Assembly: GCF_000702065.1 (NCBI RefSeq)
Contig: NZ_JNKN01000007.1
Span: forward strand, 1 to 64,000
From: Kandleria vitulina DSM 20405
Lineage (GTDB): Bacteria > Bacillota_I > Bacilli_A > Erysipelotrichales > Coprobacillaceae
DNA: 64,000 bases
Reading direction: 5' to 3'
The notes beneath the pieces were generated by a model that saw nothing but the letters and a program-made list of their open reading frames with translations, had not been told where the DNA came from and ran no database searches. Below, in pieces: positions 1-64,000 of this stretch (its first letter is position 1; each line of letters begins with the position of its first letter). The translations under genes and the position numbers were made by a program.

Positions 1-238
1 CAACCTCTTTCAGGATCTGCTGTGCCATGTTAGAGTTTAACGCTTTGTAGTTAGGGCTGTTCTTTAAAAGAGTGTAATTCTTTTCGTATTTTAAAAACTC
101 GCCCTCAGAAAAGTAATACTGTCTTACATTGTAAATGGCTTCATTGGCAAGATTCTTTGCTATATGGCACAGTTCTCTTATAGTTCTGTAATCTTCCTTT
201 GAAAGACGCTTTACTTGTTGTTTTACGGTAAGATGCAT
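1..238 (-). CDS. TnpB-type (IS200/IS605 OrfB) protein, N-terminal fragment cut by window edge
   Basis: About 79 codons read leftward from ATG at 238 and run off the left edge. The translation starts MHLTVKQQVKRLSKEDY and contains an N-terminal segment with YTLLKNSPNYKALNSNMAQQ, which I recognise as the start of IS200/IS605-family OrfB/TnpB proteins, RNA-guided nucleases encoded by transposons. The RuvC-like catalytic region lies outside the window, so intactness cannot be judged. An AAAGGAG ribosome site stands about 8 bases before the ATG, and a TATAAT-like box is visible near 280-290 on this strand. No tnpA is seen in the window. Family call is good; activity is unknown. Confidence 0.8.
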   Translation of the reverse strand, partial: MHLTVKQQVKRLSKEDYRTIRELCHIAKNLANEAIYNVRQYYFSEGEFLKYEKNYTLLKNSPNYKALNSNMAQQILKEV

Positions 239-340
239 ACAGCTTTCTCCTTTCTAAAGACTCGGAAATAGGATTTCCTGTATGTATATTATACCATATA
301 TTTTACTGATATTTATTCTAGTAAAATATATATTCTAACC

Positions 341-385
341 GTCATTCATCCCACGGTCTAAAGGCACGTGGGTTTTCTGTCGGGA
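341..385. mobile_element. Probable IS200/IS605-type end hairpin
   Basis: CCCACG (350-355) pairs with CGTGGG (367-372) around a short loop containing CTAAAG, followed by GTTTTCTG. Imperfect subterminal hairpins of this kind are typical of IS200/IS605 ends, and this one lies about 100 bases upstream of the tnpB-like start at 238, so it may mark the element boundary. Whether it corresponds to the left or right end by convention cannot be decided without the other end. Confidence 0.5.
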
Positions 386-390
386 ACTTT

Positions 391-414
391 ATAAAAAAAT
401 CTCTCATGAGAGAG
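391..414 (-). terminator. Rho-independent terminator of the 416-1435 operon
   Basis: On the minus strand the palindrome TCTCTCATGAGAGA (400-413) is followed directly by seven T, immediately after the stop codon at 416. It isolates the membrane-protein operon from the transposon remnant. Confidence 0.85.
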
Positions 415-415
415 A

Positions 416-847
416 TTAATCAATCTTTAATAAGAACGAAATAAGCGCACAAATTGCACCCATGATAAAGGCATGGTTTCTAAAGAGATTAAATGGTTTT
501 CTTAATTCTTCTCTTCCATTTCCAGCAATAGAGATCACAAAAGGTGTAATCATATACGTGATAGCTACTACAAACCAGAACATTCCCATATCTCTAAATC
601 CACCGGCAATTGTGGAATACATCTTGAATATGGATGTTTCATCCTGTGCTGAAACGACAAGCCATGATGCAAACATGAAAATAAGTGATACCATAAAGCA
701 TCTTTTGACATAGTCGTAGATATCATCATAATTAGGTAGCTTGACTGGCTTAAACAATGAAACAATAATCATGACAAGCAAGGCAATCACTGCCGAAGCA
801 TTAATGAAATTGATGATTTTAGCTAAATTATAAAACAATGAAAACAT
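416..847 (-). CDS. Small integral membrane protein of unknown function (143 aa)
   Basis: I do not recognise this protein. It has about four hydrophobic segments (roughly residues 12-32, 48-67, 86-108 and 123-140) joined by short polar loops, and no signal peptidase site. It starts 9 bases after the zinc-ribbon gene at 857-1435 and is followed by a terminator, so the two genes form one operon. The pairing of a soluble zinc ribbon carrying a membrane anchor with a polytopic partner suggests a membrane complex, but this is inference only. Confidence 0.75.
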   Translation of the reverse strand: MFSLFYNLAKIINFINASAVIALLVMIIVSLFKPVKLPNYDDIYDYVKRCFMVSLIFMFASWLVVSAQDETSIFKMYSTIAGGFRDMGMFWFVVAITYMITPFVISIAGNGREELRKPFNLFRNHAFIMGAICALISFLLKID

Positions 848-856
848 AAGTACCTC

Positions 857-1435
857 CTACAGTGACTTTGTTAAGTTGGTAATATTTTTAATGATAATTT
901 CAATCATCTTAGAAAGATTCTTGAAGATCAATGCGAAGAAGCGTACAACCATATTATTGTTAAACTGAATATTAAAGAAATAATTGTACGTATTAACAAA
1001 CAAATGCCATATCGATGAATAAATATTATGAGCAATCTTTCCGATGCCATTGTAGTAGCCATTGACTATATACATGACAACAGAGAACAATAAACAAATA
1101 ACACTTATAATCTGCAAGATCTTTGTGGCTTTATCTACAATAGGATAATGTCTCTTATGATTAAGTTCCTCACTTAACTTCCTTACAGAATCAGATATTT
1201 CTGCTTCTTGTGCACGTCTTCTATAAGGAACTTGTTCGTGCTTATCTTCAAGAGGAAGATCTGCTCTCTTCATGATTCGTGTAAAATCACTCTCCGATTC
1301 TTCTTTCACGCCAGCGTGTTTTAAAGCTTCAGATATTTCAAAGTTTGTCGCCTTATGACCACACTGCGAGCAGAATGTTTCACCTATTCTATTTTTATGT
1401 CCACACATCTCACATGTCCAGAACATCTGATCCAT
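857..1435 (-). CDS. Zinc-ribbon membrane protein (192 aa)
   Basis: The N-terminus carries a double CxxC zinc ribbon (CEMCGHKNRIGETFCSQCG, residues 8-26), then a charged, probably flexible stretch to about residue 105, then one or two hydrophobic segments (about 108-128 and possibly 145-175). The family is the generic zinc-ribbon domain found in many Bacillota membrane proteins of unknown role; the ribbon should bind structural zinc. AAAGGAG lies 8 bases before the ATG. It is first in an operon with the membrane protein 416-847. Confidence 0.75.
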   Translation of the reverse strand: MDQMFWTCEMCGHKNRIGETFCSQCGHKATNFEISEALKHAGVKEESESDFTRIMKRADLPLEDKHEQVPYRRRAQEAEISDSVRKLSEELNHKRHYPIVDKATKILQIISVICLLFSVVMYIVNGYYNGIGKIAHNIYSSIWHLFVNTYNYFFNIQFNNNMVVRFFALIFKNLSKMIEIIIKNITNLTKSL

Positions 1436-1570
1436 AGCTACTTCTCCTTTAGTTTAATAATAACTATTAAACACAAATATGAAATTTAATCAAGCGGTAA
1501 AGCGTTTACATGAAAATATAACTTTATTTTTTACCAAAACAAAACTATAATGAACGCGGTGATATATATT

Positions 1571-2284
1571 ATGGATGAAAAAAAATATTTAGAATGTGAA
1601 AAATATTATGTATTCTTATTACTGATTTTTGTTGCAGGATTTTATGGGGGATTTACAATTTCAGTAAAAGGTGGTTCATTTGCCAATGCTCAGACTGTTA
1701 ATATTGCTCTTCTTGGCATTGCCATTGGAACAAGGAATTTCAGTAGTGCATTGTCCATCTTTTTATCAATTGGTGCTTATTTTATCGGTACAATTATTTC
1801 TGAACAGGCAGCCTGGCTTATCAGCAAGAAACGTCTATTAAGATGGGATACCATTTTAGTATTTTTAGATATGCTTGTCATTACGACATTGGCTATTGCG
1901 CCTATTCATACACCGGCCTTGATATATTCTATTACCATCAACTTCTTATGTGCAATGCAATTTAACACATTCAGAAGTGCTGAAGGCATCGGAATGGCTA
2001 CCATCTTTATTACTAATCATGTAAGACAGACTGGCAGCTTCTTTACAAGATGGATGAGAAAGCCATATGAAAAGACTTATCTTAAAAAATGGACAAGACA
2101 TGGCGGAATGGTTGTTTCTTTCTGTTTAGGTGCTGCCTTTTGTTCGCTTCTTGGACTTAAGTTCCATACAAAAGTTTTATTATTTGCGGATATTCCATTA
2201 TTTATAATCTTTATTAATCTGCTTCGTGCTGATCTTACAACTGAACGTCTTCTTCTTGGCAAGAGAGTTCCAAGTGGACATTAA
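1571..2284 (+). CDS. DUF1275 (YoaK-like) membrane protein
   Basis: A polytopic membrane protein of about 237 residues with around six transmembrane segments. The N-terminal sequence GFYGGFTISVKGGSFANAQT followed by VNIALLGIAIG is the characteristic DUF1275/YoaK signature. Function of the family is not established; some members are suspected transporters. The ATG at 1571 is preferred to the in-frame ATG at 1550 because GGTGA sits about 8 bases upstream of 1571, whereas nothing resembling a ribosome site precedes 1550. It is a single-gene unit converging on rnc with a shared terminator. Confidence 0.75.
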   Translation: MDEKKYLECEKYYVFLLLIFVAGFYGGFTISVKGGSFANAQTVNIALLGIAIGTRNFSSALSIFLSIGAYFIGTIISEQAAWLISKKRLLRWDTILVFLDMLVITTLAIAPIHTPALIYSITINFLCAMQFNTFRSAEGIGMATIFITNHVRQTGSFFTRWMRKPYEKTYLKKWTRHGGMVVSFCLGAAFCSLLGLKFHTKVLLFADIPLFIIFINLLRADLTTERLLLGKRVPSGH

Positions 2285-2294
2285 TAATTAAAAA

Positions 2295-2324
2295 AAGAGT
2301 CAATAACGAAAGTTATTGGCTCTT
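2295..2324. terminator. Bidirectional terminator between DUF1275 gene and rnc
   Basis: A perfect 13-bp stem (2295-2307 with 2312-2324) closes on a GAAA tetraloop. It is preceded by a run of A, which gives T7 on the minus strand, and followed by ATTTTCTTTT on the plus strand, so it can stop both converging transcripts. Its right arm includes part of the rnc stop codon. Confidence 0.9.
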
Positions 2325-3018
2325 ATTTTCTTTTATGTTTAGCAAGTTTTTCTAATGCATCCTTAGCTGCATGCTGTTCTGCTCGCTTTTTGCTTGTTCC
2401 TTTTCCTCTACCAAGAACAGTTTCTTCAGTCATTGCTTCAATTTCAAAGATTGGTGCATTGGCTGGTCCTGTTGCACTGACAAGACGATATTCTACAGAT
2501 TTTCTTTCATCAGCCTGAATAAGTTCCTGAAGTCTTGTCTTGTAGTCTCTGATATCATCATAATCATCAAGATCTTTAACATGCTTAAAGACAGTTCTCT
2601 CTAATATCTTGATAACTTCATCTTTACCACAATCAAGATAGACAGCACCCACAAATGATTCAAAGATATCACATAGAACACTTGAACGTTTTCTTCCACC
2701 AGTACGTTCTTCTCCTACACCAAGAAGAAGAAGGTCATCTAGTCCAAGTTCAACCGCAAAACGAGATAATGATTCTTCTCTTACAAGCTTACTACGCAAT
2801 GTTGTTAGTGATCCTTCTGGATAAGAAGGAAACTTGTTAAAGATATAATCAGAAACATAAAGCTGTAAGACAGCATCACCCATGAACTCTAAACGTTCAT
2901 AATCACGAATGTTTCTTGAAGCTTCATTAGCATAGGATGAATGTGTGAAAGCTTCCTTATAAAGAGATAAACGCTTAAAAGGAATACCTTCTTTTTGCAA
3001 GAAATCTAATATTTTCAC
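2323..3018 (-). CDS. rnc: Ribonuclease III
   Basis: Cuts double-stranded RNA in rRNA processing and mRNA decay. The 231-residue protein has the RNase III signature ERLEFMGDAVLQ (41-52), with the second acidic cluster DIFESFVGAVYLD at 117-129 supplying the remaining metal ligands, and a C-terminal double-stranded RNA-binding domain (about 158-227, ending in the KRAEQHAAKDAL helix). The length is normal. It abuts plsX with no gap (plsX stop at 3019), so the two are co-transcribed. The acpP and fab genes usually found between plsX and rnc in Bacillota are absent here. Confidence 0.97.
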   Translation of the reverse strand: MKILDFLQKEGIPFKRLSLYKEAFTHSSYANEASRNIRDYERLEFMGDAVLQLYVSDYIFNKFPSYPEGSLTTLRSKLVREESLSRFAVELGLDDLLLLGVGEERTGGRKRSSVLCDIFESFVGAVYLDCGKDEVIKILERTVFKHVKDLDDYDDIRDYKTRLQELIQADERKSVEYRLVSATGPANAPIFEIEAMTEETVLGRGKGTSKKRAEQHAAKDALEKLAKHKRK

Positions 3019-3990
3019 TTACTCCAATCCCTCTTTCATCTTTTCTACAACATCATTTTCTACCATTGTATAGGCAAGTTCCATCGCACTTCTAAATGCT
3101 TTAGCATCAGATCCACCATGCGCTTTTACGATAGCTTTAGTGAATCCCATCATTAGGGCTCCCCCTACTGATTTATAATCAAATTCTGATAGACTTGATT
3201 TTAATGAACCTTTTGCAAGAAGTGCCCCAATCTTGCTTAATGTAGAAGAAAGCAAACCATTCTTGACAATCTTCATGACTGTAAGAGCTGTACCTTCCAT
3301 TGATTTTAATGCGATATTGCCACTAAATCCATCTGTTACGACAACATCTACATCACCATCTAATAATTCTCTACCTTCAATATTGCCAACGAAGTTAAGT
3401 GATGAATCTTTAAGAAGCTTATAGGCTTCCTGATGCATTTCATCGCCCTTATGGTCTTCTGCACCAATGTTCAATAAGGCAACCTTAGGCTTATTAACAC
3501 CTCTTACAAGTTCACTATATAAAGAACCCATAAGACCAAACTGCTTCAACTGTTCAGCAGTGTTTTCTGAGTTGGCACCTACATCTAGAAGACAAGTTCC
3601 TCTTTTATTTAAAGTAGGCAATGTGGCCATAAGACATGATTTTTCAACACCCGCAATTCTTTTTACAAAGAGCATCGCACCTGTATAGAAGGCACCTGTT
3701 GATCCACATGAGACAACCCCATCTACTTCGTTATTACGTGCCATCATCAATGCCTTTACCATTGATGACTCTTTCTGTCTTCTTACACCAAGAGGACTGT
3801 CTGTCATCTTAACAACATCTCTGGCATCTACAATTGTAATATTATCAAAAACACGCAATGCTTCTAATTCTTCTTTTTTTCCTGTCACAAAGAGTTCTAC
3901 ATCCTTGTGATCTTTTGCAAAACCTTCACAAGCTTCAATGACAGGTGCACACCCTAAGTCACCTGACATAGCATCAATAGCTAATTTCAT
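3019..3990 (-). CDS. plsX: Phosphate acyltransferase PlsX
   Basis: Converts acyl-ACP to acyl-phosphate for the PlsY step of phospholipid synthesis; a peripheral membrane enzyme. The N-terminus MKLAIDAMSGDLGCAP, the central LLDVGANSENT and the DGFSGNIALKSMEGTA segment are typical of PlsX. The ATG at 3990 is chosen over the ATG two codons upstream (3996) because GAGGTG lies 7 bases from 3990 but only 1 base from 3996. It lies between recG and rnc, all on one strand and closely spaced. Confidence 0.96.
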   Translation of the reverse strand: MKLAIDAMSGDLGCAPVIEACEGFAKDHKDVELFVTGKKEELEALRVFDNITIVDARDVVKMTDSPLGVRRQKESSMVKALMMARNNEVDGVVSCGSTGAFYTGAMLFVKRIAGVEKSCLMATLPTLNKRGTCLLDVGANSENTAEQLKQFGLMGSLYSELVRGVNKPKVALLNIGAEDHKGDEMHQEAYKLLKDSSLNFVGNIEGRELLDGDVDVVVTDGFSGNIALKSMEGTALTVMKIVKNGLLSSTLSKIGALLAKGSLKSSLSEFDYKSVGGALMMGFTKAIVKAHGGSDAKAFRSAMELAYTMVENDVVEKMKEGLE

Positions 3991-4022
3991 TTGCATTCAC
4001 CTCATTGGCGATTATACCACAG

Positions 4023-6020
4023 TTAATCCACATATTCATTACCTGTTTTTATATTTTGTTTTATGACTGAAAGATATTCACTATATTCATTATACTTATA
4101 ATAGCTTTCAATCATCTCGATTGCATCGTTTCTTGCCATTCTCAATAGATCAAAGTCCTTGATTGCATCACCTAAAACAAACTGGTTAACCCCACTTTGT
4201 CTTTGACCCAATACTTCCCCTGGACCTCTGATTTCTAGATCATACTGTGAAATCTCATAGCCATCCGTATGATTTTCCATAAACTGAAGACGATCAATCG
4301 CTTCCTTATTTGTCGCATTTGACAACAGGTAACAATAAGACTGTTCGCCTCCCCTGCCAACACGACCTCTTAACTGATGAATTGATGACAAGCCAAAACG
4401 CTCAGCATCATAGATGATCATCATATTTGCATTCTTTACATCAATGCCTACCTCTACCACGGTAGTAGAAACAAGAATTTGGATCTTTCGATCATGAAAA
4501 TCATTCATGACCTGTCTTTTTTCTTCTTCTTTCATGTTTCCATGCAATAATCCTACCTGATAATGACCTTTAAAATAACGACTCATTGCGTCATAGACCT
4601 GAGTTGCACTTTTTAAAGGATAATCTTCATTATCTTCAATCATGGATGTAATGACGTAGACCTGTCCTCCTTCATTAAGATAAGAAATCAGATGAGAAAG
4701 AAAAGGCTTCATGCTGTTGCCTTTAAAATACTTCGTCTTCACCGGCAGTCTTCCTGCTGGCATAGAATGAATTTCTGATACATCCATATCTCCAAAGATA
4801 GCTAAAGCCAATGTACGCGGAATTGGTGTTGCTGACATTAACAGAAAATCCACATTCTTTCCTTTATTCTTTAAAGCCTGTCTTTGTCTTACACCAAAAC
4901 GATGCTGTTCATCAGTGATGACTAATCCTAAGTTCTTATAATTGACCTTTTCTTGAAAAAGCGCATGTGTCCCAACAATTATATCTATTTCCCCTTGTTC
5001 GAGCTTTTCATAAATATCTTCTTTTTCCTTTATAGAAAGTGATCCAACAAGAAGCGCCAATGAAAGATCTGTATTTTTAAAGAAAGACTTCAATGTCTCA
5101 TAATGCTGAGTGGCAAGCACTTCCGTTGGTGCCATCAATGCTCCCTGGTAATGTGACAAGTAGTTTGCATATAAAGCAAGTGAACTTACAACCGTCTTTC
5201 CACTTCCTACATCTCCCTGTAAAAAGCGATACATCATGGCTGGCTTTTCAATGTCCGCAAAGATTTCTAGACAAGCTTTCTGCTGGTCGATAGTGAGCTT
5301 AAATGGCAATGTCTTAATAAATGCATTCATCTCCTGATGTGAGAATATCTTGGCAATGCCTGCTTCTTGTTCTCTTTCTAATTTAATATACTGCATCGTC
5401 AATTGAAACTTGAGGAACTCTTCATATTTAAGATGCTTCATCCCCTCTATCATTTCTTCCTTGTTCTTAGGGAAATGGACTTTCATAAGAGATGCATATT
5501 TATCTTTAAAGCCATATTTTCTTTTATAGTCAAGTGGTACGAAGTCTTCTAGTTTATCACCGATAAGCGATAAAGCCTTCTTTACATATCCAGAAAACAT
5601 CTTATCCGTCATTCCTTCTTTTAAAGAATAGACAGAATGCATTCCTTTTTGTTCATCCAGCCCCTTTAATAAAAGCTGACTTGCGGTAATGCGATGACCT
5701 TCTTTTTTCCCAATGATAGTGACAATCTTTCCTAAAGAAAGATGCTGTCGTAAAAAGTGTCTATTGAAGATCGTCACAGTATATTCTTCATTCTTGATAA
5801 GAACCTTAACACTTAATCTAGATAGTCTTCCCTTGAAGAACACTTTCGCATTTTCTAGCACAGTTCCTTCTGCGATAACTTTATCATCCTCAAAGCATTC
5901 TTCTATTTCATCATATCTATAAGGAAGGTGCATCACGACATCCTGCAAGGTAGAAATGCCCATTTCTAAAAAAAGAGATTTTCTCTTTTCACTTGTTGTA
6001 AGTTTCTTCAATTCATCCAT
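4023..6020 (-). CDS. recG: ATP-dependent DNA helicase RecG
   Basis: Branch-migrating helicase that remodels stalled replication forks and Holliday junctions. The protein (665 aa) has an N-terminal wedge/OB region, Walker A GDVGSGKTV near residue 273, the DEQHRFG box near 370, the SATPIPRTLA motif and the C-terminal helicase motif QLRGRVGRG. The length fits the family. An in-frame GTG two codons earlier is rejected: AGGAGG is 7 bases before the ATG at 6020 but abuts the GTG. It is the first gene of a recG-plsX-rnc run. Confidence 0.97.
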   Translation of the reverse strand: MDELKKLTTSEKRKSLFLEMGISTLQDVVMHLPYRYDEIEECFEDDKVIAEGTVLENAKVFFKGRLSRLSVKVLIKNEEYTVTIFNRHFLRQHLSLGKIVTIIGKKEGHRITASQLLLKGLDEQKGMHSVYSLKEGMTDKMFSGYVKKALSLIGDKLEDFVPLDYKRKYGFKDKYASLMKVHFPKNKEEMIEGMKHLKYEEFLKFQLTMQYIKLEREQEAGIAKIFSHQEMNAFIKTLPFKLTIDQQKACLEIFADIEKPAMMYRFLQGDVGSGKTVVSSLALYANYLSHYQGALMAPTEVLATQHYETLKSFFKNTDLSLALLVGSLSIKEKEDIYEKLEQGEIDIIVGTHALFQEKVNYKNLGLVITDEQHRFGVRQRQALKNKGKNVDFLLMSATPIPRTLALAIFGDMDVSEIHSMPAGRLPVKTKYFKGNSMKPFLSHLISYLNEGGQVYVITSMIEDNEDYPLKSATQVYDAMSRYFKGHYQVGLLHGNMKEEEKRQVMNDFHDRKIQILVSTTVVEVGIDVKNANMMIIYDAERFGLSSIHQLRGRVGRGGEQSYCYLLSNATNKEAIDRLQFMENHTDGYEISQYDLEIRGPGEVLGQRQSGVNQFVLGDAIKDFDLLRMARNDAIEMIESYYKYNEYSEYLSVIKQNIKTGNEYVD

Positions 6021-6055
6021 ATGCACACCTCCTTTTTCAACTATTATATATTATT

Positions 6056-6084
6056 TTGACAAGATTGAAAAATATACCTACACT
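6056..6084 (+). promoter_or_regulatory. Putative sigma-A promoter for the 6101 gene
   Basis: TTGACA (6056-6061), a 17-base spacer and TACACT (6079-6084) lie just upstream of the ribosome site and start at 6101. The start of recG transcription must lie nearby on the other strand. Confidence 0.5.
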
Positions 6085-6100
6085 ATTGATAGGTGATTAT

Positions 6101-6565
6101 ATGAAAACAATTCTTTTTATCAGCATTCAGCTGCTTTTATCTACAGTACAATATTTTTCAATCTATCGTTTCTTCCCTTCTCTTGCAAAGCATGTTTCTT
6201 TGCATGAACTAGGTGAAATTGATTATCCTGAAAGCAGTGATTTCAATAAGACATTGGGCTATGTTTTTATGATATTCACTTTTGTTTGTACTTGTCTTAT
6301 TTTCATCTTATCAGGACTCAATGAGCATTCTTTCTTTACCATTGTATTTCGTATGCTTTCTATTTTTATTTGTGCTGAACTCTACGATGATTTTATTCTT
6401 GATGATCTTCTTATCAATAAAATATATCGATGGGTCTATAGAAGATATATGCATAAAGAGGCAACAGGAAGATGTCATCATCAAAGAAATGGACAGGAAC
6501 TTATCCGTGTTCTTCTTGGAATCCCCGCCATTACCTTTCTCGCTTTGCTTATATCACTTATTTAG
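6101..6565 (+). CDS. Small membrane protein of unknown function (about 154 aa)
   Basis: I do not recognise it. It has about four hydrophobic segments: an N-terminal helix, two in the middle and one at the very C-terminus (LLGIPAITFLALLISLI). Between the third and fourth is a basic, Tyr- and His-containing loop. The ATG at 6101 has GGTGA about 7 bases upstream; the longer open frame from 6056 would start with a TTG inside the promoter and is rejected. It is divergent from recG and followed by a separate promoter for the desulfurase gene. Confidence 0.6.
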   Translation: MKTILFISIQLLLSTVQYFSIYRFFPSLAKHVSLHELGEIDYPESSDFNKTLGYVFMIFTFVCTCLIFILSGLNEHSFFTIVFRMLSIFICAELYDDFILDDLLINKIYRWVYRRYMHKEATGRCHHQRNGQELIRVLLGIPAITFLALLISLI

Positions 6566-6574
6566 TTTGATTTA

Positions 6575-6602
6575 TTGACATATTTTCATGAATTCATATA
6601 AT
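6575..6602 (+). promoter_or_regulatory. Sigma-A promoter for the desulfurase-thiolase operon
   Basis: TTGACA (6575-6580), a 16-base spacer and a perfect TATAAT (6597-6602). The predicted transcript starts near 6609, leaving a short leader before the ribosome site GAGGGG at 6621. Confidence 0.7.
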
Positions 6603-6632
6603 TATAGTGTTTGTAAGAAAGAGGGGATGAAT

Positions 6633-7760
6633 TTGGTTTATTTAGATTATTGTGCAAACGCTCCAGTAGAACAACAGGTTCTAGATCGTTTCTATGAAGT
6701 CACTAAAAACATCTATGCAAATCCTAATTCTATTCACAAGCTGGGACGTGAAGCAGAGGATCTTTTAAATAAGAGCGCTGATCACATTGCGAACTATTTC
6801 AATGTGACAAGGGATGAATTGATTTTTACTTCAGGCGCAACTGAATCCAACAACCTTGCGATTAAAGGAATTTGCGAGAGATACAGAAATAAAGGAAAAC
6901 ATATTATCATTGGTTCTATGGAACATAACTCACTTGTTTCTAGTGCTATGCGCATGCAGGAAATGGGATTTGAAGTAGAACTAGCTCCCGTCGATCAAGA
7001 TGGACGTATTGATCGTGATGAACTAGAATGGATGATCAGAGATGATACCATCCTCGTAGCCATTGCGGCAGTAGATAGTGAGCTTGGCATTAGACAGGAT
7101 ATTGAAGGATTAGCTTCATTCTTGAAGAATTATCCTCAGCTTTATTTTCATGTAGATGCTTCTCAGGCTATTGGGAAAGTTGATATCAACTATGATGATG
7201 TCGATCTCATCACCTTTACTCCTCATAAATTTGGTGGCATCAATGGTACTGGTGTTCTTGTCAAAAAGAAGAACATCGGCTTAAAGATCCAGATGGATGG
7301 CGGAAAGAGCACTTCCATCTATCGTAGTGGGACACCGATGCTTGCCAATGTTGTTGCATGTGATGTTGCATTAGATTTGGCAATGACTCATCAAAAAGAA
7401 AGAGAAGTCTATGTCAAGAAGCTACAGACCAAGATTTTAGAGTTCCTATCTTCTTATGAAATGATTCATATTAACAATACGCGCTATTCAGATGCGTATG
7501 TCGTCAATTTTTCTGTCAAATCAGTACGTGCTGAAGCTTTTAGTGAGATGCTTGAGCAACATGAAATCTATCTTTCTACAAAGACTTCATGTTGTCCTAC
7601 AAATGCACCAAGCAAGATTGTCTTTGCTTTAACTAAAGATAAGAAGCTTGCTAGTACATCATTAAGATTAAGTCTTTCTTATATGACGACAGAAGAAGAA
7701 CTTGATGCTTTCTTTAAAGCATTTACAATTTGTTATAAGGATATATTTGAAAATGGATAA
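6633..7760 (+). CDS. Cysteine desulfurase-like class V aminotransferase (NifS/IscS family)
   Basis: Pyridoxal-phosphate enzyme expected to take sulfur from cysteine as an enzyme-bound persulfide. The sequence shows the family start VYLDYCANAP, the TSGATESNNLAIKG cofactor loop, HVDASQAIGK, the PLP-lysine motif TPHKFGG, and a catalytic-loop cysteine in LSTKTSCC near the C-terminus, where typical IscS has GSAC. I place the start at the TTG at 6633, because GAGGGG is 6 bases upstream and this gives the usual N-terminus; the ATG at 6627 directly abuts the GAGGGG, and 6588 would put the start inside the promoter region. It overlaps the TtcA-like gene by 8 bases. Confidence 0.85.
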   Translation: MVYLDYCANAPVEQQVLDRFYEVTKNIYANPNSIHKLGREAEDLLNKSADHIANYFNVTRDELIFTSGATESNNLAIKGICERYRNKGKHIIIGSMEHNSLVSSAMRMQEMGFEVELAPVDQDGRIDRDELEWMIRDDTILVAIAAVDSELGIRQDIEGLASFLKNYPQLYFHVDASQAIGKVDINYDDVDLITFTPHKFGGINGTGVLVKKKNIGLKIQMDGGKSTSIYRSGTPMLANVVACDVALDLAMTHQKEREVYVKKLQTKILEFLSSYEMIHINNTRYSDAYVVNFSVKSVRAEAFSEMLEQHEIYLSTKTSCCPTNAPSKIVFALTKDKKLASTSLRLSLSYMTTEEELDAFFKAFTICYKDIFENG

Positions 7761-8619
7761 GATTAAAGAAATAGAAAGAAGTATTATCAAAACATATCGT
7801 AAAGCCATCTGGAGACCTTTCTGTAAAGCTGTCACTGAATATGAACTGATTCAGGAAGGCGATAAGATCATGGTCTGCATCAGCGGTGGAAAAGATTCAA
7901 TGCTTTTAGCGAAATGTATTCAGGAAATTCAAAGACATGGAAAGGTTCACTTTGAAGCCCATTTCGTCTGCATGGATCCTGGATATAATGAATACAACAG
8001 AGGAATCATCGAAGATAATGCCAAGCTTATGGGCATTCCACTAGAAGTCTTTGAAACAGATATCTTTGATTCTGTTTCCGGTGGTGCATTTAAACAGCCT
8101 TGTTACTTCTGTGCCAAGATGAGACGTGGCTATCTTTATAAGCATGCGCAATCTATTGGCTGCAATAAGATTGCCCTTGGTCATCATTTTGATGATGTTA
8201 TTGAAACGACATTATTGTCAATGTTCTATGGTTCAGAAATCAAGACTATGATGCCTAAGCTTCATAGTGATCACTATGATGGATTAGAAGTTATTCGTCC
8301 TTTATTTAAGGTCAGAGAAGAAGCAATCATCAATTGGAGAAATGCTAATGACTTGACATTCATCAACTGTGCCTGCCGCTTTACTGAAGGCTGCTCACTT
8401 ATTGATGATGGTACAAGCAAACGTAAAGAAATGAAGACACTTATCAAGCGCATGGAAAAGAAAAATCCAAAAGTAGCGCAGAATATCTTCATTGCGATGC
8501 ATAATGTCAATCTTGACTGTGTGATGAACTGGAAAAAAGATGGTGAAACATACAGTTTCCTTGATGAATACTACGAAGAAGAAAAATATAAAGCTGTGGA
8601 AGAAATCGAAAGATTCTAA
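7753..8619 (+). CDS. ttcA: TtcA-like tRNA 2-thiolation PP-loop ATPase
   Basis: Likely activates a tRNA base by adenylation and inserts sulfur, as TtcA does at cytidine 32. The protein (288 aa) has the PP-loop SGGKDS near residue 40, a CYFC pair, GHHFDDVIET and a later Cys in NCACR; this CxxC-plus-Cys pattern matches the iron-sulfur ligands of TtcA rather than TilS. The start overlaps the last codons of the desulfurase by 8 bases, so translation is coupled, and the upstream enzyme is the obvious sulfur donor. An exact substrate is not provable from sequence; other members of the TtcA/TtuA group remain possible. Confidence 0.8.
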   Translation: MDKIKEIERSIIKTYRKAIWRPFCKAVTEYELIQEGDKIMVCISGGKDSMLLAKCIQEIQRHGKVHFEAHFVCMDPGYNEYNRGIIEDNAKLMGIPLEVFETDIFDSVSGGAFKQPCYFCAKMRRGYLYKHAQSIGCNKIALGHHFDDVIETTLLSMFYGSEIKTMMPKLHSDHYDGLEVIRPLFKVREEAIINWRNANDLTFINCACRFTEGCSLIDDGTSKRKEMKTLIKRMEKKNPKVAQNIFIAMHNVNLDCVMNWKKDGETYSFLDEYYEEEKYKAVEEIERF

Positions 8620-8634
8620 TCCACAGCTTTTCTT
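8592..8634 (+). terminator. Terminator overlapping the ttcA stop codon
   Basis: AAAGCTGTGG at about 8590-8599 pairs with CCACAGCTTT just after the stop codon, followed by TCTTT. The loop itself can form a small GAAATC/GATTC hairpin. The stem therefore uses the last codons of ttcA. Confidence 0.65.
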
Positions 8635-9532
8635 TATGCTTTACGTGTATTTTTCCATATCAGCAATACCACTGGCAAGATGATATAGCTGATCACTACT
8701 GCAACAATCGCAGCAATATTTAAGACAGATGTTCCATCTGTTGAAACAATACTAAATTGTGAAACCCAGTCAAACTTGATGACTAAGAATAATGAGAAGA
8801 TGATGGCAGCTACAGGAATAATGACATCAGTTGCAAAGTTCTTTGTAGCAGAGAGTACTTCTTCTTTATTAAGATTAAAGTAGAAAACAATGACACTTAA
8901 TGGGACAACCAAGAACTGGATGAAACGAGAAAGTGAACTTAATATCATGATATTAGCCATATCATAAAATGGAATAATTTGATGGGCTTTAGAAATCATT
9001 AATAAGAAAAGACCAGCTACTGAACTCATCAGCATATTAAGCTGACCAATACGATCAGAGATGAAGCCACCAATGATTCTTCCTCCCGTGTTGAATAAAG
9101 CCAAGATGGAAACAGCCATCGCCCCATCTTTAATGATAATGCCAAGACCTAATATCTTGAAGGCATTAGGAACACCGGCATTCGCTATGATACGATTGGC
9201 AATCAGAGGAACAATGACCGAACTTAATCCATAAGAGGCTGTTGTAATACCACCTACAAGACCTCTTTTATCTGGGAAGAACTTCACGCAACAATTGCTG
9301 ACAACACAGCCATAGGTAAGTCCCATTGCTAATCCACAGGATAAGCCAAATCCCCCATCAGCATTATTTTGCTGTTAGAAAAACCTGAAATGATCATTCC
9401 TAGACCAAACCAGATACTGCCAACAATAATAAGAACGCTTGTTCCCACTTTTTTTATGAGCTTTCCTCCCCCAATCAAGGTAATGGGTCCTACCGCAAGA
9501 GAGAAGACAATGGATAATGAGCTACCGCTCAT
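8634..9532 (-). pseudogene. Decayed OFA-type (oxalate/formate antiporter family) MFS transporter
   Basis: Two adjacent frames together encode an MFS permease: the piece at 9532-9329 (KMSGSSLSIVF onward, helices 2-3) and the piece ending at 8634 (GLTYGCVVSN, GGRIIGGFISDRIGQLN and further helices). They are joined in homology but differ in frame at a run of five G (minus strand) near 9351-9355; the downstream frame reads GFGLSCGLAMG. The first transmembrane helix and the start codon are missing on the right, where the sequence passes directly into the regulator remnant. No ribosome site precedes the ATG at 9532. One more G would restore the frame but not the N-terminus. Confidence 0.8.
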
Positions 9533-9538
9533 TTTGTA

Positions 9539-10507
9539 ACAGTCTATGTCAATACAGCACTTCCTCTAAAAGAAGAAGTGCTGTATATAAAAGAAAACAT
9601 AGATCTTTTTGATCTCTACAATACAATCTCTGATCTTTTAAGTAAATATGACCGTATTATGCAAAGCAAGCAGGCCTTATTTAGTGTATTGCATGCTGGA
9701 AATGGGTTAGATGATCTCTGTTCAATTACAAAAAGATGATATCTATCAAAATCCTTTTGCCCTTCAGCATGATATCTTCTTTAAGAATCTATTATCTTCT
9801 CACTTTGATACACAAGAAGAAATTAAACAGGCGATAATTGAATTGAAGATGAAGCCACAAACAAAGTATTTCTTTATTGTCAGTGGATTTGTAGATGTAA
9901 GACACAAGCGTCTTCCTTCTAACTATTACTGGATTCAATTGAACTCAATATTTAGAAATGCTCTTACCAATATTGATGGGAATTATTTTATTACCTTAGT
10001 TTCTTCTAATGACTACAATAAGTATCTCTCTTCAATAAAGACACGCTTTGATTCTTTCTTGAAGATGAATCTTATGAAAGCTGCTATCAGCTATAGCTTC
10101 ACTAATCTTCTTCATGCCAATATCTATGCCTCTCAATCTATTGAACAGCTGAAATACAATTTAATTAGATATGATGAGAATGTTACCTATAACTACAGTG
10201 AATTCTATTTTACTCATATTTTCTATTTGAGTAATCGTCAAGATGAAATGAAAGCTTCTATTCATCCTGCCATCAAATTAATAGGTATGATAAAAAGAAG
10301 AAGACAGAATATCTTAAGACCTTGACGACTTATTTGAAATGTAATCGGAATGCTCCTGAAACAGCTAAAGCGTTATTTATTCATAAGTCAACGTTGTTCT
10401 ATCGTTTTTCTAAGATGAAAGATCTCTTTCATATTAATCTAAAAGATAGTGATGATCTCTTTTCTTATGAGTATTCTATTAAACTGTTATCCTTATTGAT
10501 TGAATAA
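9539..10507 (+). pseudogene. Decayed PucR-family transcriptional regulator
   Basis: Three open segments make one regulator. Frame A (9539-9739) gives VNTALPLKEEVLYIKEN and further residues typical of the sensor part. Frame B (9711-10325) gives the middle. From about 10286 frame A resumes and ends in the PucR helix-turn-helix: TYLKCNRNAPETAKALFIH and KSTLFYRFSKM. So there are two compensating frameshifts, one at 9711-9739 (an A5 run is there) and one near 10283-10290. The N-terminus and start codon are missing, cut at the same junction that truncates the divergent transporter. It was probably that transporter's regulator. Confidence 0.78.
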
Positions 10508-10510
10508 AAA

Positions 10511-10541
10511 ACCCCTTAATAGACATCTGTCTATTAGGGGG
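10511..10541 (-). terminator. Terminator of the asp23-fakA operon
   Basis: CCCCTTAATAGACA (10512-10525) pairs with TGTCTATTAGGGG (10528-10540) with one bulged base. On the minus strand the stem is followed by T6, which suits the fakA transcript; in the plus direction only GTTTATATT follows. Confidence 0.8.
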
Positions 10542-10547
10542 TTTATA

Positions 10548-12182
10548 TTATTCTACACCAATAATAAATGAATAAACTGGCTGAAGACCATCGATCATTT
10601 CTAATTCAGCATCTTCATATGTTTCTTCAATATATGCTTGTGCTTCTTCTTTTTCTTCGTCAGTGACATCTTCACCACAGATTAATGTGATGATTTCTGA
10701 ATCGTCATCGACTAATCCTTCTAATGATTTCTTTAAAGCATCCATCTTTTCTGGTACACAGGCAGTAATTGTCTTATTGCAAAGAGCCATATACTGGTTA
10801 GCTGTTACTTCTACACCATCAATGTTTGTATCTCTTACTGCGAATGTAACCTGTCCTGTTTTCACGTTTTCCATAGCATCTTTCATTTCTGAAACATTAT
10901 CTTCTAATGATGCTTCTGGGTTAAACATGATACAAGCTGACAATCCCTGAGGAATTGTCTTAGTAGGAATAACGATCACATCGATTTCGTCTTCTAAGAC
11001 AGTAGCAGCCTGCTGAGCTGTCATAACGATATTAGAGTTATTAGGCAATACGATAACATGTTTAGCATGTACACCTCTGATTGCTTTAACAAGATCTTCT
11101 GTAGCAGGGTTCATTGTCTGTCCACCTGATACGACATGATCACAGTGCAATTCTTCGAATGTTGCTTTAATACCGCTTCCTGCAGCTACTGAGATGACCG
11201 CAATGTCCTTTTCAGGAACTTCTTCGACAATCTCTTTCTTTTCTACATCTTTAGCATTAGGGTTTTCAATATCTACTGTTAAGAATTCACCAAAACGCTG
11301 AGCAATATTTAAGGCATTACCTGGCTTTTTAGTATAAAGCTTAGCTCTTACGATATTGCCATCCTGAACGATTGTAATACGTTCTCCTGGAATTCTTTCT
11401 AATTCATTCTGGAAGTTTTCTGCATTAAAGGCACTTTCTTTTCCTTCAGCGATATCAAGCATAAATTCTGTTCTATAGCCAAAGTTAGCCTTGATGCCAG
11501 CTTTTTCAGCTCTTTCAAGAGCCTGCTGATTTTTAACTTCTTCTTCATTAATATCAACACGTTCAATTTCTTCACCAGCTAATGCTGACATGAAACCAGT
11601 CAATACTAATAATAGCCCTGCTCCACCTGAATCGACTACGCCAACTTCTTTTAAAACTGGCAATAATTCTGGTGTACGATCCAATGATTCATTAGCTGCT
11701 TTAACGAAGTATGAGAAATAATCTTCGATTTCCATATCTTCTGTTACATAAGCCTTAGCCGCTTCTGCAGATTCTCTGATGACTGTAAGAATAGTTCCTT
11801 CAGTAGGTTTCATTACGGCCTTATAAGCCACTTTTGATCCTTGCATGAAAGCATCTGCTAAATCGTTGGCATTAGCAGTTTCTTTTCCTTTTAAGGATTT
11901 AGAAACACCTCTAAAGATCTGAGAAAGGATAACACCTGAGTTACCTCTTGCTCCCATTAATAATCCTTTAGATAATGTTTTTGCAATTTCATCAACTCTT
12001 TCACTCTGTAGACGTTCAACTTCAGTTGCTCCACTTGTAAAAGTTAATGACATATTAGTACCAGTATCGCCATCAGGTACTGGGAATACATTTAACGCGT
12101 CAATTTCAGGATGATTGTTATGGAGAACAGTTGCCCCAGTGACAATCATCTGTCTAAACATTTTTCCGTCAATGATTTTCAT
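10548..12182 (-). CDS. fakA: Fatty acid kinase catalytic subunit FakA (DAK2/YloV family)
   Basis: Phosphorylates fatty acids presented by a FakB (DegV-family) protein, feeding exogenous fatty acids into phospholipid synthesis. The N-terminal DhaL-like domain carries NVFPVPDGDTGTNM (metal- and ATP-binding Asp residues) and RGNSGVILSQ; the remainder matches the YloV central and C-terminal domains. The length (about 544 aa) is normal. The ATG at 12182 is preferred: GGAGG lies 5 bases upstream, inside the longer frame that begins at 12194. No fakB is in the window. It follows asp23 in the common yloU-yloV arrangement. Confidence 0.92.
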   Translation of the reverse strand: MKIIDGKMFRQMIVTGATVLHNNHPEIDALNVFPVPDGDTGTNMSLTFTSGATEVERLQSERVDEIAKTLSKGLLMGARGNSGVILSQIFRGVSKSLKGKETANANDLADAFMQGSKVAYKAVMKPTEGTILTVIRESAEAAKAYVTEDMEIEDYFSYFVKAANESLDRTPELLPVLKEVGVVDSGGAGLLLVLTGFMSALAGEEIERVDINEEEVKNQQALERAEKAGIKANFGYRTEFMLDIAEGKESAFNAENFQNELERIPGERITIVQDGNIVRAKLYTKKPGNALNIAQRFGEFLTVDIENPNAKDVEKKEIVEEVPEKDIAVISVAAGSGIKATFEELHCDHVVSGGQTMNPATEDLVKAIRGVHAKHVIVLPNNSNIVMTAQQAATVLEDEIDVIVIPTKTIPQGLSACIMFNPEASLEDNVSEMKDAMENVKTGQVTFAVRDTNIDGVEVTANQYMALCNKTITACVPEKMDALKKSLEGLVDDDSEIITLICGEDVTDEEKEEAQAYIEETYEDAELEMIDGLQPVYSFIIGVE

Positions 12183-12193
12183 AACTTCCTCCA

Positions 12194-12547
12194 TTAATCC
12201 ATGACTCTGATACTTTGTACATAAACATTAACTGCTTCAATATTAATGTCCAATGTTTTTTCAAGAACGTATTTTACTTTTTTCTGAACTTCATATACGA
12301 TTTCAGAAATCTTTACGCCGTATCCGACAATTACATATAGTGAAATAATGGCACCTGTTTCACCATTTTCAACTTTTATACCTTTTGAATAGTTTTCTTT
12401 CTTAAGAAGATCATAGATCCCATCGATCATCTTCTGGCTAGCCATTCCAACTACCCCGTAACATTCAGTGGCAGCTCCACCACAAATAGTTGCAATAACA
12501 TCATTAGATAATTCAATATGTCCAAGTTCTGTTGATTTTTGAATCAT
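12194..12547 (-). CDS. Asp23/Gls24 family protein (YloU-like)
   Basis: A 117-residue Asp23/Gls24 envelope-stress domain protein: ELSNDVIATICGGAATECYGV and the ending INIEAVNVYVQSIRVMD are typical. Family members bind membrane anchors or each other near the envelope; the exact role here is unknown. The pairing with fakA is conserved in Bacillota. GGAGGA lies 7 bases before the ATG, and a promoter can be read at 12613-12641. Confidence 0.9.
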   Translation of the reverse strand: MIQKSTELGHIELSNDVIATICGGAATECYGVVGMASQKMIDGIYDLLKKENYSKGIKVENGETGAIISLYVIVGYGVKISEIVYEVQKKVKYVLEKTLDINIEAVNVYVQSIRVMD

Positions 12548-12612
12548 AATTATCCTCCTCTACCATTATGTTTGATATTTAAAATATTTTTTCTAACATA
12601 ATATGCGTTTTT

Positions 12613-12641
12613 ATTATAAAGTATGGCTATTAAAAAGGCAA
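12613..12641 (-). promoter_or_regulatory. Putative promoter of asp23-fakA
   Basis: On the minus strand TTGCCT (12641-12636), a 17-base spacer and TATAAT (12618-12613). The leader would be about 60 bases. Confidence 0.5.
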
Positions 12642-12713
12642 CAAAGATAAGATTATTTTATAATTTGAATACTCTCATTTCTATTTAAATTATGATTTTT
12701 TTCGCAAAAGTAG

Positions 12714-12742
12714 TTGCAATTTCTAAATTGCAATGGTATTAT
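12714..12742 (+). promoter_or_regulatory. rpmB promoter with an overlapping palindrome
   Basis: TTGCAA (12714-12719), a 17-base spacer and TATTAT (12737-12742). The -35 box is part of an exact inverted repeat TTGCAATT-N4-AATTGCAA (12714-12733) that fills most of the spacer, the position expected of a repressor site. No T-run follows, so it is not a terminator. The binding protein, if any, is unknown. Confidence 0.55.
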
Positions 12743-12779
12743 GTCAAGGTATGTGAAAGCTTAAGAGGTGGTGAAGAAA

Positions 12780-12968
12780 ATGTCAAGAAAAAGTCAGTTA
12801 AGTGGTAAAGGACCTATGACAGGTAACAATCGTTCTCATGCATTAAACGCTACTAGAAGAAGATGGAACGTTAACTTACAGAAAGCAACTATCATTATTG
12901 ATGGTAAGCCAACTAAAGTAAAACTTACAGCTAGAGAATTAAGAACACTTAGAAAAAACGCTAGATAA
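12780..12968 (+). CDS. rpmB: 50S ribosomal protein L28
   Basis: Small basic large-subunit protein (62 aa), with the typical [20 protein letters not shown] and C-terminal [12 protein letters not shown]. The ATG at 12780 follows AGGTGG by 9 bases; the upstream in-frame GTG at 12768 is part of the ribosome site and is rejected. L28 paralogs with four zinc-binding cysteines exist; this copy has none, so it is the zinc-independent form. It stands alone on the plus strand, between its own promoter and terminator. Confidence 0.97.
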
Positions 12969-12977
12969 TAGAAGCAA

Positions 12978-13002
12978 GGATATGCAGTGCATATCCTTTT
13001 TT
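12978..13002 (+). terminator. rpmB terminator
   Basis: GGATATGCA (12978-12986) pairs with TGCATATCC (12988-12996), followed by six T. Confidence 0.9.
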
Positions 13003-13016
13003 CTATATATAAGCAC

Positions 13017-13041
13017 AAAAAAGAAGGCCTAAGCCTTCTTT
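13017..13041 (-). terminator. Terminator of the hrcA-grpE-dnaK-dnaJ operon
   Basis: AAGAAGGC/GCCTTCTT (13021-13028 with 13033-13040) lies just after the dnaJ stop; T6 follows on the minus strand. Confidence 0.85.
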
Positions 13042-14169
13042 TTATAATTTAAATGATTTTTTGAACTGATCAAAGATGCTAGATTTCTTAGAGGCATCCT
13101 GTAATTTCTTGTAAAGTTCCTTTTCTTGTTTAGTGAGCTTAGTTGGAACCTTAACTTTAACAGTGACATACTCATCACCGTAAGTATTTCCTCTTAATGA
13201 TTTAACACCTTTACCTTTTAATCTTAATGTAGCACCTGGCTGTGTTCCTTCTGGAATAGTCATGCTGACATCACCATAAACAGTTGGGACATCCACCTTG
13301 CATCCTAATGCGGCATCAGCAGGAGAAATCGGTACTTCAATTGCGATATTATCTCCCTGTCTTACAAAGTGTTTATGTGGTCTTACATAGATTTCTACAT
13401 ATAAGTCACCATTAGGTCCACCGTTGATTCCTCTTCCACCTTTTCCTGGTACTCTTAACTGCTGATGAGTATTGATACCTGCTGGAATTGTTAATTCTAC
13501 AGTGATGTTCTTATTGTTATATCCTTTTCCTTTACAATCAGGACAGATCTTCTTAATTTTCTTACCTGTACCATTACAATCTGGACAGGCAGCTTCTCTT
13601 ACGACTGTACCAAATGGTGAACGCTGCTGCATTCTGACTGTACCGCTACCACCACAGCGAGAACATGTTTCTACATCCTGTGGAGAAGCTGCACCTGAAC
13701 CATGACATGTTTTACATGGTTCATCGAAATTGATTCTGATTTCTGTCTTTTTACCTTTAATGGCATCCATGAAATCAATTTCAAGCTGCATAAAGCGATC
13801 TTCACCTTGACGAGGACCAGTTGGTCTTTGTCTTCTTTGACCTCCGCCAAAGAATGAACCGAAGATATCACCTAGATCGACATCATCGAAGCCACCGAAT
13901 CCGCCAAATCCACCACCGAATCCGCCAGCGCCTCCGCCATTTTGATCAAAGGCAGCATGTCCATAACGATCGTAGGCTGCTTTCTTATTTGCATCGGAAA
14001 GGACATCGTAAGCTTCCTGTACTTCTTTAAATTTTTCTTCAGCATCCGGTGCCTTATTGACATCTGGATGATATTTTTTGGCAAGTTTACGATATGCACG
14101 TTTGATGGTAGTTGCATCAGCACTCTTATCTATACCAAGCACTTCATAATAATCTCTTTTATCTGCCAT
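13042..14169 (-). CDS. dnaJ: Chaperone DnaJ (type I Hsp40)
   Basis: Co-chaperone that delivers clients to DnaK and stimulates its ATPase. Domains in order: J domain with KYHPD near residue 35, Gly/Phe-rich linker (about 75-105), four CxxCxGxG zinc repeats (about 145-215), and the C-terminal client-binding domains. Length 375 aa, normal. Of two adjacent ATG codons the second (14169) is 7 bases from AGGAGG and gives the usual [12 protein letters not shown] start. Last gene of the HrcA-controlled operon. Confidence 0.97.
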
Positions 14170-14197
14170 CATTGAACCTCCTTATAATATAGTAGAA

Positions 14198-14217
14198 AGC
14201 CAAGGTCCCCCTTGGCT
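14198..14217 (-). other. Intergenic hairpin between dnaK and dnaJ
   Basis: AGCCAAG pairs with CTTGGCT across a C/G-rich loop. It lacks a following T-run, so it is more likely an mRNA stability or processing structure that sets dnaJ below dnaK than a full terminator. Confidence 0.4.
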
Positions 14218-14224
14218 TATATTT

Positions 14225-16054
<1,830 letters not shown>

Positions 16055-16057
16055 CTA

Positions 16058-16600
16058 TTACTGACTTACTTTCACAAGTGTTGCTCTTACAACACGATCT
16101 TTTAACATATAACCTTTCTGAAGTTCTTCTACAACCATATTTGGTTCCATTCCTTCAACTTCTTCAGTCATTACTGCCTGATGGAAGTTTGGATCAAATG
16201 GTTTACCTTCAGCTTCAATGGCTTTTACACCATTCTTTTCTAGAATCATTAATAACTGATCATGGATCATCTGATATCCTTTAAGGAAGTTCTTAAGATT
16301 TTCATCTCCTGCTTCTGCAGCTAATGATCTTTCAAAGTTATCAATGACTGGCAATAACTCTTCTACAAAGGACTGCATCATGAACTTTTTCTGATTTTCA
16401 AATTCAGTGTTCATTCTCTTTTTTGTATTTTCCATATCTGCAAATACTTTATAGTATTCAGTTTTCCACTTATTTGCTTCTTCACTTAAGGCCTTGATTT
16501 CAGCCTCAGGATCAGCTTCTTTTTCTTCTGGAGTATCCACTGTTTCTTCAACAGTTTCTTCTTCCATTTCTGTCTCATTGACTTTCTTTTCTTCTGCCAT
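16058..16600 (-). CDS. grpE: Nucleotide exchange factor GrpE
   Basis: Promotes ADP release from DnaK. About 180 residues: an acidic, glutamate-rich disordered start, a long coiled coil (about 30-90), and the beta domain with FDPNFHQAVMTEE and the terminal VVRATLVKVS. The start at 16600 is chosen because GAGAGG lies 7 bases upstream and the protein then starts MAEEKKV; a longer frame reaches into hrcA. The 5' end lies 4 bases from the hrcA stop, so translation is probably coupled. Confidence 0.96.
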   Translation of the reverse strand: MAEEKKVNETEMEEETVEETVDTPEEKEADPEAEIKALSEEANKWKTEYYKVFADMENTKKRMNTEFENQKKFMMQSFVEELLPVIDNFERSLAAEAGDENLKNFLKGYQMIHDQLLMILEKNGVKAIEAEGKPFDPNFHQAVMTEEVEGMEPNMVVEELQKGYMLKDRVVRATLVKVSQ

Positions 16601-16604
16601 AGTT

Positions 16605-17645
16605 TTACCTCTCATCATTTTTTCTTTGCTCATCTAAGATGAGACTTTCAATATTCTTACTAATGTACTCTACTAGTGATACAACCTTTTCATATGGCAT
16701 ACGCGTTGGTCCAATCACCGAGATAGAGCCCTTCGAGCGGCTTCCCGTATCAAATGATGCAGAAATGACAGACACATCATTTAAGTCATCAAATGGTGTT
16801 TCATTTCCAATCCTGATTGTTACACCTTCTTCTTGAGTCAATGGCTCAAGAAGATTCCATGTCTGTGAATTTTCAAAAGCAGTGACAAGCTTTCTTAGCT
16901 TATTGACATCATTGTACTCAGGCTGATAAAGCATGTTATCTTTTCCTGAGAAGTAGATGTTGTTTTTAGCAAACTTCATGAATGCTTCTAAGAAGGCATT
17001 GAACAATACTTCATGTTCCTTCACTTTCACATTAAGAATTGGCTTCACATCATTTTCTAATTTCTCAATAACATTGTTAATGGGAACTCCTCTTAACGTT
17101 TCATTGATGACATCAACGCAGGCGCTTAAGTCATCCATCATATTCTCATCACGCACTGGGAATGTTCTGTTTTCGACATGTCCCTTATCCGTAACGATAA
17201 TCGCCGTTGCACTCTTTCTCCCTAAAGGAATAAGTGTAACATTCTGAAAACGTTCGTAGCTAGAATTAGGTCCTAGCGCCACTGTTGTTAAATGAGTCAG
17301 CTGACTTAACATTTCGCAACATTGCTGAATAATTTCATTTAGCGAGCGGTTGGTATCCGCAAACAAGGTAGATACCTGATTCTTTACTGTTTCATCCACA
17401 TCCGGCTGAAGCAGTGTTTCCACATAGAAGTGATAGCCCTTCTTGGATGGCACTCTTCCTGAAGACGTATGCGTCTTATCAAGGTAGTGCTGCTTTTCAA
17501 GAAAGTTCATTTCATTTCTGATTGTGGCACTCGAGTAAGGTAATTGATACTTTGTCATAAGAAGCTTACTTCCAACTGGCTCACCTGTCGCAATGAACTC
17601 TTCTACAATATATTTGAATATCAGTAATTGTCTTGCCGTAAGCAT
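16605..17645 (-). CDS. hrcA: Heat-inducible transcription repressor HrcA
   Basis: Binds CIRCE operators and represses chaperone operons; its activity depends on GroEL in characterised species. The N-terminal winged helix (LTARQLLIFKYIVEEFI and SATIRNEMNFLEKQHYL) is followed by the GAF-like and insert regions. About 346 aa, normal. GAGGTG lies 6 bases before the ATG at 17645; the in-frame GTG at 17654 overlaps that site. It is the first gene of hrcA-grpE-dnaK-dnaJ and, with two CIRCE copies over its promoter, represses itself. Confidence 0.97.
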   Translation of the reverse strand: MLTARQLLIFKYIVEEFIATGEPVGSKLLMTKYQLPYSSATIRNEMNFLEKQHYLDKTHTSSGRVPSKKGYHFYVETLLQPDVDETVKNQVSTLFADTNRSLNEIIQQCCEMLSQLTHLTTVALGPNSSYERFQNVTLIPLGRKSATAIIVTDKGHVENRTFPVRDENMMDDLSACVDVINETLRGVPINNVIEKLENDVKPILNVKVKEHEVLFNAFLEAFMKFAKNNIYFSGKDNMLYQPEYNDVNKLRKLVTAFENSQTWNLLEPLTQEEGVTIRIGNETPFDDLNDVSVISASFDTGSRSKGSISVIGPTRMPYEKVVSLVEYISKNIESLILDEQRKNDER

Positions 17646-17658
17646 CTTTCTCACCTCT

Positions 17659-17685
17659 TTAGCACTCTTCTAATTCAATTGCTAA
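17659..17685. promoter_or_regulatory. CIRCE operator, proximal copy
   Basis: TTAGCACTC (17659-17667), nine bases, AATTGCTAA (17677-17685). The consensus is TTAGCACTC-N9-GAGTGCTAA; the arm nearest the gene is perfect and the other matches 7 of 9. It lies between the -10 box and the hrcA ribosome site, over the expected transcription start. Confidence 0.92.
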
Positions 17686-17689
17686 GTTC

Positions 17690-17717
17690 ATTATACCTGT
17701 TTTTTTAGCAGTGTCAA
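17690..17717 (-). promoter_or_regulatory. Sigma-A promoter of hrcA-grpE-dnaK-dnaJ
   Basis: On the minus strand TTGACA (17717-17712), a 16-base spacer and a perfect TATAAT (17695-17690). Strong consensus match, held down by the flanking CIRCE elements. Confidence 0.85.
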
Positions 17718-17731
17718 CATTTTAGTGCTAA
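17705..17731. promoter_or_regulatory. CIRCE operator, distal copy over the -35 box
   Basis: TTAGCAGTG (17705-17713), nine bases, TAGTGCTAA (17723-17731): the same 27-base frame as CIRCE, with 7 of 9 bases matching the left arm and 8 of 9 the right. It covers the -35 hexamer and is centred 46 bases from the proximal copy. Confidence 0.8.
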
Positions 17732-17745
17732 ATATTATCTGCCAT

Positions 17746-17775
17746 AAAAAAGACCCCTGGATTAATCCAGGAAGT
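17746..17775 (-). terminator. hemW terminator
   Basis: CCTGGATTAATCCAGG with extended GAC/GTC pairing, followed by T6 on the minus strand. The stem includes the last codons and stop of hemW. Confidence 0.85.
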
Positions 17776-18850
17776 CCAATAATATAGTATTTAATATCTT
17801 TAAAGATTGTTTTGTACAATGAAGATGATTATTCTCTATCACAAGATGATCCTTGTTCTTCTCAATAGCTTTGCCATAGACTTCTTCTACATGTTTATGA
17901 TAGCGTTCATAGAAATCACAAAGATCCAATCCCTCAAGTAGTCTTAATGACATCATGACATGATTGAACATCGTATCTTCTTCACTTAATGTCGTATAGC
18001 TTCTTGTATCTTTCCCTTTAATATATTGAAACAGTGCTCTACTATGATCAATTAATGTGTTATCGATCTTTCCCGATGCACCACTGCCTACACCATAATA
18101 GTTTTCATAATGCCAGTATACTTTATTATGTTCTGATTCATGATCTCCTTTAGCATAATTGGAGACTTCATATTGATGATAGCCCATCTTTTCTAATTCA
18201 TTGACAATAAGATCTGAATAGTAGGCATCTTCATCTTCACTTAATCCTTCATAATGCTCATTATTTAATTTTGTTCCTTCTTCTAATATTAATGAGTAGT
18301 AGGAAATATGCTGAAGAGGGAGATGGCTTGCGACTTCTAGATCATAAAGAATATCCTCTTTGCTCTGTGTTGGAAGTCCATACATTAAATCGATAGAAAG
18401 ATTAGTTAACCCTTTGCCGCAGGCATAAAAGATAACATCTTCTACCATATCCTTATTATGAACACGTTCAATCTTCTTAAGCAGTTCTTCATTAAAGGAC
18501 TGTACACCTAAGCTTAACCTGTTGATATGATAAGCAATCATCAGATCGATTTTTTCATGAGTCAAAGACTCTGGGTTTGCTTCTATGCAATATTCGATTG
18601 TTTTTTCATCATAGAAGCTTGAAAGCATCTGAAACAATCTTTCTAATTGATGAAGCTGAAGAGCACTTGGCGTTCCGCCACCAATATAGATTGTTTTCAT
18701 CTTTGTAGCAGGTAGTTCTTTTAACTCTTCTTCTAGTCGATCAAGATAGTGATCGACAAGATCTTCTCGATAAAAGACTTTCGCAAAATCACAATAGCTG
18801 CAAATACGATCACAAAAAGGAATATGAACATACAGGGAGCTAGTCTGCAT
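17762..18850 (-). CDS. hemW: HemW-like radical SAM protein (heme chaperone; often labelled HemN)
   Basis: Radical SAM protein of 362 aa with the CDRICSYCDF cluster motif near residues 13-22, the YIGGGTPSAL motif and the SLGVQSFNEELLKKI segment. The motif is CxxxCxxC without the extra following cysteine of true HemN, and the protein is about 90 residues shorter than HemN, so HemW, a heme-binding chaperone, fits better than coproporphyrinogen oxidase. It overlaps the end of sdaA by 11 bases. AAGGAG lies about 10 bases before the ATG. Confidence 0.88.
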   Translation of the reverse strand: MQTSSLYVHIPFCDRICSYCDFAKVFYREDLVDHYLDRLEEELKELPATKMKTIYIGGGTPSALQLHQLERLFQMLSSFYDEKTIEYCIEANPESLTHEKIDLMIAYHINRLSLGVQSFNEELLKKIERVHNKDMVEDVIFYACGKGLTNLSIDLMYGLPTQSKEDILYDLEVASHLPLQHISYYSLILEEGTKLNNEHYEGLSEDEDAYYSDLIVNELEKMGYHQYEVSNYAKGDHESEHNKVYWHYENYYGVGSGASGKIDNTLIDHSRALFQYIKGKDTRSYTTLSEEDTMFNHVMMSLRLLEGLDLCDFYERYHKHVEEVYGKAIEKNKDHLVIENNHLHCTKQSLKILNTILLDFLD

Positions 18851-20051
18851 GTATGTTCATCTCCTTCGCTAATCCTCCAAGCGATGTTTCTTTATAGGCT
18901 ACATTCAAGTCACTTCCCGTTTCCTTCATAACCCGTACAACCGCATCAAAGGAAATCTTGTTCTTTCTCACATATCCTAGCTGGCTTGCCAGCATTGCAG
19001 CATCCACCGCGCGCATCGCAGCAAAGGCATTACGTTCAATACAAGGAATCTGCACATAGCCTCCGACAGGATCGCAGGTCAAGCCTAGATTGTGTTCTAG
19101 CCCCATTTCTGCCGCATAGTCAATGAGCTCATTATTGAGTTCCATGATCCATGCCATCATTGCAGAAGCCATCGCACACGCTGTGCCCACTTCCGCCTGA
19201 CAGCCACCATCTGCTCCTGATACTGTCGCATTCATCTTTACCGAATTGCCAAACAATCCACCGATTGCTAGAGCCTTCACAAGATCTTTCTTGCTCATAT
19301 TAAGTTCCTTATAAGCATAATAGAGCACTGCTGGTACCACACCGCTAGCACCACATGTCGGTGCGGTAACAATTGTATTGCCATCCGCATTCTCTTCTGC
19401 AACCGCATAGGCGTAGCTTGATACAAACAATCTTCCTCTTTGCATAGGATTGTGTGTATTGAGTGCCTGATTGTACATATCTTTAGCAACGCGTTTGATC
19501 TGTAGCTTTCCTTGTAGTACACCACTTTTATGTAGTCCGCTTTGGACACATTCAAACATCGTTTCTAATACTTTAATAAGGTAATCCTGTATATCTTCTT
19601 CATCAAATTCAATAACATAATCATAAAGAGAAATGCCTTTTTCGTCACAATATGAAAGTATTTCCTGCATATTCTTATGCGGATAGACATGCTTATGCAC
19701 CTTTTCCATATCACCTTTAAAGTAGACATCCCCTCCTCCAATGGAATAGACTTCTACTTTCTTGATGCATTCTTCTCCATGATACACATGAACAATCATC
19801 CCATTGGGATGATAAGGCAAGGCATCCGCCTTAAATGAAAATGTACAAGGCTTAGGAGAAAGGGTCTTTTCAATAATATGATCAGTAAGATGTCCTTTTC
19901 CTGTCAGTGCCAACGATCCATGCAGATCCACATGAAAATGGGTAGCCTGAGGAAATTCTTCCTTGATAATCTTTGCGATAGTCTGTGGTCCCATTGTATG
20001 TGAAGAAGAAGGACCAACTCCAATCTTATATAGTTCTTTTAATGACAGCAT
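18840..20051 (-). CDS. sdaA: L-serine dehydratase, iron-sulfur type, single chain
   Basis: Deaminates L-serine to pyruvate and ammonia. The N-terminal beta domain (GVGPSSSHTMGPQTI) and C-terminal alpha domain (APTCGASGVVPAV, TCDPVGGYVQIPCIERNA) are fused in one 403-residue chain, whereas many Bacillota make them as separate SdaAB and SdaAA. The conserved cysteines expected to hold the 4Fe-4S cluster are present. Oxygen-labile enzymes of this type fit an anaerobe. It starts 4 bases after holA and overlaps hemW. Confidence 0.93.
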   Translation of the reverse strand: MLSLKELYKIGVGPSSSHTMGPQTIAKIIKEEFPQATHFHVDLHGSLALTGKGHLTDHIIEKTLSPKPCTFSFKADALPYHPNGMIVHVYHGEECIKKVEVYSIGGGDVYFKGDMEKVHKHVYPHKNMQEILSYCDEKGISLYDYVIEFDEEDIQDYLIKVLETMFECVQSGLHKSGVLQGKLQIKRVAKDMYNQALNTHNPMQRGRLFVSSYAYAVAEENADGNTIVTAPTCGASGVVPAVLYYAYKELNMSKKDLVKALAIGGLFGNSVKMNATVSGADGGCQAEVGTACAMASAMMAWIMELNNELIDYAAEMGLEHNLGLTCDPVGGYVQIPCIERNAFAAMRAVDAAMLASQLGYVRKNKISFDAVVRVMKETGSDLNVAYKETSLGGLAKEMNIHAD

Positions 20052-20055
20052 GTTT

Positions 20056-21015
20056 CTATGACTCCATATTCAATAAAAATAATTCAAGACCTCGCTGTTT
20101 ATCTATTAAGCCAGTCTTGATCTTAATATCCAATTCAGAAAGGGCATTGAGCTTTTCTAGAAGCTCATTGATTTCGAAACCTTCCCCATTCTTTCTGATA
20201 GGATAAATAGCTCTTGGATTTAATCCACACATACGTGCTATTTCTTTATCCTGATATCCTTTTCGAGAAAGAAGTTTTACCTGATAAAGATTACGTAATG
20301 AATTAGCGATTAACCCAATAAGTGCAATAGGTTCATGATTGGTTACCATTAAGTCTTTATAGATCATCATGGTCTTATTTAAATCATGTTTTAATATCGC
20401 ATTTGTTAAAGCGAAGACATCCTCTTCTAACGGTGCTGCTACTAGCTTATTGATATCTTCTACTTTAATATCTTTAGTATAAAGACAAAGCTTATCTACC
20501 TGATGAGAGATCTCATAGAGATCTTCTCCTATTCGATTTAATAATAATGTCAAAGCTTCATCTTCAATCTTGCATCCTCTTGAACGAATAGCTTCTCTTG
20601 TAGACTTATAAAGCTGATTAAATGATACATGATTCATTTCAAAAAACTGTGCATGTTTTCTTAATGTCTTCATGACCTTCTTACGTTCATCAAAATTCCC
20701 TTCATCATGATAAATCACAAATACTGTTGTGGGATTATCATGTGAAATGTAGTCAATGAACATCGCTACATCATTCTCATTGACCGTCTTTTGTTTCTTG
20801 GACGTAAGAAACAATGGTTCTTTCATAATAACCATCTTATATTCTGTTAAAAAAGGTGGTGTCTTGGCATCTTCCAAAACCTGAGACATAGGTGTTTCAC
20901 CCATGTAGTAGCTCATGAGATTCATCTCTTCTACTGAGCAATGATACTTCTTTTTTAATTCGTCGAGCTTCTTTTCCATCAGAAGTCTTTCTACACCATG
21001 TATTACAATGTTCAT
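20056..21015 (-). CDS. holA: DNA polymerase III subunit delta
   Basis: Clamp-loader wrench subunit that opens the sliding clamp. The 319-residue protein has the family's overall layout: an N-terminal RecA-like region with little motif content (LLMEKKLDELKKKYH, YKMVIMKEPLFL), the linker (YEISHQVDKLCLYT) and the C-terminal collar (LRNLYQVKLLSRKGYQDKEI). It directly follows comEC, the usual comEC-holA order in Bacillota. GGTGAT lies about 5 bases before the start. Confidence 0.93.
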   Translation of the reverse strand: MNIVIHGVERLLMEKKLDELKKKYHCSVEEMNLMSYYMGETPMSQVLEDAKTPPFLTEYKMVIMKEPLFLTSKKQKTVNENDVAMFIDYISHDNPTTVFVIYHDEGNFDERKKVMKTLRKHAQFFEMNHVSFNQLYKSTREAIRSRGCKIEDEALTLLLNRIGEDLYEISHQVDKLCLYTKDIKVEDINKLVAAPLEEDVFALTNAILKHDLNKTMMIYKDLMVTNHEPIALIGLIANSLRNLYQVKLLSRKGYQDKEIARMCGLNPRAIYPIRKNGEGFEINELLEKLNALSELDIKIKTGLIDKQRGLELFLLNMES

Positions 21016-21066
21016 CTTTCATCACCAGGATTTATTATATCGTTTTTCTTATATGAGGACAATCCA

Positions 21067-23043
21067 TTAGCGATAAACAAAATAGTCATTTCCATAATGT
21101 CGAATGCAGAAGTTTCCATCCTTGTCGGTTCTTAAAATCATAATGCCTCTCTCCTTTAGTCTATTGATGACCACTCTACCAGGATGTCCGTAGCGATTGT
21201 GTTTCCCTACTCCAATAAAGGCAATACGGGGATGGATCATTTCAAACAGCTTTACGCCTGAAGAGTTTGGACTTCCGTGATGAGATACCTTTAATACATC
21301 AACCTTAAGCTTGCCATATTCCTGATAGAGCTCTTCTTCTTTATGTGAAGAGATATCTCCAGTAAATAAATAATGTAATTGATGATAGTGACAATACATA
21401 ACTAATGAATTATCATTCTTATCTTCACTTTTACTTGTCTTTAACATGCGTATATTAAGATCACCGATCTGTCTTTCTTTTTCATAATGATCTATGACAT
21501 GATAAATTGGAAAATGTTCCTTTAGACTTTTTAATGCACCATAGTGATCATAGTCATGATGGGAAACATAGACATAATCAAGATGATCAACTCCCTTGCT
21601 TTTTAAGAAAGGAATGATCGTAGAAACCGCAAGATCATAATCTTTGTTCCCACCCGTATCAATCAAGATATTCCCTTGATTGAATGGAAGAATAATATAG
21701 CTGCAGTCCCCTTGTCCCACATTGATCATTCCTACTTCCCCATAGATCTTATAGACAGAATGAATATGAGATATAAAAAGAAGTGCACATAAAAATGCTA
21801 AAAAATGTCTTTTGTCATTACGGTTTTGATGATAAAGATAAGAAAAATAAAGATAGTAGAACATGACTATAAAAAACAAGGAAGGGTGTTCATAGACTAA
21901 GGTAACAGGAAAAGCATGACAAAAATGAAGGATGCTTTGAAAGACAATAATGATTGCTTTATAGAAAAGAGAAAGAAAAGGAAAAAGTATTGATAAGAGT
22001 GTTGAAATATAAAACAGTTTTACAAAGGGTTCTAATAGTAGTGCCAATAAAAAAGAAAACACATTAATAGAATGATTCATCATAATCACAATGGGCAATG
22101 TAGATAAATAGATATACAAAGTACGAATAGATAATGATTGCGTCATCAGAATCACAAAGTAAATGGAATAGGAAAAAAGAAAAGATGTGGAATAAAGGAT
22201 ATAGGGATTATAAAGAAGATTGATGATCACCAATAAAGAAAGTACATCTAGCTTATTGAAGTACTTCTTTAATGCCCCATTACCTACCAGTGTCAGATAG
22301 GCACGATATAAGGAGATGTTGTAAGGTATTGAAAATACATAAAGACCCATGAGTACCTTAGCGACGTTTTCACTTTTCTTCTTAGATAAAAGGTAGGAAA
22401 GAATTCTTGTGAGAAAAGTAAACAATACGCTCATATGCATCCCAGAAAGTGCAAACAGATGAACGATGGATAAGCTTGTCATCTCCTTGTAGTCTTCTGA
22501 AATACCTTCGTCCTTATATCCTAATAAAAACATGCGCTGATAACTTCTTATGGTCGCAGATGAAGAGAAGCTTTTTTCTAATATGTTCGCAAAAGAAAAA
22601 TGATGTTTAATCGATACAATCGCATCTACACTTGCTTTTCCTACGATCTTTTGAGATTTAAGATAAAGTCGTTCATCAAAGCCATGATCATTATCTGGAG
22701 AACGAATAGCAAGAGGATGAATGCGGGCAATGATTTCATCATTGTAGGTAAGCTTATGATCACAGTAAAGTTTTACTTTCCCATAATCACTTTTAAGAAG
22801 ATAATATTTTCCTCGACAATCCACAACATGTCCTTTTATATAATGTGGCAGATAGATCTTATTTTCTGGTCTTAACATTATAAATGACAAGATGACAACC
22901 ACTATTATAGACATGCATGAGGTTTTCTTATAAAAGAAATAAAGATAAGGAATCAAGAAGATCAAGAAGACCCATGAATCTTTTACAAGTATGACAAGAA
23001 TAAGAAAGAGAGCATAATAAAAGAGATGATATCTTATAAACAT
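21067..23043 (-). CDS. comEC: DNA uptake channel protein ComEC
   Basis: Membrane channel that carries transforming single-stranded DNA into the cell. Three parts can be seen: an N-terminal helix pair with an OB-like DUF4131 region (to about 160), the polytopic Competence domain (about 180-420, starting LFALSGMHMSVLF) and a C-terminal metallo-beta-lactamase domain with VSHHDYDHYGAL and a later SHHGS motif. The 658-residue length is slightly short but all three parts are present. It overlaps comEA by 10 bases, so both are translated together. Confidence 0.95.
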   Translation of the reverse strand: MFIRYHLFYYALFLILVILVKDSWVFLIFLIPYLYFFYKKTSCMSIIVVVILSFIMLRPENKIYLPHYIKGHVVDCRGKYYLLKSDYGKVKLYCDHKLTYNDEIIARIHPLAIRSPDNDHGFDERLYLKSQKIVGKASVDAIVSIKHHFSFANILEKSFSSSATIRSYQRMFLLGYKDEGISEDYKEMTSLSIVHLFALSGMHMSVLFTFLTRILSYLLSKKKSENVAKVLMGLYVFSIPYNISLYRAYLTLVGNGALKKYFNKLDVLSLLVIINLLYNPYILYSTSFLFSYSIYFVILMTQSLSIRTLYIYLSTLPIVIMMNHSINVFSFLLALLLEPFVKLFYISTLLSILFPFLSLFYKAIIIVFQSILHFCHAFPVTLVYEHPSLFFIVMFYYLYFSYLYHQNRNDKRHFLAFLCALLFISHIHSVYKIYGEVGMINVGQGDCSYIILPFNQGNILIDTGGNKDYDLAVSTIIPFLKSKGVDHLDYVYVSHHDYDHYGALKSLKEHFPIYHVIDHYEKERQIGDLNIRMLKTSKSEDKNDNSLVMYCHYHQLHYLFTGDISSHKEEELYQEYGKLKVDVLKVSHHGSPNSSGVKLFEMIHPRIAFIGVGKHNRYGHPGRVVINRLKERGIMILRTDKDGNFCIRHYGNDYFVYR

Positions 23044-23510
23044 ATATAATCACGGTAGTTCAAGAATCGCTTTTCTCCAATGCCAGGAACATTCATTAAA
23101 TCCTCAATCCAATTAAAGCGATTCTTTTTACGATAATCAATAATTCTTTGAGCCATCTTCTCTCCTACTCCTGAAAGTTTCTTAAAGTCTTCTTTTGTTC
23201 CATGATTCAAGGAAATAAGACCATTTCTTTTATAAGGCAGATAGATTGTCTGTTCTGCCGTTACACTGCGTTCTAATGGCAATGCATCAATGTTGGCATT
23301 CTTCTTGATTCCTACTTCCTTGATCACATCCTTCATTGTCATTCCTTCCTTAATCGCAAAGTCCCCTGTCTTTTTAAATGCTCCTTCTAAGGTAATATAG
23401 AGAGCCTTTTCTTGAGTCTGATCCATTTTAGCAGGCTGTCTATAGGAATAGATCATTGATACGATACTCAAGAGAATGAAGGCAATAAATTTTAATTTCT
23501 TCATAAACAT
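23034..23510 (-). CDS. comEA: Competence DNA-binding protein ComEA
   Basis: Membrane-anchored receptor for double-stranded DNA. N-terminal transmembrane anchor (about 4-22), a SLBB-like domain (about 38-95), and a C-terminal helix-hairpin-helix pair (LSGVGEKMAQRIIDYRKK, NVPGIGEKRF). Length 158 aa. Two in-frame ATG codons (23510 and 23504) compete and neither has a strong ribosome site; the first is given. Co-transcribed with comEC downstream and ruvAB upstream. Confidence 0.93.
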   Translation of the reverse strand: MFMKKLKFIAFILLSIVSMIYSYRQPAKMDQTQEKALYITLEGAFKKTGDFAIKEGMTMKDVIKEVGIKKNANIDALPLERSVTAEQTIYLPYKRNGLISLNHGTKEDFKKLSGVGEKMAQRIIDYRKKNRFNWIEDLMNVPGIGEKRFLNYRDYICL

Positions 23511-23525
23511 AAAAAGAGATTCTGA

Positions 23526-24524
23526 TTATTCATCAAAATCTCTTGGTATATGAAAGTGATCATAGGCAGCCTGCGTTGCGATTCTTCCACGATGTGTTCT
23601 TTTTATTAGACCTTTTTGTAAAAGATATGGTTCATAAACATCTTCCAATGTAACAGATTCTTCCCCGATACTTGCTGCTAAGGCTTCAAGACCAACCGGT
23701 CCTCCCTGGAATCGATTGATGATACCTAACAGGTAACGGCGATCGACGTCATCCAATCCAAGCTGGTCAACTTTTAAACGATTGAGGGCTTCTTTGGTTC
23801 TGTCTTGGGTAATGATGTCATCTCCAAAATACTGAGCAAAATCTCTGACACGTCTAAATAGCCTATTGGCAATACGTGGTGTCCCTCTCGATCGCTTAGC
23901 TAACTCGACTTTTGCTTCTTCATCCATGTTCATTCCATAGACACCGCTTGTTCTTGAAATGATCTGTGTCAGTTCATCCTGACTATAATAATCGAGCTTT
24001 GCGACGATCCCGAAACGGTCTCTTAACGGTGCGGAGATGTCTCCCGCCCTCGTTGTCGCACCTACTAATGTGAATGGTGGAAGATCAATACGTACTGAAC
24101 GGGTTGTATTTTCTTTTCCGATGACAACATCTACACAATAGTCTTCCATTGCCGGATAAAGAATTTCTTCTACAACCTTATTTAATCGATGAATCTCATC
24201 GATAAACAATACATCACCAGGATTTAATGATGTAAGAATAGCGACAAGATCACCTGTCTTCTCAATAGCTGGAGCTGTTGTAATTTTAATATGCGACCCC
24301 ATCTCATTGGCAATGATCATCGCCATTGTCGTTTTACCTAGTCCTGGAGGGCCGTAGAGAAGGACATGATCAAGTGATTCATCTCTAAGCTTAGCCGCCC
24401 CTACAAAGACTCTTAAATTATCTTTTAGATCTGTCTGTCCAACATATTCATCAAAAGAAATTGGTCTTAGACTACTTTCTTCATCTTCAATATGTTCATC
24501 AATATCATATACATCACGATCCAT
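23526..24524 (-). CDS. ruvB: Holliday junction branch migration helicase RuvB
   Basis: Hexameric AAA+ motor that drives branch migration with RuvA. Walker [11 protein letters not shown] near residue 58, Walker B DEIHRL, arginine-finger region [18 protein letters not shown], and a C-terminal winged helix ([13 protein letters not shown]). Length 332 aa, normal. AAAGGAAAGG precedes the ATG. It lies 16 bases after ruvA; no ruvC is seen, as is usual in Bacillota. Confidence 0.98.
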
Positions 24525-24540
24525 AATGCCTTTCCTTTCT

Positions 24541-25110
24541 TTATTTAGTCATTAAAGCTAATGCTTTCTTCACAAAGCCATTGGTATCAAGATTTTCATT
24601 TCTGATTGTCTTCATGACTTTTTCTACATCTTTCTGTTTATATCCTAATGCAACTAGCACTTCAATTGCTTCTTCATATTCTTTCGCATCTCCACTTAAT
24701 GCTTCAATACGTTCAACACCATCGAACTTGCCTTTTAGATCAAGAATAATCTGCTGTGCTGCTTTTGGTCCAATGCCTGGGAAACTCTTAAGGAACTTGG
24801 CATCACTGTTTTCAATAGCCTGAATAATATCATTAACATTGCCAGTTGCCAATATAGCCACTGCACTCTTTGGTCCAATTCCTTTTACTTTAATAAGCTT
24901 TAAAAAGAGTTCCTTCTGCTCACTTGTTTCAAATCCATAAAGGCGCATATCATTTTCAGTAATACTTTGAAAAATATGAACTGTCGCTTCTTTATTTCTT
25001 GTGAAAGCATAAGGATTAGGTACATAGACAAGATAACCTATCCCATTATTATCCATAACAATATGATCACTCGCAAGTGCGACAATCAATCCTTTAATAT
25101 AGCTATACAT
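24541..25110 (-). CDS. ruvA: Holliday junction binding protein RuvA
   Basis: Binds four-way junctions and loads RuvB. OB fold at the N-terminus ([16 protein letters not shown]), two helix-hairpin-helix motifs ([14 protein letters not shown] and [14 protein letters not shown], about 70-125) and the RuvB-contacting domain III at the C-terminus. AGGAGG lies 7 bases before the ATG at 25110, giving 189 residues; the longer open frame to 25272 reaches into the obgE terminator and is rejected. Confidence 0.97.
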
Positions 25111-25154
25111 ACGTATCCTCCTAGACTTCCTGTCTATTCTATCATAAATGGATA

Positions 25155-25186
25155 CAAAAAAGTATGATGAATAATCATCATACTTA
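25155..25186 (-). terminator. obgE terminator
   Basis: An 11-bp perfect stem (25160-25170 with 25175-25185) with a four-base loop overlaps the obgE stop, followed by T6 on the minus strand. Confidence 0.9.
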
Positions 25187-26464
25187 ATTATAGAAATCAA
25201 ATTCAAAGTCCATGATCCGAATTGTATCGCCATCTTGGGCACCTGAAATACGTAACGCTTCATCGACACCAAGATTTCTCATCTGTCTAGCGAAACGCTT
25301 GAATCCATCATCTGTGTAAAGTGAAGCCATCTGTACAAGTTTTTCCACTTTTTCACCAGTGACAATCCATAAACCGTTTCCTCTATTATGGATTTCAAAT
25401 GGAGGTGTATCCATTTCTTCGAATGTGTAAAGAACACTGTCTTCCTCTTCTTCCATAACAGATTCAGGAGCAGTTGCCAACGTATCTGCAATAGCATATA
25501 AGATCTGATCTAAACCTTCATGAATAGGTGCAATCATTGGATAGATTTTTACATCTTCTCCTACTTTTTCCTGGAAACGACGTAAATTTTCTTCTGATTC
25601 ATCCAAGTCCATCTTATTAGCTACGATGATCTGTGGACGATTCATTAATCCATAATTGTATTCTTCTAGTTCCTTATTGATCTGAACATAATCTTCATAT
25701 GGATCTCTGCCTTCGCTACCGCTCATATCGATGATATGAACAATAACACGACATCTTTCAATATGTCTTAAGAACTGATGTCCAAGACCACGTCCCTGAG
25801 ATGCACCTTCAATAAGACCAGGAAGATCCGCCATAACAAATGAACGGCCATCCTTTACCTGAACAACACCTAAATTAGGGACAATAGTAGTGAAATGATA
25901 ATCTGCAATCTTAGGTTTTGCCTTAGTGACAACTGAAAGGAATGTAGATTTACCAACACTAGGGAATCCTACTAATCCAACATCAGCCAATAGCTTAAGT
26001 TCGACTTTAAGATTCATCTTTTCCCCAGGTTCACCACGTTCACAGATTGTTGGAGCAGGGTTTCTAGAAGATGCAAATCTTGCATTACCTCTACCACCAC
26101 GACCACCTCTACAGATTGTCGCATGCTGTCCATCTTCCACTAAGTCAGCTAATAGCTGATCAGTATCTGCATTATAAATAACAGTCCCTACAGGAACCTT
26201 GATAATAAGATCGGCTGCATCAGCACCATACATCTTTTTAGCCATACCGTTCTGTCCAGCACGAGCTTTATATTCTCTTTGATATCTTAAATCTAATAAT
26301 GTTGTGAGGGAATTAGTTGCATGAAAAACAATGCTGCCACCTTTTCCGCCATCTCCTCCGGCTGGTCCACCTTTTGGAACATGGGCTTCTCGTCTAAATG
26401 CAACAACACCGTCGCCACCTTTTCCAGCTTCAGCATAGATATTAACCTGATCGATAAATTTCAT
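25184..26464 (-). CDS. obgE: GTPase ObgE (CgtA)
   Basis: Essential ribosome-assembly and stress GTPase. The glycine-rich Obg fold ([20 protein letters not shown], to about residue 158) is followed by the G domain ([26 protein letters not shown]) and the C-terminal OCT domain (about 345-426). Length 426 aa as in B. subtilis. AGAGGTGA precedes the ATG. Downstream of rplU-prp-rpmA, the common order, but separated from rpmA by a terminator. Confidence 0.98.
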
Positions 26465-26510
26465 TTGTTCACCTCTTTTACTTTATAATTATTTTACTGC
26501 ATTATCACTA

Positions 26511-26539
26511 AAAAAAGAACCCCTGTTGGGATTCCTTTT
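26511..26539 (-). terminator. rpmA terminator
   Basis: GAACCCC (26517-26523) pairs with GGGATTC (26528-26534) with one G-U pair, followed on the minus strand by T6. Confidence 0.8.
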
Positions 26540-26541
26540 CA

Positions 26542-26826
26542 TTAAGCTTCTGGATATACAGAAACCTGTTTCTTTTTCTTTCCAACTCTTTCGTATTTAA
26601 CAACACCGTCAACTTTTGCGAATAAAGTGTCGTCTCCGCCTTTACCTACGTTAGTACCTGGGAAGATTTTAGTTCCTCTCTGTCTATAGATAATAGAACC
26701 AGCTGTACAGAACTGACCATCTGATAATTTAGCACCTAAACGTTTAGATTCTGAATCACGGCCGTTCTTAGTAGAACTAACACCTTTCTTAGAAGCGAAT
26801 AACTGTAAATTTAATTTGAATAACAT
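26542..26826 (-). CDS. rpmA: 50S ribosomal protein L27, made with a cleavable N-terminal peptide
   Basis: L27 reaches the peptidyl-transferase centre with its N-terminus. The reading begins [10 protein letters not shown] and continues [20 protein letters not shown]. In Bacillota this extension must be removed by the Prp protease before the ribosome works; the LQLF-A junction matches that processing site. The start at 26826 has GGAGG 9 bases upstream; the six codons before it are rejected. Encoded just downstream of prp. Confidence 0.96.
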
Positions 26827-26830
26827 TGTC

Positions 26831-27145
26831 TTATTCCTCCTCATATTTTATGTGAATGTATTGCCCATTTGATTCTTCTACACAAGCCAATGTAATCATC
26901 AAAGTCTCTAGTATTAATTGATCATCACGTGTTGCGTTATCCGTTTCAATACAGACATAACCTTCTTGCATCTCGATTGTCCCACGGTCTAAAAAACCGT
27001 ACTTTGCTAATGTGTTGCACACACCAGTCACTGCAGTGCTCACGCCTGCGCAAACGAGATCTTTACCATATTCATCAGAACCAGCATGACCACTTACTGT
27101 AAGTCTTACATGATTTTGACGGCTGGTAAAATGAACCTTTATCAT
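26831..27145 (-). CDS. prp: Ribosomal-processing cysteine protease Prp (YsxB)
   Basis: Cleaves the N-terminal peptide of L27. The 104-residue protein keeps the catalytic pair: His20 in [11 protein letters not shown] and Cys32 in [11 protein letters not shown]. It lies between rplU and rpmA, the usual position, 1 base after rplU and 4 bases before the rpmA start, so enzyme and substrate are made together. Confidence 0.95.
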
Positions 27146-27146
27146 A

Positions 27147-27455
27147 TTAACCTAAGATTTCTTTAACAGTTAACTTAGTATAAGGCTGTCTATGACCCTG
27201 TTTTTTATGATAATGTTTCTTTGGTTCATATTTGTAGACAGTAACCTTCTTTTCTTTACCCTGTTTTTCAACAGTAGCTGTTACAGTAGCACCAGCAACA
27301 TAAGGATTACCAATCTTTACAGTCTTGTCACCAACTAATAATACTTTATCAAAAGTATATGTTTCGCCAGCTTCAACATCTAATTTTTCTACGAAAATAG
27401 TATCTCCGGCTTCAACTTTTAACTGTTTTCCACCAGTTTCAATAATTGCGTACAT
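27147..27455 (-). CDS. rplU: 50S ribosomal protein L21
   Basis: 102-residue large-subunit protein starting [15 protein letters not shown] and ending YTKLTVKEI, with the family's [12 protein letters not shown] near the C-terminus. GGAGG lies 7 bases before the ATG at 27455; an upstream TTG/ATG extension to 27494 lies in the leader RNA and is rejected. First gene of rplU-prp-rpmA. Confidence 0.97.
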
Positions 27456-27553
27456 TGATGTACCTCCTTTTGTAAATATTCTTAGACTCGCCAACCAAGG
27501 CAGCTGATTGCTTTAATACCTTTTATGAGCGGTTGTAGCTAGAGGTCTACAAC
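27456..27553 (-). ncRNA. rplU leader RNA, probable L21 leader motif
   Basis: About 98 bases between the predicted start of transcription and rplU. On the minus strand GTTGTAG pairs with CTACAAC in the 5' part, followed by an unpaired stretch and a GC-richer segment near 27490-27505. Structured L21 leaders upstream of rplU are known in Bacillota and are thought to control the operon by feedback. I cannot score the match against the published model, so the assignment rests on position and visible pairing. Confidence 0.5.
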
Positions 27554-27559
27554 AAAAGT

Positions 27560-27588
27560 ATACTACCATCTTTAAACTAGCTCGTCAA
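27560..27588 (-). promoter_or_regulatory. rplU-prp-rpmA promoter
   Basis: On the minus strand TTGACG (27588-27583), a 17-base spacer and TAGTAT (27565-27560). Confidence 0.7.
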
Positions 27589-27604
27589 TTGAAAATTTTA
27601 ATTT

Positions 27605-28528
27605 TTATTGAGAATTATTGCTTAATTTTTCTAAAGCCACTCTTGGGCAGGCACGCTCATACACTTCCTGCAGTTTTTTCTTTGACACATGCGTATAGAC
27701 CTGCGTTGTAGAGAGGTGGGAATGTCCCAAGAGTTCCTGTACCACCCTGATGTCCATGCCTGCATCTAAAAGATGTGTCGCAAAGGAATGACGAATAGTA
27801 TGAGGATGAATTTTCTTTAGTGGATCATAGTGAGCCATTGTGCGATCGACCACATTTTCCACTCCTCTGTTTGTAAGTCTCTTTCCTCTTCTGTTGACAA
27901 AGACATAATCATGATTTTCATGATAGGCTGCCATCAATTCTCTTCTTGATGTTTCAAGATACTTTACAAGACATTCTTTGGCATAAGAATGAAATGGTAC
28001 ATATCGCTGCTTGTTGCCTTTCCCTTCTACAAGAAGAAGAGATTCATCAAGATGAACATTCTCTAATCTAAGATTAACAACTTCCGCGCATCTTAATCCT
28101 GAAGCATACATTAATTCAAGCATCGCCTTATTTCTTACGCCCAAATCATCTTTGGTTTCAATGCTGTCAAGATACCCCATCATTTCTTCTACATAAAGAA
28201 AATCTGGATTGTGGGTTCCTGTCTTTAATGATTTAACTAATAAGAAAGGATTCATCTTGATGTCATTGTTTCTAGCAAGATACTTGAAAAAGCTTCTTAA
28301 AGAACTCAATCGATGATTGATTGTCACATGTGATAATCCTTCTGAATTCAAGTAGACAAGATAGCTTCTAATGAAAAGATAATCTACTTCCTTAAAAGAA
28401 GAAAGCGATTCTCTTCTCATATAGCTAATAAAATCATTTATTTCTCTTTGATACGATTGATAAGTCAAATCAGAATATCGCTTTTGATATTTAAGATAAT
28501 GCAAAAATGCATCTCTTTCTTTATTCAC
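27605..28528 (-). CDS. Tyrosine recombinase XerC/XerD
   Basis: Site-specific recombinase that resolves chromosome dimers with a partner at dif. The SAM-like N-terminal domain is followed by the catalytic domain with Arg in [24 protein letters not shown] (His-x-x-Arg), [15 protein letters not shown] (His and the Tyr nucleophile). Start: GTG at 28528 has GAAGG about 8 bases upstream, better than the TTG at 28543. It overlaps the 3' end of trmFO by 8 bases. XerC and XerD cannot be told apart here; the trmFO neighbourhood favours XerC. Confidence 0.88.
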
Positions 28529-29828
28529 TATAGTTACCTTCAATAAATGCTTTCATCTTATCAATCGCTCTTTTTGCGTAGGCATCCTTCTTTTCCTTCT
28601 TCTTCACCTTAAACTCAAGATCAGGCAAAATACCAAAGTTAGCCTTCATTGGCTGGAAGTCAGTCTTACTAGCATGAGTGATATAGTAAGCCAATGATCC
28701 CATGACAGTCTGTCTTGGGAAGACGATTGGTTCTTCATTTTTAAGATATCTTACCATATTCATACCGGCAACCATTCCGCTTTGTGCTGATTCTACATAC
28801 CCTTCTACACCTGTCATCTGTCCAGCAAAGAACAGATCTTCACGATCTTTATACTGATATGTTGGTTTTAAAAACATTGGTGAATTCAAGAAACAGTTAC
28901 GATGCATAACTCCATATCTGACAATCTTGGCATTTTCCAATCCTGGAATCATATGAATAATACGATCCTGTTCTCCCCATTTCAAATGAGTCTGGAATCC
29001 TACGATATTATAAAGGCTGCCAACCGCATTATCCTGACGAAGCTGAACAACTGCTTCATCTCTTTTGCCACCATCTCTTTCAAGTCCTACTGGTTTCATT
29101 GGACCAAACAATAATGTCTGTTTTCCCCTGCGGGCCATTTCTTCAAATGGCATACATCCTTCAAAGAATTTTTCTTCATAATCATGTGGTTTCACTGTTT
29201 CTGCATTAATTAATGCATCATAGAAAGCATCAAACTGTTCCTTGTTCATTGGACAGTTGATATATTCAGCGTCCCCTTTATCATAACGTGATTTATAGTA
29301 GGCAATATCAAAGTTGATACTATCCTTCTCTACAATAGGTGCTGCTGCATCATAGAAATAGAAGTATTCTTCCATTCCTAACAGTTTAGCAATTTCTTTA
29401 GATAAGCCATCACTTGTCAAAGGTCCTGAAGCAATGATAGTAGGTCCTTCAGGAATCTTAGTTACTTCTTCATTGATGACATTAACCAATGGATGGTTCT
29501 TAATATAATTCGTTATATCTTCACTAAAGCCAAAGCGATCTACTGCTAATGATCCACCAGCGGGTACCGCATGTTTTCTGGCATATTCAATGATCAATGA
29601 ATGATTCATTGTCATTTCTTCTTTTAAGACACCCACCGCATTCTTTAATCCGTCAGCTCTTAATGAATTGGAACATACAAGTTCCGCAAAAAATTCTGTT
29701 TTATGTGCATCTGTACTTTTGACAGGACGCATTTCATAAAGGTTAACAGGAATACCTGCACGAACAAGCTGATTAACAGCTTCTACCCCAGCAAGTCCTG
29801 CCCCGATTACATTTACTCTTTTTTCCAT
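28521..29828 (-). CDS. trmFO: Folate-dependent tRNA (uracil-54-C5)-methyltransferase TrmFO
   Basis: FAD enzyme that methylates U54 in the T loop using methylene-tetrahydrofolate. It starts [20 protein letters not shown] (FAD-binding motif) and contains the family segments [37 protein letters not shown] and [15 protein letters not shown]. 435 aa. The ATG at 29828 has GGTGAT close upstream; the longer frame extends into the topA terminator. The order topA-trmFO-xerC matches that in B. subtilis. Confidence 0.97.
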
Positions 29829-29860
29829 ATTTATCACCGTCTTCATATTATCATGAAAAA

Positions 29861-29888
29861 ATAGAAAAATGAACTGCAAAGCAGTCCA
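29861..29888 (-). terminator. topA terminator
   Basis: GAACTGC (29871-29877) pairs with GCAGTCC (29881-29887) around AAA; on the minus strand it is followed by ATTTTTCTATTTTTTC. Read-through into trmFO is possible because trmFO has no clear promoter of its own. Confidence 0.7.
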
Positions 29889-31976
29889 TTATTCGTCAGT
29901 TTTCTTTGTATCTTTAATAATTGTCTTACACTTAGGATAGTTAGAACAAGCCTTAAATTCCCCAAATCGTCCTCGCTTAATGACAATCGGACTTCCACAG
30001 TTAGGACATTTTTCTCCTGTTTCCTTAGGTTCCTGTCCTTTAATGTGCTTGCACTTTGGATAATTTGAGCACGCTTCAAACATACCATAGCGTCCTCTCT
30101 TATAGACCATAGGGCTACCACACTTAGGACATGTTTCCCCAGTTGGTTCTCCGGTCTTATCATTTTCATCCTTCTTGATGTATTTACATTCAGGGAAATT
30201 TGAACAAGCTACAAATTCTCCATAGCGTCCTTTACGTACGACAAGATCTCCACCACATTCAGGACATTTTTCTCCTGTTTTCTTTGGTTCAATCTTTTCC
30301 ATGCCATCATATGCTTTTTCTAGAAGTGGTTCAAACTTTTCTTCGAACTTAGAGATAGCATTGACATAGGTATCCTGTCCGTTCGCAATTTCATCCAAGG
30401 CATTTTCCATGTAAGCTGTGTATTCTACATTGATGATAGAATCAAAATATTCAAGCAGTTTCTTATTAGTAAGAATGCCTGATTCAGTAGGAATGAATGA
30501 CTTATTGTCAATCTGTACATAGTCTCTTGTCACGATAGTATCAATGATTGAGGCATATGTAGATGGACGACCAATTCCTAATTCTTCAAGTTCTTTAATC
30601 AGCTTCGCTTCAGTATAGCGTGCTGGTGGTTTAGTGAAATGCTGCTGTTTATCAATATCAGTTGAAGTTAATACTTCCTCTTCTTTTAAAGCTGGCAATA
30701 CTTCATTGCTTGCTTTTTCATATTGACCATAGACTCTTAAGTAACCATCAAACTTCATTACGCTTCCTGATGCATTGAATTTGTAGTCATTATTATCAAG
30801 AACAATTGAAGTCGCATCCATTTTTGCTGGTGCCATAAGTGATGCCATAGCACGTGCGTATATTAATGAATAAAGCTTAAACTGTTCAGCACTTAAATAT
30901 TCCTTAACACTCTCAGGTGTTCTCTTGATGCTAGTTGGACGAATCCCTTCATGGGCATCCTGAACATTTTCAGTCTTCTTAGAAACCTTAGCACGACCAA
31001 CGTACTCTTTACCATATTTTTCTGTAATATAGTCTTTTGCTTCTGCCACAAACTCAGGTGCTAAACGAATGGAGTCCGTTCTCATGTAGGTAATAAGACC
31101 GACAGTATCTTCTCCTAAATCAATACCTTCATAAAGCTTCTGAGCAATGGACATTGTACGCTTTGCCTTGAAGTTAAGTTTAGAAGAGGCTTCCTGCTGT
31201 AATGTAGAAGTAATGAATGGCGCCTTAGAATTTCTCTTCTTAACGCTCTTCTTTAATGATTCAACAGTAAAATCTTTTGACAATGAATCAAAGATCTTCT
31301 GTGCTTCTTCTCCATTCTTGATTTCACATTTCTTAGTCTTATGTTTTGTAAGCTGAGCTTCAAATTTTGTATGATCTTTTTCAAAAGACGCTGTGATATT
31401 CCAATATTCTTCTGGTACGAACGCCTTGATTTCTTCTTCTTTTTCACAGATTAATCTTAATGCAACTGACTGTACACGTCCTGCTGATTTCGATTTGATC
31501 TTTCTTTGTAATAATTTAGAAAGCTTAAAACCGATGATACGATCTAGAACACGTCTTGTTTCCTGAGATTTTACAAGATTCTGATCAATCTTTCTTGGAT
31601 GTTCCAATGCCTGTGTAATTGCATTTTTAGTAACCTCATGGAATTCAATACGGTTATTTTGATCCATATCAATATCAAGAACCTGTGCCAAATGCCAAGA
31701 AATCGCTTCTCCCTCACGATCGGGATCGGTTGCGAGATAGACATAGTCAGCATCTTTTACATATTTCTTTAATTCTTTCACTACATCTTTTTTTCCTCTA
31801 CTAATAGAGTAGTTAGGAGCATAATCATTTTCTAGATCAATACCAAGACCGCCTTTTCCTGTCGTTGCAAGATCGCGAATATGCCCTTTAGAAGATGTAA
31901 CAATGAAATCTTCCCCTAAATATTTAGCAATAGTTTTTGATTTAGATGGTGATTCCACAATGACGAGATTTTTCAT
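29889..31976 (-). CDS. topA: DNA topoisomerase I
   Basis: Relaxes negative supercoils. The TOPRIM domain is at the N-terminus (VIVESPSKSKTIAKYLG, DPDREGEAISWHL), the active-site tyrosine in GLITYMRTDS near residue 295, and three four-cysteine zinc ribbons at the C-terminus, each of the form CPxCG...CSNxPxCK (about 575-690). Length 695 aa, normal for Bacillota. GGAGG lies 8 bases before the ATG. Downstream of dprA, as in B. subtilis. Confidence 0.98.
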   Translation of the reverse strand: MKNLVIVESPSKSKTIAKYLGEDFIVTSSKGHIRDLATTGKGGLGIDLENDYAPNYSISRGKKDVVKELKKYVKDADYVYLATDPDREGEAISWHLAQVLDIDMDQNNRIEFHEVTKNAITQALEHPRKIDQNLVKSQETRRVLDRIIGFKLSKLLQRKIKSKSAGRVQSVALRLICEKEEEIKAFVPEEYWNITASFEKDHTKFEAQLTKHKTKKCEIKNGEEAQKIFDSLSKDFTVESLKKSVKKRNSKAPFITSTLQQEASSKLNFKAKRTMSIAQKLYEGIDLGEDTVGLITYMRTDSIRLAPEFVAEAKDYITEKYGKEYVGRAKVSKKTENVQDAHEGIRPTSIKRTPESVKEYLSAEQFKLYSLIYARAMASLMAPAKMDATSIVLDNNDYKFNASGSVMKFDGYLRVYGQYEKASNEVLPALKEEEVLTSTDIDKQQHFTKPPARYTEAKLIKELEELGIGRPSTYASIIDTIVTRDYVQIDNKSFIPTESGILTNKKLLEYFDSIINVEYTAYMENALDEIANGQDTYVNAISKFEEKFEPLLEKAYDGMEKIEPKKTGEKCPECGGDLVVRKGRYGEFVACSNFPECKYIKKDENDKTGEPTGETCPKCGSPMVYKRGRYGMFEACSNYPKCKHIKGQEPKETGEKCPNCGSPIVIKRGRFGEFKACSNYPKCKTIIKDTKKTDE

Positions 31977-32033
31977 GTGTATCGCCTCCTTACGCTTTCC
32001 TATTATTAAACATTTAACAAATATTTGTCAACA

Positions 32034-32792
32034 TTAATATAGCTCTTCAATAATATCTTCACCTTTCAAAACAATCTTTGCACCTTGTGCAATAAGCTCA
32101 TTGCAGCCCTGTGGATCATCTATTCTTCCTGGTACTGCCAATACATCTTTTCCCTGTTCTAACGCAAATCCTACCGTAATCATCGTACCGCTTTTTCGAT
32201 GTGCTTCCATGACAACCACTTTTGAAGAAAGGCCGGATATCAATCTGTTTCTTTTTGGAAAACAATCTTTTCTTGGCATCATATCTAATGGATATTCAGA
32301 GATGACAAGTTCATTTTCTTTCATCTGACGATACATCTCTTCATGTTTTTTAGGATAGCAATAATCAATCCCACTGCCAAGAACAGCACAGGTATGAAGA
32401 TGATTCCTCATTGCTTCACGATGACACTCTCCATCAATGCCAATGGCCATTCCTGAAATGATAGTGATCTCTTCATGAGATAGCTGACTAATCAATGTTT
32501 GTGTCGCTTTTCTCCCATAACAAGAAGGATGACGGGTACCGATCATGCCGATACATTTCTTATTAAGAATCTTTAAATCACCATAATAAAACAATACAAA
32601 AGGTGGACAGGTAATCTCTTTAAGCTGATCAGGATAATCTTCACTGATAATAGTCGTGTACTTGCTTTTTACCTTTGAAAGCATCCTCTTCTTATCTTCC
32701 TCTTCCACATATTCCTTTTCTTCTAAAGCTTTTAAAATAAGATCAAAATCTCCGTTGTACTTTAATGCAAAATAAACAAGTATTTCTTCCAT
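32034..32792 (-). CDS. dprA: DNA processing protein DprA
   Basis: Loads RecA onto incoming single-stranded DNA during transformation. The Rossmann-like core is complete: GTRHPSCYGRKAT, ISGMAIGIDGECHREA, VLGSGIDYCYP, SEYPLDMMPRKDCFPKRNR, SGTMITVGFALEQG, VPGRIDDPQGCNELIAQGA. At 252 aa it is about 45 residues shorter than the B. subtilis protein, with a reduced N-terminal region and no C-terminal winged helix. The ribosome site is weak. Together with comEA and comEC it argues for a DNA-uptake capacity. Confidence 0.93.
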   Translation of the reverse strand: MEEILVYFALKYNGDFDLILKALEEKEYVEEEDKKRMLSKVKSKYTTIISEDYPDQLKEITCPPFVLFYYGDLKILNKKCIGMIGTRHPSCYGRKATQTLISQLSHEEITIISGMAIGIDGECHREAMRNHLHTCAVLGSGIDYCYPKKHEEMYRQMKENELVISEYPLDMMPRKDCFPKRNRLISGLSSKVVVMEAHRKSGTMITVGFALEQGKDVLAVPGRIDDPQGCNELIAQGAKIVLKGEDIIEELY

Positions 32793-32807
32793 ATGTCATT
32801 TTTACCA

Positions 32808-33167
32808 TCACTCATCTTTATAAGAAAGCTCTTTTATAAACATTCTTTGTTTCTTTGGCGTTAACAATAAACCAATAAGGCTTGCCCCAATAATCATGTA
32901 AGACAATTGATCGTTAGCAGAAACAACATAGATATGTTCTCCATTATTATTCCATAAAGAAAAAGAACATGATTTGATAGCCTTGATCATTTTCACATTC
33001 TTCTTTTCTCTTATTTCTTTAGCTAAATTATCAATGTAGACATAGTCTTTTTCTGATAAAGGATAGACCAAGAAATAACGCATACATATGTAATAATAGT
33101 TTCTTTTCTTATAATAGATAACGAATTCTTTATTGTCTAATATTTTAAGATAAAGTAGACAACTCAT
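32808..33167 (-). CDS. Protein of unknown function (119 aa)
   Basis: I do not recognise it. It is rich in Tyr and Lys at the N-terminus, has a mixed alpha/beta middle (YFLVYPLSEKDYVYIDNLA), and one hydrophobic segment at about 88-102 (MIIGASLIGLLL). AGGAGG lies 7 bases before the ATG, so the start is secure. It is followed 15 bases later by dprA and is probably co-transcribed with it. Confidence 0.6.
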   Translation of the reverse strand: MSCLLYLKILDNKEFVIYYKKRNYYYICMRYFLVYPLSEKDYVYIDNLAKEIREKKNVKMIKAIKSCSFSLWNNNGEHIYVVSANDQLSYMIIGASLIGLLLTPKKQRMFIKELSYKDE

Positions 33168-33213
33168 GGTGTAACCTCCTATTATCTTTATTCATAAAAA
33201 GAGGCCTTTTTTC

Positions 33214-33245
33214 TCATAAAAAAACTGATCTTGATAGATCAGTTT
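33214..33245 (-). terminator. uppP terminator
   Basis: AAACTGATC (33222-33230) pairs with GATCAGTTT (33237-33245), overlapping the stop codon; T6-7 follows on the minus strand. Confidence 0.9.
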
Positions 33246-34098
33246 AATGTGTAGTGATAACACCCATGACTCCTAGCAGCAATACAAGAATACCAAGAAT
33301 GATACGATACCATCCGAAGACCTTGAAGTCATGTTTTTTGATATAGGCCATCAAGAACTTGATGATCACCATTGATACCGCAAATGATACAACACATCCA
33401 ATAATTAAAGTAATAAGCTGTGTTGAAGTGAAGGCAAAGCCGAATTTTACCATCTTTAATAGACTTGCACCAAACATGACTGGAATAGCAAGGAAGAATG
33501 TAAATTCTGCTGCTACTGTTCTTGATACACCAATCATTAAGGCTCCGACAATAGTCGCACCTGAACGAGATGTACCAGGGAAGATTGCGGCAATAAGCTG
33601 GAACATACCAATAAGGAAAGCTGTTTTCCCATTGATTGCTTTTAAAGAACGAACACGTGGTTTCATATCTTTATTTTTATTTTCTACAACGATGAAAGCA
33701 ACACCAAATACAATTAATGCGATTGAGACGCATAGTGGGTTATAGAACCATTTTTCAAAGAGTTCATCGAAGAGAACACCAACAATGGCAGCTGGTACAC
33801 AGGCTACAAGGATCTTTAGCCATAGATTGATGATTTCAAAATCAACATAGCGCTTGATACCTTCTTCTTCCTGTTTATTTCTAAATGGCCAAATTTCATT
33901 CCAGAAAATAACGACAACGGCCATGATTGCTCCTAACTGGATCACCACTTCAAACATGCTGTAGAAGTCTGCTCCGAGCATTTTTTTCATATTAAGAAAT
34001 GATTCAAGAATAATCAGATGACCTGTTGAACTTACTGGTAGCCATTCTGTAATTCCTTCTACAATTCCAAAGAATAGGCTTAATAAATATGTAATCAT
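33244..34098 (-). CDS. uppP: Undecaprenyl-diphosphatase UppP (BacA)
   Basis: Integral membrane enzyme that recycles the undecaprenyl carrier lipid for cell-wall synthesis; its overexpression gives bacitracin resistance in other species. Both family motifs are present: GIVEGITEWLPVSSTGH near the N-terminus and PGTSRSGATIVGAL around residue 170. About eight hydrophobic segments, 284 aa, normal. AAGGAG lies 7 bases before the ATG. Downstream of rnhB with a small gap. Confidence 0.97.
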   Translation of the reverse strand: MITYLLSLFFGIVEGITEWLPVSSTGHLIILESFLNMKKMLGADFYSMFEVVIQLGAIMAVVVIFWNEIWPFRNKQEEEGIKRYVDFEIINLWLKILVACVPAAIVGVLFDELFEKWFYNPLCVSIALIVFGVAFIVVENKNKDMKPRVRSLKAINGKTAFLIGMFQLIAAIFPGTSRSGATIVGALMIGVSRTVAAEFTFFLAIPVMFGASLLKMVKFGFAFTSTQLITLIIGCVVSFAVSMVIIKFLMAYIKKHDFKVFGWYRIILGILVLLLGVMGVITTH

Positions 34099-34146
34099 AT
34101 GCTTTCTCCTTATAAATGATATGTTTACTATACCACTTCTTTAACA

Positions 34147-34788
34147 TTAATCAACATCATTAAAGTCAAATAAAGATAATTGCTCATTAAGTACTTCTTG
34201 AACTGGCGCAAAAGATTTTCTGTGAATTGGTGTAACCCCATATTTTCTAAGTGCCTCTTTATGTGCCTTTGTGACATATCCTTTATGCTTTTCAAAGCCG
34301 TATTCTGGATATTTTTTTCCATATTCTTTCATTAGTCGATCTCTTGTCACTTTGGCTAAAATGCTTGCTGCAGCAATCGATTGTGACTTGCTGTCGCCTT
34401 TGACAATTGCTTCATGTGGAAGCTCATTTCCTAATGGCATAGCATCTGTCAATGCGAAATCAGGTTTCTTGTCAATGCTTCTGATAATGCGTAGCATCCC
34501 TTCTTTTGAAGCCTGATAGACATTAAGTGAATCAACTTCTTCTACATCAATTATTTCTATTTTATAAGCTAAAGCATTTTCTATGATAATATCAAATAAT
34601 GCTTCTCTTTTCTTTTCTGTTAATTTTTTTGAATCATTAATGCGTTCATCATAGTAATCTTCTGGAAAAATAACACCTCCAACAACAAGAGGTCCAGCCA
34701 TTGGACCTCTTCCTGCTTCATCTAATCCTATGATTGTATGGTAGCCTAATGTTCTTGCTTTCTTTTCAAATTCAAGTCTTTCACACAT
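34147..34788 (-). CDS. rnhB: Ribonuclease HII
   Basis: Removes ribonucleotides and RNA primers from DNA. Catalytic motif GLDEAGRGPMAGPLVVG and a second acidic residue in DAMPLGNELPHEAIVKGDSK. About 213 aa. The ATG at 34788 overlaps the rbgA stop codon by 8 bases, a translational coupling seen also in B. subtilis (rbgA-rnhB); the longer frame to 34827 lies fully within rbgA and is rejected. Confidence 0.96.
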   Translation of the reverse strand: MCERLEFEKKARTLGYHTIIGLDEAGRGPMAGPLVVGGVIFPEDYYDERINDSKKLTEKKREALFDIIIENALAYKIEIIDVEEVDSLNVYQASKEGMLRIIRSIDKKPDFALTDAMPLGNELPHEAIVKGDSKSQSIAAASILAKVTRDRLMKEYGKKYPEYGFEKHKGYVTKAHKEALRKYGVTPIHRKSFAPVQEVLNEQLSLFDFNDVD

Positions 34789-35638
34789 TTGGTCTTTCCC
34801 ATGATACAGATCCAAAAGCACCATCAAATAGATCTTTAAAGAATAGATCCATGACTCTTTCGTAATCTGTTTCTCCTCTCACTTTCTTAAGATGTCTCAC
34901 TTTAGCAATCTGTTCAAATACTGGAAGTACCCAGTCTTCCTGTTCATCAAATGATAAATCATAACGCTCTTTAAGAGCTGATGGATAGTACTTATTTAAA
35001 TATGAGATTGCATAGATGAATAGATCATCTCGAGGAAGAATATCTAATTTGATTGAACCAATCAACGCTACGTTCTTGGCAATCTGTTCATCTGTATATT
35101 TTGGAGCTAATACGCCCGGTGTATCAAAGAGTTCAAAATCTTTGTCCACCCTGATGATCTGCTGTGCCTTAGTGACACCTGGTCTATTGCCAGTGACAGC
35201 TGCTTTTCTTTTAGCGAGCTGATTGATAAATGTAGATTTCCCTACATTAGGCACACCGATAACCATTGCACGAATAGCTCTTGGCTTTAAGCCTCTGCTT
35301 CGTTCTTTTTCCATTTTTTCACGAAGTACCAGCTTACATTTATTGATAATCTTTTTATATTCATTAAAGCTTTTTAGATTGACGGTCATTGCTTCGTAGC
35401 CTTGTTTCTTAAAAGCATCAATCCACAATTCAGTCACCTGATTGTCTGCTAAATCTTTTTTCGTCATAACAATCAGTCTTGGCTTGTTTTTAATAATACG
35501 ATCAAATGTCCTATTCTTTGAAGAATATGGTGCTCTAGCATCTACAAGTTCAATAACAATATCAATAAGTTTGATCTTGCTTTCAATTTCTCGTTCTGCT
35601 TTCGCCATATGACCAGGATACCATTGTATTTGTGCCAT
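34781..35638 (-). CDS. rbgA: Ribosome biogenesis GTPase RbgA (YlqF)
   Basis: Late-stage 50S assembly GTPase. Circularly permuted G domain: the G4 motif TKKDLAD (about residue 59) precedes G1 GVPNVGKSTF (about 128) and the G3 DTPGV. It starts MAQIQWYPGHMAKAEREI, a well-conserved opening. About 285 aa. The ATG at 35638 overlaps the lepB stop region; the frame upstream to 35686 is rejected because it lies inside lepB. Confidence 0.97.
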   Translation of the reverse strand: MAQIQWYPGHMAKAEREIESKIKLIDIVIELVDARAPYSSKNRTFDRIIKNKPRLIVMTKKDLADNQVTELWIDAFKKQGYEAMTVNLKSFNEYKKIINKCKLVLREKMEKERSRGLKPRAIRAMVIGVPNVGKSTFINQLAKRKAAVTGNRPGVTKAQQIIRVDKDFELFDTPGVLAPKYTDEQIAKNVALIGSIKLDILPRDDLFIYAISYLNKYYPSALKERYDLSFDEQEDWVLPVFEQIAKVRHLKKVRGETDYERVMDLFFKDLFDGAFGSVSWERPNV

Positions 35639-35639
35639 A

Positions 35640-36155
35640 TTACTCAGTCCTTCCCATTTTATTGAATGGATAAAGTATAATTCCACCTCTTGCCTTAAAA
35701 TCTTTTATTGTAAAAGTACCTAAAGCACGAGAATCTACAGAGTTAAGTCGATTATCACCTAACACATAGTATTCTCCCTTTTTAAGAGTGACTTTAAAAT
35801 TATTAGTAAAAAGTGGACTTTCCATTTCTCTTTTCTTTTGTTCCTTAAAACTTTGATCTAAGAACGTTTCCTTCACATATTTCCCATTGACATAGAGTTT
35901 ATCGTTCTTATATTCAATTGTTTCTCCAGGTAAGCCAATAACCCTTTTAATAATTGTCTCTTTCAGTGTTTCAGAGCTTAAAACAACTATATCAAAACGT
36001 TTAATGACACTAAAATCTCTAGACATAATCGCAAATTCTCCATCCTGTAATGTGGATTCCATCGATGTCCCGCTGACAGTCACGGGCAATAGACAGGATC
36101 TCACCAGTACTACAAGGGCAAGAACCGCAATTACTGCTATAACTTTCTTTTTCAT
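35640..36155 (-). CDS. lepB: Signal peptidase I
   Basis: Cleaves signal peptides outside the membrane. One N-terminal transmembrane anchor (about 4-22), the nucleophile Ser31 in SGTSMEST, the general-base Lys70 in IIKRVIGLPGE, and the GDNRLNSVDSR box near the C-terminus. 171 aa, the short Gram-positive form. It lies between rplS and rbgA, the common order. Confidence 0.96.
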   Translation of the reverse strand: MKKKVIAVIAVLALVVLVRSCLLPVTVSGTSMESTLQDGEFAIMSRDFSVIKRFDIVVLSSETLKETIIKRVIGLPGETIEYKNDKLYVNGKYVKETFLDQSFKEQKKREMESPLFTNNFKVTLKKGEYYVLGDNRLNSVDSRALGTFTIKDFKARGGIILYPFNKMGRTE

Positions 36156-36180
36156 TAATAAACCTCTACTTTCAAAGAGA

Positions 36181-36213
36181 AAAAAAGAATGGAGGATATC
36201 TCCCCCATTCTTT
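36181..36213 (-). terminator. rplS terminator
   Basis: AAGAATGG (36185-36192) pairs with CCATTCTT (36205-36212) just after the rplS stop; T6 follows on the minus strand. Confidence 0.85.
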
Positions 36214-36214
36214 C

Positions 36215-36565
36215 TTATTTACGTAATTCTTTAATTCTAGCTGCTTTACCAGATAAGTTACGTAAGTAATGTAATTTAGCTCTACGTACTTTACCGATCT
36301 TAGCTACTTCAATATGATCAATAATTGGTGAATGAATTGGGAATACTCTTTCTACACCTACACCGTAAGAAATTTTTCTAACAGTGAATGTTTCACCAAT
36401 ACCTTTACCTTTTTTTGCGATACAAACACCTTCAAATAACTGAACACGTGATTTGTTACCTTCCTGAATAGTTACGTATACTTTTAAAGTATCACCAGGT
36501 TTGAAAGTTGGAATATCACTTCTTAACTGGTTTTTTGTGATCTGATCTACTAACTGCATGTTCAT
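36215..36565 (-). CDS. rplS: 50S ribosomal protein L19
   Basis: Large-subunit protein at the 30S interface. Family segments: [34 protein letters not shown] and the ending [17 protein letters not shown]. About 116 aa. Two ATG codons (36565 and 36559) follow AGGAGG; the first at a spacing of 10 is given. It has its own promoter and leader RNA, although it follows trmD. Confidence 0.96.
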
Positions 36566-36571
36566 GATCAA

Positions 36572-36645
36572 TTTTCCTCCTATTATATCAATTGTAGTCT
36601 TGGAAGTTCATGATGTGTCATCAGCGGAGCTTCTGTGTCATACGA
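36572..36645 (-). ncRNA. rplS leader RNA, possible L19 leader motif
   Basis: About 80 bases between the promoter overlapping the trmD stop and rplS. On the minus strand TGATG pairs with CATCA around ACA (near 36609-36622), flanked by GAAG/CTTC pairing. Structured L19 leaders are known in Bacillota; whether this one fits the published model needs a covariance search. Confidence 0.42.
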
Positions 36646-36652
36646 CTTAGGT

Positions 36653-36681
36653 ATAATAACATCTTTTATCACGGATATCAA
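36653..36681 (-). promoter_or_regulatory. rplS promoter overlapping the trmD stop codon
   Basis: On the minus strand TTGATA (36681-36676), a 17-base spacer and TATTAT (36658-36653). The -35 hexamer contains the TGA stop of trmD. Confidence 0.65.
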
Positions 36682-37397
36682 TAATTTTCTTTTATTTCTT
36701 CCAGTAATTTTAATTCTTCTTCTGTAAATGTTCTACCTTCCAATAAATCAGGTCTTCTGATCATTGTACGTCTTAATGATTCCTTTAATCTCCACTTGCG
36801 AATATTTTCATGATGACCAGAAAGCAGTACCTCTGGAACACGTGTTCCATCATATTCTGCAGGATGCGTATACTGTGGATACTCTAATAGCCCATTGGAG
36901 AATGAATCATCTTCATGGCTGGATTGTCTGATTGCCCCATGCAATAATCTAATAATCGCATCACTTATGACCATACTAGAAAGTTCTCCACCAGTAAGAA
37001 CATAATCACCGATGGATACTTCCATATCCACATAGTCCCTGATTCTTTCATCGAATCCTTCATAATGACCACAAATAAAGATAATATGTTTTTCATTTGA
37101 AAGATCTACAGCCATCTTCTGAGAAAATGTCTGTCCCTGTGGGGACATAAGAATGACTAGTGAATCATCGGTTGTGATCGTTTTAAGACAATCAAGCAAC
37201 GGCTGGCACATCAGTACCATACCCTGACCTCCGCCATATGGTGTATCGTCAACACTTTTATGTCGATCTAAAGCAAATTCACGGAAATCATGAATTTCTA
37301 CTTCTACTACACCTTTTTCTATAGCTCTTTTAATAATGGATGTATGAAGGAAACCTTCAAACATCTCTGGGAACAAGGATAGAATATCAATCTTCAT
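36678..37397 (-). CDS. trmD: tRNA (guanine-37-N1)-methyltransferase
   Basis: Methylates G37 next to the anticodon, preventing frameshifting. SPOUT-fold knot motifs: HKSVDDTPYGGGQGMV, ICGHYEGFDERI, SIGDYVLTGGEL. About 239 aa. The ATG at 37397 has GAGGG 8 bases upstream and overlaps the rimM stop by 11 bases, the classic coupled rimM-trmD pair. Confidence 0.98.
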   Translation of the reverse strand: MKIDILSLFPEMFEGFLHTSIIKRAIEKGVVEVEIHDFREFALDRHKSVDDTPYGGGQGMVLMCQPLLDCLKTITTDDSLVILMSPQGQTFSQKMAVDLSNEKHIIFICGHYEGFDERIRDYVDMEVSIGDYVLTGGELSSMVISDAIIRLLHGAIRQSSHEDDSFSNGLLEYPQYTHPAEYDGTRVPEVLLSGHHENIRKWRLKESLRRTMIRRPDLLEGRTFTEEELKLLEEIKENY

Positions 37398-37896
37398 TGA
37401 TAAATCCCTCAATCAATTCTACATCAATTCTTTTGTTTTCTACGTCTTTATTTTTAATAAAGGCATCTACATAAGGAATCATAATATCTTTTCCATTATG
37501 ATTGACCACAAGAAGATCTTGTACTCCCTGATTATAGAAGTCACTGACTGTACCGATAAGTACACCTTTATCGTAGACTTCACAATCAATAAGGTCACTT
37601 GCCCAGATTTCATCATCTTCTAATGTGATATCTTCCTTATTGGCATATAACATGAGACCTTTGTATTTTTCTACGAGATTGATATCTCTCATATCGACAA
37701 ATGAAATCATATCAAATCCTTTATGTACACGATGAGAATCTATCTCAAATGAAAGTGTTTCTCCATGATACTGAAGAAAGACATGTGCACCTTTCGCAAA
37801 ACGTTCATCTGGGAAATCAGTCATGGCTTTTACCTTAAGTTCTCCCTTAATACCGAACGTATTAACAATCTTGCCAACTTTTACTTTATTTTCCAT
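37387..37896 (-). CDS. rimM: Ribosome maturation factor RimM
   Basis: Assists assembly of the 30S head. N-terminal RimM domain (KVGKIVNTFGIKGELKVKAMT) and C-terminal PRC-barrel-like domain (ASDLIDCEVYDKGVLIGTVS, IPYVDAFIKN). About 169 aa. GAGGTG lies 7 bases before the ATG at 37896; the frame to 37929 is rejected. Confidence 0.96.
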   Translation of the reverse strand: MENKVKVGKIVNTFGIKGELKVKAMTDFPDERFAKGAHVFLQYHGETLSFEIDSHRVHKGFDMISFVDMRDINLVEKYKGLMLYANKEDITLEDDEIWASDLIDCEVYDKGVLIGTVSDFYNQGVQDLLVVNHNGKDIMIPYVDAFIKNKDVENKRIDVELIEGFINED

Positions 37897-37962
37897 ATAG
37901 TTACACCTCGTTATCTTTATGATATACAAATTTTTAGAAAATGAAAATGACTTTTCCTATTA

Positions 37963-37996
37963 ATAAAAAATAGGATGTGTAAATACGCATCCTATT
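37963..37996 (-). terminator. khpA terminator
   Basis: AATAGGATGTG (37969-37979) pairs with CGCATCCTATT (37986-37996), overlapping the khpA stop; T6 follows on the minus strand. It separates rpsP-khpA from rimM-trmD. Confidence 0.88.
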
Positions 37997-38246
37997 CTTC
38001 ACCATAAGATTCAAATTTGATATCCAGATGCTTATTGTTTAATCGTCCAGCAACAGACATCATTCTACGAATAGAATTAGCCATTACACCTTTGCGACCA
38101 ATAAGTTTTGAAATATCATTGTGATCAGCATAAACATAAAGAACAATTGTGTCTTCATCTAATGAAGGCATTTCTCTGACTTCAAGATGATCTTTGTTAT
38201 TGACTAACTCAACACAGATATCTTGTAATGTTTTTACATAATCCAT
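37992..38246 (-). CDS. khpA: KH-domain RNA-binding protein KhpA (YlqC)
   Basis: 84-residue protein made of a single KH domain with the LIGRKGVMANSIRRMM loop. KhpA pairs with KhpB/Jag in other Bacillota to bind many RNAs and affect cell-wall synthesis; khpB is not in the window. It begins 2 bases after rpsP and is the last gene before a terminator. Confidence 0.93.
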   Translation of the reverse strand: MDYVKTLQDICVELVNNKDHLEVREMPSLDEDTIVLYVYADHNDISKLIGRKGVMANSIRRMMSVAGRLNNKHLDIKFESYGEE

Positions 38247-38248
38247 AA

Positions 38249-38521
38249 TTATTTTGCCTTTTTAGATTCAGCGAATTCTTTAATGATTCCTTCTCTAGAT
38301 AAGATGTTCTTAACTGTATCAGAAGGCTGAGCACCATTTCCTAACCAAGCTAAAACGTTTTCTCTCTTGATAGTTACTTTAGCTGGGTTCTGTCTTGGAT
38401 CATATGTTCCTAATTCTTCAATGAATCTACCATCTCTAGGCATTCTAGAGTCAGCTGCTACGATTCTATAGAAAGGAGATTTCTTACGTCCCATTCTTTT
38501 TAATCTTAATTTAACTGCCAT
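38249..38521 (-). CDS. rpsP: 30S ribosomal protein S16
   Basis: 90-residue small-subunit protein, opening [20 protein letters not shown] and containing the [20 protein letters not shown] family signature. GGAGG precedes the ATG by 8-9 bases. First gene of rpsP-khpA, with a promoter embedded in the ffh terminator. Confidence 0.98.
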
Positions 38522-38565
38522 GTATATATCCTCCGTAAACTAATTTTTATTTTTATGACTCAATC

Positions 38566-38593
38566 ATAATAACATATAAAAAAGAAGTGTCAA
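38566..38593 (-). promoter_or_regulatory. rpsP-khpA promoter
   Basis: On the minus strand TTGACA (38593-38588), a 16-base spacer and TATTAT (38571-38566). The -35 box is part of the 3' arm of the ffh terminator hairpin. Confidence 0.7.
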
Positions 38594-38614
38594 GTACTTT
38601 TACTTAACACTTTC
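38574..38614 (-). terminator. ffh terminator
   Basis: On the minus strand AAGTGTTAAGTA pairs with TACTTGACACTT around a short AAAG loop, followed by CTTTTTTA. Confidence 0.8.
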
Positions 38615-38619
38615 ATTTT

Positions 38620-40017
38620 TTATCTCTTTTTCTTCTTTTTATGACGTACTTTCTTACGGTTAGGGTTTGGATTATAACCGCCATTATGCTGTGGTTTTTG
38701 TGTTGGCATACCTGTCATAGGATCAATATTAGAGAACTGCTTCATCATCTTTTTAGCCTGTTCAAACTGTTTTAATAGTCTATTGACATCTGCAACAGTC
38801 TTCCCAGCCCCTTTTGCAATTCTTTCTCTTCTTCTCATATTGATGATTTCTGGATGCTGACGTTCCTGCATTGTCATTGAGTAGATCAATGATTCAGTTT
38901 CTTTTAATCTCGCATTAGAATCTTCATCAGAGAATTTAGGTAATTTAGGCATACCTGGTACCATCTTTAATAAACCAGAAAGTGGACCTAATTTTTTAAG
39001 CTGGTGCATCTGATCTAACATATCGTTAAGATCAAATGTTCCTGATTTCATCTTGTTGAAAGCTTTCATGCTTTCTTTTTCATCATAGACATCCTGAACC
39101 TTTTCTACTAAGGAAACAACATCCCCCATACCTAAGATTCTTTCTGCCATACGATCAGGGTAGAATAATTCAATCTGATCTAATTTTTCACCAGTACCGA
39201 TATACTTGATTGGTACATGAGTTAAATAACGAATAGAGATAGCTCCCCCACCACGAGAGTCACCATCTAATTTTGTAAGAACTGCTCCGGTAATGCCAAG
39301 CTGTTCATTGAAGCTTGATGCCACATTGGCAATTTCCTGACCTGCCAATGAATCGACAACCAATAGGATTTCATCAGGATTAGCAATACCCTTTAATTCT
39401 TTAAGTTCTTCCATTAGTTTCTGATCAATCTGAAGACGACCAGCAGTATCGATCAAGATGACATCATTGCCATCAGCTTCCGCTTTAGCTAAAGCGTTCT
39501 TTACAATCTGCTGTGCAGATACATCCACACCTTCACTATATACTGGAACATCTACCTGTTCACCAATAGTCTTTAACTGTTCTACAGCGGCTGGACGATA
39601 AATATCAGCAGCAACCAATAATGGTTTCTTATGATTCTTTTCTTTAATATACTTAGCAATCTTACCAGTTGTAGTTGTTTTACCTGAACCCTGAAGACCT
39701 ACCATCATTACAATTGTAGGCTTCTTAGAGAAATCTACAGTAGAAACATCTGTACCAAGTAATTCTACTAATTCATCATGGACAATCTTAACAACAACCT
39801 GTCCTGGCTTTAATGAGCCAAGGACATCCTGTCCTAATGCTTTTTCCTTTGTATTTTTAATAAAGTCTTTAACGACTGTAAAGTTGACATCTGCTTCAAG
39901 TAACGCTAAACGTATTTCACGAAGCATCTCGTCCATATTTTCTTCTGTTAATCGATCTTGACCTCTGACCTTTTTCAAGGTTTCAGAAAGTCTATCCGTT
40001 AAGGATTCAAAAGCCAT
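38620..40017 (-). CDS. ffh: Signal recognition particle protein Ffh
   Basis: SRP GTPase that delivers nascent membrane proteins. NG domain with GLQGSGKTTTTGKIA and DTAGRLQID, followed by the methionine-rich M domain (about 295-430) and a strongly basic tail of Asn, Lys and Arg. 465 aa. Lies 10 bases after ylxM, so ftsY-ylxM-ffh is one unit placing both SRP GTPases together. No SRP RNA was recognised in the window. Confidence 0.98.
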   Translation of the reverse strand: MAFESLTDRLSETLKKVRGQDRLTEENMDEMLREIRLALLEADVNFTVVKDFIKNTKEKALGQDVLGSLKPGQVVVKIVHDELVELLGTDVSTVDFSKKPTIVMMVGLQGSGKTTTTGKIAKYIKEKNHKKPLLVAADIYRPAAVEQLKTIGEQVDVPVYSEGVDVSAQQIVKNALAKAEADGNDVILIDTAGRLQIDQKLMEELKELKGIANPDEILLVVDSLAGQEIANVASSFNEQLGITGAVLTKLDGDSRGGGAISIRYLTHVPIKYIGTGEKLDQIELFYPDRMAERILGMGDVVSLVEKVQDVYDEKESMKAFNKMKSGTFDLNDMLDQMHQLKKLGPLSGLLKMVPGMPKLPKFSDEDSNARLKETESLIYSMTMQERQHPEIINMRRRERIAKGAGKTVADVNRLLKQFEQAKKMMKQFSNIDPMTGMPTQKPQHNGGYNPNPNRKKVRHKKKKKR

Positions 40018-40027
40018 AATTAACCTC

Positions 40028-40366
40028 CTAGATTCTTCTCAGCATTTCAAGATATTCTTCTATCTCGTCACAATCTTTTGTACTTTCCTGCTCGATTTTA
40101 TCTATAAGCGCCATGCGTTCTTTATGCTTTTCAAGCAGCTGAAGCTTTTCTTCATAACGCTCCATGCTCTTTAAAGCTCTTCTTAGATTATCATAAACTG
40201 CATTTCTTGATACGCCTAGATCATCCGCAATTTCTGATAGCGAAAGATCTTCTTCATAATAAAGTTCAAGATATTCCTTCTGCTTATCCGTCAGCATCTC
40301 TTTATAACAATCCATCAATAGAATCACATGTTCTTTTTTTTCTAATAAGTCTTCCACGAAAATCAT
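40028..40366 (-). CDS. ylxM: YlxM family helix-turn-helix protein
   Basis: Sigma-70 region-4-like protein (UPF0122) that modulates SRP in species tested. The [20 protein letters not shown] and [20 protein letters not shown] segments form the helix-turn-helix. The ATG at 40366 overlaps the ftsY stop as ATGA but abuts a GGGGG; a GTG at 40357 is 9 bases from it and may be the real start. 112 aa as given. Confidence 0.92.
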
Positions 40367-41343
40367 TCCCCCATAAGATCATGACATAATCCGTAGATAT
40401 ACTGTTCTAGATCAAATTCCTGAAGATCATTCATAGATTCTCCAAGTCCGATGAACTTCACTGGAATATTTAAGCTATCTTTAATAGAAAGCACAATACC
40501 ACCTTTTGCAGTTCCATCCATCTTTGTTAAAACGATACCTGTGATATCAGTAATTTTCGCAAACTCTTCGGCCTGATTGACACCATTTTGTCCAGTTGTC
40601 GCATCAATGACAAGAAGTGTTTCATGAGGACCTTCTGGAATTGTCTTCTTGATGATACGATTCATCTTCTCAAGTTCTTTCATTAATCCTACTTTATTTT
40701 GAAGACGTCCTGCTGTATCACAGATCAATACGTCAACCCCAGCTTCTTTAGCCTGTTTAACACCATCAAAGATAACGGAAGAAGGATCTCCACCTTCTTT
40801 TCCCTTGATACAAGTAATACCAAGTCTATTGGCCCATACATCAAGCTGATCAATAGCACCTGCTCTAAATGTATCTCCAGCAGCCACCATGACGCTCTTG
40901 CCTTCTTCTTTCATCTTATGAGCAAGCTTAGCAATCGTTGTTGTCTTACCAGCTCCATTGACACCTACCATCAAGATGACAGTTGGTCCCTCTTTGGCAT
41001 AATTGATCTTTGTGGTCATATAAGAATCATTTGCATAGATCACGAACATCTTATCTACGATGATATCATTGATCATTTTTGGATCCTTAATATTTTCAAT
41101 TCTTACTTCTTTCTTGATTTCATCGACAATGGTCATAACCATGTTGACGCCAACATCACTCATGATAAGGATGTTTTCTAATTCTTCAAAATAATCATCA
41201 TCGATTTCACGATAACGTGCTGCCAATGAATTGATTTTATCTGAAAAAGAAGTTGATGATTTATCAAGACCAGCTACATATTTCTCATTCTGTTTTGTAG
41301 ACTTTCCTACAAAAGTCTCTTTAATCTTGCTGAATAATCCCAT
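40363..41343 (-). CDS. ftsY: SRP receptor FtsY
   Basis: Receptor GTPase that docks SRP to the membrane. G-domain motifs [15 protein letters not shown] and [22 protein letters not shown], and a short N-terminal segment with no long acidic A domain, as usual in Bacillota. 326 aa. AAGGAGG lies 6-7 bases before the ATG. Directly after smc. Confidence 0.98.
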
Positions 41344-41355
41344 AAAATTCCTCCT

Positions 41356-44289
41356 TTATCCATTTGTGCCTACAGCCTCTTTCAATTGTACGCTCACTAG
41401 CTTAGTAACGCCTTTTTGCTGCATGGTCGCACCATATAACAGATCACATTCCGCCATAGTCCCCTCTCTATGCGTAACAACCACAAACTGTGTCTTATCA
41501 GAGAACTGTCTTAAATACTTTGCAAATCTTTCTACATTGGCAATATCCAAGGCAGCTTCTACTTCATCAAGAATACAGAGCGGTACAGGTCGTACACTAA
41601 TAATCGCAAATAGACAACTTAAGGCAATCAAAGCATTCTCCCCTCCGGAGAAAGAATGAAGCTTTGCGGATTTGCCCGGTGGCTGCGCTTCTATTTCAAT
41701 ACCCGTCTCAAGAATATTGGATGGATCACTGTAATGTAATGACGCATGTCCCCCGCCGAACAAATATCTAAACACCTCATTGAATTGTACATTAATTGCT
41801 TCAAAAGTGGAAGTAAACTTTTCAATCATGATATGATCCATATCATCAATAGCCTTCAACAGGCTATCTTGAGCCTTGATTAATTCAAGTCGATTATTGT
41901 TTAATTCTTCATAACGTGAAGATACTTCATTGTATTGTTCAATAGCTTCCACATTGACATTTCCTAATGAGGCAATACGCTGACGAAGATCACGTACACG
42001 ATCTTTGGCACTATCAATTTCTAGATCTTCTCTTGAAATGGATTGTGCATGTTCATAGGTCATCTTGTATTCATCATTAAGTCTCATGAGATAGTTTTCA
42101 ATCTCTGATTCAAGCTTTGTTTTCTTGATTTTCTGATTTGTAAGTTCATGTTCAAGATCCTTAAGCTCACTTCTTAACTGCTTTAACAATGAATCAATCG
42201 CTTCTTTATCATTGACATACCCCATACGAATTTCACGCTTTGTCGCAATGTCTTCTTTGAGTTTATCACGTAACCTTTTGGCTTCATTTAATTCATCAAT
42301 CAATTTAGAAGACGTTGATCCTGAAGACAGGTCTTCAAGTTCCACTGACTCATGTGTCAATGCTTCATATTCACTTTTTCTAAGTCCTAATTCATTTTTC
42401 TTGTTTGTCGCCACAAGTTCCAATTTTGCATAGGACATCTGCTTTTGCATGAGAGCCTGACTTAACTCTCTGCCAAGATCTTCACTTTCATGCAAAAGAA
42501 TTCGTTTTTCATTAAGTGAATGTTCTTCATTCTTGATCTTTTCTTCAATTTTCTCTAATTCTCTTTTCGCTATAAAAGGAGAATGTGCTTTATGCAATGA
42601 TCCACCTGTCAATGAACCACCGACATTGATGACATCACCTTCACAAGTAACCACCTTATAGCGATGATGAATATCTTTCGCAATCATCGTTGCATGATCC
42701 AAAGAATCTGCCACAATGATATGTCCTAATTGATTCAAGATCACATTTTCAATATCACTTGGATAATTTACAAAATCACTCATGACACCTAAGTATCCCG
42801 GCATCGCTTCAACGACCATTTTATGATCTCTTAAGCTTCTAGGTTTCATTGTTTTCTTAGGCATAAATGTTGCTCTACCAGCCTTATTGTGACGAAGGAA
42901 ACTGATAGCCTTTTTCGCATCATCTTCTTCATCGGTAATAATAAACTGATGTGCCCCACCAAGCGAAACACTTAAAGCTGTCTCATACCCCGGTTCACTT
43001 TCACAAAGATCACCAATGGTTCCTCTAATTCCAGATAGCGAAGCTTTCGCTTTTAAAATGGCACGAACACCCTGACTGTATCGTGAATGATTTTCTATTT
43101 CATCCTTAAGTCTTTCTCTTGTCGCACGAGATTGATGTAAAGCAATATTCATATCTTCAATGCTTTTTCTAAGCTGATCCTTCTTTTTCCCATTATCAGC
43201 CTGTCTTTTTGTTAATGCATCCTTTTCTTCCTTTAACACGTTTAAACGTGCTACACGGTCATTATATTCACTAATGACATCCTGAAGGATGGCTTTTAGA
43301 CTGTCTATCTTTTCTTCTAGATGCTTCTGGTTATCACTTTCCAATAAATGTTTTCTATTGGCATCAATTTCTACTTTCTGTGTCTCTAGATTTGTCACAT
43401 TGTTCATAGCTACAAGAAGTTTTCCTTGTAACGTATTGATCTCTTGATCTAAAGCATACATCTTTTTAGAAATCTCTTCACTTTGATGATCTCTAACAAC
43501 CATGCCACTTTCTTTTGTCGCTTGCATCTGTGTTAATTCATCAAGTGATGCATTGAGTTTCTTTAAAGTAAAAGAATGGTCTTTGATCATCTTGACAAGA
43601 ACAGATACTTCAATATCCTGAAGTTCTTCTTTAAAAGATAAATAACGTTCAGCCTTTTCTTTTTGTCTTCTTAAAGGGCCAATCTGTTTTTCTAGCTCAT
43701 TGACGATATCCTCTGCTCTTTCTAGATTATGAGTCGTACGTTCTAGCTTGTTTACAGATTCTCTCTTTCTTTTCTTATATTTTGCTACACCGGCAGCCTC
43801 TTCAAAAAGAACACGTCTTTCTTCTGGCTTAGATGAAACAAAAGCACTGATGCTATTTTGAGAAATGATTGATAATGAACCTTTACCTAAACCAGAGTCC
43901 ATAATCAAGTCAGTAATATCCTTTAATCGACATGGCTGGCGATTGATAAAATATTCTGCCTCTTTATCAATACGATACAATCGTCTTGTGATTTCTACCT
44001 CGTTAGCATCATATTCAAGATGATGATCTTCATTATCAAAAACCAAAGTCACTTCCGCAAGATTTTGCGGTTTACGATCCTCGGATCCTGAAAAGATCAC
44101 ATCCGTCATAGCGTCACCACGCATTGCTTTAGCAGACTTCTCACCAAGAACCCAGCGAATGGCATCAGTAATATTCGATTTTCCACATCCGTTTGGACCA
44201 ACAATGCCATTGATGCCCTGCTTGAACTCAATCACACTCTTATCCGCAAACGATTTGAACCCTTGGAGCTCTACTCTTTTTAAATACAT
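41356..44289 (-). CDS. smc: Chromosome condensation protein SMC (short form)
   Basis: ATPase that organises and segregates the chromosome with ScpA/ScpB. N-terminal head with GPNGCGKSN; coiled coil about 165-415; hinge about 416-563 (LSGIRGTIGDLCE to GGSLTGGSLH); returning coil about 565-830; C-terminal head with FSGGENALIALS signature and LDEVEAALD. At 977 aa it is about 200 residues shorter than B. subtilis SMC. Each coiled-coil arm is shorter by an estimated 75-80 residues, while heads and hinge look complete. It follows xpt by 5 bases. Confidence 0.95.
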   Translation of the reverse strand: MYLKRVELQGFKSFADKSVIEFKQGINGIVGPNGCGKSNITDAIRWVLGEKSAKAMRGDAMTDVIFSGSEDRKPQNLAEVTLVFDNEDHHLEYDANEVEITRRLYRIDKEAEYFINRQPCRLKDITDLIMDSGLGKGSLSIISQNSISAFVSSKPEERRVLFEEAAGVAKYKKRKRESVNKLERTTHNLERAEDIVNELEKQIGPLRRQKEKAERYLSFKEELQDIEVSVLVKMIKDHSFTLKKLNASLDELTQMQATKESGMVVRDHQSEEISKKMYALDQEINTLQGKLLVAMNNVTNLETQKVEIDANRKHLLESDNQKHLEEKIDSLKAILQDVISEYNDRVARLNVLKEEKDALTKRQADNGKKKDQLRKSIEDMNIALHQSRATRERLKDEIENHSRYSQGVRAILKAKASLSGIRGTIGDLCESEPGYETALSVSLGGAHQFIITDEEDDAKKAISFLRHNKAGRATFMPKKTMKPRSLRDHKMVVEAMPGYLGVMSDFVNYPSDIENVILNQLGHIIVADSLDHATMIAKDIHHRYKVVTCEGDVINVGGSLTGGSLHKAHSPFIAKRELEKIEEKIKNEEHSLNEKRILLHESEDLGRELSQALMQKQMSYAKLELVATNKKNELGLRKSEYEALTHESVELEDLSSGSTSSKLIDELNEAKRLRDKLKEDIATKREIRMGYVNDKEAIDSLLKQLRSELKDLEHELTNQKIKKTKLESEIENYLMRLNDEYKMTYEHAQSISREDLEIDSAKDRVRDLRQRIASLGNVNVEAIEQYNEVSSRYEELNNNRLELIKAQDSLLKAIDDMDHIMIEKFTSTFEAINVQFNEVFRYLFGGGHASLHYSDPSNILETGIEIEAQPPGKSAKLHSFSGGENALIALSCLFAIISVRPVPLCILDEVEAALDIANVERFAKYLRQFSDKTQFVVVTHREGTMAECDLLYGATMQQKGVTKLVSVQLKEAVGTNG

Positions 44290-44294
44290 GTGCG

Positions 44295-44870
44295 CTATCC
44301 TTTCTTAAATTTAACAATGCCCTCTTCAACGCTTTCAATACGTGCGAGAGCTTCAATACGATAACCTTTCTCTTCAAATGGCTTTCTGCCATTCATAAAT
44401 GCTTTTTCAATAACGATTCCTGCACCTACGCATGTTCCACCAGCTTTTTCCACTAGTGAAATCATCCCCTTAAGGGCTGCACCGTTGGCTAGGAAATCAT
44501 CAATAAGAAGAATACGTTCTCCCTTTTGAATATAGCGTCCATCTAGACAAGCTATATAGTCCTTATTTTTAGTAAAAGAGTGTACTTTTTCCTCTAGCAT
44601 ATTCTTGCTAGTAATAGCACTCTTTTCTTTTTTAATATAGACTACAGGCACATCATCAAAATATAGTGAAACAATTGCAGCAACCGCGATACCGCTTGTT
44701 TCCATAGTTACTATCTTATCAATAGAAACATCATGAAAACGCTCTTTAAAGGCTTCACCAATCTTCTTTAATAGCTTTATATTAATCTGATGATTTAAGA
44801 AATGATCCACTTTTACAATATCAGGGGCAATCACTTCTCCTTTTTGAATATATTCTTCTAATTCTTTCAT
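44295..44870 (-). CDS. xpt: Xanthine phosphoribosyltransferase
   Basis: Salvages xanthine to XMP. The PRPP loop ILLIDDFLANGAALKG and the N-terminal MKELEEYIQKGEVIAPDIVKV are typical; 191 aa. The ATG at 44870 lies one base after the histidine kinase stop, with AAGGA 5 bases upstream. In most Bacillota xpt sits with pbuX under a guanine riboswitch; here it stands between a two-component system and smc, with no riboswitch visible. Confidence 0.94.
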   Translation of the reverse strand: MKELEEYIQKGEVIAPDIVKVDHFLNHQINIKLLKKIGEAFKERFHDVSIDKIVTMETSGIAVAAIVSLYFDDVPVVYIKKEKSAITSKNMLEEKVHSFTKNKDYIACLDGRYIQKGERILLIDDFLANGAALKGMISLVEKAGGTCVGAGIVIEKAFMNGRKPFEEKGYRIEALARIESVEEGIVKFKKG

Positions 44871-44871
44871 C

Positions 44872-46257
44872 TTAATCCTTTCTATTAACAATGAGCTTAT
44901 TGACATAACTCTTTGTAGAAAGAGGCATCTTTACAGTAAAGACTGAACCTGCATCCTCTTCGGAAGTTACATCAATCTTAAAGCCATGCAAAGCAATAAT
45001 TCTTGAAACAATTGATAAGCCAAGTCCATTTCCTTCAACAGCTCTTGATTTATCATCTCTATAAAAACGTTCAAAGATATGAGAAATCGTCTCTTCTGAC
45101 ATACCAATACCAGTATCATGAATCAATACGCTGATATCTTTTCCCCATCTTTTTACTTCCACAGTGACAACACCGTGTTCTTCTGTATATTTAATTGCAT
45201 TATTAATAAGATTGATCCATACCTGTTCCATACGTGATTCATCTGCTTCAACAAAGATTTCACCTTTAGGTTTAATAAATTCAATCTCAATATCCTTAGA
45301 TAATGCGGTATAATCCTGAGTTTCAATGACTCTATTTAACTGATCAATCAAGGAATATTCATGTATATCAAGCTTTGTGTCTTCTCCTTCAAGAAGTGTC
45401 AGCTGCAGCATATTCTTTGATAAGGTAGAAAGACGCTGCGAATTGCTTGAAATAATGGATGCATATTTCTTTCTTTGATCATCAGGAAGATTTTCTGATT
45501 TCAAAATATTCGCAAATCCTGAAATAGCAGTTAATGGTGTCTGGAACTCATGAGAGACATCACTAATAAATTGTTGCCTTGTCTCTTCCTGTTTTGCAAG
45601 CTGAATAGCCATCTGGTTAAAGGCATTATAAAGCTTGCTGATCTCATCTTCTCCAGCATAGTTGACTCTGACTCTATAGTTCCCCTTTATAAGCTCATTA
45701 GTAGCCTTAGTTAAATTGGAAATAGGTTTCACAATAAAGTCTGAAATAATCAAGAAAACAACACTGCCGACAAGCAGAAGAATGAGTCCTGAAACAATAT
45801 AGGATGTCACAAAAGTAGACTTCTTTAACGTATTGTCTCTTTGTACACTGATAACATAGCGTATTCCTTCTATTTCATACGTCTTTGCATAAGCGACAAG
45901 AGAAGAAGTATTTGTGGTCTTCTTCCCATTAATAACCGTAAGCATCGCTTTCTTTTCTGCTTCACTAAATCGTGATTTTTTATTCATATGACCATAGGTC
46001 TTATCGATATTTTCATTGTAGATATTAAATGACATTTCAGAGGATTGAGAGTAGTCACTTAATACACTCTTTTGATCATTAGGACCAACAAGTTCAATAA
46101 GATCCGCAATATGCTTGCTGGCACGTTCCAATTCAGAGTAAGCAATCTGATTGGTATTATCATCCGTTCTTCTTATCGCAAAGAATCCTGCTAATAAGAA
46201 TGAAACAAGAATGGTCATAAAAAATGCAAAATAGAGTCTTCCATAAATGGATTTCAT
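44872..46257 (-). CDS. Sensor histidine kinase
   Basis: Membrane sensor of 461 aa: transmembrane helix about 7-28, an extracellular sensing domain about 29-150, second helix about 152-175, HAMP (about 176-230), HisKA with the phospho-acceptor near His236 in SHEFQTPLTAI, and a HATPase domain with NLINNAIKYT, DTGIGM and GNGLGLSIV. The type resembles PhoR/WalK-like kinases without a PAS domain. The signal is unknown. Its ATG overlaps the response-regulator stop by one base. Confidence 0.93.
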   Translation of the reverse strand: MKSIYGRLYFAFFMTILVSFLLAGFFAIRRTDDNTNQIAYSELERASKHIADLIELVGPNDQKSVLSDYSQSSEMSFNIYNENIDKTYGHMNKKSRFSEAEKKAMLTVINGKKTTNTSSLVAYAKTYEIEGIRYVISVQRDNTLKKSTFVTSYIVSGLILLLVGSVVFLIISDFIVKPISNLTKATNELIKGNYRVRVNYAGEDEISKLYNAFNQMAIQLAKQEETRQQFISDVSHEFQTPLTAISGFANILKSENLPDDQRKKYASIISSNSQRLSTLSKNMLQLTLLEGEDTKLDIHEYSLIDQLNRVIETQDYTALSKDIEIEFIKPKGEIFVEADESRMEQVWINLINNAIKYTEEHGVVTVEVKRWGKDISVLIHDTGIGMSEETISHIFERFYRDDKSRAVEGNGLGLSIVSRIIALHGFKIDVTSEEDAGSVFTVKMPLSTKSYVNKLIVNRKD

Positions 46258-46928
46258 TATTCTACCTCAAGCTTGTATCCTAATCCTCTGACTGTGACAA
46301 CCTTGAATCCTGGAAGATCTCTAAGATTTTCTCTAATTCGTTTTATATGTACATCTACAGTACGATCAAATCCTTCATAATCCATTCCCCAGATTTTTTC
46401 AATCAGCTGTTCTCTTGTAAAAATCTGGTTAGGGTTCTTCGCAAGTTCAAAAACAAGTTCAAATTGTTTTAATGGCAGATGCAGCGCTTCATCTTGATAT
46501 CTAATTTCATACTTATCTCCATCAAAAACCACATCACCAATTGTGACAATATTGCTTGTATTGATACTATAGCGTTTTAAGATTACACGTACACGCGCTA
46601 AAAGCTCTTCAGGATCAAATGGCTTTGTGACATAGTCATCAATGCCAAGATTAAATCCTCTGAGTTTATCTTTTGTCTGTGATTTTGCGGTTAACATAAT
46701 GACCGGAATATCCTTATACTGTCTCATCTCTTCAACAAGTTCAAAGCCATCCATACCTGGCATCATGACATCCACAAGTGCTAAATCAACATATTGGTTT
46801 TCAATAATTTCAATAGCTTTTTCTCCATTAGCTGCTTCAATACATTCAAAACCAGCTTTATCTAAATAAAAGCGAACAAGCTCTCTAATGCTTGCTTCAT
46901 CATCTACAATCATAATTTTGGATTTCAC
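46257..46928 (-). CDS. OmpR/PhoB-family response regulator
   Basis: Receiver domain with the acidic pair IMIVDDEAS, phosphorylation Asp in LALVDVMMPGMDG (about residue 53) and the TAKSQTKDKL switch region, followed by a winged helix (about 128-223, ending VVTVRGLGYKLE). The GTG at 46928 fits GGTGG 8 bases upstream; the longer frame begins at GTG 46940 inside the ribosome site. A TATAAT box lies at 46958-46953. Partner is the downstream kinase. Confidence 0.93.
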   Translation of the reverse strand: MKSKIMIVDDEASIRELVRFYLDKAGFECIEAANGEKAIEIIENQYVDLALVDVMMPGMDGFELVEEMRQYKDIPVIMLTAKSQTKDKLRGFNLGIDDYVTKPFDPEELLARVRVILKRYSINTSNIVTIGDVVFDGDKYEIRYQDEALHLPLKQFELVFELAKNPNQIFTREQLIEKIWGMDYEGFDRTVDVHIKRIRENLRDLPGFKVVTVRGLGYKLEVE

Positions 46929-46995
46929 TGCATTCACCACCCATTCTAGTGTATTATACCATAATCACTATTTTTTGCCTATGACAAATCCCAGT

Positions 46996-47925
46996 TTAAC
47001 AACCACATTCCTGCGCATTTTTCAGTGCTTTTATAAGTTCAGGAAGCTCATCAAACGATGAGAGCTTAGCCCCGCTTGCCAACGCATGACCGCCCCCGTT
47101 AAACTGTGCTGCCACCTCATTGATGGCAGTCTTTCTAGAACGAATGCTGACGCGGATATTATTGTCTTTTATATTTTCAGTAATAGCCATCCAGATATCA
47201 AACTCTTTGATATTAGAGAGCGTATTAACATAATTAGAACCTTCTTCTCTTGTAATTTCTAATTCTTTTAGATCTTCATCTTTAAGAACATAATAGGCAA
47301 TACGTCCCTCTTTTACATAATGATTCAAGATAAATCTTGTCACATTAAGATCCTTTTCTTCACGAAGATACATATCCTGATAAATAGCTTCAATATCAAT
47401 ACCGCTTTCTAGCAGATAGCTAGCTGCTTCAAAAGTCTTAACACCGGTATTTCTATAAAGGAATCGGTTAGAATCACCGATGATACCAATATATAAAGCA
47501 CGTGAAGCTTCCTTATTAAGCATAAAGCCTCCTTCTTTAAAAAGAAGAGAGACAATCTGTGCACATGAGGATGCGGATACATCTTCAATATTAATGTCTC
47601 CATATGAATCTACTACAATATGATGATCAATCTTAATGACATATTCACATAAAGAAAGATCTCCATCAATACGTTCCTTGTTGGCAGTATCTAATACAAT
47701 ACCAAGACTCTTTTCATCTCTTATTTCTTCTCTTTCTTCATTGATGAACATTGGTGCAAGCGCACTTGTAAATTCGCCCATCAAGACGACATGCTTGCTT
47801 GGAAAATGTTCCTTAATAAAATGATAGAAACCGAGCTGGCTTCCAAATGCATCCATATCTGGATTGACATGTCTATAAAGAAGGATCTGAGAGTAATCCT
47901 GTATTTTTTTAATTATTTTATCCAT
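46996..47925 (-). CDS. DHH-family phosphoesterase (NrnA-like)
   Basis: Manganese-dependent phosphoesterase likely to degrade nanoRNA and possibly pAp. Motifs: YRHVNPDMDAFGSQ, VLDTAN, KIDHH, GIIGDSNRF, and the DHHA1 segment GGGHALASGAKL. 309 aa with a Cys-Gly-Cys end. GGAGG precedes the ATG. It stands alone after ackA and upstream of the two-component system. Confidence 0.88.
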   Translation of the reverse strand: MDKIIKKIQDYSQILLYRHVNPDMDAFGSQLGFYHFIKEHFPSKHVVLMGEFTSALAPMFINEEREEIRDEKSLGIVLDTANKERIDGDLSLCEYVIKIDHHIVVDSYGDINIEDVSASSCAQIVSLLFKEGGFMLNKEASRALYIGIIGDSNRFLYRNTGVKTFEAASYLLESGIDIEAIYQDMYLREEKDLNVTRFILNHYVKEGRIAYYVLKDEDLKELEITREEGSNYVNTLSNIKEFDIWMAITENIKDNNIRVSIRSRKTAINEVAAQFNGGGHALASGAKLSSFDELPELIKALKNAQECGC

Positions 47926-47970
47926 AAACTAACCTCCACTAGCATATTATCATACCTACAATAAAAAAAC

Positions 47971-48002
47971 AAAAAGAGCTAACGCTTGCGCGTTAAGCTC
48001 TT
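47971..48002 (-). terminator. ackA terminator
   Basis: A stem of about 11-12 bp (AGAGCTAACGC with GCGTTAAGCTCT, one bulge) overlaps the ackA stop; T5 then further T follow on the minus strand. Confidence 0.88.
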
Positions 48003-49218
48003 ATAGATTCAATAATCTAACTGTATCTCTGGCAATCATCACTTCTTCGTTTGTAGGAATTACATAGACATCTATTTGAGAATACTGATTTGAAATCAAT
48101 CTGTTGCCACTCTTTCTTTCTGCATTGGCTTTTTCATCTAGGAATACCCCTAATGCTCTTGAGCAGTTATCGATGATCAGACGTCTTAAATAAGCCGCAT
48201 TTTCACCTACACCAGCAGTAAATGCGATCGCATCAAGGCCGCCCATTTCTACAAAGTATTCACCAATATACTTAGAAACAATACGAGCATAAAGCAGTGA
48301 AGTAAACAATGCACGTTCAGATTGTTCCTTAGTAGCCTTACCATCTTTGTTGAACAATGCATTTTCAATATCACGGGAATCTGAAGAAATTCCAGATACG
48401 CCCTTCATACCTGATTCATTATTATAGATATGCAAGATTTCACTTGGTGTTTTATTAAGCTTCTTGCATAAATATGGCATGATTGATGGATCAACATCAC
48501 CACATCTTGCACCCATCATTACACCAGCCAGTGGTGTGAATCCCATGGATGTATCAATGCAGATACCATCCTGGACTGCAGAAAGCGATGCACCATTTCC
48601 TAAATGGCAGACAATCACACGTGAATGACGTGGATTACCCATTAATTCATTGACCTGTTCTGAAACATAACGGTGACTTGTTCCATGAGCACCATATTTT
48701 CTTACTTTATACTTTGTATAGAATTCATAAGGTAGTGGATAAAGGAAACGTTCCTCATCCATTGTCTGGTGGAATGATGTATCAAAGACAAAAACATGTC
48801 CCACATTTGGCAATGCTTCCCTAAAAGCACGATAACCAACGAGATGTGCAGGATTATGGAGAGGTGCTAATTCTGATAATTCTTCTACTTTTGCAACGAC
48901 ATCTTCGTCTACAACAGCGCTATCCTTGAAGTAAGGACCACCCTGTACTACACGATGTCCAACAGCTTCAATATCAGTAAGCTTTTCTACAATTTTTTCT
49001 TCTACAAGTGCCTTCAATAACATTTCAACAGCCACGCTGTGATCTGGGATAGGCTTTTCTACAACTTTCTTTTCGCCATTATACTTGATAGAAAAAATTC
49101 CTTGTTCCAATCCAATTCTTTCCAATACACCTGAACAGATAACAGTCTCTTCAGGCATTTCAAATAACTGAAATTTTAATGATGAACTACCGGCATTAAC
49201 AGCCATAACTTTTGACAT
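48001..49218 (-). CDS. ackA: Acetate kinase
   Basis: Makes ATP from acetyl phosphate in fermentation. Motifs: MAVNAGSSSLKFQLF, HRVVQGGPYF, VFDTSFHQTM, VCHLGNGASLSAV, DTSMGFTPLAGVMMGARCGD and FTAGVGENAA. About 405 aa. The ATG at 49218 follows GGGGGG by 6 bases; the extra N-terminal codons to 49242 are rejected. A phosphotransacetylase gene is not in the window. Confidence 0.97.
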   Translation of the reverse strand: MSKVMAVNAGSSSLKFQLFEMPEETVICSGVLERIGLEQGIFSIKYNGEKKVVEKPIPDHSVAVEMLLKALVEEKIVEKLTDIEAVGHRVVQGGPYFKDSAVVDEDVVAKVEELSELAPLHNPAHLVGYRAFREALPNVGHVFVFDTSFHQTMDEERFLYPLPYEFYTKYKVRKYGAHGTSHRYVSEQVNELMGNPRHSRVIVCHLGNGASLSAVQDGICIDTSMGFTPLAGVMMGARCGDVDPSIMPYLCKKLNKTPSEILHIYNNESGMKGVSGISSDSRDIENALFNKDGKATKEQSERALFTSLLYARIVSKYIGEYFVEMGGLDAIAFTAGVGENAAYLRRLIIDNCSRALGVFLDEKANAERKSGNRLISNQYSQIDVYVIPTNEEVMIARDTVRLLNL

Positions 49219-49241
49219 ATTAAACCCCCCTGTCTGTATCA

Positions 49242-49270
49242 ATTATATATGGGTTTGAAAAATTTCACAA
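49242..49270 (-). promoter_or_regulatory. ackA promoter
   Basis: On the minus strand TTGTGA (49270-49265), a 17-base spacer and a perfect TATAAT (49247-49242). Just upstream lies GCTAA-N4-TTAGC (49271-49284), a small palindrome that could be an operator. Confidence 0.6.
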
Positions 49271-49352
49271 GCTAAATTGTTAGCACTTACATGGCGTATG
49301 TTAAAAAATGTACAAATAATCATGATGTTTTTAAATAAAAATATTCACAAGC

Positions 49353-49379
49353 AAAAAAGAGAAGAGTTACCTCTTCTCT
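49353..49379 (-). terminator. Terminator of the lipoprotein gene
   Basis: AGAGAAGAG (49358-49366) pairs with CTCTTCTCT (49371-49379), followed by T5-6 on the minus strand; overlaps the end of the gene. Confidence 0.88.
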
Positions 49380-49744
49380 GTAAATTTCACATCAGTTTCT
49401 TGTGAAAATTCCTTTTTATCAACTTTCACATAGAGCCTTGTCTCTTCACTATTTCTTAAAACCATGCGATTATCATCTATCGATTCAATCTCAAAGCTTT
49501 CCTCTTTACCTGTATCATAATTCAATTTCAATTGTGTACCCGTACGTTCATAAGAGCCACTGACGCCCTTCTTTTGTCTTTCATCAATTGTGACAGTCGT
49601 CATAGTACGAGATGTTCCAAACATCACATACTGACTTTCAGTTGTACTTATTCGTCGATACCAATATCCTCTTAAATACGAAGACGTGTTATCAATGCAT
49701 CCTGTTAACAGGAGTAAAAGTAAGAGCAAGACTTTCAATTTCAT
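49367..49744 (-). CDS. Small predicted lipoprotein of unknown function
   Basis: 125 aa starting MKLKVLLLLLLLLTGC: a lipoprotein signal peptide with lipobox LLTGC, so Cys16 should be lipidated. The mature part is a short beta-rich domain (MTTVTIDERQKKGVSGSYER, TQLKLNYDTGKEESFEIESI), similar in layout to small extracellular beta-sheet domains, but I recognise no family. GGTGAT lies 5 bases before the ATG at 49744. Stands alone between ackA and the ABC transporter. Confidence 0.7.
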   Translation of the reverse strand: MKLKVLLLLLLLLTGCIDNTSSYLRGYWYRRISTTESQYVMFGTSRTMTTVTIDERQKKGVSGSYERTGTQLKLNYDTGKEESFEIESIDDNRMVLRNSEETRLYVKVDKKEFSQETDVKFTEKR

Positions 49745-49780
49745 ATTAATCACCAATAAAATTGTATCATAACTGATTGA

Positions 49781-50539
49781 TTATGCAAGTTCATGATGCT
49801 TACCAAGGAACGCTCTTGTGCGTTCATTTTCTGAAGCAAACATCTGATCAGGTGTTGTTTCTTCTACAATGACCCCCTGATCCATAAAGATCATACGTGT
49901 AGAAACATCATGAGCAAAGCTCATTTCATGAGTAACGATGACCATTGTCATCTTCTCATCAGCAAGTTCCTTGATAACCTTCAAGATTTCCTGTGTCAAC
50001 TCTGGATCTAATGCACTTGTAGGTTCATCAAAGAATAAGATACGTGGCTTCATTGCCAATGCTCTCGCAATAGAAACACGCTGTTTTTGACCACCTGACA
50101 ATTCAGAAGGATAAGCTTTCTCTTTATCTTCAAGTCCCATCTTCTTTAAAAGTGCTCTTGCTTCCTTGTAGACTTCTTCCTTGTCTCTCTTCTGAATACG
50201 AATTGGGGCATCTACAATGTTTTTCATCACATTAAAGTGTGGAAACAAGTTATAGTTCTGAAAAACCAATCCAAAGCAATGCATTGCTTCTTTTTGTAGC
50301 TGTTTCTTATAGATGGCATGTCCACCAACAGACTCTACGACCTGTTTATCAAGATAAGATAATTCTCCATCATCCATTGTTTCTAAGAAGGTAGCAATTC
50401 TTAACAATGTCGACTTTCCGCTTCCAGAAGGTCCAATGATTGAGACAACATCCCCTTCTTCTACAGAGAAACTGATATCCTTTAAGACATCATTGTCGCC
50501 AAAGTGTTTCTTAATATGTTTCATATCCAAGATTTTCAT
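49781..50539 (-). CDS. Polar amino acid ABC transporter ATP-binding protein
   Basis: GlnQ-type ATPase. Walker [11 protein letters not shown], signature [10 protein letters not shown], Walker [14 protein letters not shown], and [12 protein letters not shown] with the switch His. 252 aa. GGGGGA precedes the ATG. It lies 11 bases after the fused binding-protein/permease gene, so the two genes make a complete importer. Confidence 0.94.
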
Positions 50540-50550
50540 ACAGTTTCCCC

Positions 50551-51972
50551 CTAATCATAATAGTCCATTAACTTTTCACAGTGTTCCATAAGAACTGCGA
50601 CAATAAAGTTAAATACATAATAGAAAATAGCTGCAGCAACAAATGGCATCATGCTCTTCTGATTAGCAGCAATAACCTTAGCCTGTGAGAACATTTCTAC
50701 ATAGGCGATTGCAAATGCTAAAGAAGTGTCTTTAACTAGCGTAATGACTTCATTTGTGATGGATGGAAGAATTCTCTTAATGACCTGAGGCAAAATAATA
50801 ACAAAGAATGTCTGGAAACTGCTGTATCCAAGCAGCTGTGCTGCTTCATATTGACCTTTTTCCATTGAGGCAATACCACTTCTAAAAATCTCTCCAAAGT
50901 ATGCAGCATAATTAATGACAAAGGCAAAAATAACCGCAAATCCTCGCGCTGGTGATGGCATATTAAACAGGTAGAATGGTCCAAAGTATACAACAAACAT
51001 CTGTAGCATCAGCGGTGTACCACGCATGATGGAAATATAGAACTTAGTGATATTTTGAATCACCTTATTCTTAGACATTCTTGCCAATGCAACAAATAAT
51101 CCTAGCGGCAATGAGAAAAGCAAGGTAAAGAAGAAGATCTTTAATGACTTCATCATCCCATCAAGAAGCTGATACATGATCTGTGGCAATGTCATTTTCT
51201 TTGTTGTGACATCAGAACCAAACCACTTATCAGATATCTTATTGAAAGTACCATCCTTCTTCATGGCATCCACAGTCTTTTGAATTTCATCTCTTAATTT
51301 CGTATTGCCTTTCTTAAAGCCAATACCGTACTGTTCTTTTGAGATGTTCTCATTAACAATTGTTAATGTATCCTTCTCCTTGATCATATATCTTGCGACA
51401 TAATAATCCATTGCAACAGCATCAACACTTCCCTGTTCTAACTCCAATAACGCTGTCTGATAAGAACCAATCTTGATCATGGACTTAAAGCTCTTAGCTA
51501 ATTCACGATGCTCTTCAGATTCCAAGGCTGCTTCTGCACTTGAATCCTTCTGTACTTCTACAATCTTGTTCTTAAGATCATCATGTGATTTAATCTTATC
51601 GCTTTTCCTTACTACAAAGACCTGTGAGTTATTAAGATAAGGTTTCGTCCACGTGTACTTATCTTCTCGTCCGTTGATCGTAAAGGCATTCCAGATACAA
51701 TCAATATGGCCACTATCAAGTTCCATATCCTTAGAATCCCAATCGATTGGCTGAAGCTTAAGCTTATAGCCTAAACGCTTTGCGGCTTCTCTTGCTAAAT
51801 CGATATCGAAGCCTACAAAGTTCTTATCGTTATCCACAAAACCGAATGGAGGACACTCCTGATCAAAACCGACAGTGAGCACTTTTTCTTTTGCGTGCGC
51901 ATCAACACTAAACATTGATAAGCATGTAAAAGAAAGCATAATCATAACAAACAGTTTTAATACTTTTTTCAT
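50551..51972 (-). CDS. Amino acid ABC transporter substrate-binding protein fused to permease
   Basis: One 473-residue chain with a signal sequence (about 1-28), a type 3 substrate-binding domain (about 34-255; [46 protein letters not shown]) and a His/Glu/Gln-type permease domain (about 268-465; [41 protein letters not shown]). The substrate is probably a polar amino acid such as glutamine; the SBP contacts are not specific enough to decide. Binding-protein and permease fusions of this kind are known in Lactobacillales and relatives. GGGGG lies 7 bases before the ATG. Confidence 0.92.
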
Positions 51973-52039
51973 ATTAACCCCCTTAACTATAGGAGAAGAA
52001 TATCACAAACCCCTTTTAAAGTAAATGTTTCCAGAGAAA

Positions 52040-52072
52040 CAAAAAACACTCCAGCGGAGTGCTTTTTGTTTC
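52040..52072. terminator. Bidirectional-type terminator upstream of the ABC operon
   Basis: CACTCC (52047-52052) pairs with GGAGTG (52056-52061), extended by A/T pairs on both sides, giving T-runs in either direction. On the minus strand it ends the lysozyme-like gene about 130 bases after its stop. Confidence 0.75.
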
Positions 52073-52193
52073 ACATCATTTTGGGAAATTTAATTGTAAC
52101 AATCGGTCCATTATATGATTTTGTTTTTGGGAAGGGTATATAACAAACCTCTTAGCTACAAGATTATTATAATAGGCTTTCCTTAAATTAAAC

Positions 52194-52991
52194 TTAAACT
52201 TTTTTAGCATAATCTAATGAAACGTATCTTGATTTTTTCTTATAAGTGATTTTTCCCCACTTCTTTGATTTCACTGATTTTACTGTGACATTAGCGCCTT
52301 TTTTTAGTACACCTACAGATTTAGAACTTGTAGTCGCACCTGTTCTAACCTTTAATTTAGATGTTGTCTTATAACGTCCTGTTGTATATGTCTTAAGCCT
52401 TGAAACAGTTGTAGTGACTGTTTTCTTAACAGTAGACGTTTTTTTTGCAGATGATGATGAAGTTGTTGTTGTAAAGTTCATCGCAAATAATTCTTTGGCT
52501 TTATTTCCACGCTTAACTGGATTAGTTGTCTGATCCAATGGTCTTTCAAACTTTAAGCAGAACATATAGCCAACATTATAAGCTTCATCAGCTGTGTTTT
52601 TAGTATAAGGTACAATTGATTTTTTATGTGCGTTTTTTTCATTGCCTTTAAGTTCTGTAAATAGATAAGAAACCTGATTATAAATTGAAGCACGCTGTGC
52701 TTCTGTCTTATAAGTGTCCTGGAATACTTTTAATCTATCGCCCTGCCACTGGCATAGACCATAACTTATATTCTTGTACCAAGCATTTGGGTTATAGCTT
52801 GATTCATATTCAATGTTAGCTAAGATTCCACATGCCTGTGCTTTTGTTAGTCCACGCGCTACAAGCTGTGAATAGATTTCATTTCTGTTACGCTCTGTTG
52901 TTGTAATCGCAGATGCGCTTGTGTGAAATAAGCTAACGCTTAGCGCCAATAGAAGCGCAAAGGCTACAATCACTCTTGATATTTTTTTCAT
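52194..52991 (-). CDS. Secreted phage-tail-lysozyme-like protein with SH3 domain
   Basis: 265 aa. Signal peptide about 1-28 (cut near SAITT). Residues about 35-165 resemble the phage tail lysozyme domain: RNEIYSQLVARGLTKAQACG, NIEYESSYNPNAW, SYGLCQWQGDR. A Ser/Thr/Lys-rich linker follows and then a bacterial SH3 domain (about 205-262, SKLKVRTGATTSSKSVGVL) likely to bind the cell wall. The likely catalytic Glu is in the IEYES segment. A peptidoglycan hydrolase, host or prophage-derived, is the best guess; no other phage gene is nearby. GAGGGA precedes the ATG. Confidence 0.7.
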   Translation of the reverse strand: MKKISRVIVAFALLLALSVSLFHTSASAITTTERNRNEIYSQLVARGLTKAQACGILANIEYESSYNPNAWYKNISYGLCQWQGDRLKVFQDTYKTEAQRASIYNQVSYLFTELKGNEKNAHKKSIVPYTKNTADEAYNVGYMFCLKFERPLDQTTNPVKRGNKAKELFAMNFTTTTSSSSAKKTSTVKKTVTTTVSRLKTYTTGRYKTTSKLKVRTGATTSSKSVGVLKKGANVTVKSVKSKKWGKITYKKKSRYVSLDYAKKV

Positions 52992-53119
52992 TCAAATCCC
53001 TCATTTCAATTTATATGTTAAAACTACATTTTTATCATAAATTTTGGTTTATACATAGTCAATCGTTCATTTAGGATTTAAGCTACAACTTAAATTTTCT
53101 TAAGTTTTATTTATAGTTC

Positions 53120-53163
53120 ACCGAATTTTCGGTTTTAAAAAAGGATAACTTACTCGTTATCCT
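53120..53163 (-). terminator. Terminator of the HerA-like gene, with a second small palindrome
   Basis: AAGGATAAC (53141-53149) pairs with GTTATCCTT (53156-53164) over the stop codon; T6 follows on the minus strand. ACCGAA-N2-TTCGGT (53120-53133) lies beyond it and has no clear role. Confidence 0.85.
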
Positions 53164-54723
53164 TTACTTTTTAAAGAGTGTTCCAAGAATACTGCGGCCT
53201 AGCTGGGCGCCGAGGTTCCCGCCTAGGCGCTGGCCAAATTTTCCAAATTTGCCTCCAGCGGCCTTACCAGCCTCTCTGCCGAGTGTCCCTAAAAGCGTAC
53301 TGCCAACTGATTGTACGGCACGCTTTTTCGCACGATCTTCTTTTTCTTTTTCTTTTAATGCTTCTTTCTCTTTTTTCATAGCTTCTTTTTCTGCAGCCTG
53401 ATTAGCTTTTTCCTGCTCTTTTTTAGCTTGTTCTTCTAAGCCCATACGAGACAGGAATTCGTATGCGGAATCGGGATCATAGCTTTTCGCGTATTTACTA
53501 TAAAGAAGCGATGAATTGATGAGTTGTGTACGTTTTTCTTCACTAATGGCTCCAAAGCTACATCTTGGTGGTAGAATAGATACTTTCTGAGCCATTTCTG
53601 GGATTCCTTTTTCATCTAGGAATGAGACAAGGGCTTCTCCTGTTCCTAGATTCAAGATTGTATCATAAGAATTGAATGCAGGATTTTCTCTGAATGATTC
53701 AGCAGCAGCTTTCACTGATTTCTGATCAGCTGGCGTATAAGCTCTTAATCCATGCTGAATCTTATTGCCGAGCTGAGCAAGTACACCATCTGGAATATCA
53801 CGTGGATTTTGTGTACAGAAGTAGATGCCCACTCCTTTTGAACGGAAGAGTTTGACAACCTGTTCAATTTTTTCAAGCAGAGCCTTTGATGTCCCTTTAA
53901 ATAAAAGATGTGCTTCATCAAAGAAGAAGACCATCTTTGGCTTATCCATATCCCCTACTTCAGGAAGTGTTTCAAACAATTCTGATAAAAGCCAAAGCAG
54001 GAATGTAGAATAAAGCTTTCCATTATTGATAAGACTCTCACTATCAAGAATATGAATCATGCCCTTTCCACCTTCACCAAGTGTCAGGAAGTCCGCAATA
54101 GATAGTGCTGTTTCACCAAAGAACTGATCTCCGCCCTGTGTTTCTAATGCTACGATAGCTCTTGTAATAACACCGATTGTCGCACTTGAAATCTTGCCAT
54201 AATCCGCTTCAAAAGACTTGCTGTTATCATTGATATAGCTTAACAGGGCCTTAAGATCTTTTGTATCGACAAGCAAGAGATTGTGATCATCTGCAATCTT
54301 GAATGCTACAGAAAGCACATCACTTTGCAGTTCATTTAATTCCAGCACTCTCGCCAGCAACAATGCACCCATTTCAGAAATAGTTGTTCTTAATGGGATA
54401 CCAGTTTTACCAAAGAGATCCCATAAAGTAACAGGATAACCAGAAAAAGAGAAGCCTGCTTCATCAAGCTTAAAGCATGCGATACGCTTATCCATATCTT
54501 CGCTTTTGCTTCCTGGTTCACTAAGACCAGCAACATCACCTTTGACATCAGCCATGAAAACTGGTACGCCCATATCACTAAATGATTCTGCGAGCACTTT
54601 TAATGTAACAGTCTTACCTGTACCAGTTGCACCAGCAATCAGACCATGACGATTGGCCATCTTAGGTAAAAGATAAACGGGTGTATCTGCATTACCCACC
54701 CAGATTTTATGATCAATAAACAT
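53164..54723 (-). CDS. HerA-like ATPase (DUF853 family)
   Basis: 519 aa hexameric-type ATPase with Walker A GATGTGKTVTLKVL near residue 36, Walker B KMVFFFDEAHLLF near 270 and STFLLWLLSELFETLPEVG upstream of it. A long lysine/glutamate-rich coiled coil (about 425-470) and a glycine-rich C-terminus follow. DUF853 proteins are relatives of HerA/VirB4 with unclear role; no NurA or restriction partner is next to it, so a HerA-NurA end-resection or antiphage role has no support here. AGGAGG precedes the ATG by 7 bases. Confidence 0.88.
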   Translation of the reverse strand: MFIDHKIWVGNADTPVYLLPKMANRHGLIAGATGTGKTVTLKVLAESFSDMGVPVFMADVKGDVAGLSEPGSKSEDMDKRIACFKLDEAGFSFSGYPVTLWDLFGKTGIPLRTTISEMGALLLARVLELNELQSDVLSVAFKIADDHNLLLVDTKDLKALLSYINDNSKSFEADYGKISSATIGVITRAIVALETQGGDQFFGETALSIADFLTLGEGGKGMIHILDSESLINNGKLYSTFLLWLLSELFETLPEVGDMDKPKMVFFFDEAHLLFKGTSKALLEKIEQVVKLFRSKGVGIYFCTQNPRDIPDGVLAQLGNKIQHGLRAYTPADQKSVKAAAESFRENPAFNSYDTILNLGTGEALVSFLDEKGIPEMAQKVSILPPRCSFGAISEEKRTQLINSSLLYSKYAKSYDPDSAYEFLSRMGLEEQAKKEQEKANQAAEKEAMKKEKEALKEKEKEDRAKKRAVQSVGSTLLGTLGREAGKAAGGKFGKFGQRLGGNLGAQLGRSILGTLFKK

Positions 54724-54792
54724 ATAATATGTCCTCCTATATATCTACACCTATTCTATCATGTCATCACTTCATTTTAAAAAGAAATCAAA

Positions 54793-54813
54793 AAGACAGG
54801 AAAAACCTGTCTT
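54793..54813 (-). terminator. Terminator of the AEC transporter gene
   Basis: AAGACAGG (54793-54800) pairs with CCTGTCTT (54806-54813), overlapping the stop; TTTTG follows on the minus strand. Confidence 0.85.
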
Positions 54814-55756
54814 AGATCAATGCGAAATAGCGCAATATGAATATCCAGAATGTTAATGTGAAAGCACTAAGTAATGTTGTTAACACAACCGTGTTGCTTG
54901 AAAGTGTTCCTTCGTGGTTCATGTTCTTTGCCATAACATAAGAAGAAACAGTTGTAGCTGAACCTAACATAATACAGATGGCTAATAGCTGTTCATTTCT
55001 AAATCCCCACATAATTGCAAAAGGAAGGAACAGACATTCTAGTCCTATAAGCTTAATAAATGAAGCAATGATGCTGTTCTTTAGTTGACCTTTAACTTTA
55101 GTAGGATCAATGGTAGCACCCATTGCCATTAAACCTAATGGTGTAGATAAGTTACCAATATGCTTTAAGGTCTTCACCATAATGGTAGGCTGAGGTATTT
55201 TTAACAATGACCAGATAAAGCCAGCTGCTATACCAATGATGATAGGATTACGTGCAATTCCTTTTAATGAATCCTTAAATAAAGATTGCGTATGTTTTTC
55301 ATAAAGTGGATTAGTGGCAGATAGGACAACAACTGCCATAACATTGTAAAGCGGTACAGCACCCAATATCATCAGTGGTGCCATATGGGCATTGTTATAG
55401 ACGTTTTGGATATAGGCTATTCCAAGTAATGCAGCAGAGCTTCGATAGGAAGCCTGAATAAATTCTCCTCTTGCATGAAAGCTATCCAATCTTGTAGAAA
55501 TAACAACACATATCCCAATTGAGAGCAATGTAGCAAGAAAACAGAAGCAAATAAAAATAGGATTCCATGATGAATAAAAGTCAGTAGAAGAAAGCTGATT
55601 AAACAGCAACATCGGTAAAGGTAGACGGAAGACAAAGCGATTGAGCTTTGCGGCAAAATCATCATCGATCCAATTGATTTTATGAAGACAATACCCTAAT
55701 ACCATTAATAAAAAAACGGGCATTGTCGCATTTAAACTAAAAACAAGTTCAGACAT
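54812..55756 (-). CDS. AEC family transporter
   Basis: Ten-helix membrane protein of the auxin efflux carrier family, probably an organic-acid carrier (malate-type in characterised bacterial relatives). The fivefold helix pattern with broken helices, the N-terminal LMVLGYCLHKINWI and the PLGLMAMGATID motif support the call. 314 aa, normal. GGGGGG precedes the ATG. Divergent from the GH32 gene. Confidence 0.87.
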   Translation of the reverse strand: MSELVFSLNATMPVFLLMVLGYCLHKINWIDDDFAAKLNRFVFRLPLPMLLFNQLSSTDFYSSWNPIFICFCFLATLLSIGICVVISTRLDSFHARGEFIQASYRSSAALLGIAYIQNVYNNAHMAPLMILGAVPLYNVMAVVVLSATNPLYEKHTQSLFKDSLKGIARNPIIIGIAAGFIWSLLKIPQPTIMVKTLKHIGNLSTPLGLMAMGATIDPTKVKGQLKNSIIASFIKLIGLECLFLPFAIMWGFRNEQLLAICIMLGSATTVSSYVMAKNMNHEGTLSSNTVVLTTLLSAFTLTFWIFILRYFALI

Positions 55757-55812
55757 ATTATCCCCCCATTGTTTCCATTTTACACCTTTTTAATATTCTA
55801 TAAAGTAAAATA

Positions 55813-55841
55813 TTGCATTTAAAGGAAAGCTCTATCATAAT
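55813..55841 (+). promoter_or_regulatory. Putative promoter of the GH32 gene
   Basis: TTGCAT (55813-55818), a 17-base spacer and CATAAT (55836-55841). Confidence 0.45.
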
Positions 55842-55862
55842 AAATGAAAAGGAGTCTTGGTT

Positions 55863-57320
55863 ATGAAAGAATGGACAAAAGAAGAACGTTATAGAGTACT
55901 TAAAAACAGAGAAGAAATTGTAGATTTACATGAACGCATTAAGCAGTCTCAATATCGACAATCTTATCATATTCAGCCTATAACCGGTTTGCTGAATGAT
56001 CCAAATGGATTTGTTTTTCATAAGGATAAATGGCATCTTTTTTATCAATGGTGTCCTTGGGGTGCAGTACATGGACTAAAGTACTGGTATCATACTGAAT
56101 CAAGTGATCTTGTTCATTGGGATAATAAAGGTATCTGTATTCATCCTGATCAGGATTTTGACAACAAGGGAGCCTACTCTGGTTCAGCGCTTGTGACTAA
56201 TCATTCTATTTATCTTTACTATACTGGTAATCATCGTGATGAAGACTGGAAGAGATCTTCCTATACCTGTCTTGTCAACATGAGAGATGATGGTACAAGT
56301 CATAAATATTCAAAACCACTTTTTGGTCCTCATCCTTCTTACACTGAACATCAGAGGGATCCTAAGATTATTTATCGTAAAAAAGAAAAGATGTATTATC
56401 TTCTCATCGGTGCACAGACAGCTGATAAGAAAGGCTGTATCATTGTCTATAAGTCACCTTATCACAATAAGGAATGGACTTTTGCTGGACAGCTCAATGT
56501 ACCCGGATTTGAAGATTTTGGAGATATGTGGGAATGTCCTTCTATCGAGCATATCGATGATTGTGATATTCTGATTTTCTGTCCTCAACATCTTTCTATT
56601 CCTTCAAGGGGAAACAATATACATCATAATGGCTATATCATTGGACATATGGACTATGATACACTTACTTTTACACCTGATGGTCAGTTCCATGTTCTAG
56701 ACTTTGGATTTGATTCTTATGCAGCTGAATGTGCCGCTAATATAAATGATCAAAAGAAAGCAATTCTCGTTGCTTGGATGGGACTTCCTGATGCTTCATA
56801 TCCTACTGATGATGAAGAATGGTCAGGATGCCTCACTTTACCTAGAGAATTGACTGTAAGAAAAAGAAGATTGATTCAAAGACCACTTAAACAGCTTGAA
56901 ACATTAAGAGATAAAAAGATTAATCCATTTAATCGTGAATTACCTAAATGTTGTGAGATTGATTTAAGACTACATGGAAATATTGATTTCAACTTGTTTA
57001 CAAAACAAGATGGCAGTGGTGGACTGATGATTCACTATGATGAATCACAAAAACACATCTACATTGATCGTTCAGGTATGACCAATAGATTCAATAAGGA
57101 ATTAGGTGAAAGTCAGACTCGTATTCTTGATCATCCATTAAATCATTTACAGATTTACATTGATGCAAGTTCTATTGAAATCTTTGTAAATGATGGTGAT
57201 GCAGTCTTTACATCTAGAGTATTCCCTACTAAAGAAGAACATTTCTTCTCTATTATTGGTGAAGGAACAATGCAGATTTATACATTAAAGTCTTCTAATG
57301 GTAATCAGTTTATTGTTTAA
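55863..57320 (+). CDS. Glycoside hydrolase family 32 enzyme (sucrose-6-phosphate hydrolase type)
   Basis: Splits beta-fructofuranosides; the cytoplasmic form without signal peptide suggests sucrose-6-phosphate or sucrose as substrate. All three catalytic motifs are present: LLNDPNGF (nucleophile Asp), QRDPKI and MWECPS (acid/base Glu), on a five-blade propeller, followed by the C-terminal beta-sandwich (about 345-485, ASSIEIFVNDGDAVFTSRVF). AAGGAG lies about 9 bases before the ATG at 55863. No PTS or regulator gene is adjacent, which is unusual for this family. Confidence 0.93.
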   Translation: MKEWTKEERYRVLKNREEIVDLHERIKQSQYRQSYHIQPITGLLNDPNGFVFHKDKWHLFYQWCPWGAVHGLKYWYHTESSDLVHWDNKGICIHPDQDFDNKGAYSGSALVTNHSIYLYYTGNHRDEDWKRSSYTCLVNMRDDGTSHKYSKPLFGPHPSYTEHQRDPKIIYRKKEKMYYLLIGAQTADKKGCIIVYKSPYHNKEWTFAGQLNVPGFEDFGDMWECPSIEHIDDCDILIFCPQHLSIPSRGNNIHHNGYIIGHMDYDTLTFTPDGQFHVLDFGFDSYAAECAANINDQKKAILVAWMGLPDASYPTDDEEWSGCLTLPRELTVRKRRLIQRPLKQLETLRDKKINPFNRELPKCCEIDLRLHGNIDFNLFTKQDGSGGLMIHYDESQKHIYIDRSGMTNRFNKELGESQTRILDHPLNHLQIYIDASSIEIFVNDGDAVFTSRVFPTKEEHFFSIIGEGTMQIYTLKSSNGNQFIV

Positions 57321-57346
57321 CAGGAACATTTGTTCCTGTTTTTTTA
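57321..57346 (+). terminator. Terminator of the GH32 gene
   Basis: CAGGAACA pairs with TGTTCCTG directly after the stop codon, followed by T7. Confidence 0.92.
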
Positions 57347-57387
57347 TTAACTTATGACTAACTCAAATAAACTTTTTGTACATTACC

Positions 57388-57948
57388 CTATCTTTGATAG
57401 TTGTGCCTGAGTCCCAGATACTGGTATCCCGAACCGGCTGCTTCGTTTGCCCTAGTCACGTCATTGGTTGGATCCATATCGACTATGATCCTTACCTTCT
57501 TGTCGGATTTGCTTACCTTGGCTGTGTACTTTCCGGTTCCGACTTCAGGGTCTTTCGCTCCATGCATTCTGCAGTATGCGATTGCGTTATCGATGCTTGA
57601 GAGCTTTCCTGAGGTAAAGTCTATATTGAAGGCCATTCCATTGTTGACTCTTTTCGGCCTTGCGCTCTTGAGCCTGTATTTTCCGCTGAATGTTTTGACA
57701 TTCCTGTTCTGATTCTGAAGCTTTTCGAGCTGCTTTGAAGTGACCTTATGTTTCGGATACTTCGAGACAAGCGCTGAGTCCGACACGTTTGTATTTGCGT
57801 ATACGGGAGTGACCAGTCCTGAACCGACCAGGCCTGCCAGCAGCATGGCCGCAGAAACCACAAAGGCAAAAGCTTTTCTTATCAGCGCAGATACACCGCC
57901 GTGACGAAGCCAGGAAAGCATGCCTATCCTATTCTTGTCTGCTTTCAT
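57388..57948 (-). CDS. Secreted protein of unknown function, paralog of 60074-60415
   Basis: About 186 aa. A basic N-terminus and a hydrophobic core (AFAFVVSAAMLLAGLVGSGL) end in an Ala-rich signal peptidase site near YANT. The mature part starts VSDSALVSKYPKHKVT and has a C-terminal domain with DNAIAYCRMHGAKDPE and a single Cys; I recognise no family. GGAGG precedes ATG 57948 by 9 bases (57954 also possible). The first 100 residues are nearly the same as in the 60074-60415 protein; the C-terminal halves differ. Visibly richer in G+C than the neighbouring chromosome. Confidence 0.65.
   Translation of the reverse strand: MKADKNRIGMLSWLRHGGVSALIRKAFAFVVSAAMLLAGLVGSGLVTPVYANTNVSDSALVSKYPKHKVTSKQLEKLQNQNRNVKTFSGKYRLKSARPKRVNNGMAFNIDFTSGKLSSIDNAIAYCRMHGAKDPEVGTGKYTAKVSKSDKKVRIIVDMDPTNDVTRANEAAGSGYQYLGLRHNYQR
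57633..57880. repeat. Direct repeat, copy 1 (second copy 60154-60401)
   Basis: The region coding the signal peptide and start of the mature protein recurs at 60154-60401 in the same orientation and with the same spacing (offset 2521, no net gap). In one 60-base block checked by eye (57641-57700) 56 positions agree. Confidence 0.85.
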
Positions 57949-57991
57949 TGACATAAACCTCCTTTACTTGCTTGCTCATTTCCATTTGTTA

Positions 57992-58291
57992 TCATTCTTG
58001 TATCAGTCCTTTCTTGTAAACGCATTTGCTGTGATGCATTTCTGGAACTGGCGGGCATGGCTGAAGTGTCAGGCGATGTTTTCTCATCGGAGGCTGATCA
58101 CGCTCTTCATGGACGTTTTCTGATGTCGCCAGAAACATGTTTCTTTCTTTGCTTTTCTCAGCCGGCTTTGGACTGGCTGTATTCAGAGCGGCTGCGAGAT
58201 TCTCGACGGCATCATTCTCCTCACAGGCTTCTACGATGCGTTTCGCAATCTCGATGCGTCCGCATTTTTCCGAGAATTCCCTGCAGAGGCT
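57992..58291 (-). pseudogene. Possible coding remnant
   Basis: A stop-free minus-strand frame of 99 codons follows a TGA at 58292-58294. Its translation looks protein-like in the first part (GRIEIAKRIVEACEENDAV and ENLAAALNTA) but has no start codon or ribosome site at its 5' end and matches no family I know. Open frames are common by chance in this G+C-rich stretch, so this may be a remnant of a longer gene or nothing. Confidence 0.25.
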
Positions 58292-58305
58292 TCAGGAAAC
58301 GGGCA

Positions 58306-58341
58306 GAAAAAGAACACCCATTCACTTCTGAATGGATGCTC
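58306..58341 (-). terminator. Terminator of the CAP-domain gene
   Basis: GAACACCCATTCA (58312-58324) pairs with TGAATGGATGCTC (58329-58341) around a CTTC loop, with some mismatches at the base; T5 follows on the minus strand. Confidence 0.75.
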
Positions 58342-58348
58342 TCTCTGT

Positions 58349-59959
58349 CTATTTTTCAAGCGTTTCGATTGACTCGCTGATGCGTCTGATGTCATTTTCG
58401 ATGCTGGCGATTTCACTGTCAGCCTTTTTCACTTTTTCATCTGCACTGTCCATTGCGGCTTTCTTTTCGTCCATTTCCTTTTTTGGAGCAGTGACGTATC
58501 TGTCGTAGTATGCCATGAATTTTTCTCTGTATTCAGAGAGGTTCATTGTGATGTCATTGTCTTCATATGTTGTCTGAGTGACTTTATATTTACAGTCTCC
58601 AATTCTAGTGACTTCAACATCATCTTCTTTGATGTATTCCTTGAAATGAGTTTTCAATACGCTTGGTTCAATATGGCGTGAATTAAGATCATCTTCAATG
58701 TCTTTTCGTTCAACAGTTGTTGAAACATAGCAAGGCTTGTTAGAATATCCCAATGCCGAATATCCGCCGCAATGTCCCATTCCCATGTAGCGGCCTTCAC
58801 GGCTAAAGCTTTTAACCGAAAAGTAATGACCGATTGGCCCGTATTTTTTTCTGGCTTCTGCAGGGCTGTTATTGAATTCTTCCTTGTGTTTTTCATAGAT
58901 TTCTTTTTCATCATCATACCATGCCTTGAATGGCAAGCCTGTTCCTGCTGCAAGGTTTTCACCGCCCAAGCCACAGTCATCGCCCCATGTCGTATGCGGT
59001 GAATCATGAGTATATTCATATTCATCATTGTTTCTGAAGAAGTTGCAGTTGAGCTGTTCAATGGCTGTCAGAATGGTACTGACTTTCGGAAGCACAAGAC
59101 CTTCTCGTTTGACGAGTGATTCATATTCCTTGAATGTATCCAATGTATCTTTCATTTCTTCAAGTGAAGTGGCATCTTTTTTGGCGCCCATATCTGTAAA
59201 GCTGTTGACATTCTCGTTAGAAGTTCTTTCAATGTTGTCTCTTGTAAGAAGCTGAACTGCTCCCTGCGCATTGATTGATCTGAAGAAACCCAGAGAGCCC
59301 TGCTTTACGATTTTCTGAGCTTCATCATATGCCTTCTTTGCCTGAACATATTGGGCTGTTGCATCTTCTAGTGCCTTTTTGCTGCTGGTCTGGCTGGATT
59401 TTGCATTTTCCAGCAATGCCTGTTTCTTTTCAAGTTCTGCCTTCAGTTCGGATAGACGATTCTGCTTTTCGGCCTCGCTCATTGTCTGAGGCTGATTGTT
59501 TGCGCTTTTATTTTCTGAAGACTTTGGCTTTTCTGCATTCTTTGTGGATGGTACCGATTTAGACTGCATCACTTTCTGTACAGGACGAGAAACCGGTCTA
59601 GCAGGCGCCTTTACAAGAATTGACCATACATATGTCTTCTTTCCCTTTTTGAGACTGATTCTTGCATTTCCAGGCATTTTTGCCTTTACTGTCCATCTGT
59701 ATCTGATTTTTCTTCTTTTCTTCCCCTTTCTGATGTATTTTGGAGCGATTGTCGCAACTCTTCTATTTGAAGTCTTGGCACTCTTTCCTTTCTTTAGGAA
59801 TATATCAAAGCTGCCTCCTGCTGTCATGCCTCTGCTGACAAGAACTATGGACGGCTTTTTCTTTTTCGCCTTTTTTGCTTCAGCTGGCGTTACTGCTGAA
59901 ACGGTGAGCGCTGAAGCCATGACGGCTGACGCTACCGCACTGATGATTGCTTTTTTCAT
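58349..59959 (-). CDS. Secreted CAP (SCP/PR1) domain protein with basic Ig-like module and coiled coils
   Basis: 536 aa. Signal peptide about 1-28 (cut near PAEA). About 33-120: a very basic Ig-like (BIg-type) module with NRRVATIAPKYIRKGK. About 155-215: coiled coil (QNRLSELKAELEKKQALLE). About 285-440: CAP domain with THDSPHTTW, GGENLAAG, FKAWYDDE and IGHYFSVKS, which hold the expected His/Glu residues. About 490-536: a second coiled coil. CAP proteins act in diverse secreted roles; the enzyme activity is usually unknown. GGAAGGG lies 7 bases before the ATG. Island composition is unlike the flanks. Confidence 0.72.
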   Translation of the reverse strand: MKKAIISAVASAVMASALTVSAVTPAEAKKAKKKKPSIVLVSRGMTAGGSFDIFLKKGKSAKTSNRRVATIAPKYIRKGKKRRKIRYRWTVKAKMPGNARISLKKGKKTYVWSILVKAPARPVSRPVQKVMQSKSVPSTKNAEKPKSSENKSANNQPQTMSEAEKQNRLSELKAELEKKQALLENAKSSQTSSKKALEDATAQYVQAKKAYDEAQKIVKQGSLGFFRSINAQGAVQLLTRDNIERTSNENVNSFTDMGAKKDATSLEEMKDTLDTFKEYESLVKREGLVLPKVSTILTAIEQLNCNFFRNNDEYEYTHDSPHTTWGDDCGLGGENLAAGTGLPFKAWYDDEKEIYEKHKEEFNNSPAEARKKYGPIGHYFSVKSFSREGRYMGMGHCGGYSALGYSNKPCYVSTTVERKDIEDDLNSRHIEPSVLKTHFKEYIKEDDVEVTRIGDCKYKVTQTTYEDNDITMNLSEYREKFMAYYDRYVTAPKKEMDEKKAAMDSADEKVKKADSEIASIENDIRRISESIETLEK

Positions 59960-60044
59960 TCGGGTTCCCTTCCTTTCATTCTCATAATATCATGATACAT
60001 CCATTGAACATTTTCGCAAGACAGAAGGTGATATTTGAGTCAAA

Positions 60045-60064
60045 AACCACTGCTCGCTGCAGTG
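60045..60064 (-). terminator. Terminator of the 60074-60415 gene
   Basis: CACTGC (60048-60053) pairs with GCAGTG (60059-60064); on the minus strand GG and then T5 follow. Confidence 0.75.
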
Positions 60065-60073
60065 CCTTTTCTT

Positions 60074-60415
60074 TCATTGTTTTCTGAATTTGTTTACCTT
60101 CAGGTCATTGTGCGATACCTTGTCGTATCTTGTGCATGCATTCTGGAAAACGACCATTCCATCGTTGACTCTTTTCGACCTTACGCTCTTGAGCCTGTAT
60201 TTTCCGCTGAATGTCTTGACATTCCAGTTCTGATCCTGAAGCTTCTTGAGCTCAGCTTTAGTGACATTGTGTTTCGGATACTTCGAGACAAGTGCTGAGT
60301 CCGACACGTCTGTATTTGCGTATACGGGAGTGACCAGTCCAGAACCGATAGACCCCGCAACGAGCATGGCTGCGGAGGCCAGAAATGCAAAAGACTTTTT
60401 TATTCTGTTGTTCAT
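60074..60415 (-). CDS. Short secreted paralog of the 57388-57948 protein
   Basis: 113 aa. Signal peptide MNNRIKKSFAFLASAAMLVA, then VTPVYANTDVSDSALVSKYP. It matches its paralog up to about residue 88 (RVNDGM), after which the two differ: this one ends in a short KVNKFRKQ tail and lacks the Cys-containing C-terminal domain. It may be a true short form or a copy truncated by recombination. AAAGGA precedes the ATG by about 10 bases. It has its own terminator. Confidence 0.62.
   Translation of the reverse strand: MNNRIKKSFAFLASAAMLVAGSIGSGLVTPVYANTDVSDSALVSKYPKHNVTKAELKKLQDQNWNVKTFSGKYRLKSVRSKRVNDGMVVFQNACTRYDKVSHNDLKVNKFRKQ
60154..60401. repeat. Direct repeat, copy 2
   Basis: Second copy of 57633-57880 (see that entry). 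The two copies bracket the CAP-domain gene, so unequal recombination between them would delete it. Confidence 0.85.
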
Positions 60416-60550
60416 TTCTTTCTTTTCCTTTCATTGTCGGCATGAATGGTGGAATCTCTGCAGCCTTCCGCAATGACTGGAGAGACTTCACGCCTTCGTG
60501 TCGCAATACCAATATGCAAGAAAGTATAGGTCATGGAACATGGAATGAAC

Positions 60551-60578
60551 AAAAAAAGAGAACGCAATGTTCTCTTTT
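60551..60578 (-). terminator. Terminator of the 60593 gene
   Basis: AAAAGAGAAC (60554-60563) pairs with GTTCTCTTTT (60569-60578) around five bases; further T follow on the minus strand. Confidence 0.88.
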
Positions 60579-60592
60579 GGCTGTGTATTTTT

Positions 60593-61909
60593 CTATACCA
60601 CCACATGCTCGTTAGGGCATCCTTCAATGACGAATGTTTCTCCGTTGTATGTGATCAAGTTATTGACATGTGCAGGATTTCTCCTGTCCGGATGATTGTA
60701 TCTGAGTCCGGAAGCCGGCACACCAAGCTTCATTGCGCATTTTTCGATGATGTCAGTCGCATCAACGCAGCTGATGACACGTCCCTGGAACCATACTCCG
60801 CCGTCTCCATACTTGTCGGCGTACATTCCCTTGTAGTACTTGTCCGGATGGGCGAATCCTCCGTCTTTCCATCCTGTCGTTCTCATGTATGTGCCGAGTC
60901 TCTCAAGCTTTTCCTTTACAGTAGCTCTCGAACTGGCACCTGAACGTTCCATAAGGTCATCAAGAGCTCTGCCTTCTGCGATTCTGTAGTCATCAAAGGT
61001 GACTGTGATGCTGCGTCCTGTCTTGTAAACCGGATTGTATGGCTGAACGACTGCCACATCCATCTTGTAGGTTCCTGCCTTTCTGGCTTGTACTGCAAAG
61101 ACATATCCATCACTGACTTTAGTGGCTGCACCATTTCCATCAGTGCTGTGATAACGCTTATCCGCAATATCTTCACAAGAAGGCATGTCCATACCGGTTC
61201 TGTCGTCAATAAGGGCAAAATCATCTGACTTGAGATTTGTCTTCCACTTGATCAGAACTGTCGAACCTGCTACGACATCTCCATTGACATTGTTGACGGT
61301 GTTGTAGAATTTGTCCTGATTGTGCATTCTGTCAATGACGAGAGGCTCATCAATGACAGGCTCGTTCTTTGGCACGGTCATGCCTTCAGGTCTTGGATCA
61401 TAGATGACCTTTGGTGCGTCTCCGCTCTGCGATGCTGATGCGTTTCCTGATGAATGGCTCTTGCCTGCACCTGAACGCTTGGCAGTACCGTTTCTGCCTG
61501 CTGCTGCATTTCCCTTTACGGTTACATCATAGCGGTATACTGTCTTTCCTGATCTGATCGTGATGACTGCCTTTCCGGCACGGATTCCTCTGATTGAAAA
61601 GTATCCCTTGAATACCTTCACCTTTTTCCACTTTCTGATTTTCTTTTTCTTCTTGCCTACTTTCTTGTAGACTGTCACACGCTTTCTCTTCTTCGAGTAT
61701 TTTTTTGAAACAGTGGCAATGCTTCTGTCTGAAGACTTCTGCTTCTTTCCTTTCCTTACTCTGACTGTGATTGTCTGTCCGACCAAGACACTCTTACGTG
61801 AAGAAATAGTTTTAGCATGTGTTAAATTAATGGATGAAGTCATTACGCTTGCTGCTACTATCATTGCAACAAGAAAAGAGAATGTCTTCTTTAAAATATT
61901 CTTTTTCAT
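60593..61909 (-). CDS. Secreted protein with basic Ig-like module and transglutaminase-like C-terminus
   Basis: About 438 aa from ATG 61909 (AAGGGAAAGAGG just upstream; 27 upstream codons to 61990 rejected). Signal peptide about 1-32 (cut near THA). Next a very basic Ig-like module with SDRSIATVSKKYSKKRK and VITIRSGKTVYRYDV, a Ser/Gly/Ala linker, a possible second beta domain, and a C-terminal region with SCVDATDIIEKCAMKLGV, then PAHVNNLITYNGETFVI. This Cys...His order and the following acidic residue fit a transglutaminase/cysteine-protease fold. No LPxTG or membrane anchor is visible, so retention may rest on charge. Function is unknown. Confidence 0.65.
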   Translation of the reverse strand: MKKNILKKTFSFLVAMIVAASVMTSSINLTHAKTISSRKSVLVGQTITVRVRKGKKQKSSDRSIATVSKKYSKKRKRVTVYKKVGKKKKKIRKWKKVKVFKGYFSIRGIRAGKAVITIRSGKTVYRYDVTVKGNAAAGRNGTAKRSGAGKSHSSGNASASQSGDAPKVIYDPRPEGMTVPKNEPVIDEPLVIDRMHNQDKFYNTVNNVNGDVVAGSTVLIKWKTNLKSDDFALIDDRTGMDMPSCEDIADKRYHSTDGNGAATKVSDGYVFAVQARKAGTYKMDVAVVQPYNPVYKTGRSITVTFDDYRIAEGRALDDLMERSGASSRATVKEKLERLGTYMRTTGWKDGGFAHPDKYYKGMYADKYGDGGVWFQGRVISCVDATDIIEKCAMKLGVPASGLRYNHPDRRNPAHVNNLITYNGETFVIEGCPNEHVVV

Positions 61910-62030
61910 TTTCCTCTTTCCCTTCTTGTATATAGTCAATATATACATTTTTTTCACCAATATTTTACTCCTTGATGCTTTATTTTTCAATTCAATGAAT
62001 ATTTAAAATATATATAAGATTGATTAAATA

Positions 62031-62057
62031 AAAAAAGCATTCCCTATGAGGAATGCT
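62031..62057 (-). terminator. Terminator of the MATE exporter gene
   Basis: AGCATTCC (62036-62043) pairs with GGAATGCT (62050-62057) over the stop codon; T6 follows on the minus strand. Confidence 0.88.
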
Positions 62058-63432
62058 TATAATCATCATCCATTTTTACATGCATGTTTTTCTTTGGAAG
62101 TTCTCTAAAGAATTTCACTAGGAATGGTATACATGTTAATGTTGTTAAGATATCTGCTACCATCTGTGCTGATTGAATTCCTAAGATTCCCAACAAACGA
62201 GAAAGAATAAACAGAATAGGAATATAATAAATACCTGATCTTAATGCTGCGAGGAATGAAGCGATGGCACTTTCACCAATACTTTGGAACATCATATTAG
62301 AAACAACAGATAGTGGTGATGCAATCAAAGCGATACAGTGAAAACGTAAAGCGTTTTTACCAATTGCAAGTACACGTGGGTCATTTCTAAATAATAAAAT
62401 AAGTGGTTCTGGATTAATAAATGCGATAATCGCAAAAATACCAAGCACAGTTTCACCTAGTACCCATGTCACTAAGAAACCTTCTCTAATACGCTTATAT
62501 TTTTTAGCACCATAATTGAATGCTGCTACTGGCTGATAGGCCTGCCCGATACCAACCATCGTTGATGCAAAGAACATTACAATTCTTCCAACAATGGTCA
62601 TCCCCGCAATAGCTGCATCACCATAAGGTTTAGCGATAATATTAAGTGACATTGTAGATAGAGAATTCAACATCTGACGAATAAGACTTGGTGTTCCATT
62701 TTGCATGATACGTGTTAATTCTTCACCAAATCCTTTGGCTTTCTTTAATGAAATGCTTGTCATTGTCTTTTTTGAAATAAACATGTAAAGCAGAATGCCA
62801 AAGCTAATATATTGTGATAACGCAGTTGAAAGCCCTGCTCCATGAATGCCCATCTTAAGTCCAAACATGAAAATAGGATCTCCAATCATGTTTAATACGC
62901 CACCTGAGACAAGACCAACCATCGCTAGTGATGCTTTTCCTTCATAACGCATAATATTATTAAGCACACAGCTTGCAGAAAGTGCTGGTCCACTTAAAAG
63001 AATGTAGAATCCATAGATTCTTGCATAAGGAAGAATTGTTTTTGTACTTCCTAGAAATACCATCAATGGTGAAATCATCATCATTGCCAATATCGTAATG
63101 ATACTGCTAGCCACAATAGATGCAAGAAAGCCTGTCGATGCATAGACATCCGCAAGCTCTTTTTTTCCCTTTCCCAAAAGAACGCTGATTCGTGATCCAC
63201 TTCCATGACCACACATAAATCCAACAGCCTGAAACACAGCCTGAATACTCATAAGAATACCGATAGCTGCTGCCGCACTTGTTCCAAGCATTCCAACAAA
63301 GTATGCATCTACTAGATTGTAGATCATTCCTATCATCATACTAATAACAGTAGGAATAGCTAATACTGGAATAATTTTAGTAATAGGTGTTCTAATCAGC
63401 TGATCATATTGTTTACGTTCTTTCGCATCCAT
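62044..63432 (-). CDS. MATE family efflux transporter
   Basis: Twelve-helix cation-coupled exporter of about 462 aa. Recognisable stretches are PITKIIPVLAIPTVISMMIG and IYNLVDAYFVGMLGTSAAAA near the start, RYEGKASLAMVGLVSGGVLN and QPVAAFNYGAKKYKRIREGF. GAGGTG lies 5 bases before the ATG at 63432. Substrate unknown. Composition returns to the chromosome norm here. Confidence 0.92.
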   Translation of the reverse strand: MDAKERKQYDQLIRTPITKIIPVLAIPTVISMMIGMIYNLVDAYFVGMLGTSAAAAIGILMSIQAVFQAVGFMCGHGSGSRISVLLGKGKKELADVYASTGFLASIVASSIITILAMMMISPLMVFLGSTKTILPYARIYGFYILLSGPALSASCVLNNIMRYEGKASLAMVGLVSGGVLNMIGDPIFMFGLKMGIHGAGLSTALSQYISFGILLYMFISKKTMTSISLKKAKGFGEELTRIMQNGTPSLIRQMLNSLSTMSLNIIAKPYGDAAIAGMTIVGRIVMFFASTMVGIGQAYQPVAAFNYGAKKYKRIREGFLVTWVLGETVLGIFAIIAFINPEPLILLFRNDPRVLAIGKNALRFHCIALIASPLSVVSNMMFQSIGESAIASFLAALRSGIYYIPILFILSRLLGILGIQSAQMVADILTTLTCIPFLVKFFRELPKKNMHVKMDDDYKHSS

Positions 63433-63483
63433 ATAATCACCTCTTTTTTGCACACCTATTATAAGACCAAAAAAAAAGAAAAA

Positions 63484-64000
63484 TCAATACTGATTCTTCT
63501 TTATAGGATGTAAATTCTTTAATGAAAGATCAAGAATAGGAGCACTGTGTGTCAATGCACCACTTGAAATATAATCTACTTTTAAGTCTTTAATAGATGC
63601 AATAGATTCTTTTGTCACATTTCCCGAAATTTCTACTTCAGCTTTTCCATCAATAATAGATAGAGCTTTTTTCATTTCATCGTGGTTCATATTATCAAGC
63701 ATAATAATATCTGCACCTGCTTCAACAGCCTCCTTGACCATTTCACAGTTTTCAGTCTCCACTTCAATTTTTCTAACAAATGGTGCATAGCTTTTAGCAA
63801 GCTTGATAGCTTCTTTAACTCCACCTGCAGCACCAATATGATTATCCTTCAGCATAACACCATCTGAAAGATTATAGCGATGATTACGTCCCCCTCCGAC
63901 TTTCACAGCATATTTCTCAAAAATTCTATTGTTAGGTGTTGTCTTTCTTGTATCAAGAAGTGAAATAGATGTTCCTTCAAGAAGCTTTACCATCTGATGA
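63484..64000 (-). CDS. nadC: Nicotinate-nucleotide pyrophosphorylase (quinolinate phosphoribosyltransferase), partial
   Basis: The C-terminal 170 or so residues; the N-terminus continues beyond the right edge. Substrate-binding motifs LLDTRKTTPNNR, KVGGGRNHRYNLSDGVMLKDNH, IEVETENCEM, IIMLDNM and VEISGNVTKESI are typical of NadC, which makes nicotinate mononucleotide from quinolinate. The ATG at 63993 is internal, not the start, because the family begins about 110 residues earlier. It indicates de novo NAD synthesis if nadA and nadB lie beyond the edge. Confidence 0.95.
   Translation of the reverse strand, partial: HQMVKLLEGTSISLLDTRKTTPNNRIFEKYAVKVGGGRNHRYNLSDGVMLKDNHIGAAGGVKEAIKLAKSYAPFVRKIEVETENCEMVKEAVEAGADIIMLDNMNHDEMKKALSIIDGKAEVEISGNVTKESIASIKDLKVDYISSGALTHSAPILDLSLKNLHPIKKNQY

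Follow-up and report, generated by a model that had tools for sequence, protein, structure and literature searches.

A probable horizontally acquired cassette of secreted surface proteins between MATE transporter and GH32 genes in Kandleria vitulina

Is the G+C-rich block of secreted genes that separates a GH32 gene from a MATE-type transporter gene in Kandleria vitulina DSM 20405 foreign to its genome, and what might its products do at the cell surface? We analyzed this block within a window of 64,000 nucleotides, the whole stretch of contig NZ_JNKN01000007.1 under study. Between the stop codons of the GH32 gene (55857-57320, plus strand) and the MATE-type transporter gene (62044-63453, minus strand) lies an insert of 4.7 kb (57321-62043), which carries a run of four consecutive genes on the minus strand: gene 1 (57388-57954, 188 aa), gene 2 (58349-59959, 536 aa), gene 3 (60074-60415, 113 aa) and gene 4 (60593-61909, 438 aa). 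On balance, we favor reading the block as a horizontally acquired cassette of secreted, wall-retained surface proteins whose parts are mostly familiar.

A first-pass annotation had described all four genes as encoding exported proteins, and the N-termini agree with this: in each, a basic n-region precedes a hydrophobic core and a cleavage site of the A-X-A type (VYA/N, AEA/K, VYA/N and THA/K in genes 1 to 4, respectively), with a long n-region in gene 1. None of the four proteins has a lipobox or, as had also been stated, an LPXTG-type sorting signal; a relaxed sorting pattern matched only once in the four, at an internal VPASG of gene 4. The annotation's description of a block made up purely of secreted genes did not hold, as a start-less open frame of 99 codons sits between genes 2 and 1 (57992-58291, minus strand). 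Its GC content by codon position (0.58/0.41/0.49) is coding-like, it had no match in any search made for relatives, and it is probably a gene remnant, the tail of a lost fifth island gene. Each gene had likewise been credited with its own terminator. We found terminator-like hairpins followed by a U-run, all on the minus strand, downstream of gene 2 (58308-58345; -22.8 kcal/mol, z -6.2), gene 3 (60048-60064) and gene 4 (60554-60578), but not of gene 1, which faces the GH32 terminator (57319-57340) and could use only the other face of that structure. This terminator forms the left edge of the insert, and a terminator-like hairpin at the MATE end (62035-62058, minus strand) forms the right edge.

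To describe the genome background, we used 439 open reading frames (ORFs) from the window and from 20 stretches of 20 kb of the same genome, which had a GC content of 0.352 +/- 0.041 and a GC3 of 0.279 +/- 0.065. The island genes ranged from 0.42 to 0.48 in GC and from 0.41 to 0.56 in GC3, with GC/GC3 values of 0.48/0.55 for gene 1, 0.42/0.41 for gene 2, 0.45/0.55 for gene 3 and 0.44/0.47 for gene 4. Measured in 200-bp steps, G+C was 0.29-0.34 up to about 57.4 kb, where it climbed to 0.38-0.51, and it dropped to 0.27 at about 61.8 kb, so the block is indeed richer in G+C than its flanks. The left compositional edge lies near the GH32 terminator, as the annotation had placed it, but the right edge falls within gene 4 rather than at a gene end, and the first ~40 codons of gene 4 have a genome-like GC3 of 0.25. 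Because this edge is inside the gene, gene 4 may be a local start fused to a foreign body, which we treat as a lead only. Ranked from the lowest codon log-likelihood among 402 background genes, genes 1, 3 and 4 were atypical (ranks 2, 3 and 7, respectively) and the CAP gene, gene 2, mildly so (rank 37). By contrast, six native secreted genes with a similar N-terminal module (two for GH25 muramidases, four for Ltp proteins) had a GC3 of 0.20-0.27 and ordinary codon usage; secretion therefore fails to account for the codon bias, and the island genes differ in both codon usage and G+C from secreted genes of the same genome. Elsewhere in the sample, an ORF pair at L030:4620-6805, with a GC3 of 0.54-0.59, comprised the sole other real-looking genes as G+C-rich as the island.

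The corresponding site is empty in G015, a genome of the same family and another genus than the source. There, the orthologous MATE gene (ending at L076:5911) and GH32 gene (with its stop codon at 5933) are adjacent and convergent, with 21 bases between them and a single hairpin common to both genes. The surrounding order is kept as well: nadC accompanies MATE on one flank, and on the opposite flank GH32 is joined by genes for an AEC transporter and a phage-lysozyme-SH3 protein. In G024, which represents another species of the same genus as G015, the gap is filled by a different two-gene insert with frames of 83 and 263 aa (L077:4958-5997); the shorter frame is of membrane type and the longer one is DUF218/YdcF-like by eye. 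With the gap empty in one genome and occupied by other genes in the second, the block appears as an insertion at a point that was filled otherwise in another lineage, and the MATE/GH32 gap suggests a reused insertion point. In a third genome, G050, the MATE and GH32 genes are closer in sequence, but they lie on separate contigs, which makes this genome uninformative about the site. Composition, codon usage and, most decisively, the empty site with conserved flanks all support the proposal that the locus was acquired, with some room for loss in G015 rather than gain here. The ORFs and repeats of the region included no integrase, no transposase and no terminal repeat. We noted neither a tRNA nor a duplicated target site at the island edges, and the searches made returned no donor for the island.

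Genes 2 and 4 carry the shared, extremely basic Ig-like N-terminal module that the annotation had pointed out, and profile comparison identified this module as a diverged member of Big_2, the bacterial Ig-like domain group 2. It directly follows the signal peptide and spans about 95-100 residues (29-121 in gene 2 and 33-132 in gene 4), with a net charge of +31 in gene 2 and +35 in gene 4, against -9 and -4, respectively, for the remainder of each protein. Neither protein reached the Pfam Big_2 cut-off (PF02368). Using hhalign, however, we aligned both modules with bona fide Big_2 domains of the same family with a probability of 95.5, compared with 2.2 or less for column shuffles, and an E-value of 1.4e-8; the score was 47.1, and the best of 100 query-column shuffles reached 16.3. 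Because column shuffling lowers the score in this way, Lys-richness alone is insufficient to explain the match. The modules resemble Big_2 in sequence profile, in their position after the signal peptide and in a core of G-x-A-x-I and GK-x-x-Y; they differ in having diverged beyond the reach of the Pfam model and in carrying a Lys/Arg-rich insert, which is larger in gene 4.

The same genome has 12 Big_2 places above the Pfam cut-off, and the basic module extends beyond the island: it is a diverged Big_2 domain used genome-wide. Two tandem GH25 muramidases (L015:10621-11967 and 12141-13562) have a similar basic Ig-like N-terminal module, probably a wall-retention domain. As in the island proteins, a signal peptide and a basic module (net charge +32 and +33) precede the functional domain in these muramidases, and a Lys/Arg-rich segment interrupts the module as it does in gene 4 (L015:10621-13562); unlike the island genes, they have a wall hydrolase as catalytic domain and native codon usage. 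Attachment of genes 2 and 4 to the wall by charge, which the annotation had put forward, is plausible and gains in plausibility because the muramidases bear the same kind of module; its presence on wall hydrolases is the strongest argument we have for a role in wall retention.

In gene 2, the module is followed by a coiled coil, the CAP domain proposed in the annotation and a second coiled coil. The CAP domain extends over about 223-400 and contains the His-Glu-His cavity residues (His318 or His322, Glu334 and His378), the first His being uncertain owing to an insertion. Gene 2 did not match the Pfam CAP model (PF00188) at its cut-off, but it aligned with relatives that do: a tblastn search with the CAP region retrieved L053 and L054, both of which pass PF00188, and gene 2 matched annotated CAP proteins on plasmids of Bifidobacterium longum and Collinsella (E-values of 4e-11 and 3e-7, respectively). 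We found relatives in 25 other Erysipelotrichales genomes, some of which match mainly the coiled coil or the module, and a profile built from the relatives of gene 2 spans the CAP region. Within the island, only this CAP part of gene 2 has such scattered relatives.

The architecture of gene 2 is already known from surface proteins of the coiled coil-CAP-coiled coil kind, encoded on Bifidobacterium and Collinsella plasmids and by Erysipelotrichales, with which it shares the domain order, about 30% identity in the CAP region and both the GENL and GHY motifs. It departs from them in having the Big_2-like module in front in place of long coiled coils and LPXTG-like tails, in being about half as long, and in staying under the cut-offs of the CAP and SEC10/PgrA models. 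SEC10/PgrA proteins carry a C-terminal sortase anchor, whereas gene 2 ends in a coiled coil with no LPXTG-type motif. On the SEC10/PgrA model TIGR04320, which has a cut-off of 70 bits, it scored 16.9 bits, and over the coiled coil only. Since this cut-off was missed, we classed gene 2 with the CAP surface proteins and left it out of SEC10/PgrA. Two further matches of gene 2 were rejected: one to JUQZ_fam_ocin (E 0.061), which is an effect of the signal peptide and module, and one to LmuB (E 1.4e-5), which falls on coiled-coil sequence.

In gene 4, the module leads into a Ser/Gly linker, a predicted beta-rich region (about 190-310), a helical region and then CVDATDIIEKCAMKLGVPA ... HVNNLITYNGETFVIE, an order that includes low-confidence secondary structure. 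The annotation had proposed a transglutaminase-like domain, and a Cys-x(32)-His-x(14)-Glu motif (Cys381/His414/Glu429), with flanking residues of the transglutaminase core, speaks for one; Pfam, NCBIfam and structure prediction gave no confirmation. The pattern had no other match in the 439 sampled ORFs and none in 21,950 shuffles, counts that apply to a pattern written after the sequence had been seen. As in TGc-type and papain-like cysteine domains (PF01841), the Cys stands at the start of a helix and is followed by L-G-V-P-A, and gene 4 has H-x-x-N with an acidic residue 15 positions past the His. The third catalytic residue of the TGc motif is usually Asp; in gene 4, Glu replaces it, there is no TGc profile match in Pfam or NCBIfam, and the fold prediction is of low confidence. 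The AlphaFold2 model of the C-terminal part from a single sequence had a pLDDT of 39 and was unusable, and a Foldseek search with the low-confidence model matched only the beta-rich part, with no hit at E <= 0.001. Judged from these residues, the C-terminus of gene 4 probably forms a core of the transglutaminase-like kind in which Glu replaces Asp. In the searches made for relatives of gene 4, the basic module alone was matched.

Genes 1 and 3 had been described as two short paralogs, which is accurate for their front part: they are alike over 83 codons, and the corresponding 250-bp direct repeats on the minus strand (57633-57882 in gene 1 and 60154-60403 in gene 3) are 85% identical in DNA sequence. 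The common stretch runs from the signal peptide through ...KRVN(N/D)GM, after which the two proteins diverge and are wholly different, gene 1 continuing with ~80 C-terminal residues of its own and gene 3, after signal peptide and a common segment of ~50 residues, with a distinct tail of 26 residues. The mature proteins, of 135 and 80 aa respectively, are basic, with a pI of about 10. For the mature common part we obtained a dN of 0.11 and a dS of 0.15, and for the signal-peptide part a dS of 0.66, all rough values from short stretches. Because dS is low in the mature part and high in the signal peptide, this pattern points more to sequence exchange between the two copies than to a steady drift apart.

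Gene 1 had no significant relative in 43 genomes of the same family or in 295 genomes of the phylum, where an E-value of 0.002 or more is expected by chance at such numbers, and none in phages, plasmids, viral contigs or 85,000 species genomes, for which the contig scans used exact patterns of 7-8 residues and detect close relatives only. Gene 3 likewise had no relative outside the source genome where searched. That the locus evolves rapidly, as the annotation had suggested as an alternative to acquisition, is hinted at only by this orphan status and by the way the tails of the two short paralogs have diverged. We rejected PDB matches between gene 1 and antibody light chains (best E 0.005), as the target set is very redundant and the score borderline; the single cysteine of gene 1 also speaks against them. 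The AlphaFold model of mature gene 1 from a single sequence had a pLDDT of 41 and was unusable.

Read as an acquired cassette, the block would have entered the space where two convergent housekeeping genes, those for the MATE transporter and the GH32 enzyme, meet, and its four proteins would leave the cell via ordinary signal peptides. Genes 2 and 4 would stay on the wall independently of sortase, through binding of the basic Big_2-like module to anionic wall polymers. Gene 2 would then display outward a CAP domain mounted on coiled coils, and gene 4 a beta-rich part together with a cysteine domain of transglutaminase-like type that is probably a peptidase or a cross-linking enzyme. The two short basic proteins are probably secreted companions with a common export and front segment and differing tails. 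We infer that the four genes may function jointly.

The same genes could instead be native, lineage-specific secreted genes that owe their high GC3 to selection or gene conversion. A similar module on native secreted genes, the native GC3 of the signal-peptide part of gene 4, the lack of a donor and the only mildly atypical gene 2 would fit such an origin, but we consider it improbable, given that native genes with similar modules have a GC3 of 0.20-0.27 against 0.41-0.56 in the island and that the gap holds no gene in G015 and other genes in G024. At the opposite end, we entertain only tentatively a broader reading that joins sortase-independent wall display by an interchangeable Lys-rich Big_2 charge tag, common to native muramidases and incoming foreign surface proteins, with a reused MATE/GH32 landing place and a new family of short paralogs whose front is constant and whose tails can be exchanged.

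Two other readings assign the cassette a specific role. SEC10/PgrA proteins have a proposed surface-exclusion function, and a wall-held CAP-coiled-coil protein and its neighbors might block the entry of plasmids or phages. The nearest architecture is indeed coiled coil-CAP-coiled coil, the Bifidobacterium and Collinsella plasmid relatives of gene 2 score on the SEC10/PgrA model, and four Big_2-Ltp proteins adjoin cas9 elsewhere in the genome. Set against this are the coiled-coil-only TIGR04320 score of gene 2, far under the cut-off (16.9 against 70 bits), its untrusted LmuB match, the absence of defense families from genes 1, 3 and 4 and the absence of mobile-element genes beside the island, and we regard an exclusion function as unlikely. 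Less likely still is secreted antagonism, with genes 1 and 3 as bacteriocin-like killers with a common leader and exchangeable tails, helped by genes 2 and 4. Small basic secreted paralogs with an identical front and different C-termini, encoded by foreign and orphan genes, would suit such a role, but an immunity gene, a dedicated exporter and a processing site are all absent, the signal peptides are ordinary, and no bacteriocin or toxin family was matched.

If the reading as an acquired cassette of wall-retained proteins is right, the locus would illustrate, cleanly and on a small scale, how gut-type Gram-positives acquire surface proteins, with an empty site and a foreign cassette, and the anchoring domain would be of the basic kind already present on the host cell's own wall enzymes. 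The question of whether the basic module alone suffices for wall retention thereby becomes testable. Strain- or lineage-specific surface-protein islands are already familiar; as far as we have searched, the new elements here are the orphan short secreted pair, the combination of the basic module with a probable transglutaminase-like domain, and a demonstrable insertion site.

The survey of the same genome yielded two further observations. At L016:8471-11316 (contig C2), four tandem secreted proteins of Big_2 + Lipoprotein_Ltp type, of which one was checked with Pfam and three were judged similar by eye, lie immediately upstream of a CRISPR locus that contains cas9. Because Ltp is known from phage superinfection exclusion, this stretch may be a defense neighborhood. 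At L016:4120-6393, a glycogen-synthase-like protein has an N-terminal extension of ~270 residues consisting of a Lys/Ala/Glu repeat (KKAAAKKTVKETKAEEKPA).
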